Of a stretch of 46,004 bases of DNA, positions 1 through 46,004 are shown in pieces. The notes below the pieces were generated by a model. It saw only the letters and a program-made list of their open reading frames with translations. It ran no database searches and was not told the origin of the DNA. The stretch spans positions 1 to 46,004 of IMG/VR virus record IMGVR_UViG_3300025601_000035, one strand, 5' to 3'. Source of the stretch: a virus. Both the position numbers and the translations under genes were made by a program. Every line of letters starts with the position of its first letter. Positions within the stretch are counted from its first letter, which is position 1.

Positions 1-1
1 C

Positions 2-127
2 GGAACAATTATAAGCATTTATAGCCAATCTAAGTTTTGCAATTCATGCGTAGTGAGCAGTAAGCAAGTTGTGAACGCACTCAAAGAACTCAGGGGGATA
101 ATAGATTATGAAAAATTTGACAAGTAG
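2..127 (+). CDS. C-terminal end of an unidentified protein (partial)
   Basis: An open frame enters from the left edge and ends at a TAG at 125-127, giving about 41 residues with a CNSC pair and a basic helical tail. It overlaps the start of the resolvase gene by 20 bases, an arrangement common in this genome. No start is visible and I do not recognise the family. It could be a chance open frame. Confidence 0.3.
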   Translation, partial: GTIISIYSQSKFCNSCVVSSKQVVNALKELRGIIDYEKFDK

Positions 128-680
128 ACCTGATAGTTTGTGCTCTATTGATGCCAGCACTAACAGCCTTGCTTTTGCATATTTTGAAAATAATCAATTA
201 ATTAAATATGGAAAAATAAAATATTTTGGTAATGACATATATGAAAAAATCATAGACGTTTCGCATAAAACAAAAAGTTTTTTTGATAATTTTAATTATT
301 TAGACCATGTAGTAATAGAGCAGGTTGTATATTTAAACTCACCCAAGACTGCGGCAAACCTTGCAATGAGCCACGGGGCTATCTGCTCTTCCCTGGGTGC
401 TTCTGGGGCTAAAAAAATAAAAAGCGTAAGCCCTATGCAATGGCAGAACGCCATTGGCAACAAAAGACTAACCGCAGAAGAAAAACAAAAAATTCGCTCA
501 TCTGTTCTTGGGAAAAGTGAGTCTTGGTACAAGTCACAAGAAAGATTATATAGAAAACAAAAAACAATTAAATTTGTTAATGAGAAATACAACTTAAAGA
601 TTAATGATGATGACGTAGCCGATGCCATTGCGATAGGCGTTTTTAGTCTAGAAAATTGGAATAAAATATTTTCACAGTAA
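108..680 (+). CDS. RuvC-like Holliday junction resolvase
   Basis: Probable RNase H-fold endonuclease that would resolve branched DNA before packaging. The 190-residue protein shows the RuvC pattern of acidic residues: D15 in CSIDASTNS on the first strand, E71 in HVVIEQ, and the cluster NDDDVADAIAIG (D167-169, D172) near the C-terminus. Length fits phage RuvC-like enzymes. The start ATG follows the run AGGGGGATA. It lies a little upstream of the terminase genes, where phages often place a resolvase. The family assignment is good; cleavage specificity is unknown. An endonuclease VII-like protein near 35.7 kb could share this role. Confidence 0.8.
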   Translation: MKNLTSRPDSLCSIDASTNSLAFAYFENNQLIKYGKIKYFGNDIYEKIIDVSHKTKSFFDNFNYLDHVVIEQVVYLNSPKTAANLAMSHGAICSSLGASGAKKIKSVSPMQWQNAIGNKRLTAEEKQKIRSSVLGKSESWYKSQERLYRKQKTIKFVNEKYNLKINDDDVADAIAIGVFSLENWNKIFSQ

Positions 681-690
681 GGAGAGTTAT

Positions 691-840
691 ATGCCCAGAG
701 GCGGGTCTTTGCACCACTCAGAAGCATTTTTAAGAAAAAGAATACACCTTGATAAAAAAACCCCAGAAGAGGTTGCAAAAGAATGCAACGTTAGTATACA
801 ATTAATATACCGTCAAATGAAAAAGTTTGGTATAAAATGA
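691..840 (+). CDS. small helix-turn-helix-like protein
   Basis: A 49-residue basic protein with Shine-Dalgarno sequence GGAGAG ten bases after the resolvase stop. The segment TPEEVAKECNVSIQLIYRQMK looks like a helix-turn-helix of the kind found in short phage DNA-binding proteins, so a role in binding phage DNA is inferred. Its TGA overlaps the ATG of the next gene (ATGA), which supports translation of both. Confidence 0.6.
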   Translation: MPRGGSLHHSEAFLRKRIHLDKKTPEEVAKECNVSIQLIYRQMKKFGIK

Positions 841-1340
841 AAAGGTATCTGGTCATTGGTCTTGAATCAACTTGTACCAGAATTGTTGCTCGTCTAATGG
901 CCTTAAATCTTGGACTAATAAATATCATAGATGATTGGGATGGAGAAGATGTAATAAAGTCCGATAAATATTCTGTAACACATAGGAGTATTCCTCATGG
1001 ATCACGACTAGAAAAAAGAATATTCCCATCATTGAAAGATACACTAGACTTTGATGTTGTTATTGTTACTTCAAGAGATATAAATTGTTCTTTGCAATCT
1101 AAGACAAGAGCACATCAGCCATATACGGACATAGCAATACAAGAAAATGATATTGCAATTAAAAACCTAAAAGAAATATTGACCAATAAAAATGCAATTG
1201 TTTTTTCATATGAGTCTGCAAATCTTTTTCAAGATGCATATATCAATCAATTTTTAAAAAGTATTGACATTGAGACTCCAATTGCGATAGAATTTGAAAA
1301 CATAAATGAAAAATACTTTACAGGAAAAAAAGATGAATGA
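837..1340 (+). CDS. P-loop-like protein, possibly sulfotransferase or kinase related
   Basis: The 167-residue protein begins with YLVIGLESTCTRIVARLMA, a glycine-rich turn after a beta strand that resembles the nucleotide-binding start of sulfotransferase-like P-loop proteins. The later strand FDVVIVTSRD fits an alpha/beta fold. No other catalytic residue can be named. It starts in an ATGA overlap with the upstream HTH gene and its end overlaps the DUF3310 gene by 8 bases, so it is translated as part of this block. Function is not established. Confidence 0.6.
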   Translation: MKRYLVIGLESTCTRIVARLMALNLGLINIIDDWDGEDVIKSDKYSVTHRSIPHGSRLEKRIFPSLKDTLDFDVVIVTSRDINCSLQSKTRAHQPYTDIAIQENDIAIKNLKEILTNKNAIVFSYESANLFQDAYINQFLKSIDIETPIAIEFENINEKYFTGKKDE

Positions 1341-1548
1341 TCAAGTAAACCATCCAATTCATTACACTTCTCATCCCAGCGGGATAGAAACTATTCAAAT
1401 AACAGAGCACATGGGATTTTGCTTAGGCAACGCCATCAAGTATATTATGAGATCGGAATTAAAAGGAAAGCAAATAGAGGATCTTAAAAAGGCAGTCTGG
1501 TATCTTAATAGAGAGATTGAAAGATTGGAGAAACAAAATGGGACGTAG
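1333..1548 (+). CDS. DUF3310 protein (T7 gp1.7 nucleotide kinase-like)
   Basis: A 71-residue protein with the DUF3310 signature: VNHPIHYTSHPSGIETI at the N-terminus, then GNAIKYIMR and a conserved EDLKKAVWYLNREIE. The family includes T7 gp1.7, a nucleotide kinase, so a role in nucleotide metabolism is likely but not proven for this short form. I chose the ATG at 1333 because MNDQVNHP is where family members usually start and AGGAAAAAAAG lies just upstream; an ATG at 1306 would add nine residues deep inside the previous gene. Confidence 0.8.
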   Translation: MNDQVNHPIHYTSHPSGIETIQITEHMGFCLGNAIKYIMRSELKGKQIEDLKKAVWYLNREIERLEKQNGT

Positions 1549-1825
1549 GGAAAAGCACAAGAGTGTGAATCCTAACGAACATCTTTTCGTTACTTCTGAT
1601 AACTATCAAATTCCAGATTCAAACAGGGTGATTGAAAGCGGAGAAGTAATTAAAATTAGTGGTGAGCATGGGACTAAGTTTAAGTTTAAGGCCCATGTGA
1701 CTAAAATTGATTCTGGGATAGAGTGGATCGACTGCTATGAGTTAGAGCGGGGTGTGCCATCAAAGCATAGATCCTTTAATCCAGATAGAATAAGAGCAAT
1801 GCCAAAAAATAAGAATAGGATATAA
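1538..1825 (+). CDS. conserved phage protein of unknown function
   Basis: A 95-residue basic protein starting MGRREKHKSVNP, with motifs GEVIKISGEHGTKFKF and DSGIEWIDCYELERG. It resembles a family I associate with actinobacteriophages, where the same start and ISGEHG motif recur; no function is known to me. The ATG at 1538 is preferred over 1517 because of GGAGAAACAAA just upstream and the family-like N-terminus. It overlaps the end of the DUF3310 gene. Confidence 0.65.
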   Translation: MGRREKHKSVNPNEHLFVTSDNYQIPDSNRVIESGEVIKISGEHGTKFKFKAHVTKIDSGIEWIDCYELERGVPSKHRSFNPDRIRAMPKNKNRI

Positions 1826-1835
1826 TTGACTAATT

Positions 1836-2360
1836 ATGGGACAAGTTGTAGAGCATTTAGAAGAAGTCAACGCGGTAGCCTCTTACTATATAAAGGGGCT
1901 TAATGAATCAGAGATATCCAAGGAACTGGATATACCTAGGGCAAGAGTCTCCTCCCTTCTAAGGGAGTGGAAGACGATGGCCTCCAACTCTGAAGCGGTA
2001 AGGTCTAGGGCAAGAGAAGCCCTCTCCGCTGCCGACACCCACTACTCTGGGTTAGTGAAGCAGGCATATGAAGTGATTGATGAAGCGAATCAAAATGGTG
2101 CCCTTTCTGTAAAAAATCAAGCAATTAAACTCATCCTTGACATTGAGTCAAAAAGAATAGAAATGCTTCAAAAGGCGGGGCTTCTGGAAAACAAAGAACT
2201 TTCTGATCAACTTATAGAAACAGAAAAGAAGCAAGCCCTGTTGATGAAAATTCTCACAGAGGTATCCTCTACATGCAAGGCATGTAAGCCACAGGTTCTT
2301 AAAAGACTTTCAGAGGCATCGGGCGATGATGGAGAGGCTATTGTGATATATGAGTCTTGA
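1836..2360 (+). CDS. probable terminase small subunit
   Basis: A 174-residue helical protein. Residues about 5-45 include NESEISKELDIPRARVSSLL, a helix-turn-helix typical of DNA-recognising small terminase subunits. The middle is long and helical and suited to oligomerisation, and the tail carries CKACKP. It ends 11 bases inside the large terminase gene, the classic position for this subunit. It would recognise the packaging site and load DNA onto the motor. The call rests mainly on the HTH and the neighbour. Confidence 0.7.
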   Translation: MGQVVEHLEEVNAVASYYIKGLNESEISKELDIPRARVSSLLREWKTMASNSEAVRSRAREALSAADTHYSGLVKQAYEVIDEANQNGALSVKNQAIKLILDIESKRIEMLQKAGLLENKELSDQLIETEKKQALLMKILTEVSSTCKACKPQVLKRLSEASGDDGEAIVIYES

Positions 2361-4137
2361 TTTTAAAGATTTTCTTTCTGCCTTAGATGATGATCCATTT
2401 GAAGAGATTCCTGTAGACCTAGACACCTTCCTTCATGATCCCCAGTATTTAGATCAGCCCCCATTATCTCAAATACAAAGAGACCTTGTTGAGGTGATGA
2501 GCCAGATATTTAGAGAAGAAGATTTAATGAGGTTTATGGGGGAAAAGGAGGGACGAAGACACTATAAGAAATACACTAAGTCTGAGGTAATCATGCAGTT
2601 GGGCAAGGGGTCGGGCAAGGATCACACTTCCACCATAGGTTGCGCTTACCTGGTTTATAAACTCATGTGCCTTAAAGATCCTGCTAGATACTTCGGAAAA
2701 CCACCTGGAGACTCTATTGATATTATCAATATTGCCATCAATGCCCAGCAAGCAAAAACAGTTTTCTTTAAAAACTTTAAGACAAAGATACAAAGAAGCC
2801 CTTGGTTTGCAGGGAAGTATGATGCCAAGGCAGACTATGTAGAGTTTGATAAAACGATAACTGTTTATTCTGGCCACTCAGAAAGAGAAAGTCACGAGGG
2901 CTTGAACCTAATACTAGCCATCCTTGATGAGATCTCTGGTTTTGCTCAAGGCTCCAACAGTGGAAATGAAAATGCTAAAACAGGTGACGGTATATATAAG
3001 GCGTTCAGGGCATCTGTAGACTCTAGGTTTCCAGATTACGGAAAGGTCGTGTTACTTTCATTTCCCAGATTTCCAGGGGATTTTATTTCTAAAAGATATG
3101 ATGAGGTGGTGTCAGAAAAAGAGGTAGAGGTAAAAAAGCATACCTTTATTATTAACCCAGACCTACCTGACAACATTGAGGAGAATAAGTTTGACATAGA
3201 GTGGGAAGAGGAACACATCTTGTCGTATAAATTCCCTGGTGTTTATGCAATTAAAAGACCAACATGGGAGGTTAACCCCACAAGAAGTGTAAACGACTTC
3301 AAGGTTTCTTTTATTACTGATTATGCAAATGCAATGCAGAGATTTGCTTGCGTCCCCTCATATGTTTCCGATGCGTTCTTTAAACAAAAGGATAAATTAG
3401 AAAGGTCTATGAGCAAAAGAAATCCGATAGACTCATTTAAAAGAATAGAGCCTTCCTTTCAACCAGAGGAGGGGGTTCGATACTTCCTTCATGCTGACCT
3501 TGCTCAAAAGCATGATAAGTGTGCTATTGCCATTGCTCATGTTGATAAATGGGTAAGCGTTCAAACATTTAACGACTACACCCAGATACATCCTTTTGTA
3601 ATAGTGGATGCCGTTGTTTGGTGGGAACCTAAAAAGGAAGGTCCAGTAGACCTTTCAGAGGTGAAGAGGTGGATAATTGATTTTAGAAGAGAGGGGTATC
3701 AGATTGGACTCGTAACCTTTGATAGATGGCAGTCGTTTGATATTCAACAGGAGTTAAAGTCAGTTGGAATAAAAGCAGAAACTCTTTCTGTTGCTAAAAA
3801 GCATTATGAAGATTTGGCAATGTTAGTTTATGAAAATAGGGTGGTCATGCCACATATTGATATTCTTCTAAGTGAGATGAGTGAACTTCGTATCATATCT
3901 GATAAGAAAGTTGACCATCCAAGAAAAGGCAGTAAGGACTTATCTGATGCTGTAACAGGTGCGGTGTACAATGCTATTGCTCATACCCCCCGTAATTTAA
4001 ATCAAGAAATAGAGGTTCACGATTGGCAGTCTTTGACAAGTAAGCAGAATAAAGAAAAAACTCTAAACGATACCTATCAGCCCCCGCCAATGAGCAGCGA
4101 AGTTGAAGACTATCTAGATTCGTTTAACACACTGTAA
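2350..4137 (+). CDS. terminase large subunit
   Basis: The ATP-driven DNA packaging motor and headful or site-specific nuclease, 595 residues, a usual full length. The ATPase domain has a Walker A-like QLGKGSGKDHT (K90) and a Walker B LILAILDEISGF with D193-E194. The C-terminal nuclease (RNase H fold) shows D383 in FLHADLAQKHD, D458 in LVTFDRWQ, and D533 in KDLSDAVTGAVYN, the expected metal-binding trio. It overlaps the putative small subunit by 11 bases. This is the firmest phage marker in the window. Confidence 0.95.
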   Translation: MSLDFKDFLSALDDDPFEEIPVDLDTFLHDPQYLDQPPLSQIQRDLVEVMSQIFREEDLMRFMGEKEGRRHYKKYTKSEVIMQLGKGSGKDHTSTIGCAYLVYKLMCLKDPARYFGKPPGDSIDIINIAINAQQAKTVFFKNFKTKIQRSPWFAGKYDAKADYVEFDKTITVYSGHSERESHEGLNLILAILDEISGFAQGSNSGNENAKTGDGIYKAFRASVDSRFPDYGKVVLLSFPRFPGDFISKRYDEVVSEKEVEVKKHTFIINPDLPDNIEENKFDIEWEEEHILSYKFPGVYAIKRPTWEVNPTRSVNDFKVSFITDYANAMQRFACVPSYVSDAFFKQKDKLERSMSKRNPIDSFKRIEPSFQPEEGVRYFLHADLAQKHDKCAIAIAHVDKWVSVQTFNDYTQIHPFVIVDAVVWWEPKKEGPVDLSEVKRWIIDFRREGYQIGLVTFDRWQSFDIQQELKSVGIKAETLSVAKKHYEDLAMLVYENRVVMPHIDILLSEMSELRIISDKKVDHPRKGSKDLSDAVTGAVYNAIAHTPRNLNQEIEVHDWQSLTSKQNKEKTLNDTYQPPPMSSEVEDYLDSFNTL

Positions 4138-4149
4138 AGGAGAACAACA

Positions 4150-4335
4150 ATGATTTTCGTTACTATATTTTTATTTATTTCACTATTGGTTTTTGTTTTG
4201 AACTTTATTTATAACCTTATCGCCCTAAGTCAGAGGACTTATAATGGCAGCAAGGTTATTGCCCTATCGTTATTTTTCTCATTAATTTTAATATCGTTTA
4301 ACATTATTTCGATAGTGATTGTCTTTACTACATGA
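4150..4335 (+). CDS. small membrane protein, two hydrophobic segments
   Basis: A 61-residue protein with hydrophobic stretches at about residues 1-24 and 37-59 separated by a short polar loop (SQRTYNGSK). The Shine-Dalgarno AAAGGAG sits at a normal distance. It opens the lysis block, so a holin, antiholin or membrane accessory role is possible, but no family is recognised. Confidence 0.6.
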   Translation: MIFVTIFLFISLLVFVLNFIYNLIALSQRTYNGSKVIALSLFFSLILISFNIISIVIVFTT

Positions 4336-4369
4336 ATTATTTTAATCGTCACATGATATACTAAAAAAT

Positions 4370-4669
4370 ATGAAAGATATGCTGGATAAGCCATCATGGA
4401 AGATGAGAAGGAGAGCGGTATTTTTTACATTGCTCTTCTCCTCTGCCCTTATAGGATATGTTGCCTATAGGTGGGAATCCACATCGCTGGCTGAAAATTT
4501 AGTCATAGGGGCATTTGGACTTATGGGTGCCACGATAGCAACATATATAGGTGGGTCTGCCTATGAAGATGTGAGAACCTACAAGACTGATTCTGAGTTT
4601 AACACTTACTCAGGTTCTTACGAATATAAAAACACAGAACACTATTACTCAGAGGAGGGTATGAATTAA
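4370..4669 (+). CDS. membrane protein with two transmembrane helices
   Basis: A 99-residue protein with hydrophobic helices at about residues 16-33 and 43-61 and an acidic, tyrosine-rich tail. It has no ribosome-binding site. Instead TGA-TATACT at 4354-4362 ends 7 bases before the ATG, which predicts a leaderless mRNA. Its stop overlaps the ATG of the holin gene (TAATG), so it may be a partner or regulator of the holin. No family is recognised. Confidence 0.65.
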   Translation: MKDMLDKPSWKMRRRAVFFTLLFSSALIGYVAYRWESTSLAENLVIGAFGLMGATIATYIGGSAYEDVRTYKTDSEFNTYSGSYEYKNTEHYYSEEGMN

Positions 4670-4899
4670 TGATTTTTACTAAGAAGTTTTGGATTGAAGC
4701 ATCAGAAAGAGCAGTCAAAACATTTGCACAATTTGTCCTAGCGTTGCAATCGGGTGAGGCATTGAATATTCTTGCTGTTGACTGGGGCCAAACGCTGGGC
4801 GTTGCCCTAGGCGGCGTTCTATTCTCTTACGCTACATCAATTGTTTCAGCGGGAATTAATAAAAAAGGAACTCCCAGTCTAGTAGATGAAGAGGGCTAA
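4669..4899 (+). CDS. r1t-like holin
   Basis: A 76-residue protein matching the phage r1t holin pattern: FWIEASERAVKTFAQFVLA near the start, then VDWGQTLGVALGGVLFSYATSIVS. It would permeabilise the cytoplasmic membrane and release the endolysin encoded about 130 bases downstream. The start is fused to the previous stop. This family is common in phages of Gram-positive hosts, including actinobacteria. Confidence 0.85.
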   Translation: MIFTKKFWIEASERAVKTFAQFVLALQSGEALNILAVDWGQTLGVALGGVLFSYATSIVSAGINKKGTPSLVDEEG

Positions 4900-4903
4900 C
4901 GCT

Positions 4904-5038
4904 ATGTCTAAAGAAGAAGAACTAGGTCTAGAAGACCTTGCAGACATTGAAGTTTCTGAGCCACCCAAGGGATGGCTTCCCTTAGAAAGCCAGGAAGATT
5001 TCGGCCCTAGAGATGAGGACGATGATGCAGATGGCTAA
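4904..5038 (+). CDS. small acidic protein between holin and endolysin
   Basis: A 44-residue protein starting MSKEEELGLEDL, very rich in Asp and Glu, with a central EPPKGWLPLESQ. It lies between the holin and lysin genes and its end overlaps the lysin start. Too short for homology judgement; position and tight spacing support translation. Confidence 0.5.
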   Translation: MSKEEELGLEDLADIEVSEPPKGWLPLESQEDFGPRDEDDDADG

Positions 5039-5924
5039 CAATAGACCAAGTGCAAGCGAAATCCGTCAATCATTTATTGATCATGGTGTTGATGCAAGAT
5101 ACTGGGAAGACTGGGCATCTTCTGGAAGGTCTTGGGGATGGGAAGGCGGAGGACTTAATGGTGTTGTTCTTCACCACACAGCCACCGCCTCGGCGGTTGA
5201 CGGAAATGGTGCCCCAACCTTATACTGGGCAGTAAACGCATATGCCCCAATGAAAGTTGCTAATCAACTAGTAGGCAAAGACCCAGGAACCAACTGGATT
5301 CTTTCTGGCAATGGAACCTATCACTCAGGAATGGGAGGACCTTGGTCTGACATGGGCCTTGGGGTAGGAAACGTTCTACATTGGAGGGCCTGGGGTATTG
5401 AAATTGATGATCCTGGTAGGTCAAAAACTATCAATAGTTATCAAATAGAGCAGGTCGGCAGAACCGTGGCTGCCCTGTGGGATCTTTGTGGGTGGCCAGA
5501 GGATGGCTCTACCATTATTACTCACGGAGATTGGACAGATTCTGGACAGTATCTTAACGAATCAAGTTATGGTCCTCACAGAAACAGGAAGAATGACACC
5601 TTGCGTCAATTTTATAGTCAAGAGTTTTGGAGAAAAGAAGCCCAAAAGTATCGCGTTGGTCAGGAGTTGTGGGATGGAACTGTTCCTAGAATACAGGCAG
5701 TTAAAAACGCTCAAGAAAAAAACTCTGCCAACAAAGCGACATGGCGGGTGGCATGTCGATTATACGACTTAGGCATAAGAGGGAAACTCCCCGCACCGCA
5801 GGGAAGGCAGAAATATCCCAAGAACGCCGTTGCTGATTTCCAAAGATCCCTAGGGTGGGAAAATCCACATGGTGAATTTAGCCCCAACACTCAAAAGAAA
5901 ATGTTTGGGAAAGTAAAGAAGTAG
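5025..5924 (+). CDS. endolysin, N-acetylmuramoyl-L-alanine amidase (Amidase_2/PGRP fold)
   Basis: Cleaves the lactyl-amide bond of peptidoglycan at lysis. The amidase domain (about residues 40-195) shows the zinc and catalytic set: VVLHHTATAS near residue 50, TYHSGMGG near 100, THGDW near 167 and YGPHRNRKND near 185. The last 65 residues form a separate module, ACRLYDLG...PQGRQKYPKNAVADFQ, likely a wall-binding domain; a related copy is in the gene at 9566. Start choice: GAGG at 5015-5018 best fits the ATG at 5025; ATGs at 5013 and 5031 are also in frame. Confidence 0.9.
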   Translation: MQMANNRPSASEIRQSFIDHGVDARYWEDWASSGRSWGWEGGGLNGVVLHHTATASAVDGNGAPTLYWAVNAYAPMKVANQLVGKDPGTNWILSGNGTYHSGMGGPWSDMGLGVGNVLHWRAWGIEIDDPGRSKTINSYQIEQVGRTVAALWDLCGWPEDGSTIITHGDWTDSGQYLNESSYGPHRNRKNDTLRQFYSQEFWRKEAQKYRVGQELWDGTVPRIQAVKNAQEKNSANKATWRVACRLYDLGIRGKLPAPQGRQKYPKNAVADFQRSLGWENPHGEFSPNTQKKMFGKVKK

Positions 5925-5941
5925 TAAGGGGTGATGAAAAG

Positions 5942-6304
5942 ATGAATAAAAAAATTAGTGTTGGAAGCATGGTCTCTTGGAATTCAAGTGGCGGTAAGGC
6001 AGACGGTAAAGATAAAGGCGCTGGTACTTCGGTGGGGTGGACTAGGGCCAATCAATTGGCCAACAGAGAAAGTCTTTCTTTGGATACCGTTAAAAGAATG
6101 TATTCTTACTTCTCTAGACACGAGGTTGACAAGAAAGGTAAGGGATTTTTTTCTGGACCAGACTTCCCATCTAAGGGTAGAGTTATGTGGAACGCTTGGG
6201 GTGGGGATAGCGGATTTTCCTGGTCGAAGAGGATAGTAGAAAGAGAAAGTTCCAATAAAGTCTGGCAGGGATCGGCTTTTAATTTTAACAAATCAAACAA
6301 TTAA
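5942..6304 (+). CDS. conserved phage protein with RHE/WGGD motif
   Basis: A 120-residue protein. The N-terminus ISVGSMVSWNSSGGKADGK looks like a small KOW/DUF2945-type beta module. The C-terminal half, RANQLANRESLSLDTVKRM then SYFSRHE and WNAWGGDSGFSW, is a pattern I know from phage proteins of unknown or head-associated function. It directly follows the endolysin. The family is recognisable but not its activity. Confidence 0.6.
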   Translation: MNKKISVGSMVSWNSSGGKADGKDKGAGTSVGWTRANQLANRESLSLDTVKRMYSYFSRHEVDKKGKGFFSGPDFPSKGRVMWNAWGGDSGFSWSKRIVERESSNKVWQGSAFNFNKSNN

Positions 6305-6313
6305 GGAGTTTTT

Positions 6314-6637
6314 GTGTGGTTTCTTTTAGCAACAGTTCCCTGGGTTATCCTTTCTGTTGTGGCCCTTAAACTTCTCCTAAGATCAAACTCGTATCTAGAA
6401 GAATACGATGACGAGGGAATAGGTTTGACTGAGGCAGTAGCAGATAGTATAATTACAGTTGCGGTATACGAAGATAAGGCTTACTGGGTTCATGAAAATA
6501 TTTTTTATGAAGCAGACCTATTGGTTGAGCCTGATTTAGATACAGCACGACCACTAGATACAATGTCGCTATCTACGGCAAAAGTTGTAGAGTTAATGGA
6601 GATTCTAGACGAACTAGAAGATCACGAAAGGGATTAG
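6314..6637 (+). CDS. single-pass membrane protein, acidic soluble domain
   Basis: A 107-residue protein with one N-terminal hydrophobic helix (FLLATVPWVILSVVALKLLL) followed by an acidic domain. It begins with GTG preceded by a strong AAGGAGTT. The topology suggests a membrane-anchored protein near the lysis genes; no family is recognised. Confidence 0.6.
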   Translation: MWFLLATVPWVILSVVALKLLLRSNSYLEEYDDEGIGLTEAVADSIITVAVYEDKAYWVHENIFYEADLLVEPDLDTARPLDTMSLSTAKVVELMEILDELEDHERD

Positions 6638-6639
6638 TA

Positions 6640-6987
6640 ATGCATGTTGCTGTTCAAGGAACAACCGACTTTTCTAATTATGATGTGTTTATGAGATCAA
6701 TGGGTGTAGCCCTTTCTTATTTTGAAGGAAATGAGTTTAATGTATACAGCCTAGGTCCTAAAAAAGTAAATCAGTTTACGGCTGAGTTCTGCAACCTGTC
6801 TGAGAATGGACTCAAGGCTAGGGGAATTGGCATTAATTTTTTCAATGTCTCTCCATCATTTTTTGTAGAAAACGTAAGCCTGTTTGATTATTTTATATTT
6901 CTTTCTAATCCAGACCATAGGTGGGCGTCTAAGTTAGCGAACTTTGCTGAAAGTAGTGGCGTTCCTATGGATATATTTAGATATTAG
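6640..6987 (+). CDS. unknown alpha/beta protein, possibly Rossmann/SLOG-like
   Basis: A 115-residue protein that starts with a beta strand and glycine turn (MHVAVQGTTDFSNYDVFMRSM) and has a second buried strand FDYFIFLSNP. This order recalls DprA/SLOG-like nucleotide-binding proteins of phages, but the match is loose. It follows the previous gene after two bases. Confidence 0.5.
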   Translation: MHVAVQGTTDFSNYDVFMRSMGVALSYFEGNEFNVYSLGPKKVNQFTAEFCNLSENGLKARGIGINFFNVSPSFFVENVSLFDYFIFLSNPDHRWASKLANFAESSGVPMDIFRY

Positions 6988-6996
6988 GCTGTACTG

Positions 6997-7377
6997 ATGA
7001 TGTCAAAAAAAGATAAATCGTATCTAAGTTTTGCTAGATATTGTGCAACAAAGTCTAACTCAAGAAAAACTCATGGGGCGGTTATTGTTAAGGGTGGAAG
7101 AGTTCTAGGAACTGGATTTAATAAGGATAGAAACGACCCAAGCGTTGTTTCACCAGAGCACATTAAGGAGTACTGCTCCTTCCACGCAGAAGAGGTGGCT
7201 ATAAAGGAGGCAGGACAAGATAATTTAAGAAATGCTGTAATATATGTGGCAAGAATAAATCGTCAGGGATTAGACAGAGACAGCAAGCCTTGTTCCCGCT
7301 GTAATGCTTTGATAAAGCGAGTTGGAATAAAGCGAGTTATCTTTACCGCTGAAATTGGAGAAATAAATGTTAGTTAA
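6997..7377 (+). CDS. deoxycytidylate deaminase family protein
   Basis: Zinc-dependent deaminase, probably converting dCMP to dUMP for dTMP synthesis. The 126-residue protein has the zinc motif CSFHAEE (H63, catalytic E65) and PCSRC (C99, C102), plus the substrate-side THGAVIVKGGRVLGTGFN. It would work upstream of the ThyX encoded at 38.5-39.2 kb. Length is somewhat short but all catalytic residues are present. Cytidine rather than dCMP as substrate cannot be excluded. Confidence 0.85.
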   Translation: MMSKKDKSYLSFARYCATKSNSRKTHGAVIVKGGRVLGTGFNKDRNDPSVVSPEHIKEYCSFHAEEVAIKEAGQDNLRNAVIYVARINRQGLDRDSKPCSRCNALIKRVGIKRVIFTAEIGEINVS

Positions 7378-7582
7378 TGGTTTGTTAGAAATGGAAAAGA
7401 TAGTAGACTCCAGAGAAGATCTAGATTGGCATGGGTGGGATGTCGTAAGATATTTTAATAACGGGTCGATTATGTCAAAAGACTCTGTTTTCATTAACAA
7501 TAAATGGCTTAAGAGAAAGATCTATCCAGTAAAGGAAGACGGATGGAACGTTCCTGATTCTTTTGGGGGCAGCCTTGCGTAA
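7367..7582 (+). CDS. hypothetical protein
   Basis: A 71-residue protein with a WHGWDVVRYFNNGSI core and many aromatic residues. Its ATG lies 11 bases inside the deaminase gene and its end overlaps the WhiB start, fitting the compact gene array. Not recognised. Confidence 0.5.
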   Translation: MLVNGLLEMEKIVDSREDLDWHGWDVVRYFNNGSIMSKDSVFINNKWLKRKIYPVKEDGWNVPDSFGGSLA

Positions 7583-7856
7583 CTGGAAGGATGAAGCAAA
7601 ATGCTTGGACATGGACACTAACTTATTTTTTGACAAGTATGAAGAAGACCCACACCTTGCTGGATCAGTAGACAACATATGCAAAAGGTGCCCCGTAAAT
7701 AAACAATGTTTTGCATGGGGAATATCTAACAAAGAGTGGGGGGTATGGGGAGGGGTCTACCTCAAAGAAGGAAAGATTGATAAGGAGTTCAACGCCCACA
7801 AGGAAAAGGGAGACTGGTTTGATATTTGGGAGTCTTTGACGATGGAGACACAGTGA
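7575..7856 (+). CDS. WhiB-like iron-sulfur transcription regulator
   Basis: Actinobacterial WhiB-like proteins bind a [4Fe-4S] cluster and, in host relatives, associate with the principal sigma factor. With a TTG start at 7575 (preceded by GGGGG), the four cluster cysteines are C10, C36, C39 and C45 (C-x25-C-x2-C-x5-C), followed by the family turn GVWGG at about residues 56-60. An in-frame TTG at 7563 is the alternative start. The family occurs only in Actinobacteria and their phages, so it points to the host. A second WhiB is at 32592. Confidence 0.85.
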   Translation: MRNWKDEAKCLDMDTNLFFDKYEEDPHLAGSVDNICKRCPVNKQCFAWGISNKEWGVWGGVYLKEGKIDKEFNAHKEKGDWFDIWESLTMETQ

Positions 7857-8107
7857 AGTACACCCCAGACGTGTCCGCCGCCATTAAGTCTATCCCCATG
7901 CCAGTGGAGATCCCAGTTGATATCGTTGACTACGGAGAGTATCTGGGGATACGATTTTATGAAAGTGACTGGTCGCATCTTTCTGAAAGCGAGAGGTATA
8001 AGATGGCTATTTATTTCCAGGCCCTGAAAAAGATGCTAGAAAAAGGTGGGGTTCTGTCAACATTGGACCCAGTGTATGATAAGCCAGGAGTGCAAAGGTT
8101 GTCATGA
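7853..8107 (+). CDS. hypothetical protein
   Basis: An 84-residue protein beginning MKYTPDVSAAIKSIPMPVEIPVD. I place the start at a GTG in a GTGA overlap with the WhiB stop, with GGAG five bases upstream; an earlier in-frame TTG would run inside whiB without a good ribosome site. The C-terminal half (ESERYKMAIYFQALKKMLEK) is helical. Function unknown. Confidence 0.55.
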   Translation: MKYTPDVSAAIKSIPMPVEIPVDIVDYGEYLGIRFYESDWSHLSESERYKMAIYFQALKKMLEKGGVLSTLDPVYDKPGVQRLS

Positions 8108-9177
8108 CCATTTTTATTTCTATCGCGTCCTATAGAGATCCCCAAATTATAAAAACGATAAGAAGCATTTTGGATAATGCAGATAATCCCGAACAGATAC
8201 ATTTTGGAATTGTCTCTCAGGAGTCTAGGGGCAATCACCCAGACCTCTCTTGGATATCTAATAAGGCCAGGGTGGTTGAGATGCACTACAAGGAGGCTAG
8301 GGGAGCGGGGTACGCAAGAAAACTTTGCATGGAGTTGTATGATGGGCAAGACTATTTTCTGCAAATAGATTCTCACATGAGGTTCTCTAAATCTTGGGAC
8401 TCAAAATTAATTAAAATGTTAAAGAAGGCTCAAGAAATAGATGGTAGCAAGAAGATTATTTTAAGCCAGTTCCCCGCACCATACATGGTGTTGACCGATA
8501 ATTCCGATCACTATTTAAAAAACGATAAAAGTTTTTGGGATAGGCCGTCTTGGACTACAGTAGAAAGTACTTGGGGTGGATTTTGGTCGGGGGCAAGACA
8601 AGAAATTGAAGACCTGTCCCTGCCACATAAAACTCATACGCTGCTGGCAGGATATATTTTTTCCACGGGTAAACTTGTAGAGGAAGTCCCCTATGATGAG
8701 AGAATATCTTTTATGGGGGAGGAACTGTGCTTTGCTATTCGTGCATATACGAGGGGGTGGGAACTTTATGCCCCTAATGAAATGGTTTGCTGGCACTTCT
8801 ACAAAAGAGAAGAAGACCCCAAGATATGGAAAGATAATATAATGTCAAGGTCTTGGAGCGAAATAGAAATGTATTCTCAGAAGGTTCAAAAAAATGTTTT
8901 GTTGGGAATTGAGAAAGGGGTCTTTGGTGTAGGTGATGTAAAAAGATATCATGAATATCAAAAGATGATCGGCATAAACTTTGCAAAATTCTATAAGGAA
9001 GAGTTGCATGACAGGGTAAACCTTGGTACAGTAAGTAGAGAAATTATTTTTGATGATAATTTTAATTTACTGGAAATAACTAAAAGCGGATACTGTAATA
9101 ATAATTTACATGTTGATTGTGCAAAAAACGATATATGCATGTGTCATTGTCATGATGAGGTGTTAAGTGAGTCCTAA
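8104..9177 (+). CDS. GlcNAc-transferase-like glycosyltransferase with C-terminal Cys/His module
   Basis: Probable GT-A enzyme of the GlcNAc (GT60-like) type that transfers a sugar to hydroxyl groups. Evidence is the start FISIASYRDPQIIKTI, ARGAGYARKLC, the metal-binding YFLQIDSHMRF (D-x-H), TWGGFWSG and FMGEELCFAIRAYTRGW. Residues about 328-350 form an extra module, SGYC-x4-H-x2-C-x5-C-x-C-x-CH, which looks zinc-binding and also exists as the separate protein at 16002. The target (virion, DNA or host glycan) is unknown. Confidence 0.8.
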   Translation: MTIFISIASYRDPQIIKTIRSILDNADNPEQIHFGIVSQESRGNHPDLSWISNKARVVEMHYKEARGAGYARKLCMELYDGQDYFLQIDSHMRFSKSWDSKLIKMLKKAQEIDGSKKIILSQFPAPYMVLTDNSDHYLKNDKSFWDRPSWTTVESTWGGFWSGARQEIEDLSLPHKTHTLLAGYIFSTGKLVEEVPYDERISFMGEELCFAIRAYTRGWELYAPNEMVCWHFYKREEDPKIWKDNIMSRSWSEIEMYSQKVQKNVLLGIEKGVFGVGDVKRYHEYQKMIGINFAKFYKEELHDRVNLGTVSREIIFDDNFNLLEITKSGYCNNNLHVDCAKNDICMCHCHDEVLSES

Positions 9178-9385
9178 ATTAATATCAAAAATAGAAAGAA
9201 AAGGTTTGTTTTTTGAGGCATCCTTTGTCAAAAAAGAATGGTCGGAGGACATGTGCACCCATGAAATAGTGGGGTGCATAAAAAAAAGATTTTTCTTTAA
9301 AAGAAAAGCATATCTTTGGACACAAGAAGTAATATTAAAAGATATTATTAATAACAACTATGTGGAGGTAATTACGGATGGATGA
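9167..9385 (+). CDS. hypothetical basic protein
   Basis: A 72-residue protein from a GTG that overlaps the glycosyltransferase end by 11 bases; GAGGTG lies upstream. It has ERKGLFFEASFVKKEW and a beta-rich centre. Its own end overlaps the next small gene. Not recognised. Confidence 0.5.
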   Translation: MSPKLISKIERKGLFFEASFVKKEWSEDMCTHEIVGCIKKRFFFKRKAYLWTQEVILKDIINNNYVEVITDG

Positions 9386-9563
9386 AAAAGAAGTTCTTCT
9401 TGCAACGCTAAATAGTACTGTTTCTAGAGTATCAAAAATGGCTCAGTCATATGAACTTGAATTGGCCAATCTTACGGCAGAGGTTATTCGTCTTCAGATG
9501 ACGATCAAGAGTCTTTCTGAAGGTGCAGAATCAATTACAAGCAAGAAGCCTGAGGGGAAGTAG
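9378..9563 (+). CDS. small coiled-coil protein
   Basis: A 61-residue protein whose residues about 5-48 show heptad spacing (LATLNSTVSRVSKMAQSYEL, then LANLTAEVIRLQMTIKSL), predicting a coiled coil. It overlaps the preceding gene by 8 bases and stops 2 bases before the next. It may be a structural adaptor; no family is recognised. Confidence 0.55.
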   Translation: MDEKEVLLATLNSTVSRVSKMAQSYELELANLTAEVIRLQMTIKSLSEGAESITSKKPEGK

Positions 9564-9565
9564 TC

Positions 9566-10189
9566 ATGTCATTGTCTAAATCTGGTCAAAAATTAATAGA
9601 TCAAATATCTCACAGATGGCCTAATGCAACCTTTAATGTCGACCAGTCTGAAAAGTCAAGATCATTTACTGTAAATATTGAAAGCCCACGAGAATCCTGG
9701 TGGCTTACTGAGCAAATTGCTGCTTTCTGTAAAAGAAAGAGTCCAGGCTATGTCAGACTATCTTATTTAAAGCACAACAGTTTTGTTTTTGATGCGTCTA
9801 ATCAGGGTCACTTTTGGGAAAAAATAACTTCTTCAGAAGAGGGAATTGGAAACTACATTGAGGTCGGTATGTCAACTCATGGAGAGAAGGACGACATGCC
9901 CTTTGATATTCCCATTCTTTCAGGTAAGGCGCTAGAATGTGTGCCCCCTTTATTTGATAAACTTATGGTTTCTATTAATCTAAACCTAGCATCATCAGAT
10001 GTTTGTAATCTTGCTTGTCGAATGAAAGAACTTGGATTTATCGATGGCCCCGTACTCCCTGAGGGGAGGCAGAGGTATCCACACACCGCTATTAGGGGAA
10101 TGCAAGATTACATAGGATTGCCAAGGTCCGACTACGATACCGACCTACACTGGCTTATTTGGAATGAACTGCGAATCTCTTCTCTCTAA
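9566..10189 (+). CDS. protein with endolysin-type C-terminal wall-binding module
   Basis: A 207-residue protein. The N-terminal 140 residues are not recognised. The last 65, NLACRMKELGFIDG then PEGRQRYPHTAIRGMQDYIG, align with the endolysin C-terminus (VACRLYDLGIRG, PQGRQKYPKNAVADFQ). I infer a peptidoglycan or wall-polymer binding role. It sits just before a secreted lysozyme-like gene, supporting a cell wall function. Confidence 0.55.
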   Translation: MSLSKSGQKLIDQISHRWPNATFNVDQSEKSRSFTVNIESPRESWWLTEQIAAFCKRKSPGYVRLSYLKHNSFVFDASNQGHFWEKITSSEEGIGNYIEVGMSTHGEKDDMPFDIPILSGKALECVPPLFDKLMVSINLNLASSDVCNLACRMKELGFIDGPVLPEGRQRYPHTAIRGMQDYIGLPRSDYDTDLHWLIWNELRISSL

Positions 10190-10202
10190 GATTGGTTGAC
10201 TT

Positions 10203-10772
10203 ATGAATTTAATGAAAATGTTTTCTTTTACATGCTCTATGCTTTTTGTTATTCCCTGCATTTATGGTGAAGTTTCCGATAACTATTCACAAAAACCAGA
10301 AAAGTTATATTTTTATCAAGCCTCTTCTAATGAGCCTCGTAGTGTAAAGAATGAAAGACGGCCACGAGCGCAATCTTTTTCTTGTAAGGACAAGACGGCC
10401 CAAATTCTACATAAGGCTGGATTTAGGGGCCAGTCCCACAAAATGGCGTGGGCTATTACATATAGAGAGTCTAAGCATCAAAATCTAGATGAAAGCAGCA
10501 GGCACTTTACTGGTGCTTTGGGATTTTGGCAGGTACAAACAAGCGCTCACTCAAACAATGGCTGGTGGTCTAGGGAGGCAATGCTCAATCCACTAGAGCA
10601 GTCTAAAATTGTTTATAAGTATATGTCCAATAAAGGAACAAACTGGGTTCCATGGGGACTCAACCGTGATGGCTCTTTAAATACCACAAACTACGGCGGC
10701 TGGTCTTCGTGGCAACATGAGAACTGGATAATGAAGAACTTTAGGGTCGGACTTAGCAAGTATCCTTGTTGA
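10203..10772 (+). CDS. secreted lysozyme/transglycosylase-like protein
   Basis: A 189-residue protein with an N-terminal hydrophobic signal-like segment (MFSFTCSMLFVIPCIYG). The catalytic-like region is AWAITYRESKHQN with E89 as probable general acid, then GALGFWQVQTSAHSNNGWW, resembling the SLT/goose-lysozyme layout of a glutamate helix followed by a G-[AL]-x-G-x-[WF]-Q-[VI] motif. It likely cuts glycan strands, either at lysis or for DNA entry. The 3' end meets the minus-strand gene tail to tail with a 20-base overlap. Confidence 0.65.
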   Translation: MNLMKMFSFTCSMLFVIPCIYGEVSDNYSQKPEKLYFYQASSNEPRSVKNERRPRAQSFSCKDKTAQILHKAGFRGQSHKMAWAITYRESKHQNLDESSRHFTGALGFWQVQTSAHSNNGWWSREAMLNPLEQSKIVYKYMSNKGTNWVPWGLNRDGSLNTTNYGGWSSWQHENWIMKNFRVGLSKYPC

Positions 10773-11490
10773 TTTTTTCAAGATGAAACCCATCCCTAAC
10801 GATTGACAGATGGCCATGGGCCTTGAATAAAGTCATCTCTGGGTCAGGCTCTTCAATGTTTTTTATATAATCGTTATCTTCATCTACCCATATAGGAAAT
10901 ATCTTGTCATTAATTTCAAAATTATCTTCAATCTCGTCTCCACTTCTCAGGTGGATTTCTATGATCTTACCGCCTTTGATTTCGATGTTAAAGCAAGTTG
11001 TTTTTTCATCGTCAAGCCAATTAACAAAGTATGGAAGTTTTTCGGGAGGTATCCCATGAGACAAGGAGACCTTTTCCCAATAATTAAATTTAGTTAAATT
11101 TTCATCAGAGAACAGTACTCCACGCCACACAGAAACTAGGTGCCATTTACCGTGTACTGTTTTTCTATAATTTAAAGAAAACTGATCACCCTCTACCCAC
11201 TCACACCAAAAATTACCAGGGGGAATCAGATCATGATTTATAATTCTTTTAAACATGTAGGGGTGGTAGAAAAACTTTTTTGCCTCTATCCCCAGACCAT
11301 ATAAATTGTATGTCGGTCGTTGTATGTACCACCCTTCTTTTTCAGGAGGCACTGCGGCAGGTCCAGCGTGCAAGCCTTGTAGCAGGGCTAATTCAAGTTT
11401 ATTAAATGTCCACCTGTGCTCCGTGTTCTTATACATATTCCAGGACTGGCTATCGGAAACAGAAGATATAGGAAGAAATTCTTTTGACAT
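10753..11490 (-). CDS. hypothetical protein, lone minus-strand gene
   Basis: A 245-residue acidic protein rich in Trp and Tyr, with RPTYNLYGLGIEAKKFF and PPGNFWCEWVEGDQFSLNY; the second motif is reminiscent of ATP-grasp-like phage proteins but I cannot place it firmly. It is the only minus-strand gene in the first 21 kb. Its start is leaderless: on the minus strand TGA-TAGAAT ends 6 bases before the ATG (hexamer 11497-11502), so it has its own promoter. Confidence 0.6.
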   Translation of the reverse strand: MSKEFLPISSVSDSQSWNMYKNTEHRWTFNKLELALLQGLHAGPAAVPPEKEGWYIQRPTYNLYGLGIEAKKFFYHPYMFKRIINHDLIPPGNFWCEWVEGDQFSLNYRKTVHGKWHLVSVWRGVLFSDENLTKFNYWEKVSLSHGIPPEKLPYFVNWLDDEKTTCFNIEIKGGKIIEIHLRSGDEIEDNFEINDKIFPIWVDEDNDYIKNIEEPDPEMTLFKAHGHLSIVRDGFHLEKINKDTC

Positions 11491-11569
11491 AGAAGAATTC
11501 TATCATGTAGAATATAACTGAAATACGCTTTCTTATATAACAATTAATCAAAACTAACAAAGGAATAGA

Positions 11570-11965
11570 ATGAAGAAAACACTTGTTGCAGTCCTGGTGG
11601 CTGCCTCAGCATTTTTCGTAGCATCTTGCTCTACTGCTGACCCAAGTGATGGCAGGACCTCTACAAATGGTCAGCCATCATTTCCAGATCAGTCCGATTC
11701 ATCAGAAATATCTTCACAGCAAATGTATTTGAATTTTGTTCGTGAGCAGGGCGGGATATACGCTGCCACGGCAAGCGATCTATCAATTATTAATCTAGGA
11801 AATATTATTTGTGAAGGATATCGAAAAGGATTGTCACAGGATGACATTACTGGGGTGCTGGCGGTGTCTTTAATTGAGAACAATATGAATAACGAACAGG
11901 GTTACGTTCTTGCCGCAGCACTAATTGTTGGAGCAGAAAGATACCTATGTTACACATATGCTTAA
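11570..11965 (+). CDS. DUF732-like lipoprotein
   Basis: A 131-residue secreted lipoprotein. Signal: MKKTLVAVLVAASAFF, lipobox VASC with the lipidated Cys at residue 20, followed by a Ser/Thr/Pro linker. The mature domain has two cysteines, ICEGYRKGLSQDDI and RYLCYTYA, spaced as in actinobacterial DUF732 proteins. Shine-Dalgarno AAAGGAA is present. A phage lipoprotein displayed on the host membrane suggests superinfection exclusion or envelope modification; that role is inferred. Confidence 0.7.
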   Translation: MKKTLVAVLVAASAFFVASCSTADPSDGRTSTNGQPSFPDQSDSSEISSQQMYLNFVREQGGIYAATASDLSIINLGNIICEGYRKGLSQDDITGVLAVSLIENNMNNEQGYVLAAALIVGAERYLCYTYA

Positions 11966-11984
11966 GCAAGGCAATGTTTTAGTA

Positions 11985-11998
11985 CCCTTTGGTACAAT
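11985..11998 (+). promoter_or_regulatory. leaderless promoter, CCCTTTGGTACAAT type
   Basis: The -10 box TACAAT (11993-11998) ends exactly 6 bases before the ATG at 12005, so transcription would start at the start codon. The preceding CCCTTTGG is repeated before another -10 box at 20817. Confidence 0.55.
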
Positions 11999-12004
11999 TG
12001 GTTT

Positions 12005-12358
12005 ATGACTTTATACGATATGCTCACGCTAGAAGAGAAGGCATTCCACCGATCTCTTGTCTCTATATCTAGACAGTACGGCCCTTTTGATCAGGGCACA
12101 TCCAGCATTTGGGTGGGTTACGAAAACCCCGAAGAAAACGAAGACAAAGTGATTGGAGTCAAGTGCTCTAATTGCAGCCTGTATATGGGTGGCGGCAAGT
12201 GCATGATCCTTTCTTATTTAGTCGAAGACGAAGGAAAGTGCAGGCTCGCCGCAATACCTGATGGACTCGTTAACGCAAAATATAAAGAAGATGAGAGTAT
12301 GGGCAAGTCATATTCATGGAACGGAAATTTTTCCCCAATAAGCAAGGGATCGGAATAG
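12005..12358 (+). CDS. cysteine-rich phage protein
   Basis: A 117-residue protein with VKCSNCSLYMGGGKCMIL followed by GKCRLAAIPDG: four cysteines as C-x2-C-x8-C-x12-C, likely binding zinc or an iron-sulfur cluster. The pattern is familiar from phage virion-associated small proteins, but the function is unknown to me. Transcription is predicted to be leaderless from TACAAT upstream. Confidence 0.6.
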   Translation: MTLYDMLTLEEKAFHRSLVSISRQYGPFDQGTSSIWVGYENPEENEDKVIGVKCSNCSLYMGGGKCMILSYLVEDEGKCRLAAIPDGLVNAKYKEDESMGKSYSWNGNFSPISKGSE

Positions 12359-12361
12359 ATT

Positions 12362-13303
12362 TTGTCAAAAATTACCTTCTTGGGGAATTTTAGAGTTAAC
12401 TTTACTAGTGAGACACACCATGTCGCTAGCCTAAGATCCCTAGGACATGAAGTAGTAAAGTTGCAGGAGTCAGAGGCAACAAGCGAGAATATATTAAGCA
12501 AGGCAAAAGACTCAGATCTTTTTGTTTGGGTTCATACTCACGGGTGGAACACGCCTGGAAGGATGCCTATGAGCGAGGTTCTTGATAAACTGCACGCCCT
12601 TGACGTACCGACAATAACCTATCACCTAGACCTATGGATGGGACTTGAAAGACAAAAAGATTTACAGCAAAACCCAATTTATCAAAACATTGGACATTTT
12701 TATACAGTAGACAAGAAAATGTCTGAGTGGCTTAACAAAAACACAAGCGTTAAAGGGCACTACCTTCCCGCAGGAGTGTTCGGCGCTGAATGCTATTATA
12801 GGCCAGCAAGACTTAAGCACGATCTAGTCTTTGTAGGTAGCAAAAAGTATCACAAGGAATGGACTTACAGACCTAAGTTAATTAACTGGCTTGGTGAAAA
12901 TTATGGTAACGACTTTAAGCATTTTGGGGGAGACGGAATAAAGCCTGTCAGGGGGAAGGAATTAAATAACCTATATGCATCCAGCAAGGTTGTTGTCGGC
13001 GATAGCCTATGTCCAAACTTCTCCTACCCTCATTATTGGTCTGACAGAGTGTACGAGACAATGGGGCGTGGAGGCTTTATCATTCACCCCTACGTTAAGG
13101 GAATGGAGGATGAGTTCGTTGACGGAGAGCATCTCGTCTTTTATCAGTATAAGGACTTTAAAGATCTGAAAGAAAAAATAGACTTTTACCTTAACAATGA
13201 CAAAGAGAGAGAAAAGATCAGGGTTGCTGGACATGAATTAGTTAAGGATAACTATTCGTATAAGAATAGATGGCAGACAATAATGAAGGATTTTAACCTA
13301 TGA
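12362..13303 (+). CDS. glycosyltransferase, GT-B/CgeB-like
   Basis: A 313-residue enzyme that starts with a Rossmann-like strand (ITFLGNFRVNFTSETHHVASL) and carries the C-terminal donor-site region YWSDRVYETMGRGGFIIHPY followed by the LKEKIDFYLNNDKERE helix typical of Glyco_trans_1_2/CgeB proteins. The start is TTG after GGAATAGAT. Its stop overlaps the FkbM gene (ATGA), and a third transferase follows, so the three likely build or modify one glycan. Confidence 0.75.
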   Translation: MSKITFLGNFRVNFTSETHHVASLRSLGHEVVKLQESEATSENILSKAKDSDLFVWVHTHGWNTPGRMPMSEVLDKLHALDVPTITYHLDLWMGLERQKDLQQNPIYQNIGHFYTVDKKMSEWLNKNTSVKGHYLPAGVFGAECYYRPARLKHDLVFVGSKKYHKEWTYRPKLINWLGENYGNDFKHFGGDGIKPVRGKELNNLYASSKVVVGDSLCPNFSYPHYWSDRVYETMGRGGFIIHPYVKGMEDEFVDGEHLVFYQYKDFKDLKEKIDFYLNNDKEREKIRVAGHELVKDNYSYKNRWQTIMKDFNL

Positions 13304-13950
13304 TGTATCAGGTGCCGAACTCAAAAATTTATTTTGATTTAAGAAATGGTTACGCAACAGATAGAATAGTCGTAAGAGAGATATGGGAAGAAGACGTTTA
13401 CGAAGTCTCCCCTGGAAGAATAACGGATAATGGAACGGTCATTGATTTGGGGGCAAATATAGGAGCATTCTCTATATATGCCGCCTATCATGGGGGTAAC
13501 GTATATGCTGTTGAACCAGAGCCTAACAACCTTAAGGCGCTGAGAACAAACATTTCTCTAAATAACATGGACGACCAGATAACCGTAGTACCCTTTGGGA
13601 TAACTGATAAAAGGGGCGTCGCACAGATAAGCAATGACGGCGGTGATTCCACTATTAAAGACGGTGTTGGTGTGTCAGAAATAGAAACAATGTCCCTAAA
13701 TGCTCTTTTCATAGAAAACGACATTGAGGAAGTAGATGTATTGAAGATAGACACAGAAGGATCTGAACTTGAAACAATACTTGGGGCTAGCAGAGAAACT
13801 CTAAACAAATGTCGGTACATAGCCCTAGAATTTGACATTAGGTCAGGTGCTCAGATGGGCGACATGGTAAGAAAGTTATCAGAAACGCATCATGTAAGAA
13901 CAATGGGAAGTTGGGTACGTGGCGGTATGATTTGGGCATGGTTATATTAA
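13300..13950 (+). CDS. FkbM-family SAM methyltransferase
   Basis: A 216-residue methyltransferase with SAM motif I VIDLGANIGAFSIYAA, motif II YAVEPEPNNLKAL and the FkbM signature VDVLKIDTEGSELETILG. FkbM enzymes O-methylate sugars and related hydroxyls, so it probably caps a glycan made by the neighbouring transferases. It is coupled to both: an ATGA overlap upstream and one base of spacing downstream. Confidence 0.85.
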   Translation: MMYQVPNSKIYFDLRNGYATDRIVVREIWEEDVYEVSPGRITDNGTVIDLGANIGAFSIYAAYHGGNVYAVEPEPNNLKALRTNISLNNMDDQITVVPFGITDKRGVAQISNDGGDSTIKDGVGVSEIETMSLNALFIENDIEEVDVLKIDTEGSELETILGASRETLNKCRYIALEFDIRSGAQMGDMVRKLSETHHVRTMGSWVRGGMIWAWLY

Positions 13951-13951
13951 A

Positions 13952-14986
13952 ATGAAACTTGGACTTATTGCTCGTTGTGATGATACTGGTTTAGGAAACC
14001 AAACAAAAGAAATTGCTAAGATGCTTAATCCAGACCACATTCTTTTAATTGACTCTACCCCCTTTCATCACAACAATGTTCAGCATACAGATTGGTATGA
14101 TCAATGGGATACGCAATTGGTTCATGGTCTGCCCGACAATAAAGTGTGCCTTGATTTTATTAAAAAGGTTGATGTTGTCTTTTCCTGTGAAACATTTTAC
14201 AACAATAGGTTTGTTAGTATTGCCAGAGCAAAGAATAAAAAAACTATCCTTCAATATAACTATGAGTTCCTTGATTATTTGCAAAATGTGTCATTAGAAT
14301 TGCCAGATCTGCTGCTGTCACCAAGCCCATGGAAACTTAATGACGTTGTGGGAATATCTCAAGGAAAATGTAGGGTTGATTTTTTGCCACCTCCCTCAGA
14401 CCATGCAATATTTAAAAGAAATGCTGAAGAAAACACTAAAGAAAGCAAAAAAATTCTTCATGTTGCTGGTAAACCTGCTGCTAATGATAGAAATGGGACA
14501 GAATCTGTCTTAAAAATGCTTGAATACTCTAAGGAAAGTTATGAAATTGTTATAAAGTCTCAATATGACCTTAATTTTCAGTCCAATGACCCACGAGTGA
14601 GTTTTATTGTTGACAACACAAAAAAAAGAGAAGATCTGTACTATGGTTTTGATGCAATGATCTTGCCTAGAAGGTATGCAGGTCTTTGTTTGCCAATGAA
14701 CGAGGCGCTTTTAAGTGGCCTACCCGTTTTTATGACAGACATTTCTCCCAATGACTACTTTCTGCCTCCCGAATGGCTTGCTTCTTCACAAAAAATCGGG
14801 GAGTTAATGACAAGAACTATGCTTGACATCTATGAAGCAGATCCCGTAGAATTAGCAAGCAAGGTAGACAGGTATATGGCCAACACAAAGGAAGATGAAA
14901 AAGAAAAGGCTTTTAATATTGGGTATGAAAACTTTTCTGCTGAAGACTTGACTGAAGACTATGAACAATTGATTAATAGTTTTTAA
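13952..14986 (+). CDS. glycosyltransferase, GT4-like
   Basis: A 344-residue GT-B fold enzyme. The N-terminal LGLIARCDDTGLGNQTKEIA and the donor-site segment RRYAGLCLPMNEALLSGLPV (an E-x7-E-like region followed by PV) fit family 4 transferases. It closes the glycosyltransferase-FkbM-glycosyltransferase block, and a tRNA gene begins on the next base after its stop. Confidence 0.75.
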   Translation: MKLGLIARCDDTGLGNQTKEIAKMLNPDHILLIDSTPFHHNNVQHTDWYDQWDTQLVHGLPDNKVCLDFIKKVDVVFSCETFYNNRFVSIARAKNKKTILQYNYEFLDYLQNVSLELPDLLLSPSPWKLNDVVGISQGKCRVDFLPPPSDHAIFKRNAEENTKESKKILHVAGKPAANDRNGTESVLKMLEYSKESYEIVIKSQYDLNFQSNDPRVSFIVDNTKKREDLYYGFDAMILPRRYAGLCLPMNEALLSGLPVFMTDISPNDYFLPPEWLASSQKIGELMTRTMLDIYEADPVELASKVDRYMANTKEDEKEKAFNIGYENFSAEDLTEDYEQLINSF

Positions 14987-15060
14987 TGGCGTGTAGCACA
15001 ATTGGCAGTTGCAGTCGGCTGTTAACCGACAGGTTGAAGGTTCGAGTCCTTCCACGCCAG
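14987..15060 (+). tRNA. tRNA-Asn (GTT)
   Basis: A full cloverleaf can be drawn: acceptor TGGCGTG/CACGCCA, anticodon stem GTCGG/CCGAC with loop CTGTTAA (anticodon GTT), variable AGGTT, T arm GAAGG-TTCGAGT-CCTTC, discriminator G. CCA is not encoded. It starts directly after the stop of the glycosyltransferase. Confidence 0.95.
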
Positions 15061-15086
15061 CAAAATATATATTAACTTACAAAAGA

Positions 15087-15419
15087 ATGGTAAAAAACAT
15101 GTATACATATAAAGCAAAAGTAACAAAAATTGTTGATGGAGATACCATTGATGTAGATATAGACTTAGGTTTTTATATAAGAGTAACAAAAAGAATTAGG
15201 TTTTCCTTTATCAATGCCCCGGAAAGATATACGGATGCTGGGAAGCAGGCAACAAGTTTTTTAAACTCAACTATTCCAGTGGGATCTTTTGTTATTATAA
15301 AAACAGAGATTGACAAAGCAGATAAATACGGCAGAGTTCTTGCAGAAATATTTACCGATGAGAACAGTATTAGTGTGAACAAGACCATGATAGAAAAAGG
15401 ATATGCAGAATATTACTGA
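15087..15419 (+). CDS. thermonuclease-like (SNase family) protein
   Basis: A 110-residue small nuclease of the staphylococcal nuclease fold: AKVTKIVDGDTIDVDID, then INAPERYTD (R in the APE.. turn), and DKYGRVLAEIF followed by a VNKTMIEKGYAEYY helix. The key D, R and E positions are kept. It probably degrades host nucleic acid or serves DNA processing. ATGs at 15087 and 15099 are both possible. Confidence 0.8.
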   Translation: MVKNMYTYKAKVTKIVDGDTIDVDIDLGFYIRVTKRIRFSFINAPERYTDAGKQATSFLNSTIPVGSFVIIKTEIDKADKYGRVLAEIFTDENSISVNKTMIEKGYAEYY

Positions 15420-15936
15420 TAGTAGGAACATCACAGACTTCTACAAGTATTGGGAGCATGATGCTATTGTTGCTGACCTTAATACCAAAAGGAACGAATT
15501 TGTTGTTGCTGTTGAAAGAGTAAACGGAGACTTTAACTTTAGCGTATGTATTAGAAATGCTAATGCCTTCCTTGCTCGTAAGATATACCGCACAGGGAAA
15601 CGACAATATGATAAGAGGGGTGCTGTGGGGACCCATCATTATGAACATGTCGGTTATGAAGAGAGTGTGGTTAATCTAATTAACAGATATCGGAAAGAAG
15701 GATACAGAATTGTTGCTGTTGACAATGTTGGCGCGGCGCAAGACATCAGGTCCTACCGATGGGAGCCTAAGTCTTTTATGATTTTTGGGGAAGAAGGCAG
15801 AGGTCTGTCTGAAGAGGCCGTTGAGTTGTCCGATGATTTAGTTTATATTCCTCAGTTTGGTTCAGTTAGATCGCTAAACCTAGGAACAGCCAGCGGGTTA
15901 GCCATGTACGACTATGCCTGTAAGGTATTGACATAG
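15403..15936 (+). CDS. SpoU/TrmH-type RNA 2'-O-methyltransferase
   Basis: A 177-residue SPOUT-fold methyltransferase with all three family motifs: motif 1 FSVCIRNANAFLARKIY, motif 2 FMIFGEEGRGLSEEAVE and motif 3 VYIPQFGSVRSLNLGTASGLAMYDY. Such enzymes methylate ribose in tRNA or rRNA. It lies 343 bases after the tRNA-Asn gene in the same direction, so phage or host tRNA is a plausible substrate. It overlaps the nuclease gene by 17 bases. RNA methyltransferases of this type are uncommon in phages. Confidence 0.85.
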   Translation: MQNITDSRNITDFYKYWEHDAIVADLNTKRNEFVVAVERVNGDFNFSVCIRNANAFLARKIYRTGKRQYDKRGAVGTHHYEHVGYEESVVNLINRYRKEGYRIVAVDNVGAAQDIRSYRWEPKSFMIFGEEGRGLSEEAVELSDDLVYIPQFGSVRSLNLGTASGLAMYDYACKVLT

Positions 15937-15957
15937 CACATCAGACCTATGTATAAT
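15928..15957 (+). promoter_or_regulatory. sigma70-type promoter
   Basis: TTGACA (15928-15933), 18-base spacer, TATAAT (15952-15957). It overlaps the end of the methyltransferase gene and would start a transcript near 15964 for the small-gene array. Confidence 0.75.
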
Positions 15958-16001
15958 TTATTGTACGGAGGCCAATCGCTCAACAACCTGGAAGGCTACG
16001 G

Positions 16002-16172
16002 ATGAAAAGAAGGAAAAAAAATGAATCCTTTGAACCACCCAGTACCCCAGATAAGGAGTTGCTGCATAAGAGTGGCTGGTGCATGACGGATCATCACAAT
16101 TCATGCCCAGGCAGTTTCTATTTTGGAACATGCAGTTGCTCATGTCATAAAAATAAACAAGGAGAGAAATGA
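16002..16172 (+). CDS. stand-alone Cys/His metal-binding protein
   Basis: A 56-residue protein, KSGWC-x4-H-x2-C-x8-C-x-C-x-CH in its second half, with a basic N-terminus (MKRRKKNES). The same spaced pattern forms the C-terminus of the glycosyltransferase at 8104, starting with the same SG-aromatic-C. Zinc binding is likely. The start follows GGAAGGCTACGG, and the stop overlaps the next ATG (ATGA). Confidence 0.6.
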   Translation: MKRRKKNESFEPPSTPDKELLHKSGWCMTDHHNSCPGSFYFGTCSCSCHKNKQGEK

Positions 16173-16402
16173 AAAATAGTAAAGAATGGTACACAACTCC
16201 TGAGGAGTTTTCTGATATTGTCTCCCATTCTGTTTTCCTAAACAGTGGTTTTGTACTAGGGCAAAGTTACCATCCTGAAGATCTTGCCGTTGCCTTTTCT
16301 AATGCCGCTCGCAGCGTGGCCCTGGGCCTGTCCTATGCGGCACACAAGGAGCAAAAAAGGGCCATGATGCAAACTGGTGGCCTAAGAAAAGCCCAATCAT
16401 AA
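16169..16402 (+). CDS. hypothetical helical protein with SYHPEDL motif
   Basis: A 77-residue helical protein with FSDIVSHSVFL and GQSYHPEDLAVAFSNAARSV. The SYHPEDL segment and flanking pattern recur in the protein at 20287, so the two seem paralogous. It is coupled at both ends (ATGA upstream, TAATG downstream). Function unknown. Confidence 0.6.
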   Translation: MKNSKEWYTTPEEFSDIVSHSVFLNSGFVLGQSYHPEDLAVAFSNAARSVALGLSYAAHKEQKRAMMQTGGLRKAQS

Positions 16403-16584
16403 TGCCAACATACGAATATTTATGCAACAAGTGCGGGGTAGTTGAGGTTCAGCAAAGCATGTCTAGTAAAAACCTTATGCAATGCCCGTATTGCGAAAGT
16501 TTTTCCTTTAAAAAGAAAATTCCTTCTGTTAGCATTAGTTTTAAAGGTACTGGATTTTATACTACAGACAGTAAGGGTAAATAA
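16402..16584 (+). CDS. FmdB-like zinc ribbon protein
   Basis: A 60-residue protein opening with PTYEYLCNKCGVVEVQQSM and a second pair CPYC, the FmdB/CxxC_CxxC_SSSS zinc-ribbon pattern found in small putative regulators. It also has the family-type FKGTGFYTTD tail. The start is fused to the preceding stop. Confidence 0.8.
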   Translation: MPTYEYLCNKCGVVEVQQSMSSKNLMQCPYCESFSFKKKIPSVSISFKGTGFYTTDSKGK

Positions 16585-16640
16585 TGCTTATGCTCTATAA
16601 TTAAAAAGGGTAAATAATACTTATGCGCTATAATTAAAAA
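16575..16640 (+). repeat. two tandem 33-bp repeats, each with a TATAAT box
   Basis: Units 16575-16607 and 16608-16640 differ at two positions. Each ends TATAATTAAAAA. In the second unit the TATAAT ends 6 bases before the ATG at 16641; in the first it faces the second unit. The first unit overlaps the stop codon of the zinc ribbon gene. Confidence 0.85.
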
Positions 16641-16820
16641 ATGGAAAATATTGAAGACGGAATAGAAAAACACTATAGGTCTTTAATAGCAGACAATATA
16701 GACAAGTGTCTTCACAATACTATTTCCAAAGATGAGGATGAAATAAGACAGGTGTACTGGTTTAACCAAGGCATGATGTTTGCAAGCATGATAGCAAGAT
16801 GGGGCCTTGGAAATGATTGA
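16641..16820 (+). CDS. small hypothetical protein, leaderless
   Basis: A 59-residue protein starting MENIEDGIEKHYRSLIADNI and ending with an aromatic helix VYWFNQGMMFASMIARWGLG. The ATG is 6 bases after a perfect TATAAT and has no ribosome site, so the mRNA is probably leaderless. It overlaps the next gene by 8 bases. Function unknown. Confidence 0.6.
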   Translation: MENIEDGIEKHYRSLIADNIDKCLHNTISKDEDEIRQVYWFNQGMMFASMIARWGLGND

Positions 16821-17052
16821 AAATAATTTTGTTATATTTAGGAATTACTCTGTAAGAGGGTATTGGGAAATATCTGGTTCATTGTACACAACATACCTTC
16901 ATCACGATGCCCTTCTTTCTTCTGAGGGGCCAGAACTTATAGAGACCATGATGTATCTTCATAGAATAAAAGATATAAAAGAAATAACAGAGACTATGAC
17001 AAAGTACACACAAGACCCCCAGGAAGATATGTTTATTGTGGAAATAAATTAA
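16813..17052 (+). CDS. hypothetical protein
   Basis: A 79-residue protein (MIENNFVIFRNYSVRGYWEI), beta-rich at first and helical later (PELIETMMYLHRIKDIKEIT). ATG at 16813, with CTTGGAA upstream, is preferred over an in-frame TTG six bases earlier. Not recognised. Confidence 0.55.
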   Translation: MIENNFVIFRNYSVRGYWEISGSLYTTYLHHDALLSSEGPELIETMMYLHRIKDIKEITETMTKYTQDPQEDMFIVEIN

Positions 17053-17089
17053 GCAAGACGTAGTTAAAGTTTTCTGCGGTACAAAATAA

Positions 17090-17118
17090 TTGACAGAATT
17101 AATATTTTTTGATAAGAT
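17090..17118 (+). promoter_or_regulatory. sigma70-type promoter with extended -10
   Basis: TTGACA (17090-17095), 17-base spacer ending TGA, TAAGAT (17113-17118). It drives the zinc ribbon gene at 17147 and shows that the TTG at 17090 is the -35 box, not a start codon. Confidence 0.75.
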
Positions 17119-17146
17119 TCCTGTAACTAAAAGAGAAAGGTTTATC

Positions 17147-17338
17147 ATGTTAGACGCACGAGGAATCCCCACCCCTGAATGCCCACAATGCGGTAGTTGG
17201 CTTATGAAGGTGCATGTACATTTAGACGAATCATATTCTATTGCAGGATACCTGCTTGATGCGGAATGCTCCAACTGTGGTACATTATTGACGTTAGCGA
17301 CACCTATAGATCACCCTAACTATGAAGAATCTTTATAG
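17147..17338 (+). CDS. small zinc ribbon protein
   Basis: A 63-residue protein with two CxxC knuckles: TPECPQCGSWLMK and AECSNCGTLLTL, a classic zinc ribbon. A longer reading from 17090 is unlikely because that TTG is part of a promoter; the ATG at 17147 has GAGAAAGG upstream. It could bind nucleic acid; no specific family is recognised. Confidence 0.65.
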   Translation: MLDARGIPTPECPQCGSWLMKVHVHLDESYSIAGYLLDAECSNCGTLLTLATPIDHPNYEESL

Positions 17339-17603
17339 GTACGAGAAGGTTGCCCCCTATGCCTTTTTAGCATACTATGGGCTGTATTCAGACCCAGAAA
17401 GCCTTAACAAACTGCGGGTCCGTCTGCTAACATTAGAGAAGATACACGAAAGACAGGAAAACTCATCGCGGCAAGCGTGGGTTAATTCCTTCGCTAGGAT
17501 AATGCACGAGTCTGACAGAAACAGTAAAGGTAATGTTATTTATACTACTAACCCTAAAGAATTGGCCTACTATATCAATGATTTGATGAGGAGAACACCG
17601 TGA
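17322..17603 (+). CDS. conserved protein with QAWVxSFAR motif
   Basis: A 93-residue protein. The segment RQAWVNSFARIMHESDRNS with a later VIYTTNPKELAYYI is repeated in the minus-strand gene at 25158 (LQAWVDSFARTVHE, VIFTTDADELGEFV), so the two are paralogues. The fold appears helical. Function unknown. It overlaps the previous gene by 17 bases. Confidence 0.6.
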   Translation: MKNLYRYEKVAPYAFLAYYGLYSDPESLNKLRVRLLTLEKIHERQENSSRQAWVNSFARIMHESDRNSKGNVIYTTNPKELAYYINDLMRRTP

Positions 17604-17668
17604 GAGACAGTGTTGACGACTACTTTGAGCAAATGTTTAATGAATTGATTAATGATGAAAATGATTAG
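17600..17668 (+). CDS. possible 22-residue peptide
   Basis: A GTG in a GTGA overlap with the preceding stop, GAGGAG upstream, encodes an acidic helical peptide (RDSVDDYFEQMFNELIND). It overlaps the next gene by 17 bases. Only the coupling supports it. Confidence 0.35.
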   Translation: MRDSVDDYFEQMFNELINDEND

Positions 17669-17936
17669 AGTTACTATCGAACTAGTACCCCCTGGAATTG
17701 AAGAAGAAGCAAGGACTATTAGTAGTATGATTATTGCTAATGATGGTACGGGAGACTCTACAACCGCAAACTATGGGTATGTATGGAAAGACGAACATGA
17801 TGGGGGTGAGGGAGGGTTATATGACTTCCCCCGCCGAAATGGTATCTGGGATCTTATTTATAAATGCCTAGGATCACAGACGACGCATAAAGATGAAAAG
17901 TTTATGGAACTTATATGGGAAAAGATTCGTAAGTAG
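17652..17936 (+). CDS. conserved hypothetical protein
   Basis: A 94-residue protein starting with a strand MIRVTIELVPPGIEEEARTI, then IANDGTGDSTTANYGY and FPRRNGIWDLIYKCLG. I know similar proteins from actinobacteriophages by the IELVP and NDGTG patterns, without a function. Several in-frame ATGs lie within the first four codons. Confidence 0.6.
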   Translation: MMKMIRVTIELVPPGIEEEARTISSMIIANDGTGDSTTANYGYVWKDEHDGGEGGLYDFPRRNGIWDLIYKCLGSQTTHKDEKFMELIWEKIRK

Positions 17937-17937
17937 C

Positions 17938-18231
17938 ATGTCATTTTGCAGGTTCATCGAAGCAGATGCATATATCTTTTACGATGTTAATGAGGGCCTT
18001 GTGTGCATGGGTTGCTCTATTATAGAAGCACCAGAGAAAGATGACGAAATTTTTCCTACGTTTGTGGCGGGGGAAGACTATAATCTCATGCTCAGCCACG
18101 TTGCCATGCATAGAAAAAATGGTGACTATCTACCTATTCATGTAGAACATAGACTTGTTTTTGATAGAGACTGTGAACATTTCTATGTTGACTCAAAATG
18201 TAAGCACTGCTGGAAGCCACAAGATGTCTGA
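17938..18231 (+). CDS. conserved Cys/His protein
   Basis: A 97-residue protein: MSFCRFIEADAYIFYDV, VCMGCSI, HVAMHRKNGD and a C-terminal CEHFYVDSKCKHCW. Several Cys and His residues suggest metal binding. ATG at 17938 is chosen because it is one base after the previous stop and gives the usual MxxCR start; an earlier ATG at 17893 lies inside the upstream gene. Confidence 0.6.
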   Translation: MSFCRFIEADAYIFYDVNEGLVCMGCSIIEAPEKDDEIFPTFVAGEDYNLMLSHVAMHRKNGDYLPIHVEHRLVFDRDCEHFYVDSKCKHCWKPQDV

Positions 18232-18418
18232 TAAAATAATATTAAAGCAAGGTCCAAATTTCTGGGAAGTAATATTGGTAAGCGAAGAAGAAAAAACCTT
18301 TAAACCAATAGGAAAGATCAGCAAAGATTCCTCTGATACTGCTTACTGGTTTTATTCCTTAGAGGGATATCAAGTAGAATTTAATTTAATTGATAACAAT
18401 CTTGAAAAAAATTTATAA
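18224..18418 (+). CDS. hypothetical protein
   Basis: A 64-residue protein (MSDKIILKQGPNFWEVILVS), beta-rich, overlapping the previous gene by 8 bases (ATGTCTGA). Not recognised. Confidence 0.5.
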   Translation: MSDKIILKQGPNFWEVILVSEEEKTFKPIGKISKDSSDTAYWFYSLEGYQVEFNLIDNNLEKNL

Positions 18419-18426
18419 GGAGAGTT

Positions 18427-18900
18427 ATGGCAAAAAAGAAAGCAGATAAAAAAGAAAATCATAGTTTTTATGTGGGTCAAAAGGTTATTTTTGTAAGTCC
18501 ATATGATCAGGATGTATTTACTGGGCGTATTAAGAAAATAAATAAACATAGTGATGATCCAGATAATCCAGGAGAGTGCCTGTTTTGGTTTGACCGCCTA
18601 CCTGAAAGTGCATCTGCCTGGGTGTCGTTGGAAAGCATTAGCCCATTCAATAAACCTGAAAAATATTTTTTAGATAAAAATTATGAAGTCACTGACTATC
18701 ATGGATACCTAACTCTTAGAGAGTTCCTTGTTGCACTTGAAAAGTATTTAACGTCTTTTCCTGAAGACTACTTGGATAAAAAAAATCACCCAGAAGAAAT
18801 TTTTGAAAACATAAACGGTGCGGTAAAGTGCCTCTGCATGGGTCTTCATGCATCAATAGATCCAGAAGACGTTGACGTAGAATTTTACAGAAGCCTATGA
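18427..18900 (+). CDS. hypothetical protein
   Basis: A 157-residue protein with a lysine-rich N-terminus (AKKKADKKENHS), a beta-rich region that resembles an SH3/KOW-like barrel (FYVGQKVIFVSPYDQDVFTG), and an acidic helical C-terminus. Start follows AAGGAGAGTT. The ATGA overlap with the next gene shows coupling. Function unknown. Confidence 0.6.
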   Translation: MAKKKADKKENHSFYVGQKVIFVSPYDQDVFTGRIKKINKHSDDPDNPGECLFWFDRLPESASAWVSLESISPFNKPEKYFLDKNYEVTDYHGYLTLREFLVALEKYLTSFPEDYLDKKNHPEEIFENINGAVKCLCMGLHASIDPEDVDVEFYRSL

Positions 18901-19124
18901 AGATTTCTTTTGTAAGGTCGGGGTTTCCTGATGGTTACAGTTCTATGGGTTACGCTGTGTGGTCAGATCAGTATCACGGAATAGAAAATCCCATCGGGTT
19001 TATTAGTAGAAATATCTTAAAAGACATGGAAGAATACTTTTTAGAGAATGGATACGAGGTAGAGGTTTTTCATAAGCCTCAAGACCATTTAAAGGAACGA
19101 GAGCAACTTGAATTATTCATTTAA
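18897..19124 (+). CDS. hypothetical protein
   Basis: A 75-residue protein (KISFVRSGFPDGYSSMGYAV) with a short alpha/beta look and a charged tail. Coupled to the upstream gene by an ATGA overlap. Not recognised. Confidence 0.55.
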   Translation: MKISFVRSGFPDGYSSMGYAVWSDQYHGIENPIGFISRNILKDMEEYFLENGYEVEVFHKPQDHLKEREQLELFI

Positions 19125-19138
19125 CATAAGGAGAAGCA

Positions 19139-19309
19139 ATGGGGATTTATGACGAAGCAGAGGTCGTTCTACAGCCTCCTGAGGGTATGGTAGAGTTTGT
19201 TGCGAACTCACTAATGAAGTCCTATAAAACAGATGCAAGAACTTGGTACGATTTAGCAAAGACTGCTATCGCCTCAGTAGAGCGATACAATCATTTTCAC
19301 GAAAAATAA
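19139..19309 (+). CDS. small hypothetical protein
   Basis: A 56-residue protein, MGIYDEAEVVLQPPEGMVEF then a helix ARTWYDLAKTAIASVERY. Strong AAGGAGAAGCA ribosome site. Not recognised. Confidence 0.6.
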   Translation: MGIYDEAEVVLQPPEGMVEFVANSLMKSYKTDARTWYDLAKTAIASVERYNHFHEK

Positions 19310-19329
19310 TTAATTAGGGAGACTGCTAC

Positions 19330-19566
19330 ATGACGTACGGAATTGAAGTTGGGCGGTGGACGGGAATGTTTTTCTTTCTCCACTACTCCGATATTTTTAT
19401 ATCAGATAGTGGAATTAGTAAGCCATATCACTCATTTACCGCCTTTACCAAAAAGGGGGCACTGAAAAAGGCTACACGATATGTTAAAAGAATTAGTCAT
19501 TCAGAAGAAAGCAATGAAGTGTACTCTTACGATGTTCTTAATCAAGAACTTAAGAGGATTTCCTAA
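19330..19566 (+). CDS. hypothetical protein, tandem paralogue 1
   Basis: A 78-residue protein. The core DIFISDSG, HSFTAFTKKGALKKATRYVK is matched by the next gene (DIYMNDQHG, HTVYALTWRGLTRKINSWMK), suggesting an old tandem duplication. AGGGAG precedes the start; the stop overlaps the next ATG. Confidence 0.55.
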   Translation: MTYGIEVGRWTGMFFFLHYSDIFISDSGISKPYHSFTAFTKKGALKKATRYVKRISHSEESNEVYSYDVLNQELKRIS

Positions 19567-19775
19567 TGGAAAATAAGTTGTATTCAGTAAGAATCCACCC
19601 CTCCGTTAGTTGGCTAAAGTGCGCGGATATATACATGAATGATCAGCATGGCTTTGCTGTTGACCATCACATCCATACTGTGTATGCTCTAACTTGGCGG
19701 GGACTTACGAGAAAAATAAACTCTTGGATGAAACAGCATAAACATGATGTTCCCGTTAACTGGTATATACAATAA
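19566..19775 (+). CDS. hypothetical protein, tandem paralogue 2
   Basis: A 69-residue protein related to its upstream neighbour, with extra histidines (DHHIHTVY). It starts in a TAATG overlap. Function unknown. Confidence 0.55.
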   Translation: MENKLYSVRIHPSVSWLKCADIYMNDQHGFAVDHHIHTVYALTWRGLTRKINSWMKQHKHDVPVNWYIQ

Positions 19776-19796
19776 CTATTAATAGATAGGGAACTC

Positions 19797-20294
19797 ATGC
19801 AGGTTTTTCTTCCAGAGCAACGTTACAAATCATGCGCCCAAGTCCTTGATGGGAAAAGACTCGTGAAGCAACTGCTAGAAGGTCGTCAAATTCTTTCTGC
19901 ACTAGCAGAAGAAACAAAAGGCTGGAGAAATCACCCTGCCACCCTCATGTTTGCGGGGGCAGAAGTAGAACTTTTCGTTTACCTTCATCACATTCGCTTA
20001 GAAATGAGTCATCGTGAGTACAAGTGGCAGAATAACTGGGACGTTATTACAGACACCTATAAAAGAAATTTTCATGGCAAGGAAATGAGGTCTCCTGATT
20101 ATCTAAAGCCTGGACATCCAGAAAATCATAGACTTATGACTACTCATCGCGGTAGACTATATGAGAAAGCACCAGAACTATATCCACAGTATGAGTATGA
20201 ATCTCATATCTACATGGACTATGTGTGTTGTCCTGGAAAGTGTACCTATTACTGGCCAAGCGGAAAGCATGTCGAAGGGAAAATAAATGTTTAA
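19797..20294 (+). CDS. Pyr_excise-like DNA glycosylase family protein
   Basis: A 165-residue protein related to T4 DenV-type pyrimidine dimer DNA glycosylases: start MQVFLPEQRYKSCAQVLD, then GKRLVKQLLEGRQILSAL, the strongly conserved GWRNHPATLMFAGAE and HREYKWQNNW. It may repair UV damage, useful for a phage in sunlit water. The canonical N-terminal Thr nucleophile of DenV is not apparent (residue 2 is Gln), so activity may differ. Ribosome site TAGGGAA. Confidence 0.7.
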   Translation: MQVFLPEQRYKSCAQVLDGKRLVKQLLEGRQILSALAEETKGWRNHPATLMFAGAEVELFVYLHHIRLEMSHREYKWQNNWDVITDTYKRNFHGKEMRSPDYLKPGHPENHRLMTTHRGRLYEKAPELYPQYEYESHIYMDYVCCPGKCTYYWPSGKHVEGKINV

Positions 20295-20583
20295 TAATGT
20301 AAAAGTTTCCTATGGAAAAGAAAATGTAAGTACAAATAATATATATTACTCAAGCAACAACGTACAGGAACTTCCGAAAGAAGAAAACCCGTACCACCTC
20401 ACGGGCCATCAATTTTTTGATATTCTTGCCCTGTGTTATGAGCAATCTTACGGAGAAGATTATTCTTACCATCCAGAAGATCTATATGTTAATGCCTCTC
20501 TTACCCTAGAGATAGTATCCAATACACTGGCTAACCTTCTCCATATTAAAACGGGGCAGCAGATAAGAGGCGTTAAAGAATGA
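20287..20583 (+). CDS. hypothetical protein with SYHPEDL motif
   Basis: A 98-residue protein whose second half (FFDILALCYEQSYGEDY, YSYHPEDLYVNASLTLEIVS) matches the protein at 16169. The N-terminus is Asn/Ser-rich and probably flexible. It overlaps the previous gene by 8 bases. Function unknown. Confidence 0.55.
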   Translation: MFNNVKVSYGKENVSTNNIYYSSNNVQELPKEENPYHLTGHQFFDILALCYEQSYGEDYSYHPEDLYVNASLTLEIVSNTLANLLHIKTGQQIRGVKE

Positions 20584-20636
20584 CACCTGAGTATTTTCGC
20601 TCGTAAAAAAATAGCGCTCATACTAATTAAATAATT

Positions 20637-20710
20637 GCGGCATTCGTATAAAAGTATTACGGCACTCTTCCAAAGTGCAAAAGTCGGGGCAGTACCGACA
20701 TGCCGCTCCA
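20637..20710 (+). tRNA. tRNA-Gly (TCC), non-canonical D and T loops
   Basis: All stems are perfect: acceptor GCGGCAT/ATGCCGC, D stem GTA/TAC, anticodon stem GCACT/AGTGC with loop CTTCCAA (anticodon TCC, 20669-20671), T stem GTCGG/CCGAC. Discriminator T and an encoded CCA follow (20707-20710). The D loop TAAAAGTAT lacks the GG pair, and the T loop is GGCAGTA instead of TTCRANY. The rest of the D arm matches normal tRNA-Gly. It occupies the 299-base gap between genes. Confidence 0.7.
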
Positions 20711-20816
20711 AGAACATCAAATACTAGCCCCAATATTCGGGGGAGTTGCATAAACACCCACAACTATGACCTATATTACATACAACAACGTATCATTTAA
20801 TTGAAAGTGACCTGCT

Positions 20817-20830
20817 CCCTTTGGTAAAAT
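20817..20830 (+). promoter_or_regulatory. probable promoter, CCCTTTGGTAAAAT
   Basis: The -10 box TAAAAT (20825-20830) is preceded by CCCTTTGG, as at 11985. It would drive the gene at 20883, which has its own ribosome site. Confidence 0.5.
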
Positions 20831-20882
20831 ATAAGTAATTCATAAATACTTTTATGAAAATAAAACTAAATAGGAGACAACC

Positions 20883-21065
20883 ATGGGAAGAATAATTAGT
20901 TGTGATGGCCCTACTTGCATTTCTTGGATTAAGAATAATGAGGAAGCAGATTTTATTGAATTGTTTGAGGCAGAAGCAGAACTTTTATTTTGCTCCTGGG
21001 ATTGTCTCGTAAAGTTTGGTGCAGTCAAATTACAAATGGATGAAATGCCAGGGAGGGATGTATGA
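20883..21065 (+). CDS. small zinc-finger-like protein
   Basis: A 60-residue protein with SCDGPTCISW near the start and LLFCSWDCLVKFG later: two Cys pairs flanking an acidic segment, fitting a zinc-binding fold. Start follows AGGAGACAACC. Its stop overlaps the next ATG. Similar short proteins occur in actinobacteria and their phages; function unknown. Confidence 0.6.
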   Translation: MGRIISCDGPTCISWIKNNEEADFIELFEAEAELLFCSWDCLVKFGAVKLQMDEMPGRDV

Positions 21066-21139
21066 GTAACTCAATTTTTAACATTATAGAAAATATTACT
21101 AAAGAGACTATGGAACATGTGGACACTTACAATAATTAA
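21062..21139 (+). CDS. possible 25-residue peptide
   Basis: An ATG in an ATGA overlap encodes MSNSIFNIIENITKETMEHV plus five residues. It is the last plus-strand reading frame before the converging gene-free zone. Support is only the coupling. Confidence 0.4.
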   Translation: MSNSIFNIIENITKETMEHVDTYNN

Positions 21140-21815
21140 TGGCGTCAGCCATGCTCTGTCCACCATCAAGCGGGGGTACATGGAAATAGAAAACACATCT
21201 CTAGATACCATCATATACATACTAAGACATATGAGATAGGGGTTATGTGTTTATGAGAAAAGGTTTTGAGGTATGTGAGACAAAGAGACGTATTTAAAAC
21301 ATAAGATATAGGTATATATAGACAGATAAATATAGACAACGTGTTACTGTGGTTTTTACATAGTGGTGTTAATAGATATTTTTATAAAAGAATGGGTTTT
21401 AGAATATATATATAAAGCCGACATATCCCCATAAAATATAATAAAATATGACAGAATATGACAAAGTAGTACAAACTATGACTAACTAGGGCAAAACGGA
21501 CATATCACCCATAATAATATAGGGGATTTGTGCATTATTCTATATCCTATGCAGAATAGTGGACATATCTTATGCAATATAGTAGATATATAGAGGAATA
21601 TAGACATAATGATCTATAGGATACAACTAATATAGTTGTTTTGATATAGCAATACAACTAATAGTGTCGGATACCCCCACAGTTAGACAACTAATATAGT
21701 AGAAGCACCTACTAATATAGTGGAATGGCATATTATTATGTCATATTATAGGGGGGAAAAGTGTAAAAACATATCAAAACATAATAGTTTTTTATTAAAA
21801 CATATCAAAACATAT
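21140..21815. other. AT-rich gene-free zone between convergent gene arrays
   Basis: 676 bases without a credible gene. It holds many short direct repeats: ACTAATATAGT (four near-copies around 21630-21725), GACATATC (21420-21580), and CATATCAAAACATA near 21770-21810. A small hairpin ATGGC-GTCA-GCCAT lies at its left edge (21139 on). It may hold terminators for both arrays or a replication origin. Confidence 0.6.
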
Positions 21816-22334
21816 CTATAAAGAGAGTATATCTATAGGGTGTTGACATGTAGGGGAATAGTGTATAGCGGATTCAATGGCTACCTGGATTCTTTTGGCA
21901 GGATCTGTCTTTGATGCAGATGTATATAGAGAACCAAGACATATTGATGCACCAGATCCAATAGATGTTTCTTCTACCTCAAGTACCCCCCAATCCATAG
22001 TAGATAGTCCAAATAGTCTTCCTTGTGTACCTATAAGAAATTCAGCATAATGCTCTTCCCCATTTACCCCAAGGTCATCAACTAATTCTTTTATCTTAGA
22101 TACTATATCCATACGAATAATCTCATATGGGTCTGAATCTTTATCAATAGTAGGTAGTTTTATAAATTCTATTAATTGCCCCACCCCCACAGATCCAGAA
22201 TATCCAAATATCCATTCACCATTTATGTGGATTTTGGGGCGGGACATAGATATAATACTATCTCCATCACTAGCACCCCTATCTGCTCCTATATAGATAA
22301 CATTGTTCTTTGATATTCCTACTATGGCTGTCAT
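21816..22334 (-). CDS. proteasome/HslV-like Ntn hydrolase
   Basis: A 172-residue protein starting MTAIVGISKNNVIYIGADRG, the N-terminal pattern of proteasome beta subunits and HslV: Thr2 as potential nucleophile after Met removal, D18 in GADRG, K34 in SRPKIHI, and YSGSVGVGQLIEF. It may be a peptidase or another Ntn hydrolase. I chose the ATG at 22334 because TATAAT (22341-22346, minus strand) ends 6 bases before it; an upstream in-frame start at 22352 would lie before that box. Confidence 0.75.
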   Translation of the reverse strand: MTAIVGISKNNVIYIGADRGASDGDSIISMSRPKIHINGEWIFGYSGSVGVGQLIEFIKLPTIDKDSDPYEIIRMDIVSKIKELVDDLGVNGEEHYAEFLIGTQGRLFGLSTMDWGVLEVEETSIGSGASICLGSLYTSASKTDPAKRIQVAIESAIHYSPTCQHPIDILSL

Positions 22335-22360
22335 GTTAACATTATATCCCAACTTCCCAC

Positions 22361-22541
22361 GATTTTTTATGCCCCTTCGTAATCTATTTTTGAATAATTG
22401 TTCAGTGATTTTTTATGTTCCTTCGTAATGTCAAAAAGCCCCAGCGATTTTTTAGGCTCCTTCGTAAAGGAGTTTATTAAAATAAATAGATATCCGGTTA
22501 TCGAAAAAAAAGTCCAGCGATTTTTTTAGGAGCCTTCTTAA
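22361..22541 (-). repeat. four copies of a 22-bp upstream repeat
   Basis: On the minus strand TTACGAAGGxxCATAAAAAATC and variants occur at 22361-22382, 22407-22428, 22446-22467 and about 22519-22541, upstream of the Ntn hydrolase promoter. The last copy is TTAAGAAGGCTCCTAAAAAAATC, linking it to the TTTAAGAA repeats further right. Confidence 0.75.
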
Positions 22542-22592
22542 AGGAGTATTTATTAGATTAGTTTTATGACCGGCCCGCAAACCCTGATACCT

Positions 22593-22604
22593 GTTGCGGC
22601 ACAA
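22593..22604. repeat. GTTGC-type palindrome, degenerate copy
   Basis: GTTGCGGCACAA, a decayed member of the GTTGCnnnGCAAC family, with CCGGCC 20 bases to its left, just beyond the 3' end of the gene at 22624. Confidence 0.5.
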
Positions 22605-22623
22605 GGCTTTTGGGGGTAGGGGG

Positions 22624-22794
22624 CTAACTAAAAAAAATCAGCCCCACTACGACAATGGGAAGCAGCAGAGAGAGCAAGCCGAACATGCCCATAGCCACCT
22701 CAGTCTTGTTAGTATTACGCATGGAACTATCCATGCTCATTCTTCCTAGAGTTCTTTGGTGATCATACCCTGTAATCTTGCTGATGTTAGCCAT
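22624..22794 (-). CDS. small membrane protein
   Basis: A 56-residue protein: polar N-terminus (MANISKITGYDHQRTLGRMS) and a C-terminal transmembrane helix (FGLLSLLLPIVVVGLIFF). GAAAGGAAA lies upstream. It overlaps the preceding gene by 8 bases. Function unknown. Confidence 0.6.
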   Translation of the reverse strand: MANISKITGYDHQRTLGRMSMDSSMRNTNKTEVAMGMFGLLSLLLPIVVVGLIFFS

Positions 22795-23083
22795 TGGTGT
22801 TTCCTTTCACATCGTCTTCGTCTTCAATGAACGGAGCAAAAATAATGTCTCTCAAGTTTTTGTATTCTCCCTCGGGGGCCTCCCAAGCAACTAAAAGTGA
22901 ATCATATGCCTCTGTCATTTTATTTTCTGCGTCAGCACTTAGTTGCATGACACTACCTAATGATACAAGGTATCCAGCAAGGACTCCCTCCTCGTGTTTA
23001 TCAAAAAAGGTTAGCCAAACTTCATCATCCCTGTGTCCATAAAACTCTGATAGGATGTTGGCCTTGTCAATGAGTTCCATCAT
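22787..23083 (-). CDS. hypothetical protein
   Basis: A 98-residue acidic helical protein (MELIDKANILSEFYGHRDDE...LSADAENKMTEAYDSLLV). It starts inside the end of the previous gene with AAGGAGAT upstream. Not recognised. Confidence 0.6.
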   Translation of the reverse strand: MMELIDKANILSEFYGHRDDEVWLTFFDKHEEGVLAGYLVSLGSVMQLSADAENKMTEAYDSLLVAWEAPEGEYKNLRDIIFAPFIEDEDDVKGNTNG

Positions 23084-23291
23084 ATCTCCTTAGGTCGCGG
23101 TGCTGGTGCTGATTCTTTTCCAAATGTGGGCTATTCATATAGTGTATCAAGCCATCGCTAAAATGCAAGATATTATCTACAATTGTTCTGCGAGATTCTG
23201 TGTAAACATAGAACGCAATAATCTTCCATTCCTCGGGGGTAAAGTCCATATCATTAAATACTTTGTTTATGGCTCTTGCTTTCTTTTCCAC
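23067..23291 (-). CDS. hypothetical protein
   Basis: A 74-residue protein from a GTG with AGGA upstream: NKVFNDMDFTPEEWKIIAFY is helical, and the tail is His-rich. Overlaps the next gene by 17 bases. Not recognised. Confidence 0.5.
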   Translation of the reverse strand: MEKKARAINKVFNDMDFTPEEWKIIAFYVYTESRRTIVDNILHFSDGLIHYMNSPHLEKNQHQHRDLRRYDGTH

Positions 23292-23323
23292 GATGCGTCC
23301 TGTCTATAGTGGGGGGACTTATA

Positions 23324-23689
23324 TCATACACGAACGAGCGGATCATTGCTAGATATAACCAATGATGGGGCCTTGACACCACCCTCACATGAACAATAGA
23401 TCATATGCATACCGCAGCCAAAACACATGACAAAGGCTATGGTGTATCCTTCTGTTGTCTTGCCTTTCAGTACTCGTTCCTCCCGCATTTTTTTCATGGG
23501 CACTATTTCAGTTACTACCCCTCCAGGCTCAACCTCAGGCAGTCCATCTTCACGCTTGCCAGATCGTCTTTCTAACTTGCCTCCACCCTGCTCAAAACCA
23601 GATAGGGCCTGCTTCATTTCTAATGAGAATCTACCACGATCCCCTACCTCAAACCCTAGGGTTCTAAGATATTCTCTTTCATTCATCAT
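23324..23689 (-). CDS. zinc-binding-like phage protein with RGRFS motif
   Basis: A 121-residue protein. The N-terminus EREYLRTLGFEVGDRGRFSL has the RGRFS motif I associate with actinobacteriophage proteins of unknown function, and the C-terminal CFGCGMHMIYCSC has four cysteines suited to zinc. The linker is charged. Possibly nucleic-acid binding. Confidence 0.6.
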   Translation of the reverse strand: MMNEREYLRTLGFEVGDRGRFSLEMKQALSGFEQGGGKLERRSGKREDGLPEVEPGGVVTEIVPMKKMREERVLKGKTTEGYTIAFVMCFGCGMHMIYCSCEGGVKAPSLVISSNDPLVRV

Positions 23690-23737
23690 TCATCCTTATG
23701 TTCTCTTTATGAAACATTATTGAACTTTATGCTACGT

Positions 23738-24130
23738 CTATGCAGCATTGGCACGTCCACTAACCCAGATGTCTTTGTCAATGATTACAACTTGAGTAGC
23801 ATTGTGAATCGGAGTCGCGGTATCGCGCATGACAAATGAATCATTGTTATATGGGTTGTAGGTAACTCTTTGGTACCCCTGCCGATCCATGTTTGATGGA
23901 GTATAGTCTTCAAGGCTTTCATTTACCCCCGCTATCCATGAGGGTGTGCCTCGGACGAATGCATGAACATTCTTAGCCTTATCTCTGAGCACCCTTGCTC
24001 TGCCCGCAGGTTGAACAGAGAACGATACATCATTGAGAATCATGGCTTGTGCGTGAGACACCTTCCCACCAATGGGGCGGTAGGACAAGCACCTCTTGTG
24101 CAGATTGTAGTAAGCCTCTAGCCTTTTCAT
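23738..24130 (-). CDS. conserved phage protein
   Basis: A 130-residue basic protein starting KRLEAYYNLHKRCLSYRP, with VSFSVQPAGRARVLRDKAKN and NVHAFVRG. The motifs recur in phage hypothetical proteins, sometimes near replication genes, but no function is known to me. It follows the 37-residue gene after two bases. Confidence 0.6.
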   Translation of the reverse strand: MKRLEAYYNLHKRCLSYRPIGGKVSHAQAMILNDVSFSVQPAGRARVLRDKAKNVHAFVRGTPSWIAGVNESLEDYTPSNMDRQGYQRVTYNPYNNDSFVMRDTATPIHNATQVVIIDKDIWVSGRANAA

Positions 24131-24132
24131 GA

Positions 24133-24246
24133 TTACTCCAATGCTAGGTGGTAGTCAGTATGACTTTCTCGCTCTATGGCAAAGTCTACACCAAGGAAGT
24201 GCAGGAAGTCAATCATGTCATCGTCTTGCTCCGATAGTTTGATCAT
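24133..24246 (-). CDS. 37-residue acidic peptide
   Basis: MIKLSEQDDDMIDFLHFLGV and an acidic amphipathic remainder. It begins in an ATGA overlap with the upstream gene and ends two bases before the next ATG, which supports translation. Confidence 0.55.
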   Translation of the reverse strand: MIKLSEQDDDMIDFLHFLGVDFAIERESHTDYHLALE

Positions 24247-24596
24247 AGTTCCATCTCCAACTGGCCTGGAATTTCCTGTACTTCAGGATCGGTCATACTT
24301 TCAATGTTATACTTCTGTGGCTCCTCACAGTGATCCCACAAGGCGTCCCAAAGACGTAGTTCCTCTATAAATTTCCAACCTGAGATAACCTTGCCATTAG
24401 GAAGTTCATATTCTCTATTAAATACAGAGGTATTACAAAACTGGTATTGCCAATCACCTTCTTCATCTATCCCCCCCAAAATATATGGCTCAGATTCTAT
24501 AATCAATTCATCAAAGATCTCCTGCGCCCGCAGTTTGATGTCCTGAGGAATGGGCGGGTAAAAATTAGCGGTAAGGTGCATAGTGATGTCAGTCAT
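24243..24596 (-). CDS. hypothetical protein
   Basis: A 117-residue acidic protein beginning MTDITMHLTANFYPPIPQDI, with a Trp-rich centre (WKFIEELRLWDALWDH). It follows a short leader-like peptide gene with GGAGG upstream. Not recognised. Confidence 0.6.
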   Translation of the reverse strand: MTDITMHLTANFYPPIPQDIKLRAQEIFDELIIESEPYILGGIDEEGDWQYQFCNTSVFNREYELPNGKVISGWKFIEELRLWDALWDHCEEPQKYNIESMTDPEVQEIPGQLEMEL

Positions 24597-24645
24597 TATT
24601 TTCCTCCATGATAGTCTCCGCGTATTTTTGTGTGTTGTTAGACAT
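24589..24645 (-). CDS. possible 18-residue coupling peptide
   Basis: An ATG overlapping the previous stop (TAATG) and preceded by GGAGGAGGC encodes MSNNTQKYAETIMEENND, ending within the next start. It may only serve to couple translation of its neighbours. Confidence 0.35.
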   Translation of the reverse strand: MSNNTQKYAETIMEENND

Positions 24646-24950
24646 TATGCCTCCTCCACTTCTTCTAGGAATAAAGACTGTTCATCTATATACCAACAAA
24701 GTGCGTCGGGCACGGTTCCATTTAGGTACTCCACCGCAAATTCGGCGGTAAAGTAAAGACATTCTTCAATGTCGAAGTCATCTTCTCGGGTAACATCATT
24801 TTTATAATCTTTAATGTCAGCATCATATTGGTCTTTGTTAACTTGATAACCATGATCTATTGCAAAGTCAATAACGGCAATATCAAAGTCAATTGCCTTG
24901 GAATGACTTCCGTCGATATAGCAACCAGTTTTCATATCAATTCCAATCAT
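24645..24950 (-). CDS. hypothetical acidic protein
   Basis: A 101-residue protein: GCYIDGSHSKAIDFDIAVID is the recognisable part, seen in phage hypotheticals. Possible starts are GTG 24965, ATG 24950 and ATG 24935; I prefer 24950, about ten bases after GGTGG. Function unknown. Confidence 0.55.
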   Translation of the reverse strand: MIGIDMKTGCYIDGSHSKAIDFDIAVIDFAIDHGYQVNKDQYDADIKDYKNDVTREDDFDIEECLYFTAEFAVEYLNGTVPDALCWYIDEQSLFLEEVEEA

Positions 24951-25116
24951 TGGGCTTGAATCCACCGTGAATTAACCATTCATCCAATGCTAGTACACTC
25001 TCGCACACTTCGTCAATAAAATCTTCTAACTCTTCGCGGGAGCCAAAGGGAAGCCCTCCATCTTCCCATACGTTTATATTCTTACGAATAGCCTTCAACG
25101 TTTCGTTGGGGTCCAT
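24937..25116 (-). CDS. small acidic protein
   Basis: A 59-residue protein, MDPNETLKAIRKNINVWEDG then a helix SREELEDFIDEVCESVLALD. AAGGAGGAACT is a strong ribosome site. The end overlaps the next gene. Not recognised. Confidence 0.65.
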   Translation of the reverse strand: MDPNETLKAIRKNINVWEDGGLPFGSREELEDFIDEVCESVLALDEWLIHGGFKPNDWN

Positions 25117-25157
25117 AGTTCCTCCTTATGTGTAGCCTCATCTGCCTGAGTTGTTGG

Positions 25158-25433
25158 TTACTGCATCATGGCTTCATCCACGAACTCACCTAACTCATCC
25201 GCGTCTGTAGTGAAGATCACCGCGTCACCGCTATGGCGCTGGGAGGTCTCATGAACAGTGCGGGCAAAAGAGTCCACCCATGCTTGTAGGCTTCCCGTAT
25301 CTTGCTTTTTGAAGACGGGTTCTAGGCGTCTCATGGCCGCGACTAGGGCTACTTGATACATACCGTCGTCATAAAGGTTGTAAGCCCGCAGAAATTCTTG
25401 TGGTGACACTTTGATCATGGTTCTCGTGTTCAT
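25158..25433 (-). CDS. conserved protein with QAWVxSFAR motif (paralogue)
   Basis: A 91-residue protein sharing LQAWVDSFARTVHE and VIFTTDADELGEFV with the plus-strand protein at 17322. ATG at 25433 has AAAGGGGCAAGC upstream; a longer open frame to 25475 lacks support. Function unknown. A TATAAT lies on the minus strand near 25475. Confidence 0.65.
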   Translation of the reverse strand: MNTRTMIKVSPQEFLRAYNLYDDGMYQVALVAAMRRLEPVFKKQDTGSLQAWVDSFARTVHETSQRHSGDAVIFTTDADELGEFVDEAMMQ

Positions 25434-25587
25434 TGCTTGCCCCTTTGGTTGTCGCCCGTGTTGGCGTAACTCCATTATACGTCGGTCAGGCTCAAAGTCT
25501 AGTGAATCCGACCTCTGTTACCTAACCGTTATAAACCACCTTTAGAGGTTCAGCCACTCCGGACGCGCCAACGTCCACTCAACCGTC

Positions 25588-25616
25588 CGCTTATACGATG
25601 GGTCTGACATTAGCAA
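25588..25616 (-). promoter_or_regulatory. promoter/operator of the GTCTGACA family
   Basis: Minus strand: TTGCTA, 17-base spacer containing ATGTCAGACCC, TAAGCG. Upstream of the gene at 25158. The -35 and -10 are weak but the shared spacer motif is intact. Confidence 0.55.
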
Positions 25617-25672
25617 GAAAGTTTTCACGATTTTTTTCATGACTTTCTTAAACGCCTTCTTAAAGTAGTTTT

Positions 25673-25860
25673 TTGTTTAAAAAATGGGCCCGGAGCGTGT
25701 AAGCCCGAGCCTGTTGCCTGCGCAAAGAATCCTCCAACGACAGCGGAGCAACCCAACCCGCGTCAGCCAACCGAGACCCATCCAGCGCATACCTGAGATC
25801 ATGCCCGGGCCGTGACAGGGTGACGAGATAACCGCTACTCCATAGGTGCGGGTGGGCAGT
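25673..25860 (-). pseudogene. remnant of a nucleotide-sugar dehydratase (RmlB-like C-terminus)
   Basis: An open minus-strand frame without a start codon, bounded by TAA codons. It reads SRPGHDLRYALDGSRLADAG, then GWVAPLSLEDSLRRQ, the C-terminal signature of dTDP-glucose 4,6-dehydratase-like enzymes (RPGHDxRYAxD..K...LGW.P..s.ee.L). The stretch is GC-rich unlike its surroundings. The NAD-binding domain is absent, so I call it a decayed or imported fragment. It fills most of the 453-base gap 25434-25886. Confidence 0.65.
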
Positions 25861-25886
25861 TTATCATCATGCCCAGGATGCGATAC

Positions 25887-26885
25887 CTATACTCCTGCAA
25901 CCTCTTTCACGGCATGCAGGATGCGGTTCTTCTCAGCGTTGGTAACGGGGTCGAATCCGCTAGCAGCAGCAAGTACGTTCTCTTGACCACGTTCGCCACG
26001 GCCCTTGCGGAACCAGTCCAAGCGCTCCGTCATGGAGTTGTATGCACCCCACGCAGTGTTGGCAATGCCCACACCGTTGACAGTTTCGGACGAATAGATC
26101 TCCTCAATGAGGTCAACCTTGGTTTCCCACTTCTTGATAGCACCCTTGGCGTCCTTATCGGGACGAGGGTATAGAGCCTCAACGATTTTGTTAAAGGTAG
26201 CCTGGGTGATCTCTTTTGCGATTAGAGACTGAGCCTCTTTCTCAAACTCATCAAAGTAGTTGTTTGCCAGAGAAAGCACTTCGCGTGCTGCCATGATCTT
26301 GCCACCAGCAGTCTGGGTATGACGAATCTTGAATGACTGCTTGGCACGACCAAGGGCCATGTTCAATGTGTTCTGGCAAACTACACGAACGGGTGTGATG
26401 GATGCCTGAATTGCGGTAGAGCCATCATGCGATGTGTGAACCAACAGGTATGACTTGACAACATCCGAAACACCATTAGGGTCAAGAACTGTCTCACGGT
26501 CAAGGGCTAGGGAGCCAAACACGACGCGACCATCCTTGAGAGAGCCAGCGGTCTCCCAACGACCACCGTCTAGCAGGGCATCACCAAAGTCAAATAGTTC
26601 CTCGTTCTGTAGAACACGGTAGCGCTCTCCGACGGTAGCCAGAACATCGGTTTCCTTGTTGAATGGGTTATTCCGTAGTACCATGTGGATAGGACTAATG
26701 ACATTATAGTCAGAGGGGTAGGGGACAGGCTCTAGGCGAACGTCCCAATCGTTTAGGTATGCTGCTTCAAGCATCTGTAGGGTAGACTTTTCTTCGGTAA
26801 ACACAGTGCCAAGACCATGCCACGCGGGTTCGCGGAAGGAAGCGAAAGCCTGCTCACCATTCTGACCAACTTCGACTGCGTGCAT
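25887..26885 (-). CDS. DUF932 phage/plasmid-like protein
   Basis: A 332-residue protein with the DUF932 (phage/plasmid-like TIGR03299) pattern: PAWHGLGTVFTEEKSTLQML, then ERYRVLQNEELFDFGDALLD and TPVRVVCQNTLNMALGRAK, ending with an NAYNSMTERLDWFRKGRG-like region (here GAYNSMTERLDWF). Members are frequent in phages and plasmids, and their molecular role is not established. The coding sequence is GC-rich. AAGGAGATAAAA precedes the ATG; a consensus promoter lies 36 bases upstream. Confidence 0.85.
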   Translation of the reverse strand: MHAVEVGQNGEQAFASFREPAWHGLGTVFTEEKSTLQMLEAAYLNDWDVRLEPVPYPSDYNVISPIHMVLRNNPFNKETDVLATVGERYRVLQNEELFDFGDALLDGGRWETAGSLKDGRVVFGSLALDRETVLDPNGVSDVVKSYLLVHTSHDGSTAIQASITPVRVVCQNTLNMALGRAKQSFKIRHTQTAGGKIMAAREVLSLANNYFDEFEKEAQSLIAKEITQATFNKIVEALYPRPDKDAKGAIKKWETKVDLIEEIYSSETVNGVGIANTAWGAYNSMTERLDWFRKGRGERGQENVLAAASGFDPVTNAEKNRILHAVKEVAGV

Positions 26886-26920
26886 TTTTATCTCCTTAGT
26901 TAGGTTTGTGTAATACCATT

Positions 26921-26949
26921 ACCTTATCCTACCAGTCTGACATTGTCAA
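26921..26949 (-). promoter_or_regulatory. promoter/operator of the GTCTGACA family
   Basis: Minus strand TTGACA, 17-base spacer starting ATGTCAGAC, TAAGGT. TGACATTGTCA (26938-26948) is a perfect inverted repeat across the -35 box. Drives the DUF932 gene. Confidence 0.8.
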
Positions 26950-27005
26950 ATATTTTTATGCATCTTGCGAGATATTTTTGGGGTTTCTTAAAGCAACTTC
27001 TTAAA
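26935..27005 (-). repeat. 71-bp exact repeat, copy A
   Basis: Identical to 34748-34818. Contains the operator half-site and two TTTAAGAA units (26985-27005, period 13) on the minus strand, with AT-rich DNA between. Confidence 0.85.
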
Positions 27006-27043
27006 GGCATAAAGACTTGACTTTTATTGGTTTTCGGGGCCGG

Positions 27044-27116
27044 TGCCCTTGGCAGGATTCGAACCTGCGACTAATGGATTAGAAGTCCACTACTCTTTCC
27101 GCTGAGTTACAAGGGC
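27044..27116 (-). tRNA. tRNA-Arg (TCT)
   Basis: Cloverleaf: acceptor GCCCTTG/CAAGGGC, D arm ACTCAGCGGAAAGAGT, anticodon stem GTGGA/TCCAT with loop CTTCTAA (TCT, reads AGA/AGG), T arm GCAGG-TTCGAAT-CCTGC, discriminator A. CCA is not encoded. Confidence 0.95.
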
Positions 27117-27121
27117 GTGAG

Positions 27122-27196
27122 TGCGGTGAGTGGGATTTGAACCCACGATCTCCTGCTTATAAGACAGGGGCCTTGACCAGACTTGGCGATCACCGC
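27122..27196 (-). tRNA. tRNA-Ile (TAT)
   Basis: Cloverleaf: acceptor GCGGTGA/TCACCGC, anticodon stem CCTGT/GCAGG with loop CTTATAA (anticodon TAT, reads ATA), T arm GTGGG-TTCAAAT-CCCAC, discriminator A. It is five bases from tRNA-Arg, so both are probably on one transcript. Confidence 0.95.
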
Positions 27197-27207
27197 TAGA
27201 TATTAAA

Positions 27208-27459
27208 TTATGCAGATGACTCAGAGTGATCATTTATCTGATCACGTTCATCTATTATATTCACGGCGGTATCGAATAGTCCAGTTTCATGCTCATTAAA
27301 ATGATGTGAACAAAAATAGAGTGAGCCTGTAACAAATTGAACAATCACAAATGCTTGTGCAGGGCAGCCTTTTGCATCGCATCTATCCTTTTTGGTTAAG
27401 GTAGGAGCCTCTGGGTTATTTGTTGTCATTATGTCTGGGGTGGCTGTTGAAGCACTCAC
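27208..27459 (-). CDS. actinobacterial-type CxxC/HH zinc protein
   Basis: An 83-residue protein whose core RCDAKGCPAQAFVIVQFVTG then LYFCSHHFNEHE resembles a small zinc-binding family frequent in Actinobacteria (DUF7455-like). It starts with GTG seven bases after AAAGGAG; TATAAT lies on the minus strand near 27480. The gene sits directly upstream of the two tRNAs. Function unknown. Confidence 0.65.
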   Translation of the reverse strand: MSASTATPDIMTTNNPEAPTLTKKDRCDAKGCPAQAFVIVQFVTGSLYFCSHHFNEHETGLFDTAVNIIDERDQINDHSESSA

Positions 27460-27538
27460 TCATTCTCCTTTGTTTGTTCTATTATACCCTCTCTACCCCC
27501 AATAAATAGCGTGCTTCATCGGGGGCAGAGGTGAGTGA

Positions 27539-27940
27539 CTAATTACTTACATTCACAGACTCTACAATAGAACCTGTTACGTCTGTGTCTCCGTACCAGG
27601 AGTCCATAGAGTAGTGTGCATTTTCAAAAATTTGATCAAGGTCTTCATCAGCACTACAGGTAACGAATCCTTTGTATCGAACAACAATATCAAATGATAC
27701 GGTTTTGGTAAGTTCAACTCCTAGCAATTCCGCCATGTCTTCAATGAGATCTTTTTGATTGGCAGGATCTTCATACACTGTTGCCAAATAGTCTTTGAGA
27801 GACTCTATAGAGTAAACAAGTTCTTCGTTACGCTTTGATAATGCGATATTGGATTTGCTTAGGTTCTCAGCAAGGCCGTTTAATTGATCAACGTCTGAAA
27901 GGTTATTGTATTTGTAGTTTACGAAACTAGGGTCAATCAT
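27539..27940 (-). CDS. hypothetical protein with coiled-coil segment
   Basis: A 133-residue acidic protein; residues about 18-55 (LNGLAENLSKSNIALSKRNE) look coiled-coil. The start has GGAGGCATAAA upstream and lies right after the previous gene. Not recognised. Confidence 0.6.
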   Translation of the reverse strand: MIDPSFVNYKYNNLSDVDQLNGLAENLSKSNIALSKRNEELVYSIESLKDYLATVYEDPANQKDLIEDMAELLGVELTKTVSFDIVVRYKGFVTCSADEDLDQIFENAHYSMDSWYGDTDVTGSIVESVNVSN

Positions 27941-27941
27941 T

Positions 27942-28328
27942 TTATGCCTCCACTAATTGAGGGGCGTACTTATTAATAAAGTCTTTTCTAGTTAATTCCT
28001 CAATGGGTTCGGTGATTGTATTGGTATATGAAGAGTAGTCATAGATAGCAATGGTGTCTGTGCCAAAGTCATAGACAGGAACTGGATATTCATTATCTGC
28101 AAAGGTGTTAATGGTAATTCCCCAGCCAAGATTTTGGCTCCAATCACTACCCACTAGTTGTGAGATAGTGATTCGTGTTGCATATGCAGCATCGTGGGGG
28201 AGTCGATCATTAGCAGAACTTAGAGCATAGGCAAAAGAAGTTAGCATGTTTACCCCCGCCCAATGCCCGTAGACGAAAATGATGTTTCCATCTTCCTGAC
28301 GCATTCCGAAATTCGCACGTTCCCCCAT
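27942..28328 (-). CDS. conserved phage protein (GHWAG family)
   Basis: A 128-residue protein with GERANFGMRQEDGNIIFVYG, HWAGVNMLTSFAYALSSAND and ATRITISQLVGSDWSQNLG. The RANF, YGHWxG and YATRI motifs are conserved in actinobacteriophage proteins I have seen, without assigned function. It follows the upstream gene after one base. Confidence 0.65.
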   Translation of the reverse strand: MGERANFGMRQEDGNIIFVYGHWAGVNMLTSFAYALSSANDRLPHDAAYATRITISQLVGSDWSQNLGWGITINTFADNEYPVPVYDFGTDTIAIYDYSSYTNTITEPIEELTRKDFINKYAPQLVEA

Positions 28329-28329
28329 G

Positions 28330-28476
28330 CTAGGCCACCTTTACGGTAGTCCAGCGAACCGAGCCTTCAACATCAAGGCGCACGCGCATAGAGCCATTGT
28401 CATTCTTGACAACCTCTTGGATAGTACCTGTGACGCCGCTCTTCGCGGTAGTGAACTGTGAGCCAACAGTAATCAT
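28330..28476 (-). CDS. small conserved phage protein
   Basis: A 48-residue beta-rich protein, MITVGSQFTTAKSGVTGTIQ then MRVRLDVEGSVRWTTV, resembling an SH3-like barrel. ATG at 28476 has GAAAGGAAGCAAGA upstream; a longer frame to 28515 overlaps the promoter. Confidence 0.65.
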   Translation of the reverse strand: MITVGSQFTTAKSGVTGTIQEVVKNDNGSMRVRLDVEGSVRWTTVKVA

Positions 28477-28505
28477 TCTTGCTTCCTTTCGTAGTTGATA
28501 GTAAG

Positions 28506-28535
28506 ACACTATCACATGGGTCTGACCTTTGTCAA
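28506..28535 (-). promoter_or_regulatory. promoter/operator of the GTCTGACA family
   Basis: Minus strand TTGACA, 18-base spacer with GGTCAGACCC, TAGTGT, upstream of the gene at 28330. Confidence 0.7.
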
Positions 28536-28581
28536 GGGGAATTGTGGGCAGTTTTAATGAACATGTCCAGGTTCACCAGCA

Positions 28582-28722
28582 TTACTTTACGATATATGGT
28601 GAATTCTTCAAGGCAGTCCAAGACACATTGTCAATAATCTTGCCTAGTGAATCACGGGTAACGATACGCTCCGAAACACCATAGCGAGTGTTCCAAGTTT
28701 CGAGGGTACGGTAAGTGGTCAT
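28582..28722 (-). CDS. small hypothetical protein
   Basis: A 46-residue protein, MTTYRTLETWNTRYGVSERI with a DSLGKIIDNVSW turn. AAAGGAGAAATA precedes the ATG. Not recognised. Confidence 0.6.
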   Translation of the reverse strand: MTTYRTLETWNTRYGVSERIVTRDSLGKIIDNVSWTALKNSPYIVK

Positions 28723-28732
28723 TATTTCTCCT

Positions 28733-28942
28733 TTAGTCAACGATAACGGTTACTTTGGTATGATGTAAGCCTTTGAGTTTCTTACTATATCCTTCTTCGT
28801 CTAGTAAAGTCAAGACAATTACGATAGTTTCTCCGACACTTTCTTCGTCATAGTCTTTGTCTATTACCTCATATACTTCGTCTTCAATGAGAAGGACATC
28901 ATCTATTTCTATAGAGTATAATTCCATATGTTCAGTGGTCAT
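28733..28942 (-). CDS. small acidic protein
   Basis: A 69-residue beta-rich protein, MTTEHMELYSIEIDDVLLIE, very acidic, perhaps an SH3/OB-like barrel. GGAGAAAACC lies upstream. Not recognised. Confidence 0.55.
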   Translation of the reverse strand: MTTEHMELYSIEIDDVLLIEDEVYEVIDKDYDEESVGETIVIVLTLLDEEGYSKKLKGLHHTKVTVIVD

Positions 28943-28972
28943 GTCAAGGTTTTCTCCAAACTATTTATATTT

Positions 28973-29089
28973 TTATAGCCATCCAAATAATACCACCCCA
29001 AGCCCCGCAATGACGGGGAGGATAATGATGGCGGTAAAAAAAATTCCCAAAAGGGTTTCAATGGAATTGGGCCTATCGTTATTGTTCAT
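28973..29089 (-). CDS. 38-residue membrane peptide, leaderless
   Basis: MNNNDRPNSIETLLGIFFTA followed by IIILPVIAGLGVVLFGWL, one transmembrane helix. On the minus strand TGA-TAGTGT (29096-29101) ends 6 bases before the ATG, so a leaderless mRNA is predicted. It resembles in design the small membrane proteins at 22624 and 29276. Confidence 0.6.
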   Translation of the reverse strand: MNNNDRPNSIETLLGIFFTAIIILPVIAGLGVVLFGWL

Positions 29090-29216
29090 GTCATGACACT
29101 ATCATTTTTTATTGATTATTGCCAGATTTTCCACGATTTTCAGCGATTTTTTCTTAATGATCTTAAAAGAAAGGAGGTTCCTCTTTAAAATGCGACCGGC
29201 CCCATACTGCAAACAT

Positions 29217-29265
29217 GTTGCAGCACAAGGCTTTTGGATATGCGGTCAAACTGGTTGCAGGGCAA
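29217..29265. repeat. two GTTGC-type palindromes
   Basis: GTTGCAGCACAA at 29217 and GTTGCAGGGCAAC at 29253-29265, with CCGGCC near 29197, directly downstream of the gene at 29276. The same order of elements recurs in other minus-strand gaps. Confidence 0.6.
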
Positions 29266-29275
29266 CGGTTTATGG

Positions 29276-29413
29276 CTATGCATTTTTTAATACAATGCCC
29301 CACAACACAAGCATGACGATCAAGTAGGGTACGAAAGAAATTGCTCTAGGTCTATTGGGGTTTATGTATAAGACTAGGACGGTAATGCTAAAAAATATAA
29401 AGGCAAGCGCCAT
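29276..29413 (-). CDS. small membrane protein
   Basis: A 45-residue protein, MALAFIFFSITVLVLYINPN then SFVPYLIVMLVLWGIVL: two transmembrane helices. It starts two bases after the stop of the preceding gene, with GGGGCG upstream. Function unknown. Confidence 0.5.
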   Translation of the reverse strand: MALAFIFFSITVLVLYINPNRPRAISFVPYLIVMLVLWGIVLKNA

Positions 29414-29415
29414 TC

Positions 29416-29973
29416 CTATGACGCCCCTCCCCTTACGATAATCCAAATTAGTGCCTGAGCGGTACGGGGAGTGATCCCAAACTCTTGAGCCACAACGCAA
29501 ATGGCTTCCGACAGTTCTCGATACACTTTCTTGGTGGGGCTATCGGTTGACATGTTGGCAGCACGCATCATCCACACGTCAATGACTACCGCTTCGGTGT
29601 CACCAGCAATGGCGCGAGCGAAGGCGTTAGTCTTCTGGCCCTTGAGAGCCGAAAAGCCTTGCGAAACAGAGGCTTCGGCCATTTTTAGATTATTAGACAG
29701 ACCCTTGACGGGCTTGCCGTTGGCGAACGCATATGACTTGGCAACGTTGGTGGCCCAACGCTCACGGGGAGAGAATGCCGAAACGACAGACGCGCCACAC
29801 TCTAGGCTAATGCTCATTAGTTCGGCCACGTCCTCAGCCACCTCTTGCGCCTCAGAATACCACACGCTGGCGGCTTCCATCTGGGCAAGTGTTGCGGTCA
29901 TTACAAGGTCACGAAAGGACTGTGCGTAGGTGGGAACGGTGGTCAGGGCTTCTTGTGCTAGTTTCGTTGTCAT
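29416..29973 (-). CDS. HhH-GPD-like conserved phage protein
   Basis: A 185-residue helical protein: SAFSPRERWATNVAKSYAFA, LSNNLKMAEASV, ALKGQKTNAFARAIAGD and VVIDVWMMRAAN, ending with GITPRTAQALIWI. The order of helices and the VID-W-R segment recall HhH-GPD DNA glycosylases (VDTHV.R), and such proteins are common in phages, but no catalytic residue is certain. The coding sequence is GC-rich. Leaderless: TAGGTT ends 6 bases before the ATG, with TTGACA 17 bases further up. Confidence 0.65.
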   Translation of the reverse strand: MTTKLAQEALTTVPTYAQSFRDLVMTATLAQMEAASVWYSEAQEVAEDVAELMSISLECGASVVSAFSPRERWATNVAKSYAFANGKPVKGLSNNLKMAEASVSQGFSALKGQKTNAFARAIAGDTEAVVIDVWMMRAANMSTDSPTKKVYRELSEAICVVAQEFGITPRTAQALIWIIVRGGAS

Positions 29974-29979
29974 GAGGTA

Positions 29980-30008
29980 AACCTATCAGATTAGTCAGAC
30001 ATTGTCAA
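29980..30008 (-). promoter_or_regulatory. leaderless promoter/operator of the GTCTGACA family
   Basis: Minus strand TTGACA, 17-base spacer ATGTCTGAC..TGA, TAGGTT, then 6 bases to the ATG at 29973. Confidence 0.75.
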
Positions 30009-30022
30009 AGGGGGAAGGGGGG

Positions 30023-30160
30023 CTATTCGGTAACAAATTGGTTACGATGCTTAGGCTTGCGAGAATACTTGGCCTTATTCTTGTGAGGCTGAGCAGCATT
30101 AGAACGACGAAGGTCAAGGGTGGCTCTCAGATGTCCATTAGACTTGCGAGTATTATTCAT
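30023..30160 (-). CDS. small basic protein, leaderless
   Basis: A 45-residue, Lys/Arg/His/Asn-rich protein (MNNTRKSNGHLRATLDLRRS, then KAKYSRKPKHRNQF), likely nucleic-acid binding. The mRNA is predicted leaderless from a near-consensus promoter. Similar short basic proteins occur in actinobacteriophages. Confidence 0.65.
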   Translation of the reverse strand: MNNTRKSNGHLRATLDLRRSNAAQPHKNKAKYSRKPKHRNQFVTE

Positions 30161-30166
30161 GACATG

Positions 30167-30195
30167 ATTTTAGCATATATTGTAAGTGATGTCAA
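30167..30195 (-). promoter_or_regulatory. near-consensus leaderless promoter
   Basis: Minus strand TTGACA, 17-base spacer ending TGC, TAAAAT, then 6 bases to the ATG at 30160. It lacks the GTCTGACA operator motif. Confidence 0.75.
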
Positions 30196-30261
30196 GTTTA
30201 AAAAGTTGTTTGTTTGCAACGGGTTTGGCATTCATGGCTTGTTATCTTAACCTCGTAAACC

Positions 30262-30274
30262 GTTGTGCCGCAAC
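30262..30274. repeat. GTTGC-type palindrome
   Basis: GTTGTGCCGCAAC followed by AACTTTCG, in the gap downstream of the winged-helix gene at 30323. Confidence 0.65.
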
Positions 30275-30322
30275 AACTTTCGCGCCCGGTGCCTTTCCCC
30301 CTAGAAGGGGTACTCAGCGATC

Positions 30323-30505
30323 TCATCCCATCACCTCCCGTCCCTTATCGGTCACATACCACCACGGGTTGGGACTACCAAGCAGACCCAAATCGATCAG
30401 CCCGTCCGACCAGAGACGATCCAACATCCGCCGCGTGACATCCATGCGGTATCCGCTGTCGATCAGTTTTAGCGCGCGTCGCGCGGCTGGGGTTACCGCG
30501 CTCAT
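30323..30505 (-). CDS. winged-helix-like protein, copy 1
   Basis: A 60-residue protein, AVTPAARRALKLIDSGYRMD, then RRMLDRLWSDGLIDLGLLG and WYVTDKGREVM: the helix-helix-wing order with a C-terminal T-x-KG-R fits a short winged-helix or restriction-control-like DNA binder. GC-rich. A near-identical copy is at 33482. It starts in an ATGA overlap with the 21-residue peptide gene. Confidence 0.7.
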   Translation of the reverse strand: MSAVTPAARRALKLIDSGYRMDVTRRMLDRLWSDGLIDLGLLGSPNPWWYVTDKGREVMG

Positions 30506-30567
30506 GCCGTCACCTCCACTAGCAGCGCATCAACCCACGGGTCATCGGAAAATTCAAAGGGGGTCAT
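30502..30567 (-). CDS. 21-residue leader peptide
   Basis: MTPFEFSDDPWVDALLVEVT plus Ala, with AAAGGAAAC upstream and an ATGA link to the winged-helix gene. The same DDPWVDALL end closes the 63-residue protein at 33661, in the matching place before copy 2. Conserved pairing supports translation. Confidence 0.6.
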   Translation of the reverse strand: MTPFEFSDDPWVDALLVEVTA

Positions 30568-30595
30568 GTCGTTTCCTTTCGTTGTTGTTAAATAA

Positions 30596-30624
30596 AAACT
30601 ATCACGAGGGTCTGACACTGAGAA
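30596..30624 (-). promoter_or_regulatory. promoter/operator of the GTCTGACA family
   Basis: Minus strand TTCTCA, 17-base spacer GTGTCAGACCC..TGA, TAGTTT. Two TTTAAGA units lie just upstream (30625-30645). Confidence 0.65.
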
Positions 30625-30689
30625 CTTAAAGAGGCATCTTAAAGGTATGGTTATCATCAAACCAAGGAATCGTGACCGGCCCGAAAACC

Positions 30690-30702
30690 GTTGCGCTGCA
30701 AC
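30690..30702. repeat. GTTGC-type palindrome
   Basis: GTTGCGCTGCAAC, the perfect form, with GACTTTCG to the right and CCGGCCC to the left, 49 bases beyond the 3' end of sufB. Confidence 0.7.
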
Positions 30703-30750
30703 GACTTTCGCGCTCGTAATAACCGCGAACCGGCACCATCACCGGTGACA

Positions 30751-32163
30751 TCAGCCAACGGCCCCTTCCATCTGCAACTCGATGAGCCGATTAAGTTCTA
30801 GCGCATACTCCATGGGCAACTCTCGGGCGATGGGCTCAACGAACCCGCGCACGATCATGGCCATCGCCTCATCCTCGGTCATTCCTCGACTCATCAGATA
30901 AAACAACTGATCATCGCTGACCTTGCTCACGGTCGCCTCATGACCGATGGAGACGTCATCTTCACGCACATCCACATACGGGTAGGTATCGCTGCGCGAA
31001 ATATCGTCTACCAGCAAGGCGTCGCACTTCACCGTGCTCTTCGAGCCGTGTGATCCTTCGAGGATCTGAACAAGACCACGATAGGAGGTACGGCCGCCGC
31101 CACGGGCTACGGACTTAGACACGATGTTCGACGATGTGTGCGGCGCGGCATGGACCATCTTGGAGCCTGCGTCTTGATGCTGTCCTTCACCGGCGAATGC
31201 CACCGAAAGAGTCTCACCCTTGGCATGTTCACCGGTCATCCACACCGCCGGGTACTTCATGGTGACCTTCGACCCCAGGTTTCCATCGATCCACTCCATG
31301 GTGGCTCCGCGCTGTGCAACCGCCCGCTTGGTGACGAGGTTGTACACATTGTTGGACCAGTTCTGGATCGTCGTGTAGCGGCATCGTGCGTTGGGCTTGA
31401 CCACGATTTCCACCACTGCCGAGTGCAGCGAGTCAGATGAATAAACCGGTGCCGTGCAACCCTCAACGTAGTGCACGTAGGCATCCTCATCAACGATGAT
31501 CAAGGTACGCTCAAACTGCCCCATGTTTTCAGTGTTGATGCGGAAGTAGGCTTGCAGGGGGATGCCGACCTTGACGCCCTTGGGTACGTAGATGAACGAC
31601 CCACCCGACCACACCGCGGTGTTGAGTGCAGCGAACTTGTTGTCACCCACGGGAATGATCGTGCCAAAGTATTCGCGGAACAGGTCTTCGTGTTCGCGCA
31701 GAGCCGAGTCGGTGTCGAGAAAGAGCACACCCTGCTCTTCTAAGTCTTCGCGAATCTGGTGATAGACGACCTCTGATTCGTACTGGGCCGCAACACCAGA
31801 CACAAGACGCTGCTTCTCCGCCTCGGGGATGCCGAGTTTGTCATAGGTGTTCTTGATGTCGTCGGGCAACTCTTCCCAACTTGTTGCCTGCTTCTCCGTG
31901 GAACGCACGAAGTACTTGATGGAGTCAAAGTTGATACCCCCCAGGTTTGATCCCCACACGGGCATCGGTTTGCGTTCGAACAGACGCAGACCCTTCAGCC
32001 GCATCTGCAGCATCCAGTCAGGCTCATTCTTCAATGCGCTGATGTCACGCACCACGTCCTCGGACAAGCCACGTCGTGCATTGGCGCCGGCGGTATCGGA
32101 GTCGCGCCAGCCGTAGTCGTATCGGCCAAGGCCGTCAAGTTCGGGGTGAGCGGTCGTGGTCAT
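30751..32163 (-). CDS. sufB: SufB, Fe-S cluster assembly scaffold protein
   Basis: Core of the SufBCD complex that builds [Fe-S] clusters. At 470 residues it is full length and very like actinobacterial Suf[55 protein letters not shown], and the late [12 protein letters not shown] (scaffold Cys) followed by GHEATVSKV (conserved Glu). No disrupting mutation is seen. sufC, sufD and sufS are absent, so it would join host partners or replace host SufB. GC-rich, host-like codon use suggests recent capture. It is last in a coupled operon led by a WhiB gene; ATGA start, GGAGG upstream. Confidence 0.95.
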
Positions 32164-32375
32164 GCGTGGGACCTCCGTTGTGTCGTGGCGGATGGTGCAG
32201 ATGCAGATTGTGCGGATACAGATTGTGAGGTGTGTTCGGTGAGTGGGGCTGGGTTGCGACGCGTGGCCTCACGTCGTTTGATGTATCGACGCTCCTGCTT
32301 TTTGCTCATGCTTCGGCAGCAGCCGTAGTGGCAGTTAGTCCGATGGCTTCCTGCGTTTCGGCGGGATCTAATCAT
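32160..32375 (-). CDS. small basic Cys/His protein upstream of sufB
   Basis: A 71-residue protein. The first 45 residues, [20 protein letters not shown] then [17 protein letters not shown], resemble a short basic phage family with HRTxC..GCC. The last 26 (Ser/Thr/Ala/Gln-rich) look like run-on sequence, and the GC content rises towards sufB, so the capture junction may lie here. AAGGAGGAATC precedes the ATG; the stop overlaps the sufB start. Confidence 0.65.
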
Positions 32376-32458
32376 GATTCCTCCTTGCAATATTTACAGT
32401 AGTGGTCGGGGTCAGATATTTTTTCCATGAGGTGATCTCCAAACTCTAGGATGTTCAT
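32372..32458 (-). CDS. 28-residue CxxC peptide
   Basis: MNILEFGDHLMEKISDPDHY followed by CKYCKEES. The start is fused to the previous stop (TGATG) and the end overlaps the next gene, so it is translated within the WhiB-SufB operon. The HYCKYC end could bind metal. Confidence 0.5.
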   Translation of the reverse strand: MNILEFGDHLMEKISDPDHYCKYCKEES

Positions 32459-32595
32459 CAGTACTCCTGCCCATCTAATTGATCGTTAATTTCATCGCAT
32501 AGAGATTTCAACAGCCACCCCTCGCGATCCATGAGATGCTGCAAACACATTACAATAGTGTCGACGTCTGCTCGGGTTAGGGTTAGTTTATTCAT
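32458..32595 (-). CDS. 45-residue helical protein
   Basis: MNKLTLTRADVDTIVMCLQH then LLKSLCDEINDQLDG, an amphipathic helical protein. Starts in an ATGA overlap with the WhiB stop, AAAGGTG upstream. Function unknown. Confidence 0.6.
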   Translation of the reverse strand: MNKLTLTRADVDTIVMCLQHLMDREGWLLKSLCDEINDQLDGQEY

Positions 32596-32843
32596 GCTGA
32601 CACCTTTCCATAGTTGATAGCGATATCTTCTTGCAAGTTAGATACAAATGAGCGCCGTTCCGCTCCTGTCATTCCCCCGTATACATGAGGCTCAAAGTCA
32701 TCGTTTGCAATAGCAAAGGCTAGACAATCGTCGATGACGCTGCACGATTCGCATACCTCTTTCGCCTGATTGACTCTAGACGTGACACCGCTCAGAAAAA
32801 TTGCACTGTCAACGTTTAAGCATTCTGCCTTATCCTGCCACAT
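32592..32843 (-). CDS. WhiB-like iron-sulfur regulator, second copy
   Basis: An 83-residue WhiB-like protein with four cluster cysteines C8, C31, C34 and C40 (C-x22-C-x2-C-x5-C) and the VYGGMTGAERRSF turn and helix. It should carry a [4Fe-4S] cluster and act on transcription, possibly through the host sigma factor. It differs clearly from the copy at 7575. It is the first gene of the operon ending in sufB. Confidence 0.9.
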   Translation of the reverse strand: MWQDKAECLNVDSAIFLSGVTSRVNQAKEVCESCSVIDDCLAFAIANDDFEPHVYGGMTGAERRSFVSNLQEDIAINYGKVSA

Positions 32844-32871
32844 GTCTTGCTCCTTGCTAGTAGTTGATTAA

Positions 32872-32900
32872 ATCTTATCATGAGGGTCTGACATTGTGGC
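32872..32900 (-). promoter_or_regulatory. promoter/operator of the GTCTGACA family, whiB-sufB operon
   Basis: Minus strand GCCACA, 17-base spacer ATGTCAGACCC..TGA, TAAGAT. The -35 box is poor while the spacer motif is perfect, suggesting dependence on a bound activator. Confidence 0.65.
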
Positions 32901-33214
32901 TAGGACACTAGCAGCGATTCCTCAAAATAATCTAGGACACGTTCGGCCAGTTCTGTTTCTCCCACATAGACACTCTCAATGCCTGACCACCACGAGCACT
33001 CCACATATGTTTCACCGCCATAGCCAAAGGTGATCCAAGCGTTAGGGCCGCCATGTGCCACGAGCAGCGTTACCGAAACAAGGTCACCCCTAGAGTTTCT
33101 AGTGTACTTGTAGTCCAAAATGTCTTCTAGGTAATCGCCAACGTCTTCGACCTCTGCCGTTCGCAGCGAGACGGCGAGTTGTTCTGCATACTCTTTAGCG
33201 GTATAGGTGGTCAT
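32900..33214 (-). CDS. hypothetical acidic protein
   Basis: A 104-residue protein: AKEYAEQLAVSLRTAEVEDV, TLLVAHGGPNAWITFGYGG, VECSWWSGIE. The glycine and aromatic-rich centre suggests a compact alpha/beta fold. GAAGGATT upstream. The 3' end touches the next promoter. Function unknown. Confidence 0.6.
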   Translation of the reverse strand: MTTYTAKEYAEQLAVSLRTAEVEDVGDYLEDILDYKYTRNSRGDLVSVTLLVAHGGPNAWITFGYGGETYVECSWWSGIESVYVGETELAERVLDYFEESLLVS

Positions 33215-33335
33215 TTTTTAATCCTTCGTTTGTTGGATAGTGTTTGATTTTACACTAGGGGTCTGTCTGTTTGTCTACCCTACGGGTATGGCACCCACCC
33301 TACCTATAGGGCAGGGTCGGCACCATAGACCTAGG

Positions 33336-33485
33336 CTAGTCGTCGTACTCTTCGGCTAGGGCCCGCAACTTACGCGCAACCCATTCCACGTCGACAGTCC
33401 TGCCAACGGCCAAGGAATTGCCTACGTGGTCGGCCACTTGGCTGACCTCCCGCACTAGTTCGCCCATAGTATAGTCGGCGCTCAT
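33336..33485 (-). CDS. 49-residue helical protein
   Basis: MSADYTMGELVREVSQVADH followed by VEWVARKLRALAEEYDD. It starts in an ATGA overlap with winged-helix copy 2. GC-rich. Copy 1 has no equivalent downstream. Not recognised. Confidence 0.6.
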   Translation of the reverse strand: MSADYTMGELVREVSQVADHVGNSLAVGRTVDVEWVARKLRALAEEYDD

Positions 33486-33664
33486 GACATCGCCTTTCGT
33501 CCCTTATCGGTCACATACCACCACGGGTTGGGACTACCAAGCAGACCCAAATCGATCAGCCCGTCCCGTTCGAGACGATCCAACATCCGCCGCGTGACAT
33601 CCATGCGGTACCCGCTGTCGATAAGTTCTAGCGCGCGTCGCGCGGCTGGGGTTACCGCGCTCAT
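33482..33664 (-). CDS. winged-helix-like protein, copy 2
   Basis: A 60-residue near-duplicate of the protein at 30323; differences cluster at RLERDGL versus RLWSDGL and at the last residues. The surrounding 210 bases (33498-33707) match 30339-30548. It starts in an ATGA overlap and ends in another, so it is part of a three-gene coupled unit. Confidence 0.7.
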   Translation of the reverse strand: MSAVTPAARRALELIDSGYRMDVTRRMLDRLERDGLIDLGLLGSPNPWWYVTDKGRKAMS

Positions 33665-33852
33665 GCCGTCACCTCGAGCAGCGCATCAACCCACCACGGG
33701 TCGTCGGTGAGCGGGGGGAGTGAATTAGCAATGAGAGTAGACATAACTAGGCTACGTTCCTCATACCCAATGTGCATATAGATTTCGCACCCAACACATA
33801 GGCCCTTGAATAGCACGCCTACATGTCCACACGCTTCGCAAATATCAATCAT
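33661..33852 (-). CDS. zinc-knuckle protein with DDPWWVDALL tail
   Basis: A 63-residue protein with CEACGHVGVLFKGLCVGC (C-x2-C..C-x2-C) then a linker and LTDDPWWVDALLEVTA. The tail equals the free 21-residue peptide at 30502, so copy 1 seems a shortened version without the zinc domain. AGGAAGGTT upstream. Confidence 0.6.
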   Translation of the reverse strand: MIDICEACGHVGVLFKGLCVGCEIYMHIGYEERSLVMSTLIANSLPPLTDDPWWVDALLEVTA

Positions 33853-33888
33853 GATGAGAACCTTCCTAGTGGCTGTTGTTATGTCTCA

Positions 33889-33917
33889 AGGCTATCGTCT
33901 GGGTCTGACATTGTAAA
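33889..33917 (-). promoter_or_regulatory. promoter/operator of the GTCTGACA family
   Basis: Minus strand TTTACA, 17-base spacer ATGTCAGACCC.., TAGCCT, upstream of the gene at 33661. Confidence 0.65.
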
Positions 33918-34026
33918 ATTATGAATCATGACAAATCGGACATTCTGCAAGAATTATTTATAACATTTGCATAACGGGAAAATATCATTGGGCTGCATAA
34001 AATATATTTTCATATACTTCAAACCC

Positions 34027-34127
34027 GTTGCGCTGCAACAACTATGGTTTTCTTAAAGCAACTTCTTAAACCCTTGTGCTGCAATGACTTTCGCGGGGCC
34101 GGTGGCCGAAAACTGTTGCACTGCAAC
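34027..34127. repeat. palindrome cluster with TTTAAGAA pair
   Basis: GTTGCGCTGCAAC (34027-34039), the variant CTTGTGCTGCAATG (34073-34086) and GTTGCACTGCAAC (34115-34127), with two TTCTTAAA units (34050-34070, period 13) between. Fills the 280-base gap 33853-34132 together with the promoter above. Confidence 0.75.
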
Positions 34128-34132
34128 AACTA

Positions 34133-34327
34133 TCAGCCCGCATCCTCTAATATCCTGTCCCGAATAGCATGGCGAAGTTCTCGCAAGGAAAACATAACCT
34201 CTTCGCCCATAGAGTAGTCGTCATCATTATCGGATGCGTTGCGAGAGCGCTCTGCAATTTGTTCTAGTCTCGCAAGGTCATTGCTGATCATTTTTAGATT
34301 TAAGATAAATGCATCGGGTCGTTCCAT
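34133..34327 (-). CDS. small helical protein
   Basis: A 64-residue protein, MERPDAFILNLKMISNDLAR then EVMFSLRELRHAIRDRILED, helical. ATG at 34327 has GGGAGGACTAAC upstream and lies just after the previous stop. Not recognised. Confidence 0.6.
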   Translation of the reverse strand: MERPDAFILNLKMISNDLARLEQIAERSRNASDNDDDYSMGEEVMFSLRELRHAIRDRILEDAG

Positions 34328-34328
34328 G

Positions 34329-34475
34329 TTAGTCCTCCCGTTCATCAAAGTCTAGTGGCTCAAAGTTCTCGCAGTAGTCACAGACTAGGTTGTGGCCATC
34401 AACCCAATCTAAAAACTTTTCGTCGCATAGGGCGCATATAACAATTTCCGTATCATGCTGCTCTGTTGTCATCAT
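34329..34475 (-). CDS. zinc ribbon protein, leaderless
   Basis: A 48-residue protein with ICALCDEKFLDWVDG and LVCDYCENFEP, a two-knuckle zinc ribbon. The minus strand has TAGGAT ending 6 bases before the ATG and TTGACA 17 bases further, so the mRNA is leaderless. Confidence 0.65.
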   Translation of the reverse strand: MMTTEQHDTEIVICALCDEKFLDWVDGHNLVCDYCENFEPLDFDERED

Positions 34476-34481
34476 GGCATT

Positions 34482-34510
34482 ATCCTAATCTGGGAAGTCT
34501 GATTTGTCAA
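34482..34510 (-). promoter_or_regulatory. leaderless promoter/operator inside the preceding gene
   Basis: Minus strand TTGACA, spacer AATCAGAC.. (17), TAGGAT. It lies within the last codons of the gene at 34485. Confidence 0.7.
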
Positions 34511-34640
34511 GGATCTCAAAGTCACCAAAGTTAACGCGAGGATCAGCGTCTACCTCAGATTCAATGTAGTCTAGTGCGCCATCACGAAAGTAGAAGACGC
34601 GGCAGTATTGGTTTAAGTAGTACACCTCGTATATGTTCAT
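34485..34640 (-). CDS. small hypothetical protein, leaderless
   Basis: A 51-residue protein, MNIYEVYYLNQYCRVFYFRD then an acidic tail. Minus strand TGC-TAAGGT (34647-34652) ends 6 bases before the ATG. Its 3' end contains the promoter of the next gene. Not recognised. Confidence 0.6.
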   Translation of the reverse strand: MNIYEVYYLNQYCRVFYFRDGALDYIESEVDADPRVNFGDFEILDKSDFPD

Positions 34641-34657
34641 GGGTTCACCTTAGCACT

Positions 34658-34748
34658 AGGGTCTGACATTTGCCGCCTGAGGCTCATGCACCTATCGGTG
34701 CCTTATTTGCTCAGGATATTTAGTTATAAAACTACCCTATCATGAGGG
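34658..34748 (-). repeat. 91-bp exact repeat with nested stems, copy A
   Basis: Identical to 35265-35355. Contains CCTGAG/CTCAGG (outer stem) around GCACC-TATC-GGTGC (inner stem). Transcribed from the promoter at 34734 it would form a 5' leader for the gene at 34485. Confidence 0.8.
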
Positions 34749-34762
34749 TCTGACATTGTCAA
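34734..34762 (-). promoter_or_regulatory. promoter/operator of the GTCTGACA family
   Basis: Minus strand TTGACA, 17-base spacer ATGTCAGACCC..TGA, TAGGGT; TGACATTGTCA palindrome at 34751-34761. Confidence 0.75.
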
Positions 34763-34818
34763 ATATTTTTATGCATCTTGCGAGATATTTTTGGGGTTTC
34801 TTAAAGCAACTTCTTAAA
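34748..34818 (-). repeat. 71-bp exact repeat, copy B
   Basis: Identical to 26935-27005, including the operator half and the TTCTTAAA pair (34798-34818). Confidence 0.85.
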
Positions 34819-34820
34819 CC

Positions 34821-34875
34821 CTTGTGCTGCAATGACTTTCGCGGGGCCGGTGGCCGAAAACTGTTGCGTTGCAAC
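34821..34875. repeat. palindromes forming a possible terminator hairpin
   Basis: CTTGTGCTGCAATG (34821-34834) and GTTGCGTTGCAAC (34863-34875). As RNA from the minus strand, CGAAAGTTGTTGC-AAC-GCAACAGTTTTCG can form 13 pairs with two wobbles, directly beyond the stop of the gene at 34887. Confidence 0.65.
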
Positions 34876-34886
34876 AACTTTCGAGA

Positions 34887-34961
34887 TTACATAGTTTCGA
34901 TATGTCCTACGATGCCCATTAGGAATATGAAAACTGTTAGTGCCGCAGCGCTTTTCAGCAT
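34887..34961 (-). CDS. 24-residue membrane peptide
   Basis: MLKSAAALTVFIFLMGIVGH plus IETM, one hydrophobic helix. The start is fused to the previous stop (TAATG) with GTGGAGG upstream. Support is coupling and composition. Confidence 0.45.
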   Translation of the reverse strand: MLKSAAALTVFIFLMGIVGHIETM

Positions 34962-35164
34962 TACAATGCCTCCACAAAATCGTTGCCATCTAACACTTTT
35001 TCAATGACTGGCAGGTGAGCATCACACACAAGGGTGACCCTGTTGTATCCATTGCCAAACACTTGTGTGATCTTGTGCCTTGCAAATTGGCGGGCAGAAC
35101 GATTGTCACAAAAAATGTGCTGACATACGGGCTTGCCCTCTACGGTATAGTTAGGCCAGGCCAT
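34961..35164 (-). CDS. Cys-containing small protein
   Basis: A 67-residue protein: CQHIFCDNRSARQFARHKIT and VTLVCDAHLPVIE, three Cys and a His that could bind zinc. ATG 35164 is preferred; a GTG at 35173 is possible. Function unknown. Confidence 0.55.
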   Translation of the reverse strand: MAWPNYTVEGKPVCQHIFCDNRSARQFARHKITQVFGNGYNRVTLVCDAHLPVIEKVLDGNDFVEAL

Positions 35165-35169
35165 GTTAA

Positions 35170-35247
35170 TCACTTACCTTCTTCGTTGTTGAACACTTGC
35201 CGCTGTACGCGGATATAATTATCGATTGCTTCTTGTATCCTGTTCAT
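35170..35247 (-). CDS. 25-residue peptide, first minus-strand gene
   Basis: MNRIQEAIDNYIRVQRQVFN plus NEEGK. Start region aligns base for base with the leaderless promoter before 34640 (GAAGGT in place of TAAGGT). The stop lies within the next gene start. Confidence 0.5.
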   Translation of the reverse strand: MNRIQEAIDNYIRVQRQVFNNEEGK

Positions 35248-35264
35248 GACTACACCTTCCTACG

Positions 35265-35355
35265 AGGGTCTGACATTTGCCGCCTGAGGCTCATGCACCT
35301 ATCGGTGCCTTATTTGCTCAGGATATTTAGTTATAAAACTACCCTATCATGAGGG
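35265..35355 (-). repeat. 91-bp exact repeat with nested stems, copy B
   Basis: Second copy of 34658-34748, placed before the gene at 35170. Together with the promoter and palindromes it occupies the 407-base divergent gap 35248-35654. Confidence 0.8.
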
Positions 35356-35370
35356 CCTGACACTTGTCTA
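35341..35370 (-). promoter_or_regulatory. promoter/operator of the GTCTGACA family
   Basis: Minus strand TAGACA, 18-base spacer with GTGTCAGGCCC, TAGGGT. First promoter of the minus-strand array. Confidence 0.6.
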
Positions 35371-35492
35371 ATCCAAAATCATATCAAAACGGACATTTTC
35401 AAGATATTTTTATAACGGTTGTGTCACAGGATAAATAGAACGTTTGTACTAATATTGTGGCCACGCATATCCAGCCAGCACTTGCAAAAGTC

Positions 35493-35541
35493 GTTGTGCT
35501 GCAACGGCTTTCGGGTGCCCTCATATGTGTTGCGCTGCAAC
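35493..35541. repeat. two GTTGC-type palindromes
   Basis: GTTGTGCTGCAAC (35493-35505) and GTTGCGCTGCAAC (35529-35541) in the divergent gap, not behind any gene end. Confidence 0.7.
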
Positions 35542-35654
35542 GGTTTTGAGTGCGCTCTATTCTTTCACCTTAGCGCACTCGATTTTGCGTACCGTACAAA
35601 TCTCTCTAAAATTAAACATAGAGATATTCTAGTTTGACATGTTATAATATATAC

Positions 35655-36377
35655 ATAAAACCATGTTCAAAATGTCAACAAAATAAAAACTTTGACCAAT
35701 TCTATAAAAATTCTGCATCGAAGAGTGGGTATTCTGCATATTGCAAAGAATGCGATAACGAATATCAAAGAAGGAGGAGGGGGAGTAAAAGAGAGTATGG
35801 TAAAAGTGGATTTATATCAGAAACACATAAAGAATGCACTAAGTGTAGGGAAATAAAAAATATTGATGGGTTTACTAAAAACAGCGGAAACAAATCGGGC
35901 ATACACTCTTGGTGCAAGCAATGTATGTCTGAAAAAGTCCTTGAGTATCGTGGTGGTAGAGTACTTAAAGTATTAGAAAAAACAGACACTCATAAGCAAT
36001 GTAGGCTTTGTGAAAAAATAAAACCATATTCGGAATATGCGGGTATAGAAAAGAAAAGTAAACGTAGAGAGACATATTGTAAAGAATGTAAAAAGTTTAT
36101 GGGCACAGAAAGCGTTTTAAGAAGATATCATTTAAATGTAGAAGAGTACATGAAAATTTTTAACAGTCAAAAGGGAGTTTGCAAAATATGCAAACAACAA
36201 GAATTAGATGGCAAAAGGCTTTCAGTAGACCACGATCACAAATGCTGTCCTGGTGTGGGTAGTTGTGGCATGTGTATAAGAGGACTATTGTGTGCACGTT
36301 GTAACAAAACTCTCGGAATGGTTAATGACAACACAGATTATTTAAAAAGCATGGTGTCATATTTACAAAATTTTTAA
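35655..36377 (+). CDS. endonuclease VII-like nuclease with N-terminal zinc repeats
   Basis: About 240 residues. Three N-terminal zinc units repeat the pattern C-x2-C..K....FY/F..C-x2-C (KPCSKCQQNKNFDQFYKN, KECTKCREIKNIDGF, KQCRLCEKIKPYSEY). The C-terminal domain has CKICKQQELDGKRLSVDHDH and CIRGLLCARCNKTLGM, the recombination endonuclease VII (His-Me) pattern. Start: the frame has no ATG; TATAAT (35643-35648) ends 6 bases before an in-frame ATA at 35655, fitting a leaderless ATA start. The alternative TTG at 35634 lies upstream of that box. Confidence 0.75.
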   Translation: MKPCSKCQQNKNFDQFYKNSASKSGYSAYCKECDNEYQRRRRGSKREYGKSGFISETHKECTKCREIKNIDGFTKNSGNKSGIHSWCKQCMSEKVLEYRGGRVLKVLEKTDTHKQCRLCEKIKPYSEYAGIEKKSKRRETYCKECKKFMGTESVLRRYHLNVEEYMKIFNSQKGVCKICKQQELDGKRLSVDHDHKCCPGVGSCGMCIRGLLCARCNKTLGMVNDNTDYLKSMVSYLQNF

Positions 36378-36435
36378 ACTTTTCTCATTATTAAATAACA
36401 TTTTGATAACATTTGGCGATATGTATAATAGTATT

Positions 36436-36630
36436 ATGAAACCAGTAAAGCCTTGGGACCTATTAAATAAAGAAAATTGGACGGTAGAGGAATTACGACT
36501 CAAAAGATTAGAAATATGTCGTCAATGTCCTGAATTTGTTGATCTTACAAGACAATGTAAACAATGTAAGTGTTTTATGCCAGCCAAGACATGGTTAATT
36601 AATGCATATTGTCCATTAAGAAAATGGTAA
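36436..36630 (+). CDS. small zinc-binding phage protein, leaderless
   Basis: A 64-residue protein with LEICRQCPEFVDLTRQCKQC then CFMPAKTWLINAYCPLRKW, a cysteine pattern of short phage proteins that bind zinc. TATAAT (36424-36429) ends 6 bases before the ATG at 36436; an ATG at 36421 overlaps that box and is unlikely. Confidence 0.7.
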   Translation: MKPVKPWDLLNKENWTVEELRLKRLEICRQCPEFVDLTRQCKQCKCFMPAKTWLINAYCPLRKW

Positions 36631-36634
36631 ATAA

Positions 36635-36643
36635 TGTTATAAT
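36635..36643 (+). promoter_or_regulatory. extended -10 promoter
   Basis: TGT-TATAAT (36635-36643), followed by a leader of about 30 bases with AAAAAGGGG before the TTG start at 36677. Confidence 0.55.
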
Positions 36644-36676
36644 TAATTATAGTTTAATAAAAAAGGGGCGACATGC

Positions 36677-37120
36677 TTGAGCAGAATAAAAGATGCGATA
36701 CGTTCGACAGTAATGCAACGCCCTTTTGATTTCTATGTTGCTTTTTTACTCTTTATTACTGGATTCTATAGTATTGTCAGCGAAACCTGGCCAGAAACTG
36801 TCACCGATGGCGTAAGTAGTGTTTTTCTTGTTATTGTTTCGTTATATTTCATGGCATCTTCTATATTAATTATGATGAGTTTGTCATGTAAAAGAAAAAA
36901 GCATCCTATTTTATCCCTTGTGGGCGAAAAATACGGTTGGCTGTTTATATGTGCAGCCTCCATTACCACAACCCTAATGTATCTAAGTTCAGCCATGCAC
37001 ACCACGCCCCCCGAATGGTGGCTATGGTTTGTTCTGGTTGTTGTTTGGGCTGGTATGGGTGTAGCGTCGGCGGTGCGTTACCTTGACCTACTCTATGTGT
37101 ATCGGAGTTTGAAAAAATAA
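36677..37120 (+). CDS. multi-pass membrane protein
   Basis: A 147-residue protein with four hydrophobic segments (about residues 17-35, 47-68, 84-105 and 112-135). Start is TTG with AAAGGGG eight bases upstream; the ATG four bases earlier is in another frame and stops soon. Its stop overlaps the next ATG. Possibly a second lysis or envelope protein; not recognised. Confidence 0.6.
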   Translation: MSRIKDAIRSTVMQRPFDFYVAFLLFITGFYSIVSETWPETVTDGVSSVFLVIVSLYFMASSILIMMSLSCKRKKHPILSLVGEKYGWLFICAASITTTLMYLSSAMHTTPPEWWLWFVLVVVWAGMGVASAVRYLDLLYVYRSLKK

Positions 37121-37452
37121 TGGAACCCACCATCATCATTGCTGTTATTGGCGTGCTCGCAGCCCCTATTGCGGCGGTAATTACTTGGTTATTGAACAGA
37201 AAAAAGAATGTTGCCGAAATATATAGTGCTTTAAGCGAATCTTCTCAAACGGCGGTGGAAACAATGCAATTAACCATGAATGAGTTACGCATAGAACTAG
37301 AAGAATCCCGCAAAAAAATAGATTTACTCATTAAAGAAAACGAAATGTTACGCACTGATCTTCGCAGCCTCAAACAACAAAACAATCAACTCATGATCCA
37401 GATGGCTGAATTGCGATCTTTCTACGGGAAGTCACAGCAGCATGACAATTAG
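37120..37452 (+). CDS. membrane-anchored coiled-coil protein
   Basis: A 110-residue protein: N-terminal helix EPTIIIAVIGVLAAPIAAVITWLL, then a long heptad region (ELRIELEESRKKIDLLIKEN, EMLRTDLRSLKQQNNQLMIQ). This design resembles spanin-like or holin-accessory proteins, an inference only. Its 3' end overlaps the minus-strand HNH gene by 62 bases. Confidence 0.6.
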   Translation: MEPTIIIAVIGVLAAPIAAVITWLLNRKKNVAEIYSALSESSQTAVETMQLTMNELRIELEESRKKIDLLIKENEMLRTDLRSLKQQNNQLMIQMAELRSFYGKSQQHDN

Positions 37453-37675
37453 CACATCGAACTTCACACTTATCTATTTCTTCTATAATAGTGTTCCATG
37501 AATAATCACTACGAATAAGATTTGATACACAGTCTTTTTTGTTATCTGATACATGATCAAACTGCAATGCCTCAGGATGCTCATTATAACCACAATCTAT
37601 GCAACCTTGTGCTTGTTTTATGTGTTGTGCTTGCAACCATTTTTGCTTTCTTTGCTGTGCTCGAATGCTTGTCAT
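37391..37675 (-). CDS. HNH endonuclease
   Basis: A 94-residue HNH nuclease: GCIDCGYNEHPEALQFDHV and EVRCANCHAAVTSRR supply the zinc knuckles and His residues. Phage HNH proteins of this size are often homing enzymes or packaging partners. It overlaps the plus-strand coiled-coil gene tail to tail, which suggests insertion into this spot. Confidence 0.8.
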   Translation of the reverse strand: MTSIRAQQRKQKWLQAQHIKQAQGCIDCGYNEHPEALQFDHVSDNKKDCVSNLIRSDYSWNTIIEEIDKCEVRCANCHAAVTSRRKIAIQPSGS

Positions 37676-37773
37676 AGAAATATTATGTCACATATACTCT
37701 GCACATGTACGCATAGATACACATGTGTGTGGGGTTTTGTTCTATTTTCGCGCCACGGAAATTCTTATTAGAT

Positions 37774-38472
37774 TTACAAGACACGATGTGTGTTCCATGA
37801 TGCTAGCGCTTCTATTTCTGCGGTTTCAGTATAGCCATCAAACTTACTATCTGGTTGTTTAAAATTGCCTATATGTTCTTTCCACTTTTTTTCAATTTGA
37901 ATTGCCTCTATTCCATTTTCAAACTCTTCAATTTTTACTATTATTGTAAAGTTTTTTTTATGCTTTTTTAATCTTGACTCAATATTGTTAGTTATCCCTA
38001 ACTTCACCCAATTGCTATTACGAATAATGTAGACATATGTTTTTTTATTTTTATCAAATCCTGATTTTGAGCAAGATGGACAGCGATTTCCTTCACGCCA
38101 ATGATTTGTAGATACGCTCCAGTCATGTCCGACGGGGCATTGGAGATGCATGTAAGCAATAAACTCTTTTCTTGATTTTCTTCCAGAGTTTTTTCTAGAA
38201 CTTCCCTTGACGGTATACCCTTGCTCCTGGGCTTGATTTAGATATTTTTTTACATTAGAGATTTTTTCAGATCTTTCTTTGTACGAGCAGTGTATGCAGG
38301 CTTTTTGATTAAAAAGTAAATCTGAAAACCTAGGAGAAATGTCTTTTTTGCAAACTGTACAAAACCCTTTCCAAGGATATTTAGAGTTTTTGTACTCTTC
38401 AGTTGGAGTAAAGTTAATATTTATTTTTATTATTTCTAATCTAGCAGAATCATCGCTCCATTTTTTCCTCAT
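37774..38472 (-). CDS. GIY-YIG-like endonuclease with N-terminal zinc fingers
   Basis: About 232 residues. N-terminal treble-clef-like pairs (FCTVCKKDISPRF...ACIHC, and CPVGHDW...RCPSC) resemble DNA-binding domains of homing nucleases. The C-terminal KTYVYIIRNSNWVKLGITNN then IESRLKKHKK is a GIY-YIG/T5-Orf172-type domain. The ATG at 38472 overlaps the thyX stop (ATGA); thymidylate synthase genes are frequent homing targets, so a mobile origin is likely. Confidence 0.75.
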   Translation of the reverse strand: MRKKWSDDSARLEIIKININFTPTEEYKNSKYPWKGFCTVCKKDISPRFSDLLFNQKACIHCSYKERSEKISNVKKYLNQAQEQGYTVKGSSRKNSGRKSRKEFIAYMHLQCPVGHDWSVSTNHWREGNRCPSCSKSGFDKNKKTYVYIIRNSNWVKLGITNNIESRLKKHKKNFTIIVKIEEFENGIEAIQIEKKWKEHIGNFKQPDSKFDGYTETAEIEALASWNTHRVL

Positions 38473-39158
38473 GTGTTTTTCCAAAAATTATATACATGTG
38501 GAAACTCTAATTCAATAATTTTTTCTACTGCCAAAGAATATTCTCTTATTTCATACTGAGAATCTTTTGCACTTCTCATTTTAACAAAACTTAGTGCAGC
38601 ATGAAGGCTAGGAGTCCACAAATACTTAGTATACATTGCATATGCTGGCAAAAGCATTCTGGCTTGCTCTGGGGCTACCCCATCTTTTAATGCTTCCCTG
38701 TAATCGTTAATTCCACGCTCCACAGAGGCTCGTAATCTTTGGAGGCACTTTTCACCAACCTCTGGACTTACGGGATCTCCTGACCCCTGCTTGCTGTTTT
38801 CTGGGGCACTGCGCCACTGGCTGACAAGGGGGATGTAAAACTCTTCCTCTCCCCTAACGTACCTCCTTGACATTTCAGAGAAAGGGGTTCCGTCTTCTAG
38901 TGTTGATGCCCCCACAATATGCCGCCAATGCTGTCTTGCAACCATAAGAGGAGACTTAAACTCCAAAGAAAGGTGAACGTGTCTAAAAGGAGAGGTATGA
39001 TCTTCTCTTATTAAGAAATTCAAGAGTCTTTTATCTTTATCTTCAAGAGATGAAGACTGCTTGTCATAAGACAAGCGTGCTGCATTAACTATATCTAACT
39101 CAGTTCCAAAAGTATTTACTAATCCTACATAACCTTTATCTAAAACATTGATTTTCAA
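38469..39158 (-). CDS. thyX: flavin-dependent thymidylate synthase
   Basis: Makes dTMP from dUMP using FAD and methylene-THF. The 229-residue protein has HTSPFRHVHLSLEFKSPLMV, the dUMP-site signature in altered form (RQHWRHIVGASTLEDGTPF then SEMSRRY; usual form RHRxxSxNExSxRY), and the C-terminal RMLLPAYAMYTKYLWTPSLH. Together with the deaminase at 6997 it gives a path dCMP to dTMP. The ribosome site is AAAGGAAGG; TGA-TATATT lies further up. Confidence 0.9.
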   Translation of the reverse strand: MKINVLDKGYVGLVNTFGTELDIVNAARLSYDKQSSSLEDKDKRLLNFLIREDHTSPFRHVHLSLEFKSPLMVARQHWRHIVGASTLEDGTPFSEMSRRYVRGEEEFYIPLVSQWRSAPENSKQGSGDPVSPEVGEKCLQRLRASVERGINDYREALKDGVAPEQARMLLPAYAMYTKYLWTPSLHAALSFVKMRSAKDSQYEIREYSLAVEKIIELEFPHVYNFWKNT

Positions 39159-39234
39159 AAAAGTACCCTTCCTTTATAAGAAATATATCACATGTAAAGT
39201 GTATTAGCCAGAGAAAATATTAGTTATTAAGATC

Positions 39235-39249
39235 AGACCCTTCGGGTCT
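39235..39249. terminator. hairpin in divergent gap
   Basis: AGACC-CTTCG-GGTCT can form a stable stem with a UUCG-like loop. It is followed on the plus strand by CTGTTTTGG, a weak U-run. It lies between the divergent thyX and tail genes (39159-39416), so it may be an insulator rather than a true terminator. Confidence 0.4.
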
Positions 39250-39377
39250 CTGTTTTGGATTCTAAGAAGATCATCATTATCTTTACCCTTTACTTTTAAC
39301 TACATTAAAAAATATTGTACATACGTTTTCATCAAGTAGTCAATAAATTAAATAACATTCTTATAACAACACAAACC

Positions 39378-39386
39378 TGATATAAT
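39378..39386 (+). promoter_or_regulatory. extended -10 promoter of the appendage operon
   Basis: TGA-TATAAT, with a leader and AATAGGAG before the ATG at 39417. No -35 box is visible. Confidence 0.6.
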
Positions 39387-39416
39387 AGATTTAAAATTAA
39401 TAGGAGTTTTGCCTCT

Positions 39417-39761
39417 ATGACACCTGGAAAATATAACATATTGTGCCCTCAGGGGGCTACCTTTGCCAAACAACTTACTTATAGAATAGATGGCGACCCT
39501 GTTGACCTTACTGGATACACTGCAAGAATGCAGGTAAGGGAAAATCATGCGAGCAAAAACATTGTTGTTGACATTAACACACAAAATAGTGGAATTACCC
39601 TTGGTGGAGAAGAGGGGACCATAGATCTCTTTATTAACGATCAAGACACTGAGTTGATTTTTCCTAAAAAATATGTTTATGATTTAGAAATTGCTTCATC
39701 GTCAGAAGTATACAGAATACTAGAGGGTAATTTTATCGTTACACCAGAGGTGACTAGATAG
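39417..39761 (+). CDS. tail/baseplate-associated protein
   Basis: A 114-residue beta-rich protein, GKYNILCPQGATFAKQLTYR then VDLTGYTARMQVRENHASKN. The QGATF and DLTGYTARMQVR motifs are typical of small proteins encoded just before phage tail fibres. First gene of the appendage block; its stop directly adjoins the next ATG. Confidence 0.7.
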   Translation: MTPGKYNILCPQGATFAKQLTYRIDGDPVDLTGYTARMQVRENHASKNIVVDINTQNSGITLGGEEGTIDLFINDQDTELIFPKKYVYDLEIASSSEVYRILEGNFIVTPEVTR

Positions 39762-40214
39762 ATGGCAGAAGTTACCGTTACAATAGTTGACTCTCAGGTT
39801 AGTGTAACAACCTGTGAACAAGATGTTGTAGTTCTTTCCTCAGACAGTGGACCGCAAGGCCCAAGAGGATCACAACTTTTATCTGGGGCAGTAGACCCTT
39901 CGATAAATATTGGTTTAATTGGTGACCAGTATATTAATACTAATACTGGAAAACTATTTGGGCCAAAAACTGAAAGTGGTTGGGGATTAGGAGTTCCTCT
40001 AGGAAACAACGACCCAGATGATTTAGGTCAAGTTTACGCGCAGGCGTCTCCCTCAACTGTTTGGAATATAGTTCACACTTTATCTTTTATTCCAAACATC
40101 ATTATTGTTGATTCCGAAAAAAATGTTGTTGAAGGTGATTACAAATATGCAAATGCAAATGAAATTACCGCAACATTTAATTCTGCAATTTCGGGAAAAG
40201 CATACTTATCTTAG
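39762..40214 (+). CDS. tail fibre-like protein
   Basis: A 150-residue protein with a short collagen-like GPQGPRG and the tail-fibre motif GDQYINTNTGKLFGPKTESG. The C-terminal part is beta-rich. Likely a virion appendage subunit or fibre adaptor. Confidence 0.7.
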   Translation: MAEVTVTIVDSQVSVTTCEQDVVVLSSDSGPQGPRGSQLLSGAVDPSINIGLIGDQYINTNTGKLFGPKTESGWGLGVPLGNNDPDDLGQVYAQASPSTVWNIVHTLSFIPNIIIVDSEKNVVEGDYKYANANEITATFNSAISGKAYLS

Positions 40215-40231
40215 AAAGGAGATGAGTTTTT

Positions 40232-41593
40232 ATGGCTAAAAGATTTCTTACCCACATTGATTTAGCGGGTAATCAAATTATTAACGCTGCCTTCGAAAAA
40301 CTCTCCACAGACCCAACTACTGGAAATTTTGAAGGCCGTATTTACTACAACACTGCTGAAGACATTCTCAGAGTTTATGATGGATCGGCATGGGTTTCTG
40401 TAGGAGCAATAACAGATGTTCAAGGCACAACAAATGAGGTAGAAGTGTCTGTTGTAGATGGGGTTGCAACAATTGGACTCCCAAGCACGGTTAATGCAAA
40501 CACAACGGGGAATGCCGCTACAGCGACTGCGCTTCAGACTGGCAGAACTATTTCGTTGAGTGGAGACGTTGCAGGTTCTGTTTCATTCGATGGTACGGGA
40601 AATGTTGACATTACCACAACGGTGCAATCCGACAGTGTTGCTCTTGGCACAGATACCACAGGTGATTATGTTGCTACCGTTACTGGAACAACAAACCAGG
40701 TCAGCGTTACTGGCTCTGGGACAGAGGGAAGAGAGGTAACCCTTTCCACACCGCAAGATATTCATACTGAAGCAGAACCCACATTCGCAGGTGCTACTTT
40801 AGGAGAAGTTCAAGTTGGCGTTACTGGTGACAACGAAATTGATACCGCTACAGGTAATCTCACCATAGATTCCGCAGGCGGCACAGTAACTGTTGATGAC
40901 GACCTTGTTGTGACTGGAGACTTGACAGTATCTGGCACAACGACTACTATAAATACAGAAACAATTAATTTAGCAGACAATATTATTACCCTTAACTCTA
41001 ATGCCACAGGTTCTGCATCAGAAAATGCTGGTATTGAGGTTGAGCGTGGAGACGACACAAATGTAACTCTTCGTTGGAATGAAACCAGCGATACATGGGA
41101 AGCAACAAGAGATGGAAGTAACTATGCAGCACTACTGCTTGATGGCGATGATCTTTCCGCAAATGAAATTGTTGGATTTCAAGAAGACGTAGAAGATGTT
41201 GTTGCTGGGCTAGTCTCTGGGAGTAACTCTGTTTCTGTAACTTACGCAGATAATGCAGAAGCAGCAGGAGACCTAGTAATTGACGCAACCCTGGCTACTA
41301 CAAGTTATTTGTCAAAGGCTAGCGGTCTTGCCGTAGACATTGCTACACTAGAGGCAAAACTGGTAACAGACTCATTTACCAAAAAGGCAACTGCAAGCGT
41401 GGGAAATGGAACAAACACTTCATTTGCTGTAACCCACAGCCTTGGAACAAGAGATGTTCAAGTTCAAATTTACGATAATGCTACATACGATACCGTTGAG
41501 GCAGATGTAACAAGAACAGATGCAAATACTGTTACTGTTTCTTTTACTCTTGCCCCCGCTACAGATGCTTATCGTGTAGTTGTAATAGGATAA
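40232..41593 (+). CDS. tail fibre/appendage protein, beta-repeat rich
   Basis: A 453-residue protein starting MAKRFLTHIDLAGNQIINAA with RIYYNTAEDILRVYDGSAWV, a fibre N-terminal module shared with neighbours. The middle repeats Thr/Gly/Val-rich strands (VTGTTNQVSVTGSGTEGREV), typical of trimeric beta-helix fibres. The C-terminal TSFAVTHSLGTRDVQVQIYD is a known fibre end motif. AAAGGAGATG upstream. Confidence 0.8.
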   Translation: MAKRFLTHIDLAGNQIINAAFEKLSTDPTTGNFEGRIYYNTAEDILRVYDGSAWVSVGAITDVQGTTNEVEVSVVDGVATIGLPSTVNANTTGNAATATALQTGRTISLSGDVAGSVSFDGTGNVDITTTVQSDSVALGTDTTGDYVATVTGTTNQVSVTGSGTEGREVTLSTPQDIHTEAEPTFAGATLGEVQVGVTGDNEIDTATGNLTIDSAGGTVTVDDDLVVTGDLTVSGTTTTINTETINLADNIITLNSNATGSASENAGIEVERGDDTNVTLRWNETSDTWEATRDGSNYAALLLDGDDLSANEIVGFQEDVEDVVAGLVSGSNSVSVTYADNAEAAGDLVIDATLATTSYLSKASGLAVDIATLEAKLVTDSFTKKATASVGNGTNTSFAVTHSLGTRDVQVQIYDNATYDTVEADVTRTDANTVTVSFTLAPATDAYRVVVIG

Positions 41594-41656
41594 ATAGTTT
41601 GAGGGGAGGGGGTAAACAGCCTCCTCCCCTAAACTAGAAGGAGTATAATACTTTAT

Positions 41657-43291
41657 ATGGCTAAAAAATTTTTAACACCAATAAACGTAGGGCAGATCAA
41701 TATCTCCCCTACTGGCCAGTCGTCACCTGCTCAGGGGTCTATTTCATGGAACAGCGTAGATGGAACGATTGACTTTGGTCTTGAGGGCGGGATAGTTCTT
41801 AAAAACGGTCAAGAACTTCACGCACGAGTTAAAAATGAAACAGGGTCTCAAATAAATAATGGAGAACTTGTTTATATCGCGGGAGAAGGAGAATCAACTC
41901 CAGGACACCCTGCTCATCCTTTAATAAATAAGTTTATTGCTGATGGATCTGTAAATGCTGCTCAAATTGTAGGAATATGTACTGAAAATATTTTAGACGA
42001 TGAGCATGGGTATGTGACTGCTTTTGGAATGGTTCGAGGCATTGACACATCCTCCTATTCAGCAGGAACAGAGTTATACGCTAGTGCAGCAACCCCAGGA
42101 TCATTAACAGAGATTCAGCCAGTCTCTCCAAATCAAACAATTGTTGTTGGAGTAGTGGTAGAAAGCAGCGCTCTCACGGGATCAATATTTGTTAATCCTA
42201 AAATATCCCCCACGGCAGACCTTGTTACCTATAGCAATGAAGATGCTGATCTATCTGCGTCTAATGTTAAGGGCGCTCTTGACGAACTGAGCATGGGCAA
42301 GGCAGATATTAACTCCCTTTCCTCTAACATAAACCTGTATGCTACTACAGCCGACTCCGATGTTTCTGGATACTATGTTCTTGTAGATAACATTTCCGAT
42401 GAAGATTATGACACCACTGCGGTGAATATAGGGACAGGAGGCATAAACTCCTCTAATCAATTAATTGCCTCCCTTTCATCTAAAGCAGGACTTGTTGTGG
42501 GGAACCCTGGAGTTATCGGTATTACTACTATTGGAAATATAAGAAAAACATCAGGAAATAAAAATAACTATGGAGAGTTTTTTTTCCGGGTATACAAAAG
42601 AAACTCTTCAGGCACAGAAACCTTATTGTCCACATCGGATACTACAGGCGCCATCAACCCCGAAGACCTAAATGAATACTTAGAGTTTAACGCCACCGCC
42701 TTAACAAGTTTTACAGAACTAATTGCTACAGATAGAATTGTTATAAAGTATTATGCAAACAATTTGTCTGGTAGCGGATCTGAATATGATTTTCTTTTCG
42801 GGGGAGACGATCCAGTAAGGACATTAGTTCCCGTTCCCGTTTCTGTCATTCCTATAGCGAACGCCAGTGGAATTATTGTTGACACATCTTCTTTTAATAA
42901 CAATCTTTCCAGTTTGAACACTAATGTTCAATCTGCCCTAAACACTTTAGATGATATAATAACTCTTCCTAATCAATCGGGCAATGCAGATAAATTTTTA
43001 CAAACTGATGGAACAAATGCATCATGGCAAGGTATTTCTGCATCTAAAACACTTTCATATTTTCCAGAAAATCCAAATAATGGGGGGTTGTTGTTTTATT
43101 ATCCAGACTTAACTTTCCATGTGGCATTTGGTGGAGCATGGATTCAGGTAGGATCATACTACTCCCTAGATGGCGGAACTTCTTCTACCTTGATTTTTGC
43201 AGGGGTATTAGATGGCGGAGCATCAGATTCTACATATAATCAATTATTAGACGGGGGGCAAAGTCAAGAACAAGTAGAACTACTTGCTTGA
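41657..43291 (+). CDS. tail fibre/appendage protein
   Basis: A 544-residue protein starting MAKKFLTPINVGQINISPTG, related at its start to the 453-residue fibre. It contains ELHARVKNETGSQINNGELV, a domain common in phage fibres, and a C-terminus with repeated LDGG motifs (SLDGGTSS, VLDGGASD, LLDGGQSQ). TATAAT at 41644-41649 ends 7 bases before the ATG; AAGGAG sits just before the box. Confidence 0.8.
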   Translation: MAKKFLTPINVGQINISPTGQSSPAQGSISWNSVDGTIDFGLEGGIVLKNGQELHARVKNETGSQINNGELVYIAGEGESTPGHPAHPLINKFIADGSVNAAQIVGICTENILDDEHGYVTAFGMVRGIDTSSYSAGTELYASAATPGSLTEIQPVSPNQTIVVGVVVESSALTGSIFVNPKISPTADLVTYSNEDADLSASNVKGALDELSMGKADINSLSSNINLYATTADSDVSGYYVLVDNISDEDYDTTAVNIGTGGINSSNQLIASLSSKAGLVVGNPGVIGITTIGNIRKTSGNKNNYGEFFFRVYKRNSSGTETLLSTSDTTGAINPEDLNEYLEFNATALTSFTELIATDRIVIKYYANNLSGSGSEYDFLFGGDDPVRTLVPVPVSVIPIANASGIIVDTSSFNNNLSSLNTNVQSALNTLDDIITLPNQSGNADKFLQTDGTNASWQGISASKTLSYFPENPNNGGLLFYYPDLTFHVAFGGAWIQVGSYYSLDGGTSSTLIFAGVLDGGASDSTYNQLLDGGQSQEQVELLA

Positions 43292-43303
43292 TATAATCTA
43301 AAA

Positions 43304-43873
43304 ATGACTGATAATTTTTCTAAAAGAGTTGTAGAAACATTAAAAGATTTACGGTCTTCTATTCCCAATACAGAAGACTTTATTAGTATAGAAAACTTAA
43401 GCGCCCACGAATCTGATACAACAAACGTTCATGGGGTTGCCGACACTTCGTTGTTAGCCACTAAAGCAGATGTTTCCGCCCACGAATCTGATACAACAAA
43501 CGTTCATGGGATATCGGATACAAGTATTTTGGCGACTAAAGAATATGCAGATAATGCAGCATCAAGTGCATCAGCAGCAATTGTTGACTCTTCTCCAGAA
43601 ACGCTAAATACTCTAAATGAATTAGCAGCGGCACTTGGGGATGACGCAAACTTTGCTACCACTGTGACCAACTCTATTGCATCAAAGCAAAAAACCATAC
43701 CTCTTCAAAATACACAACCAAACTCTCCATCAACGGGAGATTTGTGGGTAGACAATGCAGAAACAACAAAGCCAAAACTTAAATCGTATGATGGATCAGC
43801 GTGGGTAGAGGTAGGAAGCACCGTTGAAGCAGATAGCGATCAAATTATTATATCTACAAGGATGTTTACATAA
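43304..43873 (+). CDS. tail fibre-like protein with internal repeat
   Basis: A 189-residue protein. SAHESDTTNVHGVADTS and SAHESDTTNVHGISDTS form an internal repeat at about residues 33-76, followed by a coiled region (KEYADNAASSASAAIVD) and the LKSYDGSAWVEVGS module seen in the 453-residue fibre. Leaderless: TGA-TATAAT ends 6 bases before the ATG. Confidence 0.75.
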   Translation: MTDNFSKRVVETLKDLRSSIPNTEDFISIENLSAHESDTTNVHGVADTSLLATKADVSAHESDTTNVHGISDTSILATKEYADNAASSASAAIVDSSPETLNTLNELAAALGDDANFATTVTNSIASKQKTIPLQNTQPNSPSTGDLWVDNAETTKPKLKSYDGSAWVEVGSTVEADSDQIIISTRMFT

Positions 43874-44572
43874 ATGTCTTTAAGGACAGAGAGATTTCTG
43901 CCCTCTACCCCTGCTTCTTCATGGTTGAATTATGGCAGAGAAATGGTGATTGACAATAGAACCCCGCCTGTAGTTGACGGTCTAGTAGGATTATACGACT
44001 TTGAAAGTTGGACTGGGAGCCAATGGTCTGACATTTCTGGAAACAATAATCATGCAACTTCTACTACCGGAACAATATCTACACCAACGATTAGCGGAAA
44101 TGGCTCCTCTTTAAGCATTGACACTCTGCAAGGAGCAACAAACTCAGGGATAAGATTTCCAGCAGCCATTCTTCCATCAACTTTTACACTATTTCACCTT
44201 GCCAGATACACTGGAGGAACAAGAAGAAGAATTTTTGACGGTGTAGGAACAAACTGGCTGTCTGGATTTTGGAGAGGTAACGCTGGTGTAGCATTTCATG
44301 ACGGATGGATAACGGGACAAACTGACACTCATGGTAATAACTGGGTTATTTCTACAGATCAGAATAGTCTTTACAGGAGCAACGGAACACAAAGAGGAAC
44401 GGGCGGCGGCGCCACGAGCAAGCAACTGTCGATTAACTATGGGGCATATGCTAGTGGAGAAAGTTCTGATTGGAATGTGGCATTTGTAGCCGTATACAAC
44501 AGAACACTAAACTCAACTGAGTATGGGCAAGTTGAGTCTTGGATATCAGAAAAATATGGGGTATCCATATAA
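43874..44572 (+). CDS. LamG/concanavalin-like lectin protein 1
   Basis: A 232-residue protein with a jelly-roll lectin pattern: DGLVGLYDFESWTGSQWSDI then SGNNNHA, and a late VAFVAVYNRTLNSTEYGQVE, the LamG-type end motif. It probably binds surface glycans as part of the receptor-binding apparatus. Directly abuts the fibre gene before it. Confidence 0.75.
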   Translation: MSLRTERFLPSTPASSWLNYGREMVIDNRTPPVVDGLVGLYDFESWTGSQWSDISGNNNHATSTTGTISTPTISGNGSSLSIDTLQGATNSGIRFPAAILPSTFTLFHLARYTGGTRRRIFDGVGTNWLSGFWRGNAGVAFHDGWITGQTDTHGNNWVISTDQNSLYRSNGTQRGTGGGATSKQLSINYGAYASGESSDWNVAFVAVYNRTLNSTEYGQVESWISEKYGVSI

Positions 44573-45312
44573 TGGATCTTAGAAGGATAGCACCATCCTC
44601 TATAATTTCTTCATATGGAGAAAAGTCTGTTGAGGAGGTGCCATACATTACAGACGAACTTGTTTTGTTCTTAGATGCAAGCGATATTGAATCTTATTCA
44701 GGCACTGGATCTACCTGGTATGACATCAGTGGAAACAACAGAGATTATTCAATAGGAAGCGGAATATCTTGGAACTCTTCTGGATTCTTTACTGTTAGCG
44801 GAGGCACCTTTACAGGACCCGCCAGCGACTCCTTTGGATTCTTATCTACCAATGAACACTACGTTGAGGTAGTATCAAAAATAAATTCAACTACGGGAAA
44901 CAACTTTTTTAACTGGCAGGCTAGTCCCACTTCAGGGTCCGACACAAGGGGAATACAAACACACTTTTATTATTCCAATGGTCAAACTTATTATGATGTA
45001 AGCGGCTGCTGTTCAAGTACTCAGAGAATTAATTACTCTAACGACTCCTCTCTAACTTCTTCCGTTAACCACTTTGCGTGGAGGACTAGAACTAGTGCTA
45101 CCCCGAATAGAGAAATGATAAAAAATAGAGTTTCTCAAGTCAACTCCGGGTCTAACGGAACTGCAACGGTAAACTGGAATAGGTCGAACCCTGCAACTAT
45201 TGGAAATAGTTGGAGTGGAAATCTTTACTCGTTTAGGGTTTACAATAGGGCGTTAACAGATGAAGAGGCTAACTTCAATTATCTGTATGATAAAGATAAA
45301 TTTGGATTTTAA
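44572..45312 (+). CDS. LamG/concanavalin-like lectin protein 2
   Basis: A 246-residue paralogue of the preceding protein: DELVLFLDASDIESYSG, STWYDISGNNRDY and the end motif FRVYNRALTDEEANFNYLY. The start is fused to the previous stop (TAATGG). A longer reading from 44539 would overlap its neighbour needlessly. Two lectins side by side suggest a two-headed or alternative receptor-binding set. Confidence 0.75.
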   Translation: MDLRRIAPSSIISSYGEKSVEEVPYITDELVLFLDASDIESYSGTGSTWYDISGNNRDYSIGSGISWNSSGFFTVSGGTFTGPASDSFGFLSTNEHYVEVVSKINSTTGNNFFNWQASPTSGSDTRGIQTHFYYSNGQTYYDVSGCCSSTQRINYSNDSSLTSSVNHFAWRTRTSATPNREMIKNRVSQVNSGSNGTATVNWNRSNPATIGNSWSGNLYSFRVYNRALTDEEANFNYLYDKDKFGF

Positions 45313-45334
45313 TCCACAATGATATAATAATTAT

Positions 45335-45682
45335 ATGGCAACTTTTTCAAAAATAAACTTATCAGGATCAACAAATGGAAAGCCAGTGGCGGTTTCTGCC
45401 ACTGCTACCCCAGGTACTATTATTCATACCGCTCAGACTGGCACATCTGGCATAGACGAAATATGGCTATATGCCGTTAACGCAACATCCTCCGATGTTA
45501 AATTGACTGTGCAATTCGGCGGGACGGCAACAGCAGAAAACATTGAATTAACCATAACGGCAGAGTCAGGACTAGTTCTTGTTTCTCCAGGACTTACATT
45601 AAACAATTCTCTAGAAGTAAGAGCATTTGCAGGAACGGCTAATGCTATAAATATTGCTGGATATGTAAATAGAATTTCTTAA
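45335..45682 (+). CDS. small appendage protein, leaderless
   Basis: A 115-residue beta-rich protein, Thr/Ala/Gly-rich (ATFSKINLSGSTNGKPVAVS), resembling small virion decoration or fibre-tip proteins. TGA-TATAAT ends 6 bases before the ATG and there is no ribosome site. Confidence 0.65.
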   Translation: MATFSKINLSGSTNGKPVAVSATATPGTIIHTAQTGTSGIDEIWLYAVNATSSDVKLTVQFGGTATAENIELTITAESGLVLVSPGLTLNNSLEVRAFAGTANAINIAGYVNRIS

Positions 45683-45804
45683 ATAGCATTTTAATGCTAG
45701 AACTGCGCTGGCACATATAGTACCATCTTTAACCGTTAACACACCCTAATAACATTAATAAATAATTATTTTTTAATATTCTATAAATGTTATATAATGA
45801 TTAT

Positions 45805-46004
45805 ATGAGTAGATCTAGAAATACCGCAAGCCTGTTAGGAAGCGCTTCTGTTATACTTTCTGATGGAACCTTATCCCTTCCAAATTTAACAGACACTGTT
45901 GTAGGAAGAAACACTAGCGACATTCTTACTAACAAAACTTTTCAGGGTGTTGGAGAAATAACAACAATATCCTCAAACTCAACAACAGGTACGATAAACT
46001 TTGA
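45805..46004 (+). CDS. fibre-like protein, truncated by window end
   Basis: The first 66 residues of a protein: SRSRNTASLLGSASVILSDG and DTVVGRNTSDILTNKTFQG. The last motif is typical of phage fibre proteins. Leaderless: TATAAT (45793-45798) ends 6 bases before the ATG. The gene runs off the right edge. Confidence 0.65.
   Translation, partial: MSRSRNTASLLGSASVILSDGTLSLPNLTDTVVGRNTSDILTNKTFQGVGEITTISSNSTTGTINF

Follow-up and report, generated by a model that had tools for sequence, protein, structure and literature searches.

The locus lies in a 46,004-bp virus record (G000; the whole stretch analysed, hereafter the window) and consists of five chained minus-strand open reading frames that end in an intact sufB gene. 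The first gene (32592-32843) encodes a WhiB-like regulator assigned to its family by a PF02467 match of 57 bits and by four cysteines, C8, C31, C34 and C40; it has 12 viral relatives, the closest with 77% identity, and a second WhiB gene lies at 7563-7856. It is followed by a 45-aa phage ORF (32458-32595), for which eight related contigs have a 40-51% identical ORF near WhiB, a 28-aa phage ORF (32372-32458; 54-61% match in two related contigs), a 71-aa leader ORF that joins a phage N-terminal part to a SufR C-terminal tail (32160-32375), and sufB itself (30751-32163), which encodes an Fe-S scaffold of 470 aa. Along this chain, neighboring genes overlap by ATGA, TGATG, ATGA and ATGA in turn, and both these overlaps and the coordinates reproduce the five-gene chain of the preliminary description of this DNA.

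That description had also placed the chain behind a phage-type promoter. In favor of this idea, a promoter-like motif with the core TGTCAGACCC lies upstream of WhiB (32884-32893, minus strand); the core has seven exact minus-strand copies between 25.6 and 35.3 kb, and the motif, in the form TGTCAGACCC-N~8-TA(A/G)NNT, is repeated on the minus strand across 25.6-35.4 kb of the window. The copies at 25600-35360 carry a -10-like TANNNT at fixed spacing and stand ahead of small phage genes. Judged by its form, the repeated motif looks like a putative phage-specific promoter family, whereas no minus-strand match of a general sigma-70 scan supports it. Two copies of a 227-nt repeat (30322-30548 and 33481-33707; 89-91% identical) bracket the WhiB-sufB region, and contig G018, from the same phage, ends exactly at the end of the left copy. 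Short dispersed intergenic palindromes of the type GTTGC..GCAAC also occur in the window (30256, 30684, 34020, 34064, 34812, 35487 and 35528), one of which was matched in the related phage G006 as well.

As had been proposed from its length and scaffold motifs, SufB is complete. It scores 719 bits with TIGR01980, whose curated cut-off is 346, over positions 2-448 of 448, and it keeps all nine of the positions checked against critical residues of Escherichia coli SufB, i.e. R226, N228, C254, Q285, W287, K303, C405 and H433/E434, the counterparts of which are R208, N210, C236, Q267, W269, K279, C380 and H408/E409. SufB is a scaffold that works together with SufC and SufD, with which it forms SufB2C2 and SufBC2D complexes (PMC6006206), and it needs SufC, and normally SufD too, for cluster building (PMC6006206). 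No gene for either partner lies beside sufB in the window: sufD is represented by a remnant of 21 nt, there is no separate sufD in the window, and a sufD search of all sufB-bearing viral contigs matched only sufB itself, under the sufD cut-off. Because neither sufC nor sufD was found in the phage, the SufB product would have to act via the host machine.

The sufB gene came from an actinobacterial host as part of a piece of its suf operon. An insert of 1535 nt (30730-32264, minus strand), in which the end of sufR is followed by the complete sufB and the beginning of sufD, is 96.1% identical to genome G115 (L224), and the similarity is confined to these borders, with none outside. The sufR part covers the last 101 nt of that gene with 14 mismatches, while the truncated sufD start (30730-30750; MSPVMVP), the 21 nt past sufB, has 0/21 mismatches. 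Within sufB there are 46 nucleotide differences, 43 of which are synonymous, leaving 468 of the 470 residues identical (99.6%; dN 0.003 and dS 0.144 by NG86), so that window and host proteins differ in two residues. No donor was found among genomes in the order of G050; the donor was found in the order of G054, where G115 matches the sufB segment with 97% DNA identity and the next genomes in a search of that order reach 82%. The name of this order comes from the title of a member genome, the MAG G054 (L011, Candidatus Nanopelagicales), rather than from a classification of G115. A SufB phylogeny, suggested earlier as a check against actinobacterial SufB, points the same way: the window copy, that of phage contig G001 and that of the actinobacterial G115 form one group with support 99/96. 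In G115 the gene order, with names read by eye, is sufR-sufB-sufD, followed by a Rieske-type protein, sufC and sufS. GC3 of sufB is 0.71 in both copies, and the finding of such a gene in a phage with 41% GC outside the insert marks it as a young arrival.

The borders of the insert explain part of the operon-like layout. Residues 1-36/37 of the 71-aa ORF are 51-78% identical to a phage gene of 48-50 aa that in eight related contigs immediately precedes WhiB and whose end there (e.g. ..KRRETNEWKKDQNVAG) runs into the WhiB start. The C-terminal 34 residues match the tail of host SufR and are fused to the phage part in frame, and the ATGA by which this ORF overlaps sufB is the one that sufR and sufB share in the host. 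With a chimeric leader and an inherited overlap, part of the apparent operon was imported with the host DNA. The gene sits well inside the contig, and phage genes flank the insert on both sides, as seen for the window in a single contig; phage genes lie on both sides of sufB also in G001.

G001 is a contig of 12.2 kb with about 52% GC outside sufB and represents a different, unrelated phage. It shares with the window the segment 30744-32205 (minus strand) at 99.8% by blastn, with three differences within sufB, and otherwise only two short stretches (24601-24930 at 94% and 33261-33340 at 91%). G003, a fragment of the phage of G001 from another metagenome, has the same left junction and, by blastn, carries the same segment as far as it reaches. 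What was replaced in this phage is visible in L233, which is 99.8% identical to G001 for the 3.9 kb that lead up to the junction; beyond it, L233 has an intact gene for a C5-cytosine methylase, then a 241-aa ORF and a gene for a HATPase-domain protein. The methylase gene of G001 breaks off after about 23 codons, where the SufR tail takes over in frame; searched alone, the stub (23-37 residues) had no match in Pfam and phage searches, and it was the intact L233 gene that identified it. Laid side by side, L233 (3856-8041) and L201, which is G001 (2562-4023), have the methylase/241-aa/HATPase cassette in one and sufB in the other, within one phage species, which suggests that the junction may be a cargo site for gene swapping. 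In G001, sufB reads opposite to both neighboring genes, like a moron. On either side of sufB, this phage has an exact copy of ATAGTACTTAATGTA, at L201 2482 and 4171. The fragment may have passed from phage to phage, or both phages may have obtained it from the same host strain; the nested borders in the window and G001 are by themselves no proof of transfer, because two independent captures could also nest.

Capture of sufB extends beyond this fragment. A profile search for viral sufB gave six loci, comprising three that were already known, two prophage flanks (L198 and L199) and L197, a T4-like phage by its tail genes; as the viral scans were keyed on exact peptide words, the number of carriers is a lower bound. 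The related phages L003 and L006, as well as L005, which make up two further actinophage lineages, and L197 each carry sufB without visible suf neighbors, with the contigs of L003, L005 and L006 ending inside sufB so that the downstream side is the one in view. The tree joins L005 to another actinobacterial MAG (98/95) and sets L003 apart from both, in a weakly supported placement. In L005 (1-974), sufB is directly followed by a phage GroES gene (Cpn10, PF00166). Near sufB in L003 (1784-5619) lies an iron/redox group of two 2OG-Fe(II) oxygenase genes and a glutathione-peroxidase-like gene. Over the 57 codons of the sufB 3' end that L003 and L006 share, DNA identity is 92.6% with 57/57 residues identical, and this silent-only change points to selection on sufB within phages, which we regard as the best sign that the gene may be of use to them. 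By host identity, tree position and recurrence, sufB qualifies, as had been supposed, as a host-derived metabolic gene carried alone by phages, and it appears to be a mobile cargo gene, captured on its own by three or four unrelated phages at the least.

Not every phage record with sufB belongs here. In the INPHARED record of a Staphylococcus phage (phiSP44-1), sufB is host DNA at a prophage edge, next to an integrase gene; the INPHARED matches also included unannotated Listeria and Enterococcus records. 'Microcystis phage MaAM05' was likewise set aside as a carrier: it holds sufBCDS-iscU along with panB and panC (MW495066.1, 263312-273195), and this region reads like cellular DNA filed as phage. 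In L198, L199 and NC_055019.1 (1-2569), all Firmicute prophages, host sufB has an integrase gene right next to it, which suggests that the 3' end of sufB may serve as an attachment site. These Firmicute prophages resemble the window in having sufB in records filed as phage, whereas the sufB of the window lies inside a phage contig, and the 25 families listed for 42 proteins of this contig include no integrase.

Altogether, we favor, as the more probable reading though with real reservations, a model in which the captured host sufB, as a mobile auxiliary gene, supplies the SufC/SufD machine of the host outside SufR control. The phage picked up a fragment of the host suf operon, from the end of sufR to the start of sufD, and illegitimate recombination would have inserted it at the 3' end of the short phage gene that closes the WhiB chain. 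There, sufB would be read from the phage promoter and translated by means of its own Shine-Dalgarno sequence (GGAGG) and the inherited ATGA overlap, and it would be freed of SufR, which represses suf in Mycobacterium (PMC6034842). Being nearly identical to the host protein, phage SufB should be able to join host SufC and SufD in SufBC2D and might thereby keep Fe-S assembly running in infection. Phage-driven SufB would in this way sustain or enlarge the SufBC2D pool of infected cells, which would benefit every Fe-S client, whether of host or virus, WhiB being only one of several. Keeping up cluster supply during infection, an alternative that the preliminary description had also named, is our best guess at the function, although extra SufB without additional SufC and SufD may bring no rise in cluster output.

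The preliminary description had gone further and proposed a distinct system, in which phage SufB loads the [4Fe-4S] clusters of the phage's own WhiB proteins. The two genes do belong to the same overlapping chain, and the sufB-bearing contigs G001, G002 and G003 also carry WhiB elsewhere, yet when related phage contigs were searched for a conserved WhiB-to-SufB order, SufB turned out to be unlinked to WhiB. In no other sufB-bearing viral contig that we found (G001, G002/L003, L005, L006 and L197) does sufB adjoin WhiB; in G001 and G002, where both are in one contig, they lie 6-13 kb apart, and no WhiB was found in L197. Conversely, sufB is absent from twelve viral contigs that carry a related WhiB, several of which are close to 100 kb long, and WhiB is in any case usual in actinophages (PMC10914622, PMC10202952). 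Since the physical link is accounted for by the recent entry of the sufR'-sufB-sufD' piece into a small phage gene, at its end, the adjacency is best explained as where the insert happened to land, and a dedicated WhiB-SufB module is very unlikely; the co-occurrence allows WhiB as one of several Fe-S clients. Even more improbable is an artificial join of phage and host reads during assembly. The insert is spanned by one contig only, as G018, which is 99.9% identical to the window, stops before it, at 30548, so that the insert has been seen once in the population; a pattern scan of all viral contigs for the junctions 32264/32265 and 30729/30730 returned no second contig, and when viral contigs were scanned with the endonuclease VII gene (35.6 kb) for sisters to the right of the insert, none was found. 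A chimera would, however, need two host-phage joins in one locus with host flanks of only 101 and 21 nt, one of them leaving a leader in frame, and it would have to coexist with the same fragment in another phage from two metagenomes; phage motifs and the 227-nt repeat, moreover, stand on both sides of the insert.

If the capture and its position are taken as they stand, the auxiliary role of sufB still competes with readings in which the gene does nothing or diverts the Fe-S supply of the host. A host fragment caught by chance, which gives no benefit and will decay, would fit a very recent event that brought scraps of sufR and sufD along; the capture is indeed so recent, with two residues changed, that selection inside the phage of the window cannot be seen, and constraint from host and phage would look alike there. 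We nevertheless consider a neutral passenger unlikely, given that sufB is an unbroken gene within a translated chain, that both known insertions of the fragment, in the window and in G001, leave an in-frame leader, that unrelated phages, at least three or four of them, took up the same gene alone, and that L003 and L006 differ by silent changes only in the part they share. A use to the phage could also lie in diversion, with surplus SufB titrating host SufC as SufB2C2 and disturbing host Fe-S supply or SufR signaling: SufB2C2 does form and, without SufD, carries less iron (PMC6006206), sufB is always without sufC and sufD in these phages, and cells are harmed when suf expression is misregulated (PMC6034842). 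The cluster-building residues, all of which are kept, would be superfluous in a pure decoy, and this makes diversion a still weaker contender in our view, doubtful even beside the passenger. Returning to the auxiliary-gene model, a broader version is conceivable, and we offer it tentatively: lone sufB may be a convergent aid to phages, taken repeatedly without its partners since surplus SufB outside SufR control would suffice to redirect host SufC, SufD and SufS in infected cells, either to boost viral clients or to divert the machine from the host.

The nearest known counterparts of the phage sufB are nifU, sufE and iscA, which are auxiliary Fe-S assembly genes of phages and have been proposed to sustain host supply (e.g. 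PMC8940887, PMC8226683, PMC12542629). These are likewise single host-derived Fe-S building genes in environmental phages, but they encode carriers, sulfur-transfer partners and small scaffolds, whereas the phage of the window carries the SUF scaffold SufB alone, for which we found no report in the literature searched. Compared with SufB of the chromosomal sufR-sufB-sufD-sufC-sufS operon, the window copy is the same protein with the same catalytic residues and sufR/sufB ATGA overlap, yet it lies outside the operon, without sufD, sufC, sufS or SufR and behind a putative phage promoter. The WhiB of the window is small, has four cysteines and is of a common kind, like those of mycobacteriophage TM4 and of 'Ca. 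Nanopelagicales' phages, while the neighboring sufB is outside the known context of actinophage WhiB.

The window shows a gene capture caught nearly in the act, with a known donor operon, borders exact to the base and a chimeric leader, and the same fragment is present in a second phage, whose sister retains the methylase gene that was replaced. Finally, with the scaffold captured repeatedly and alone, it becomes possible to test whether the Fe-S supply of infected actinobacteria is limited by SufB.
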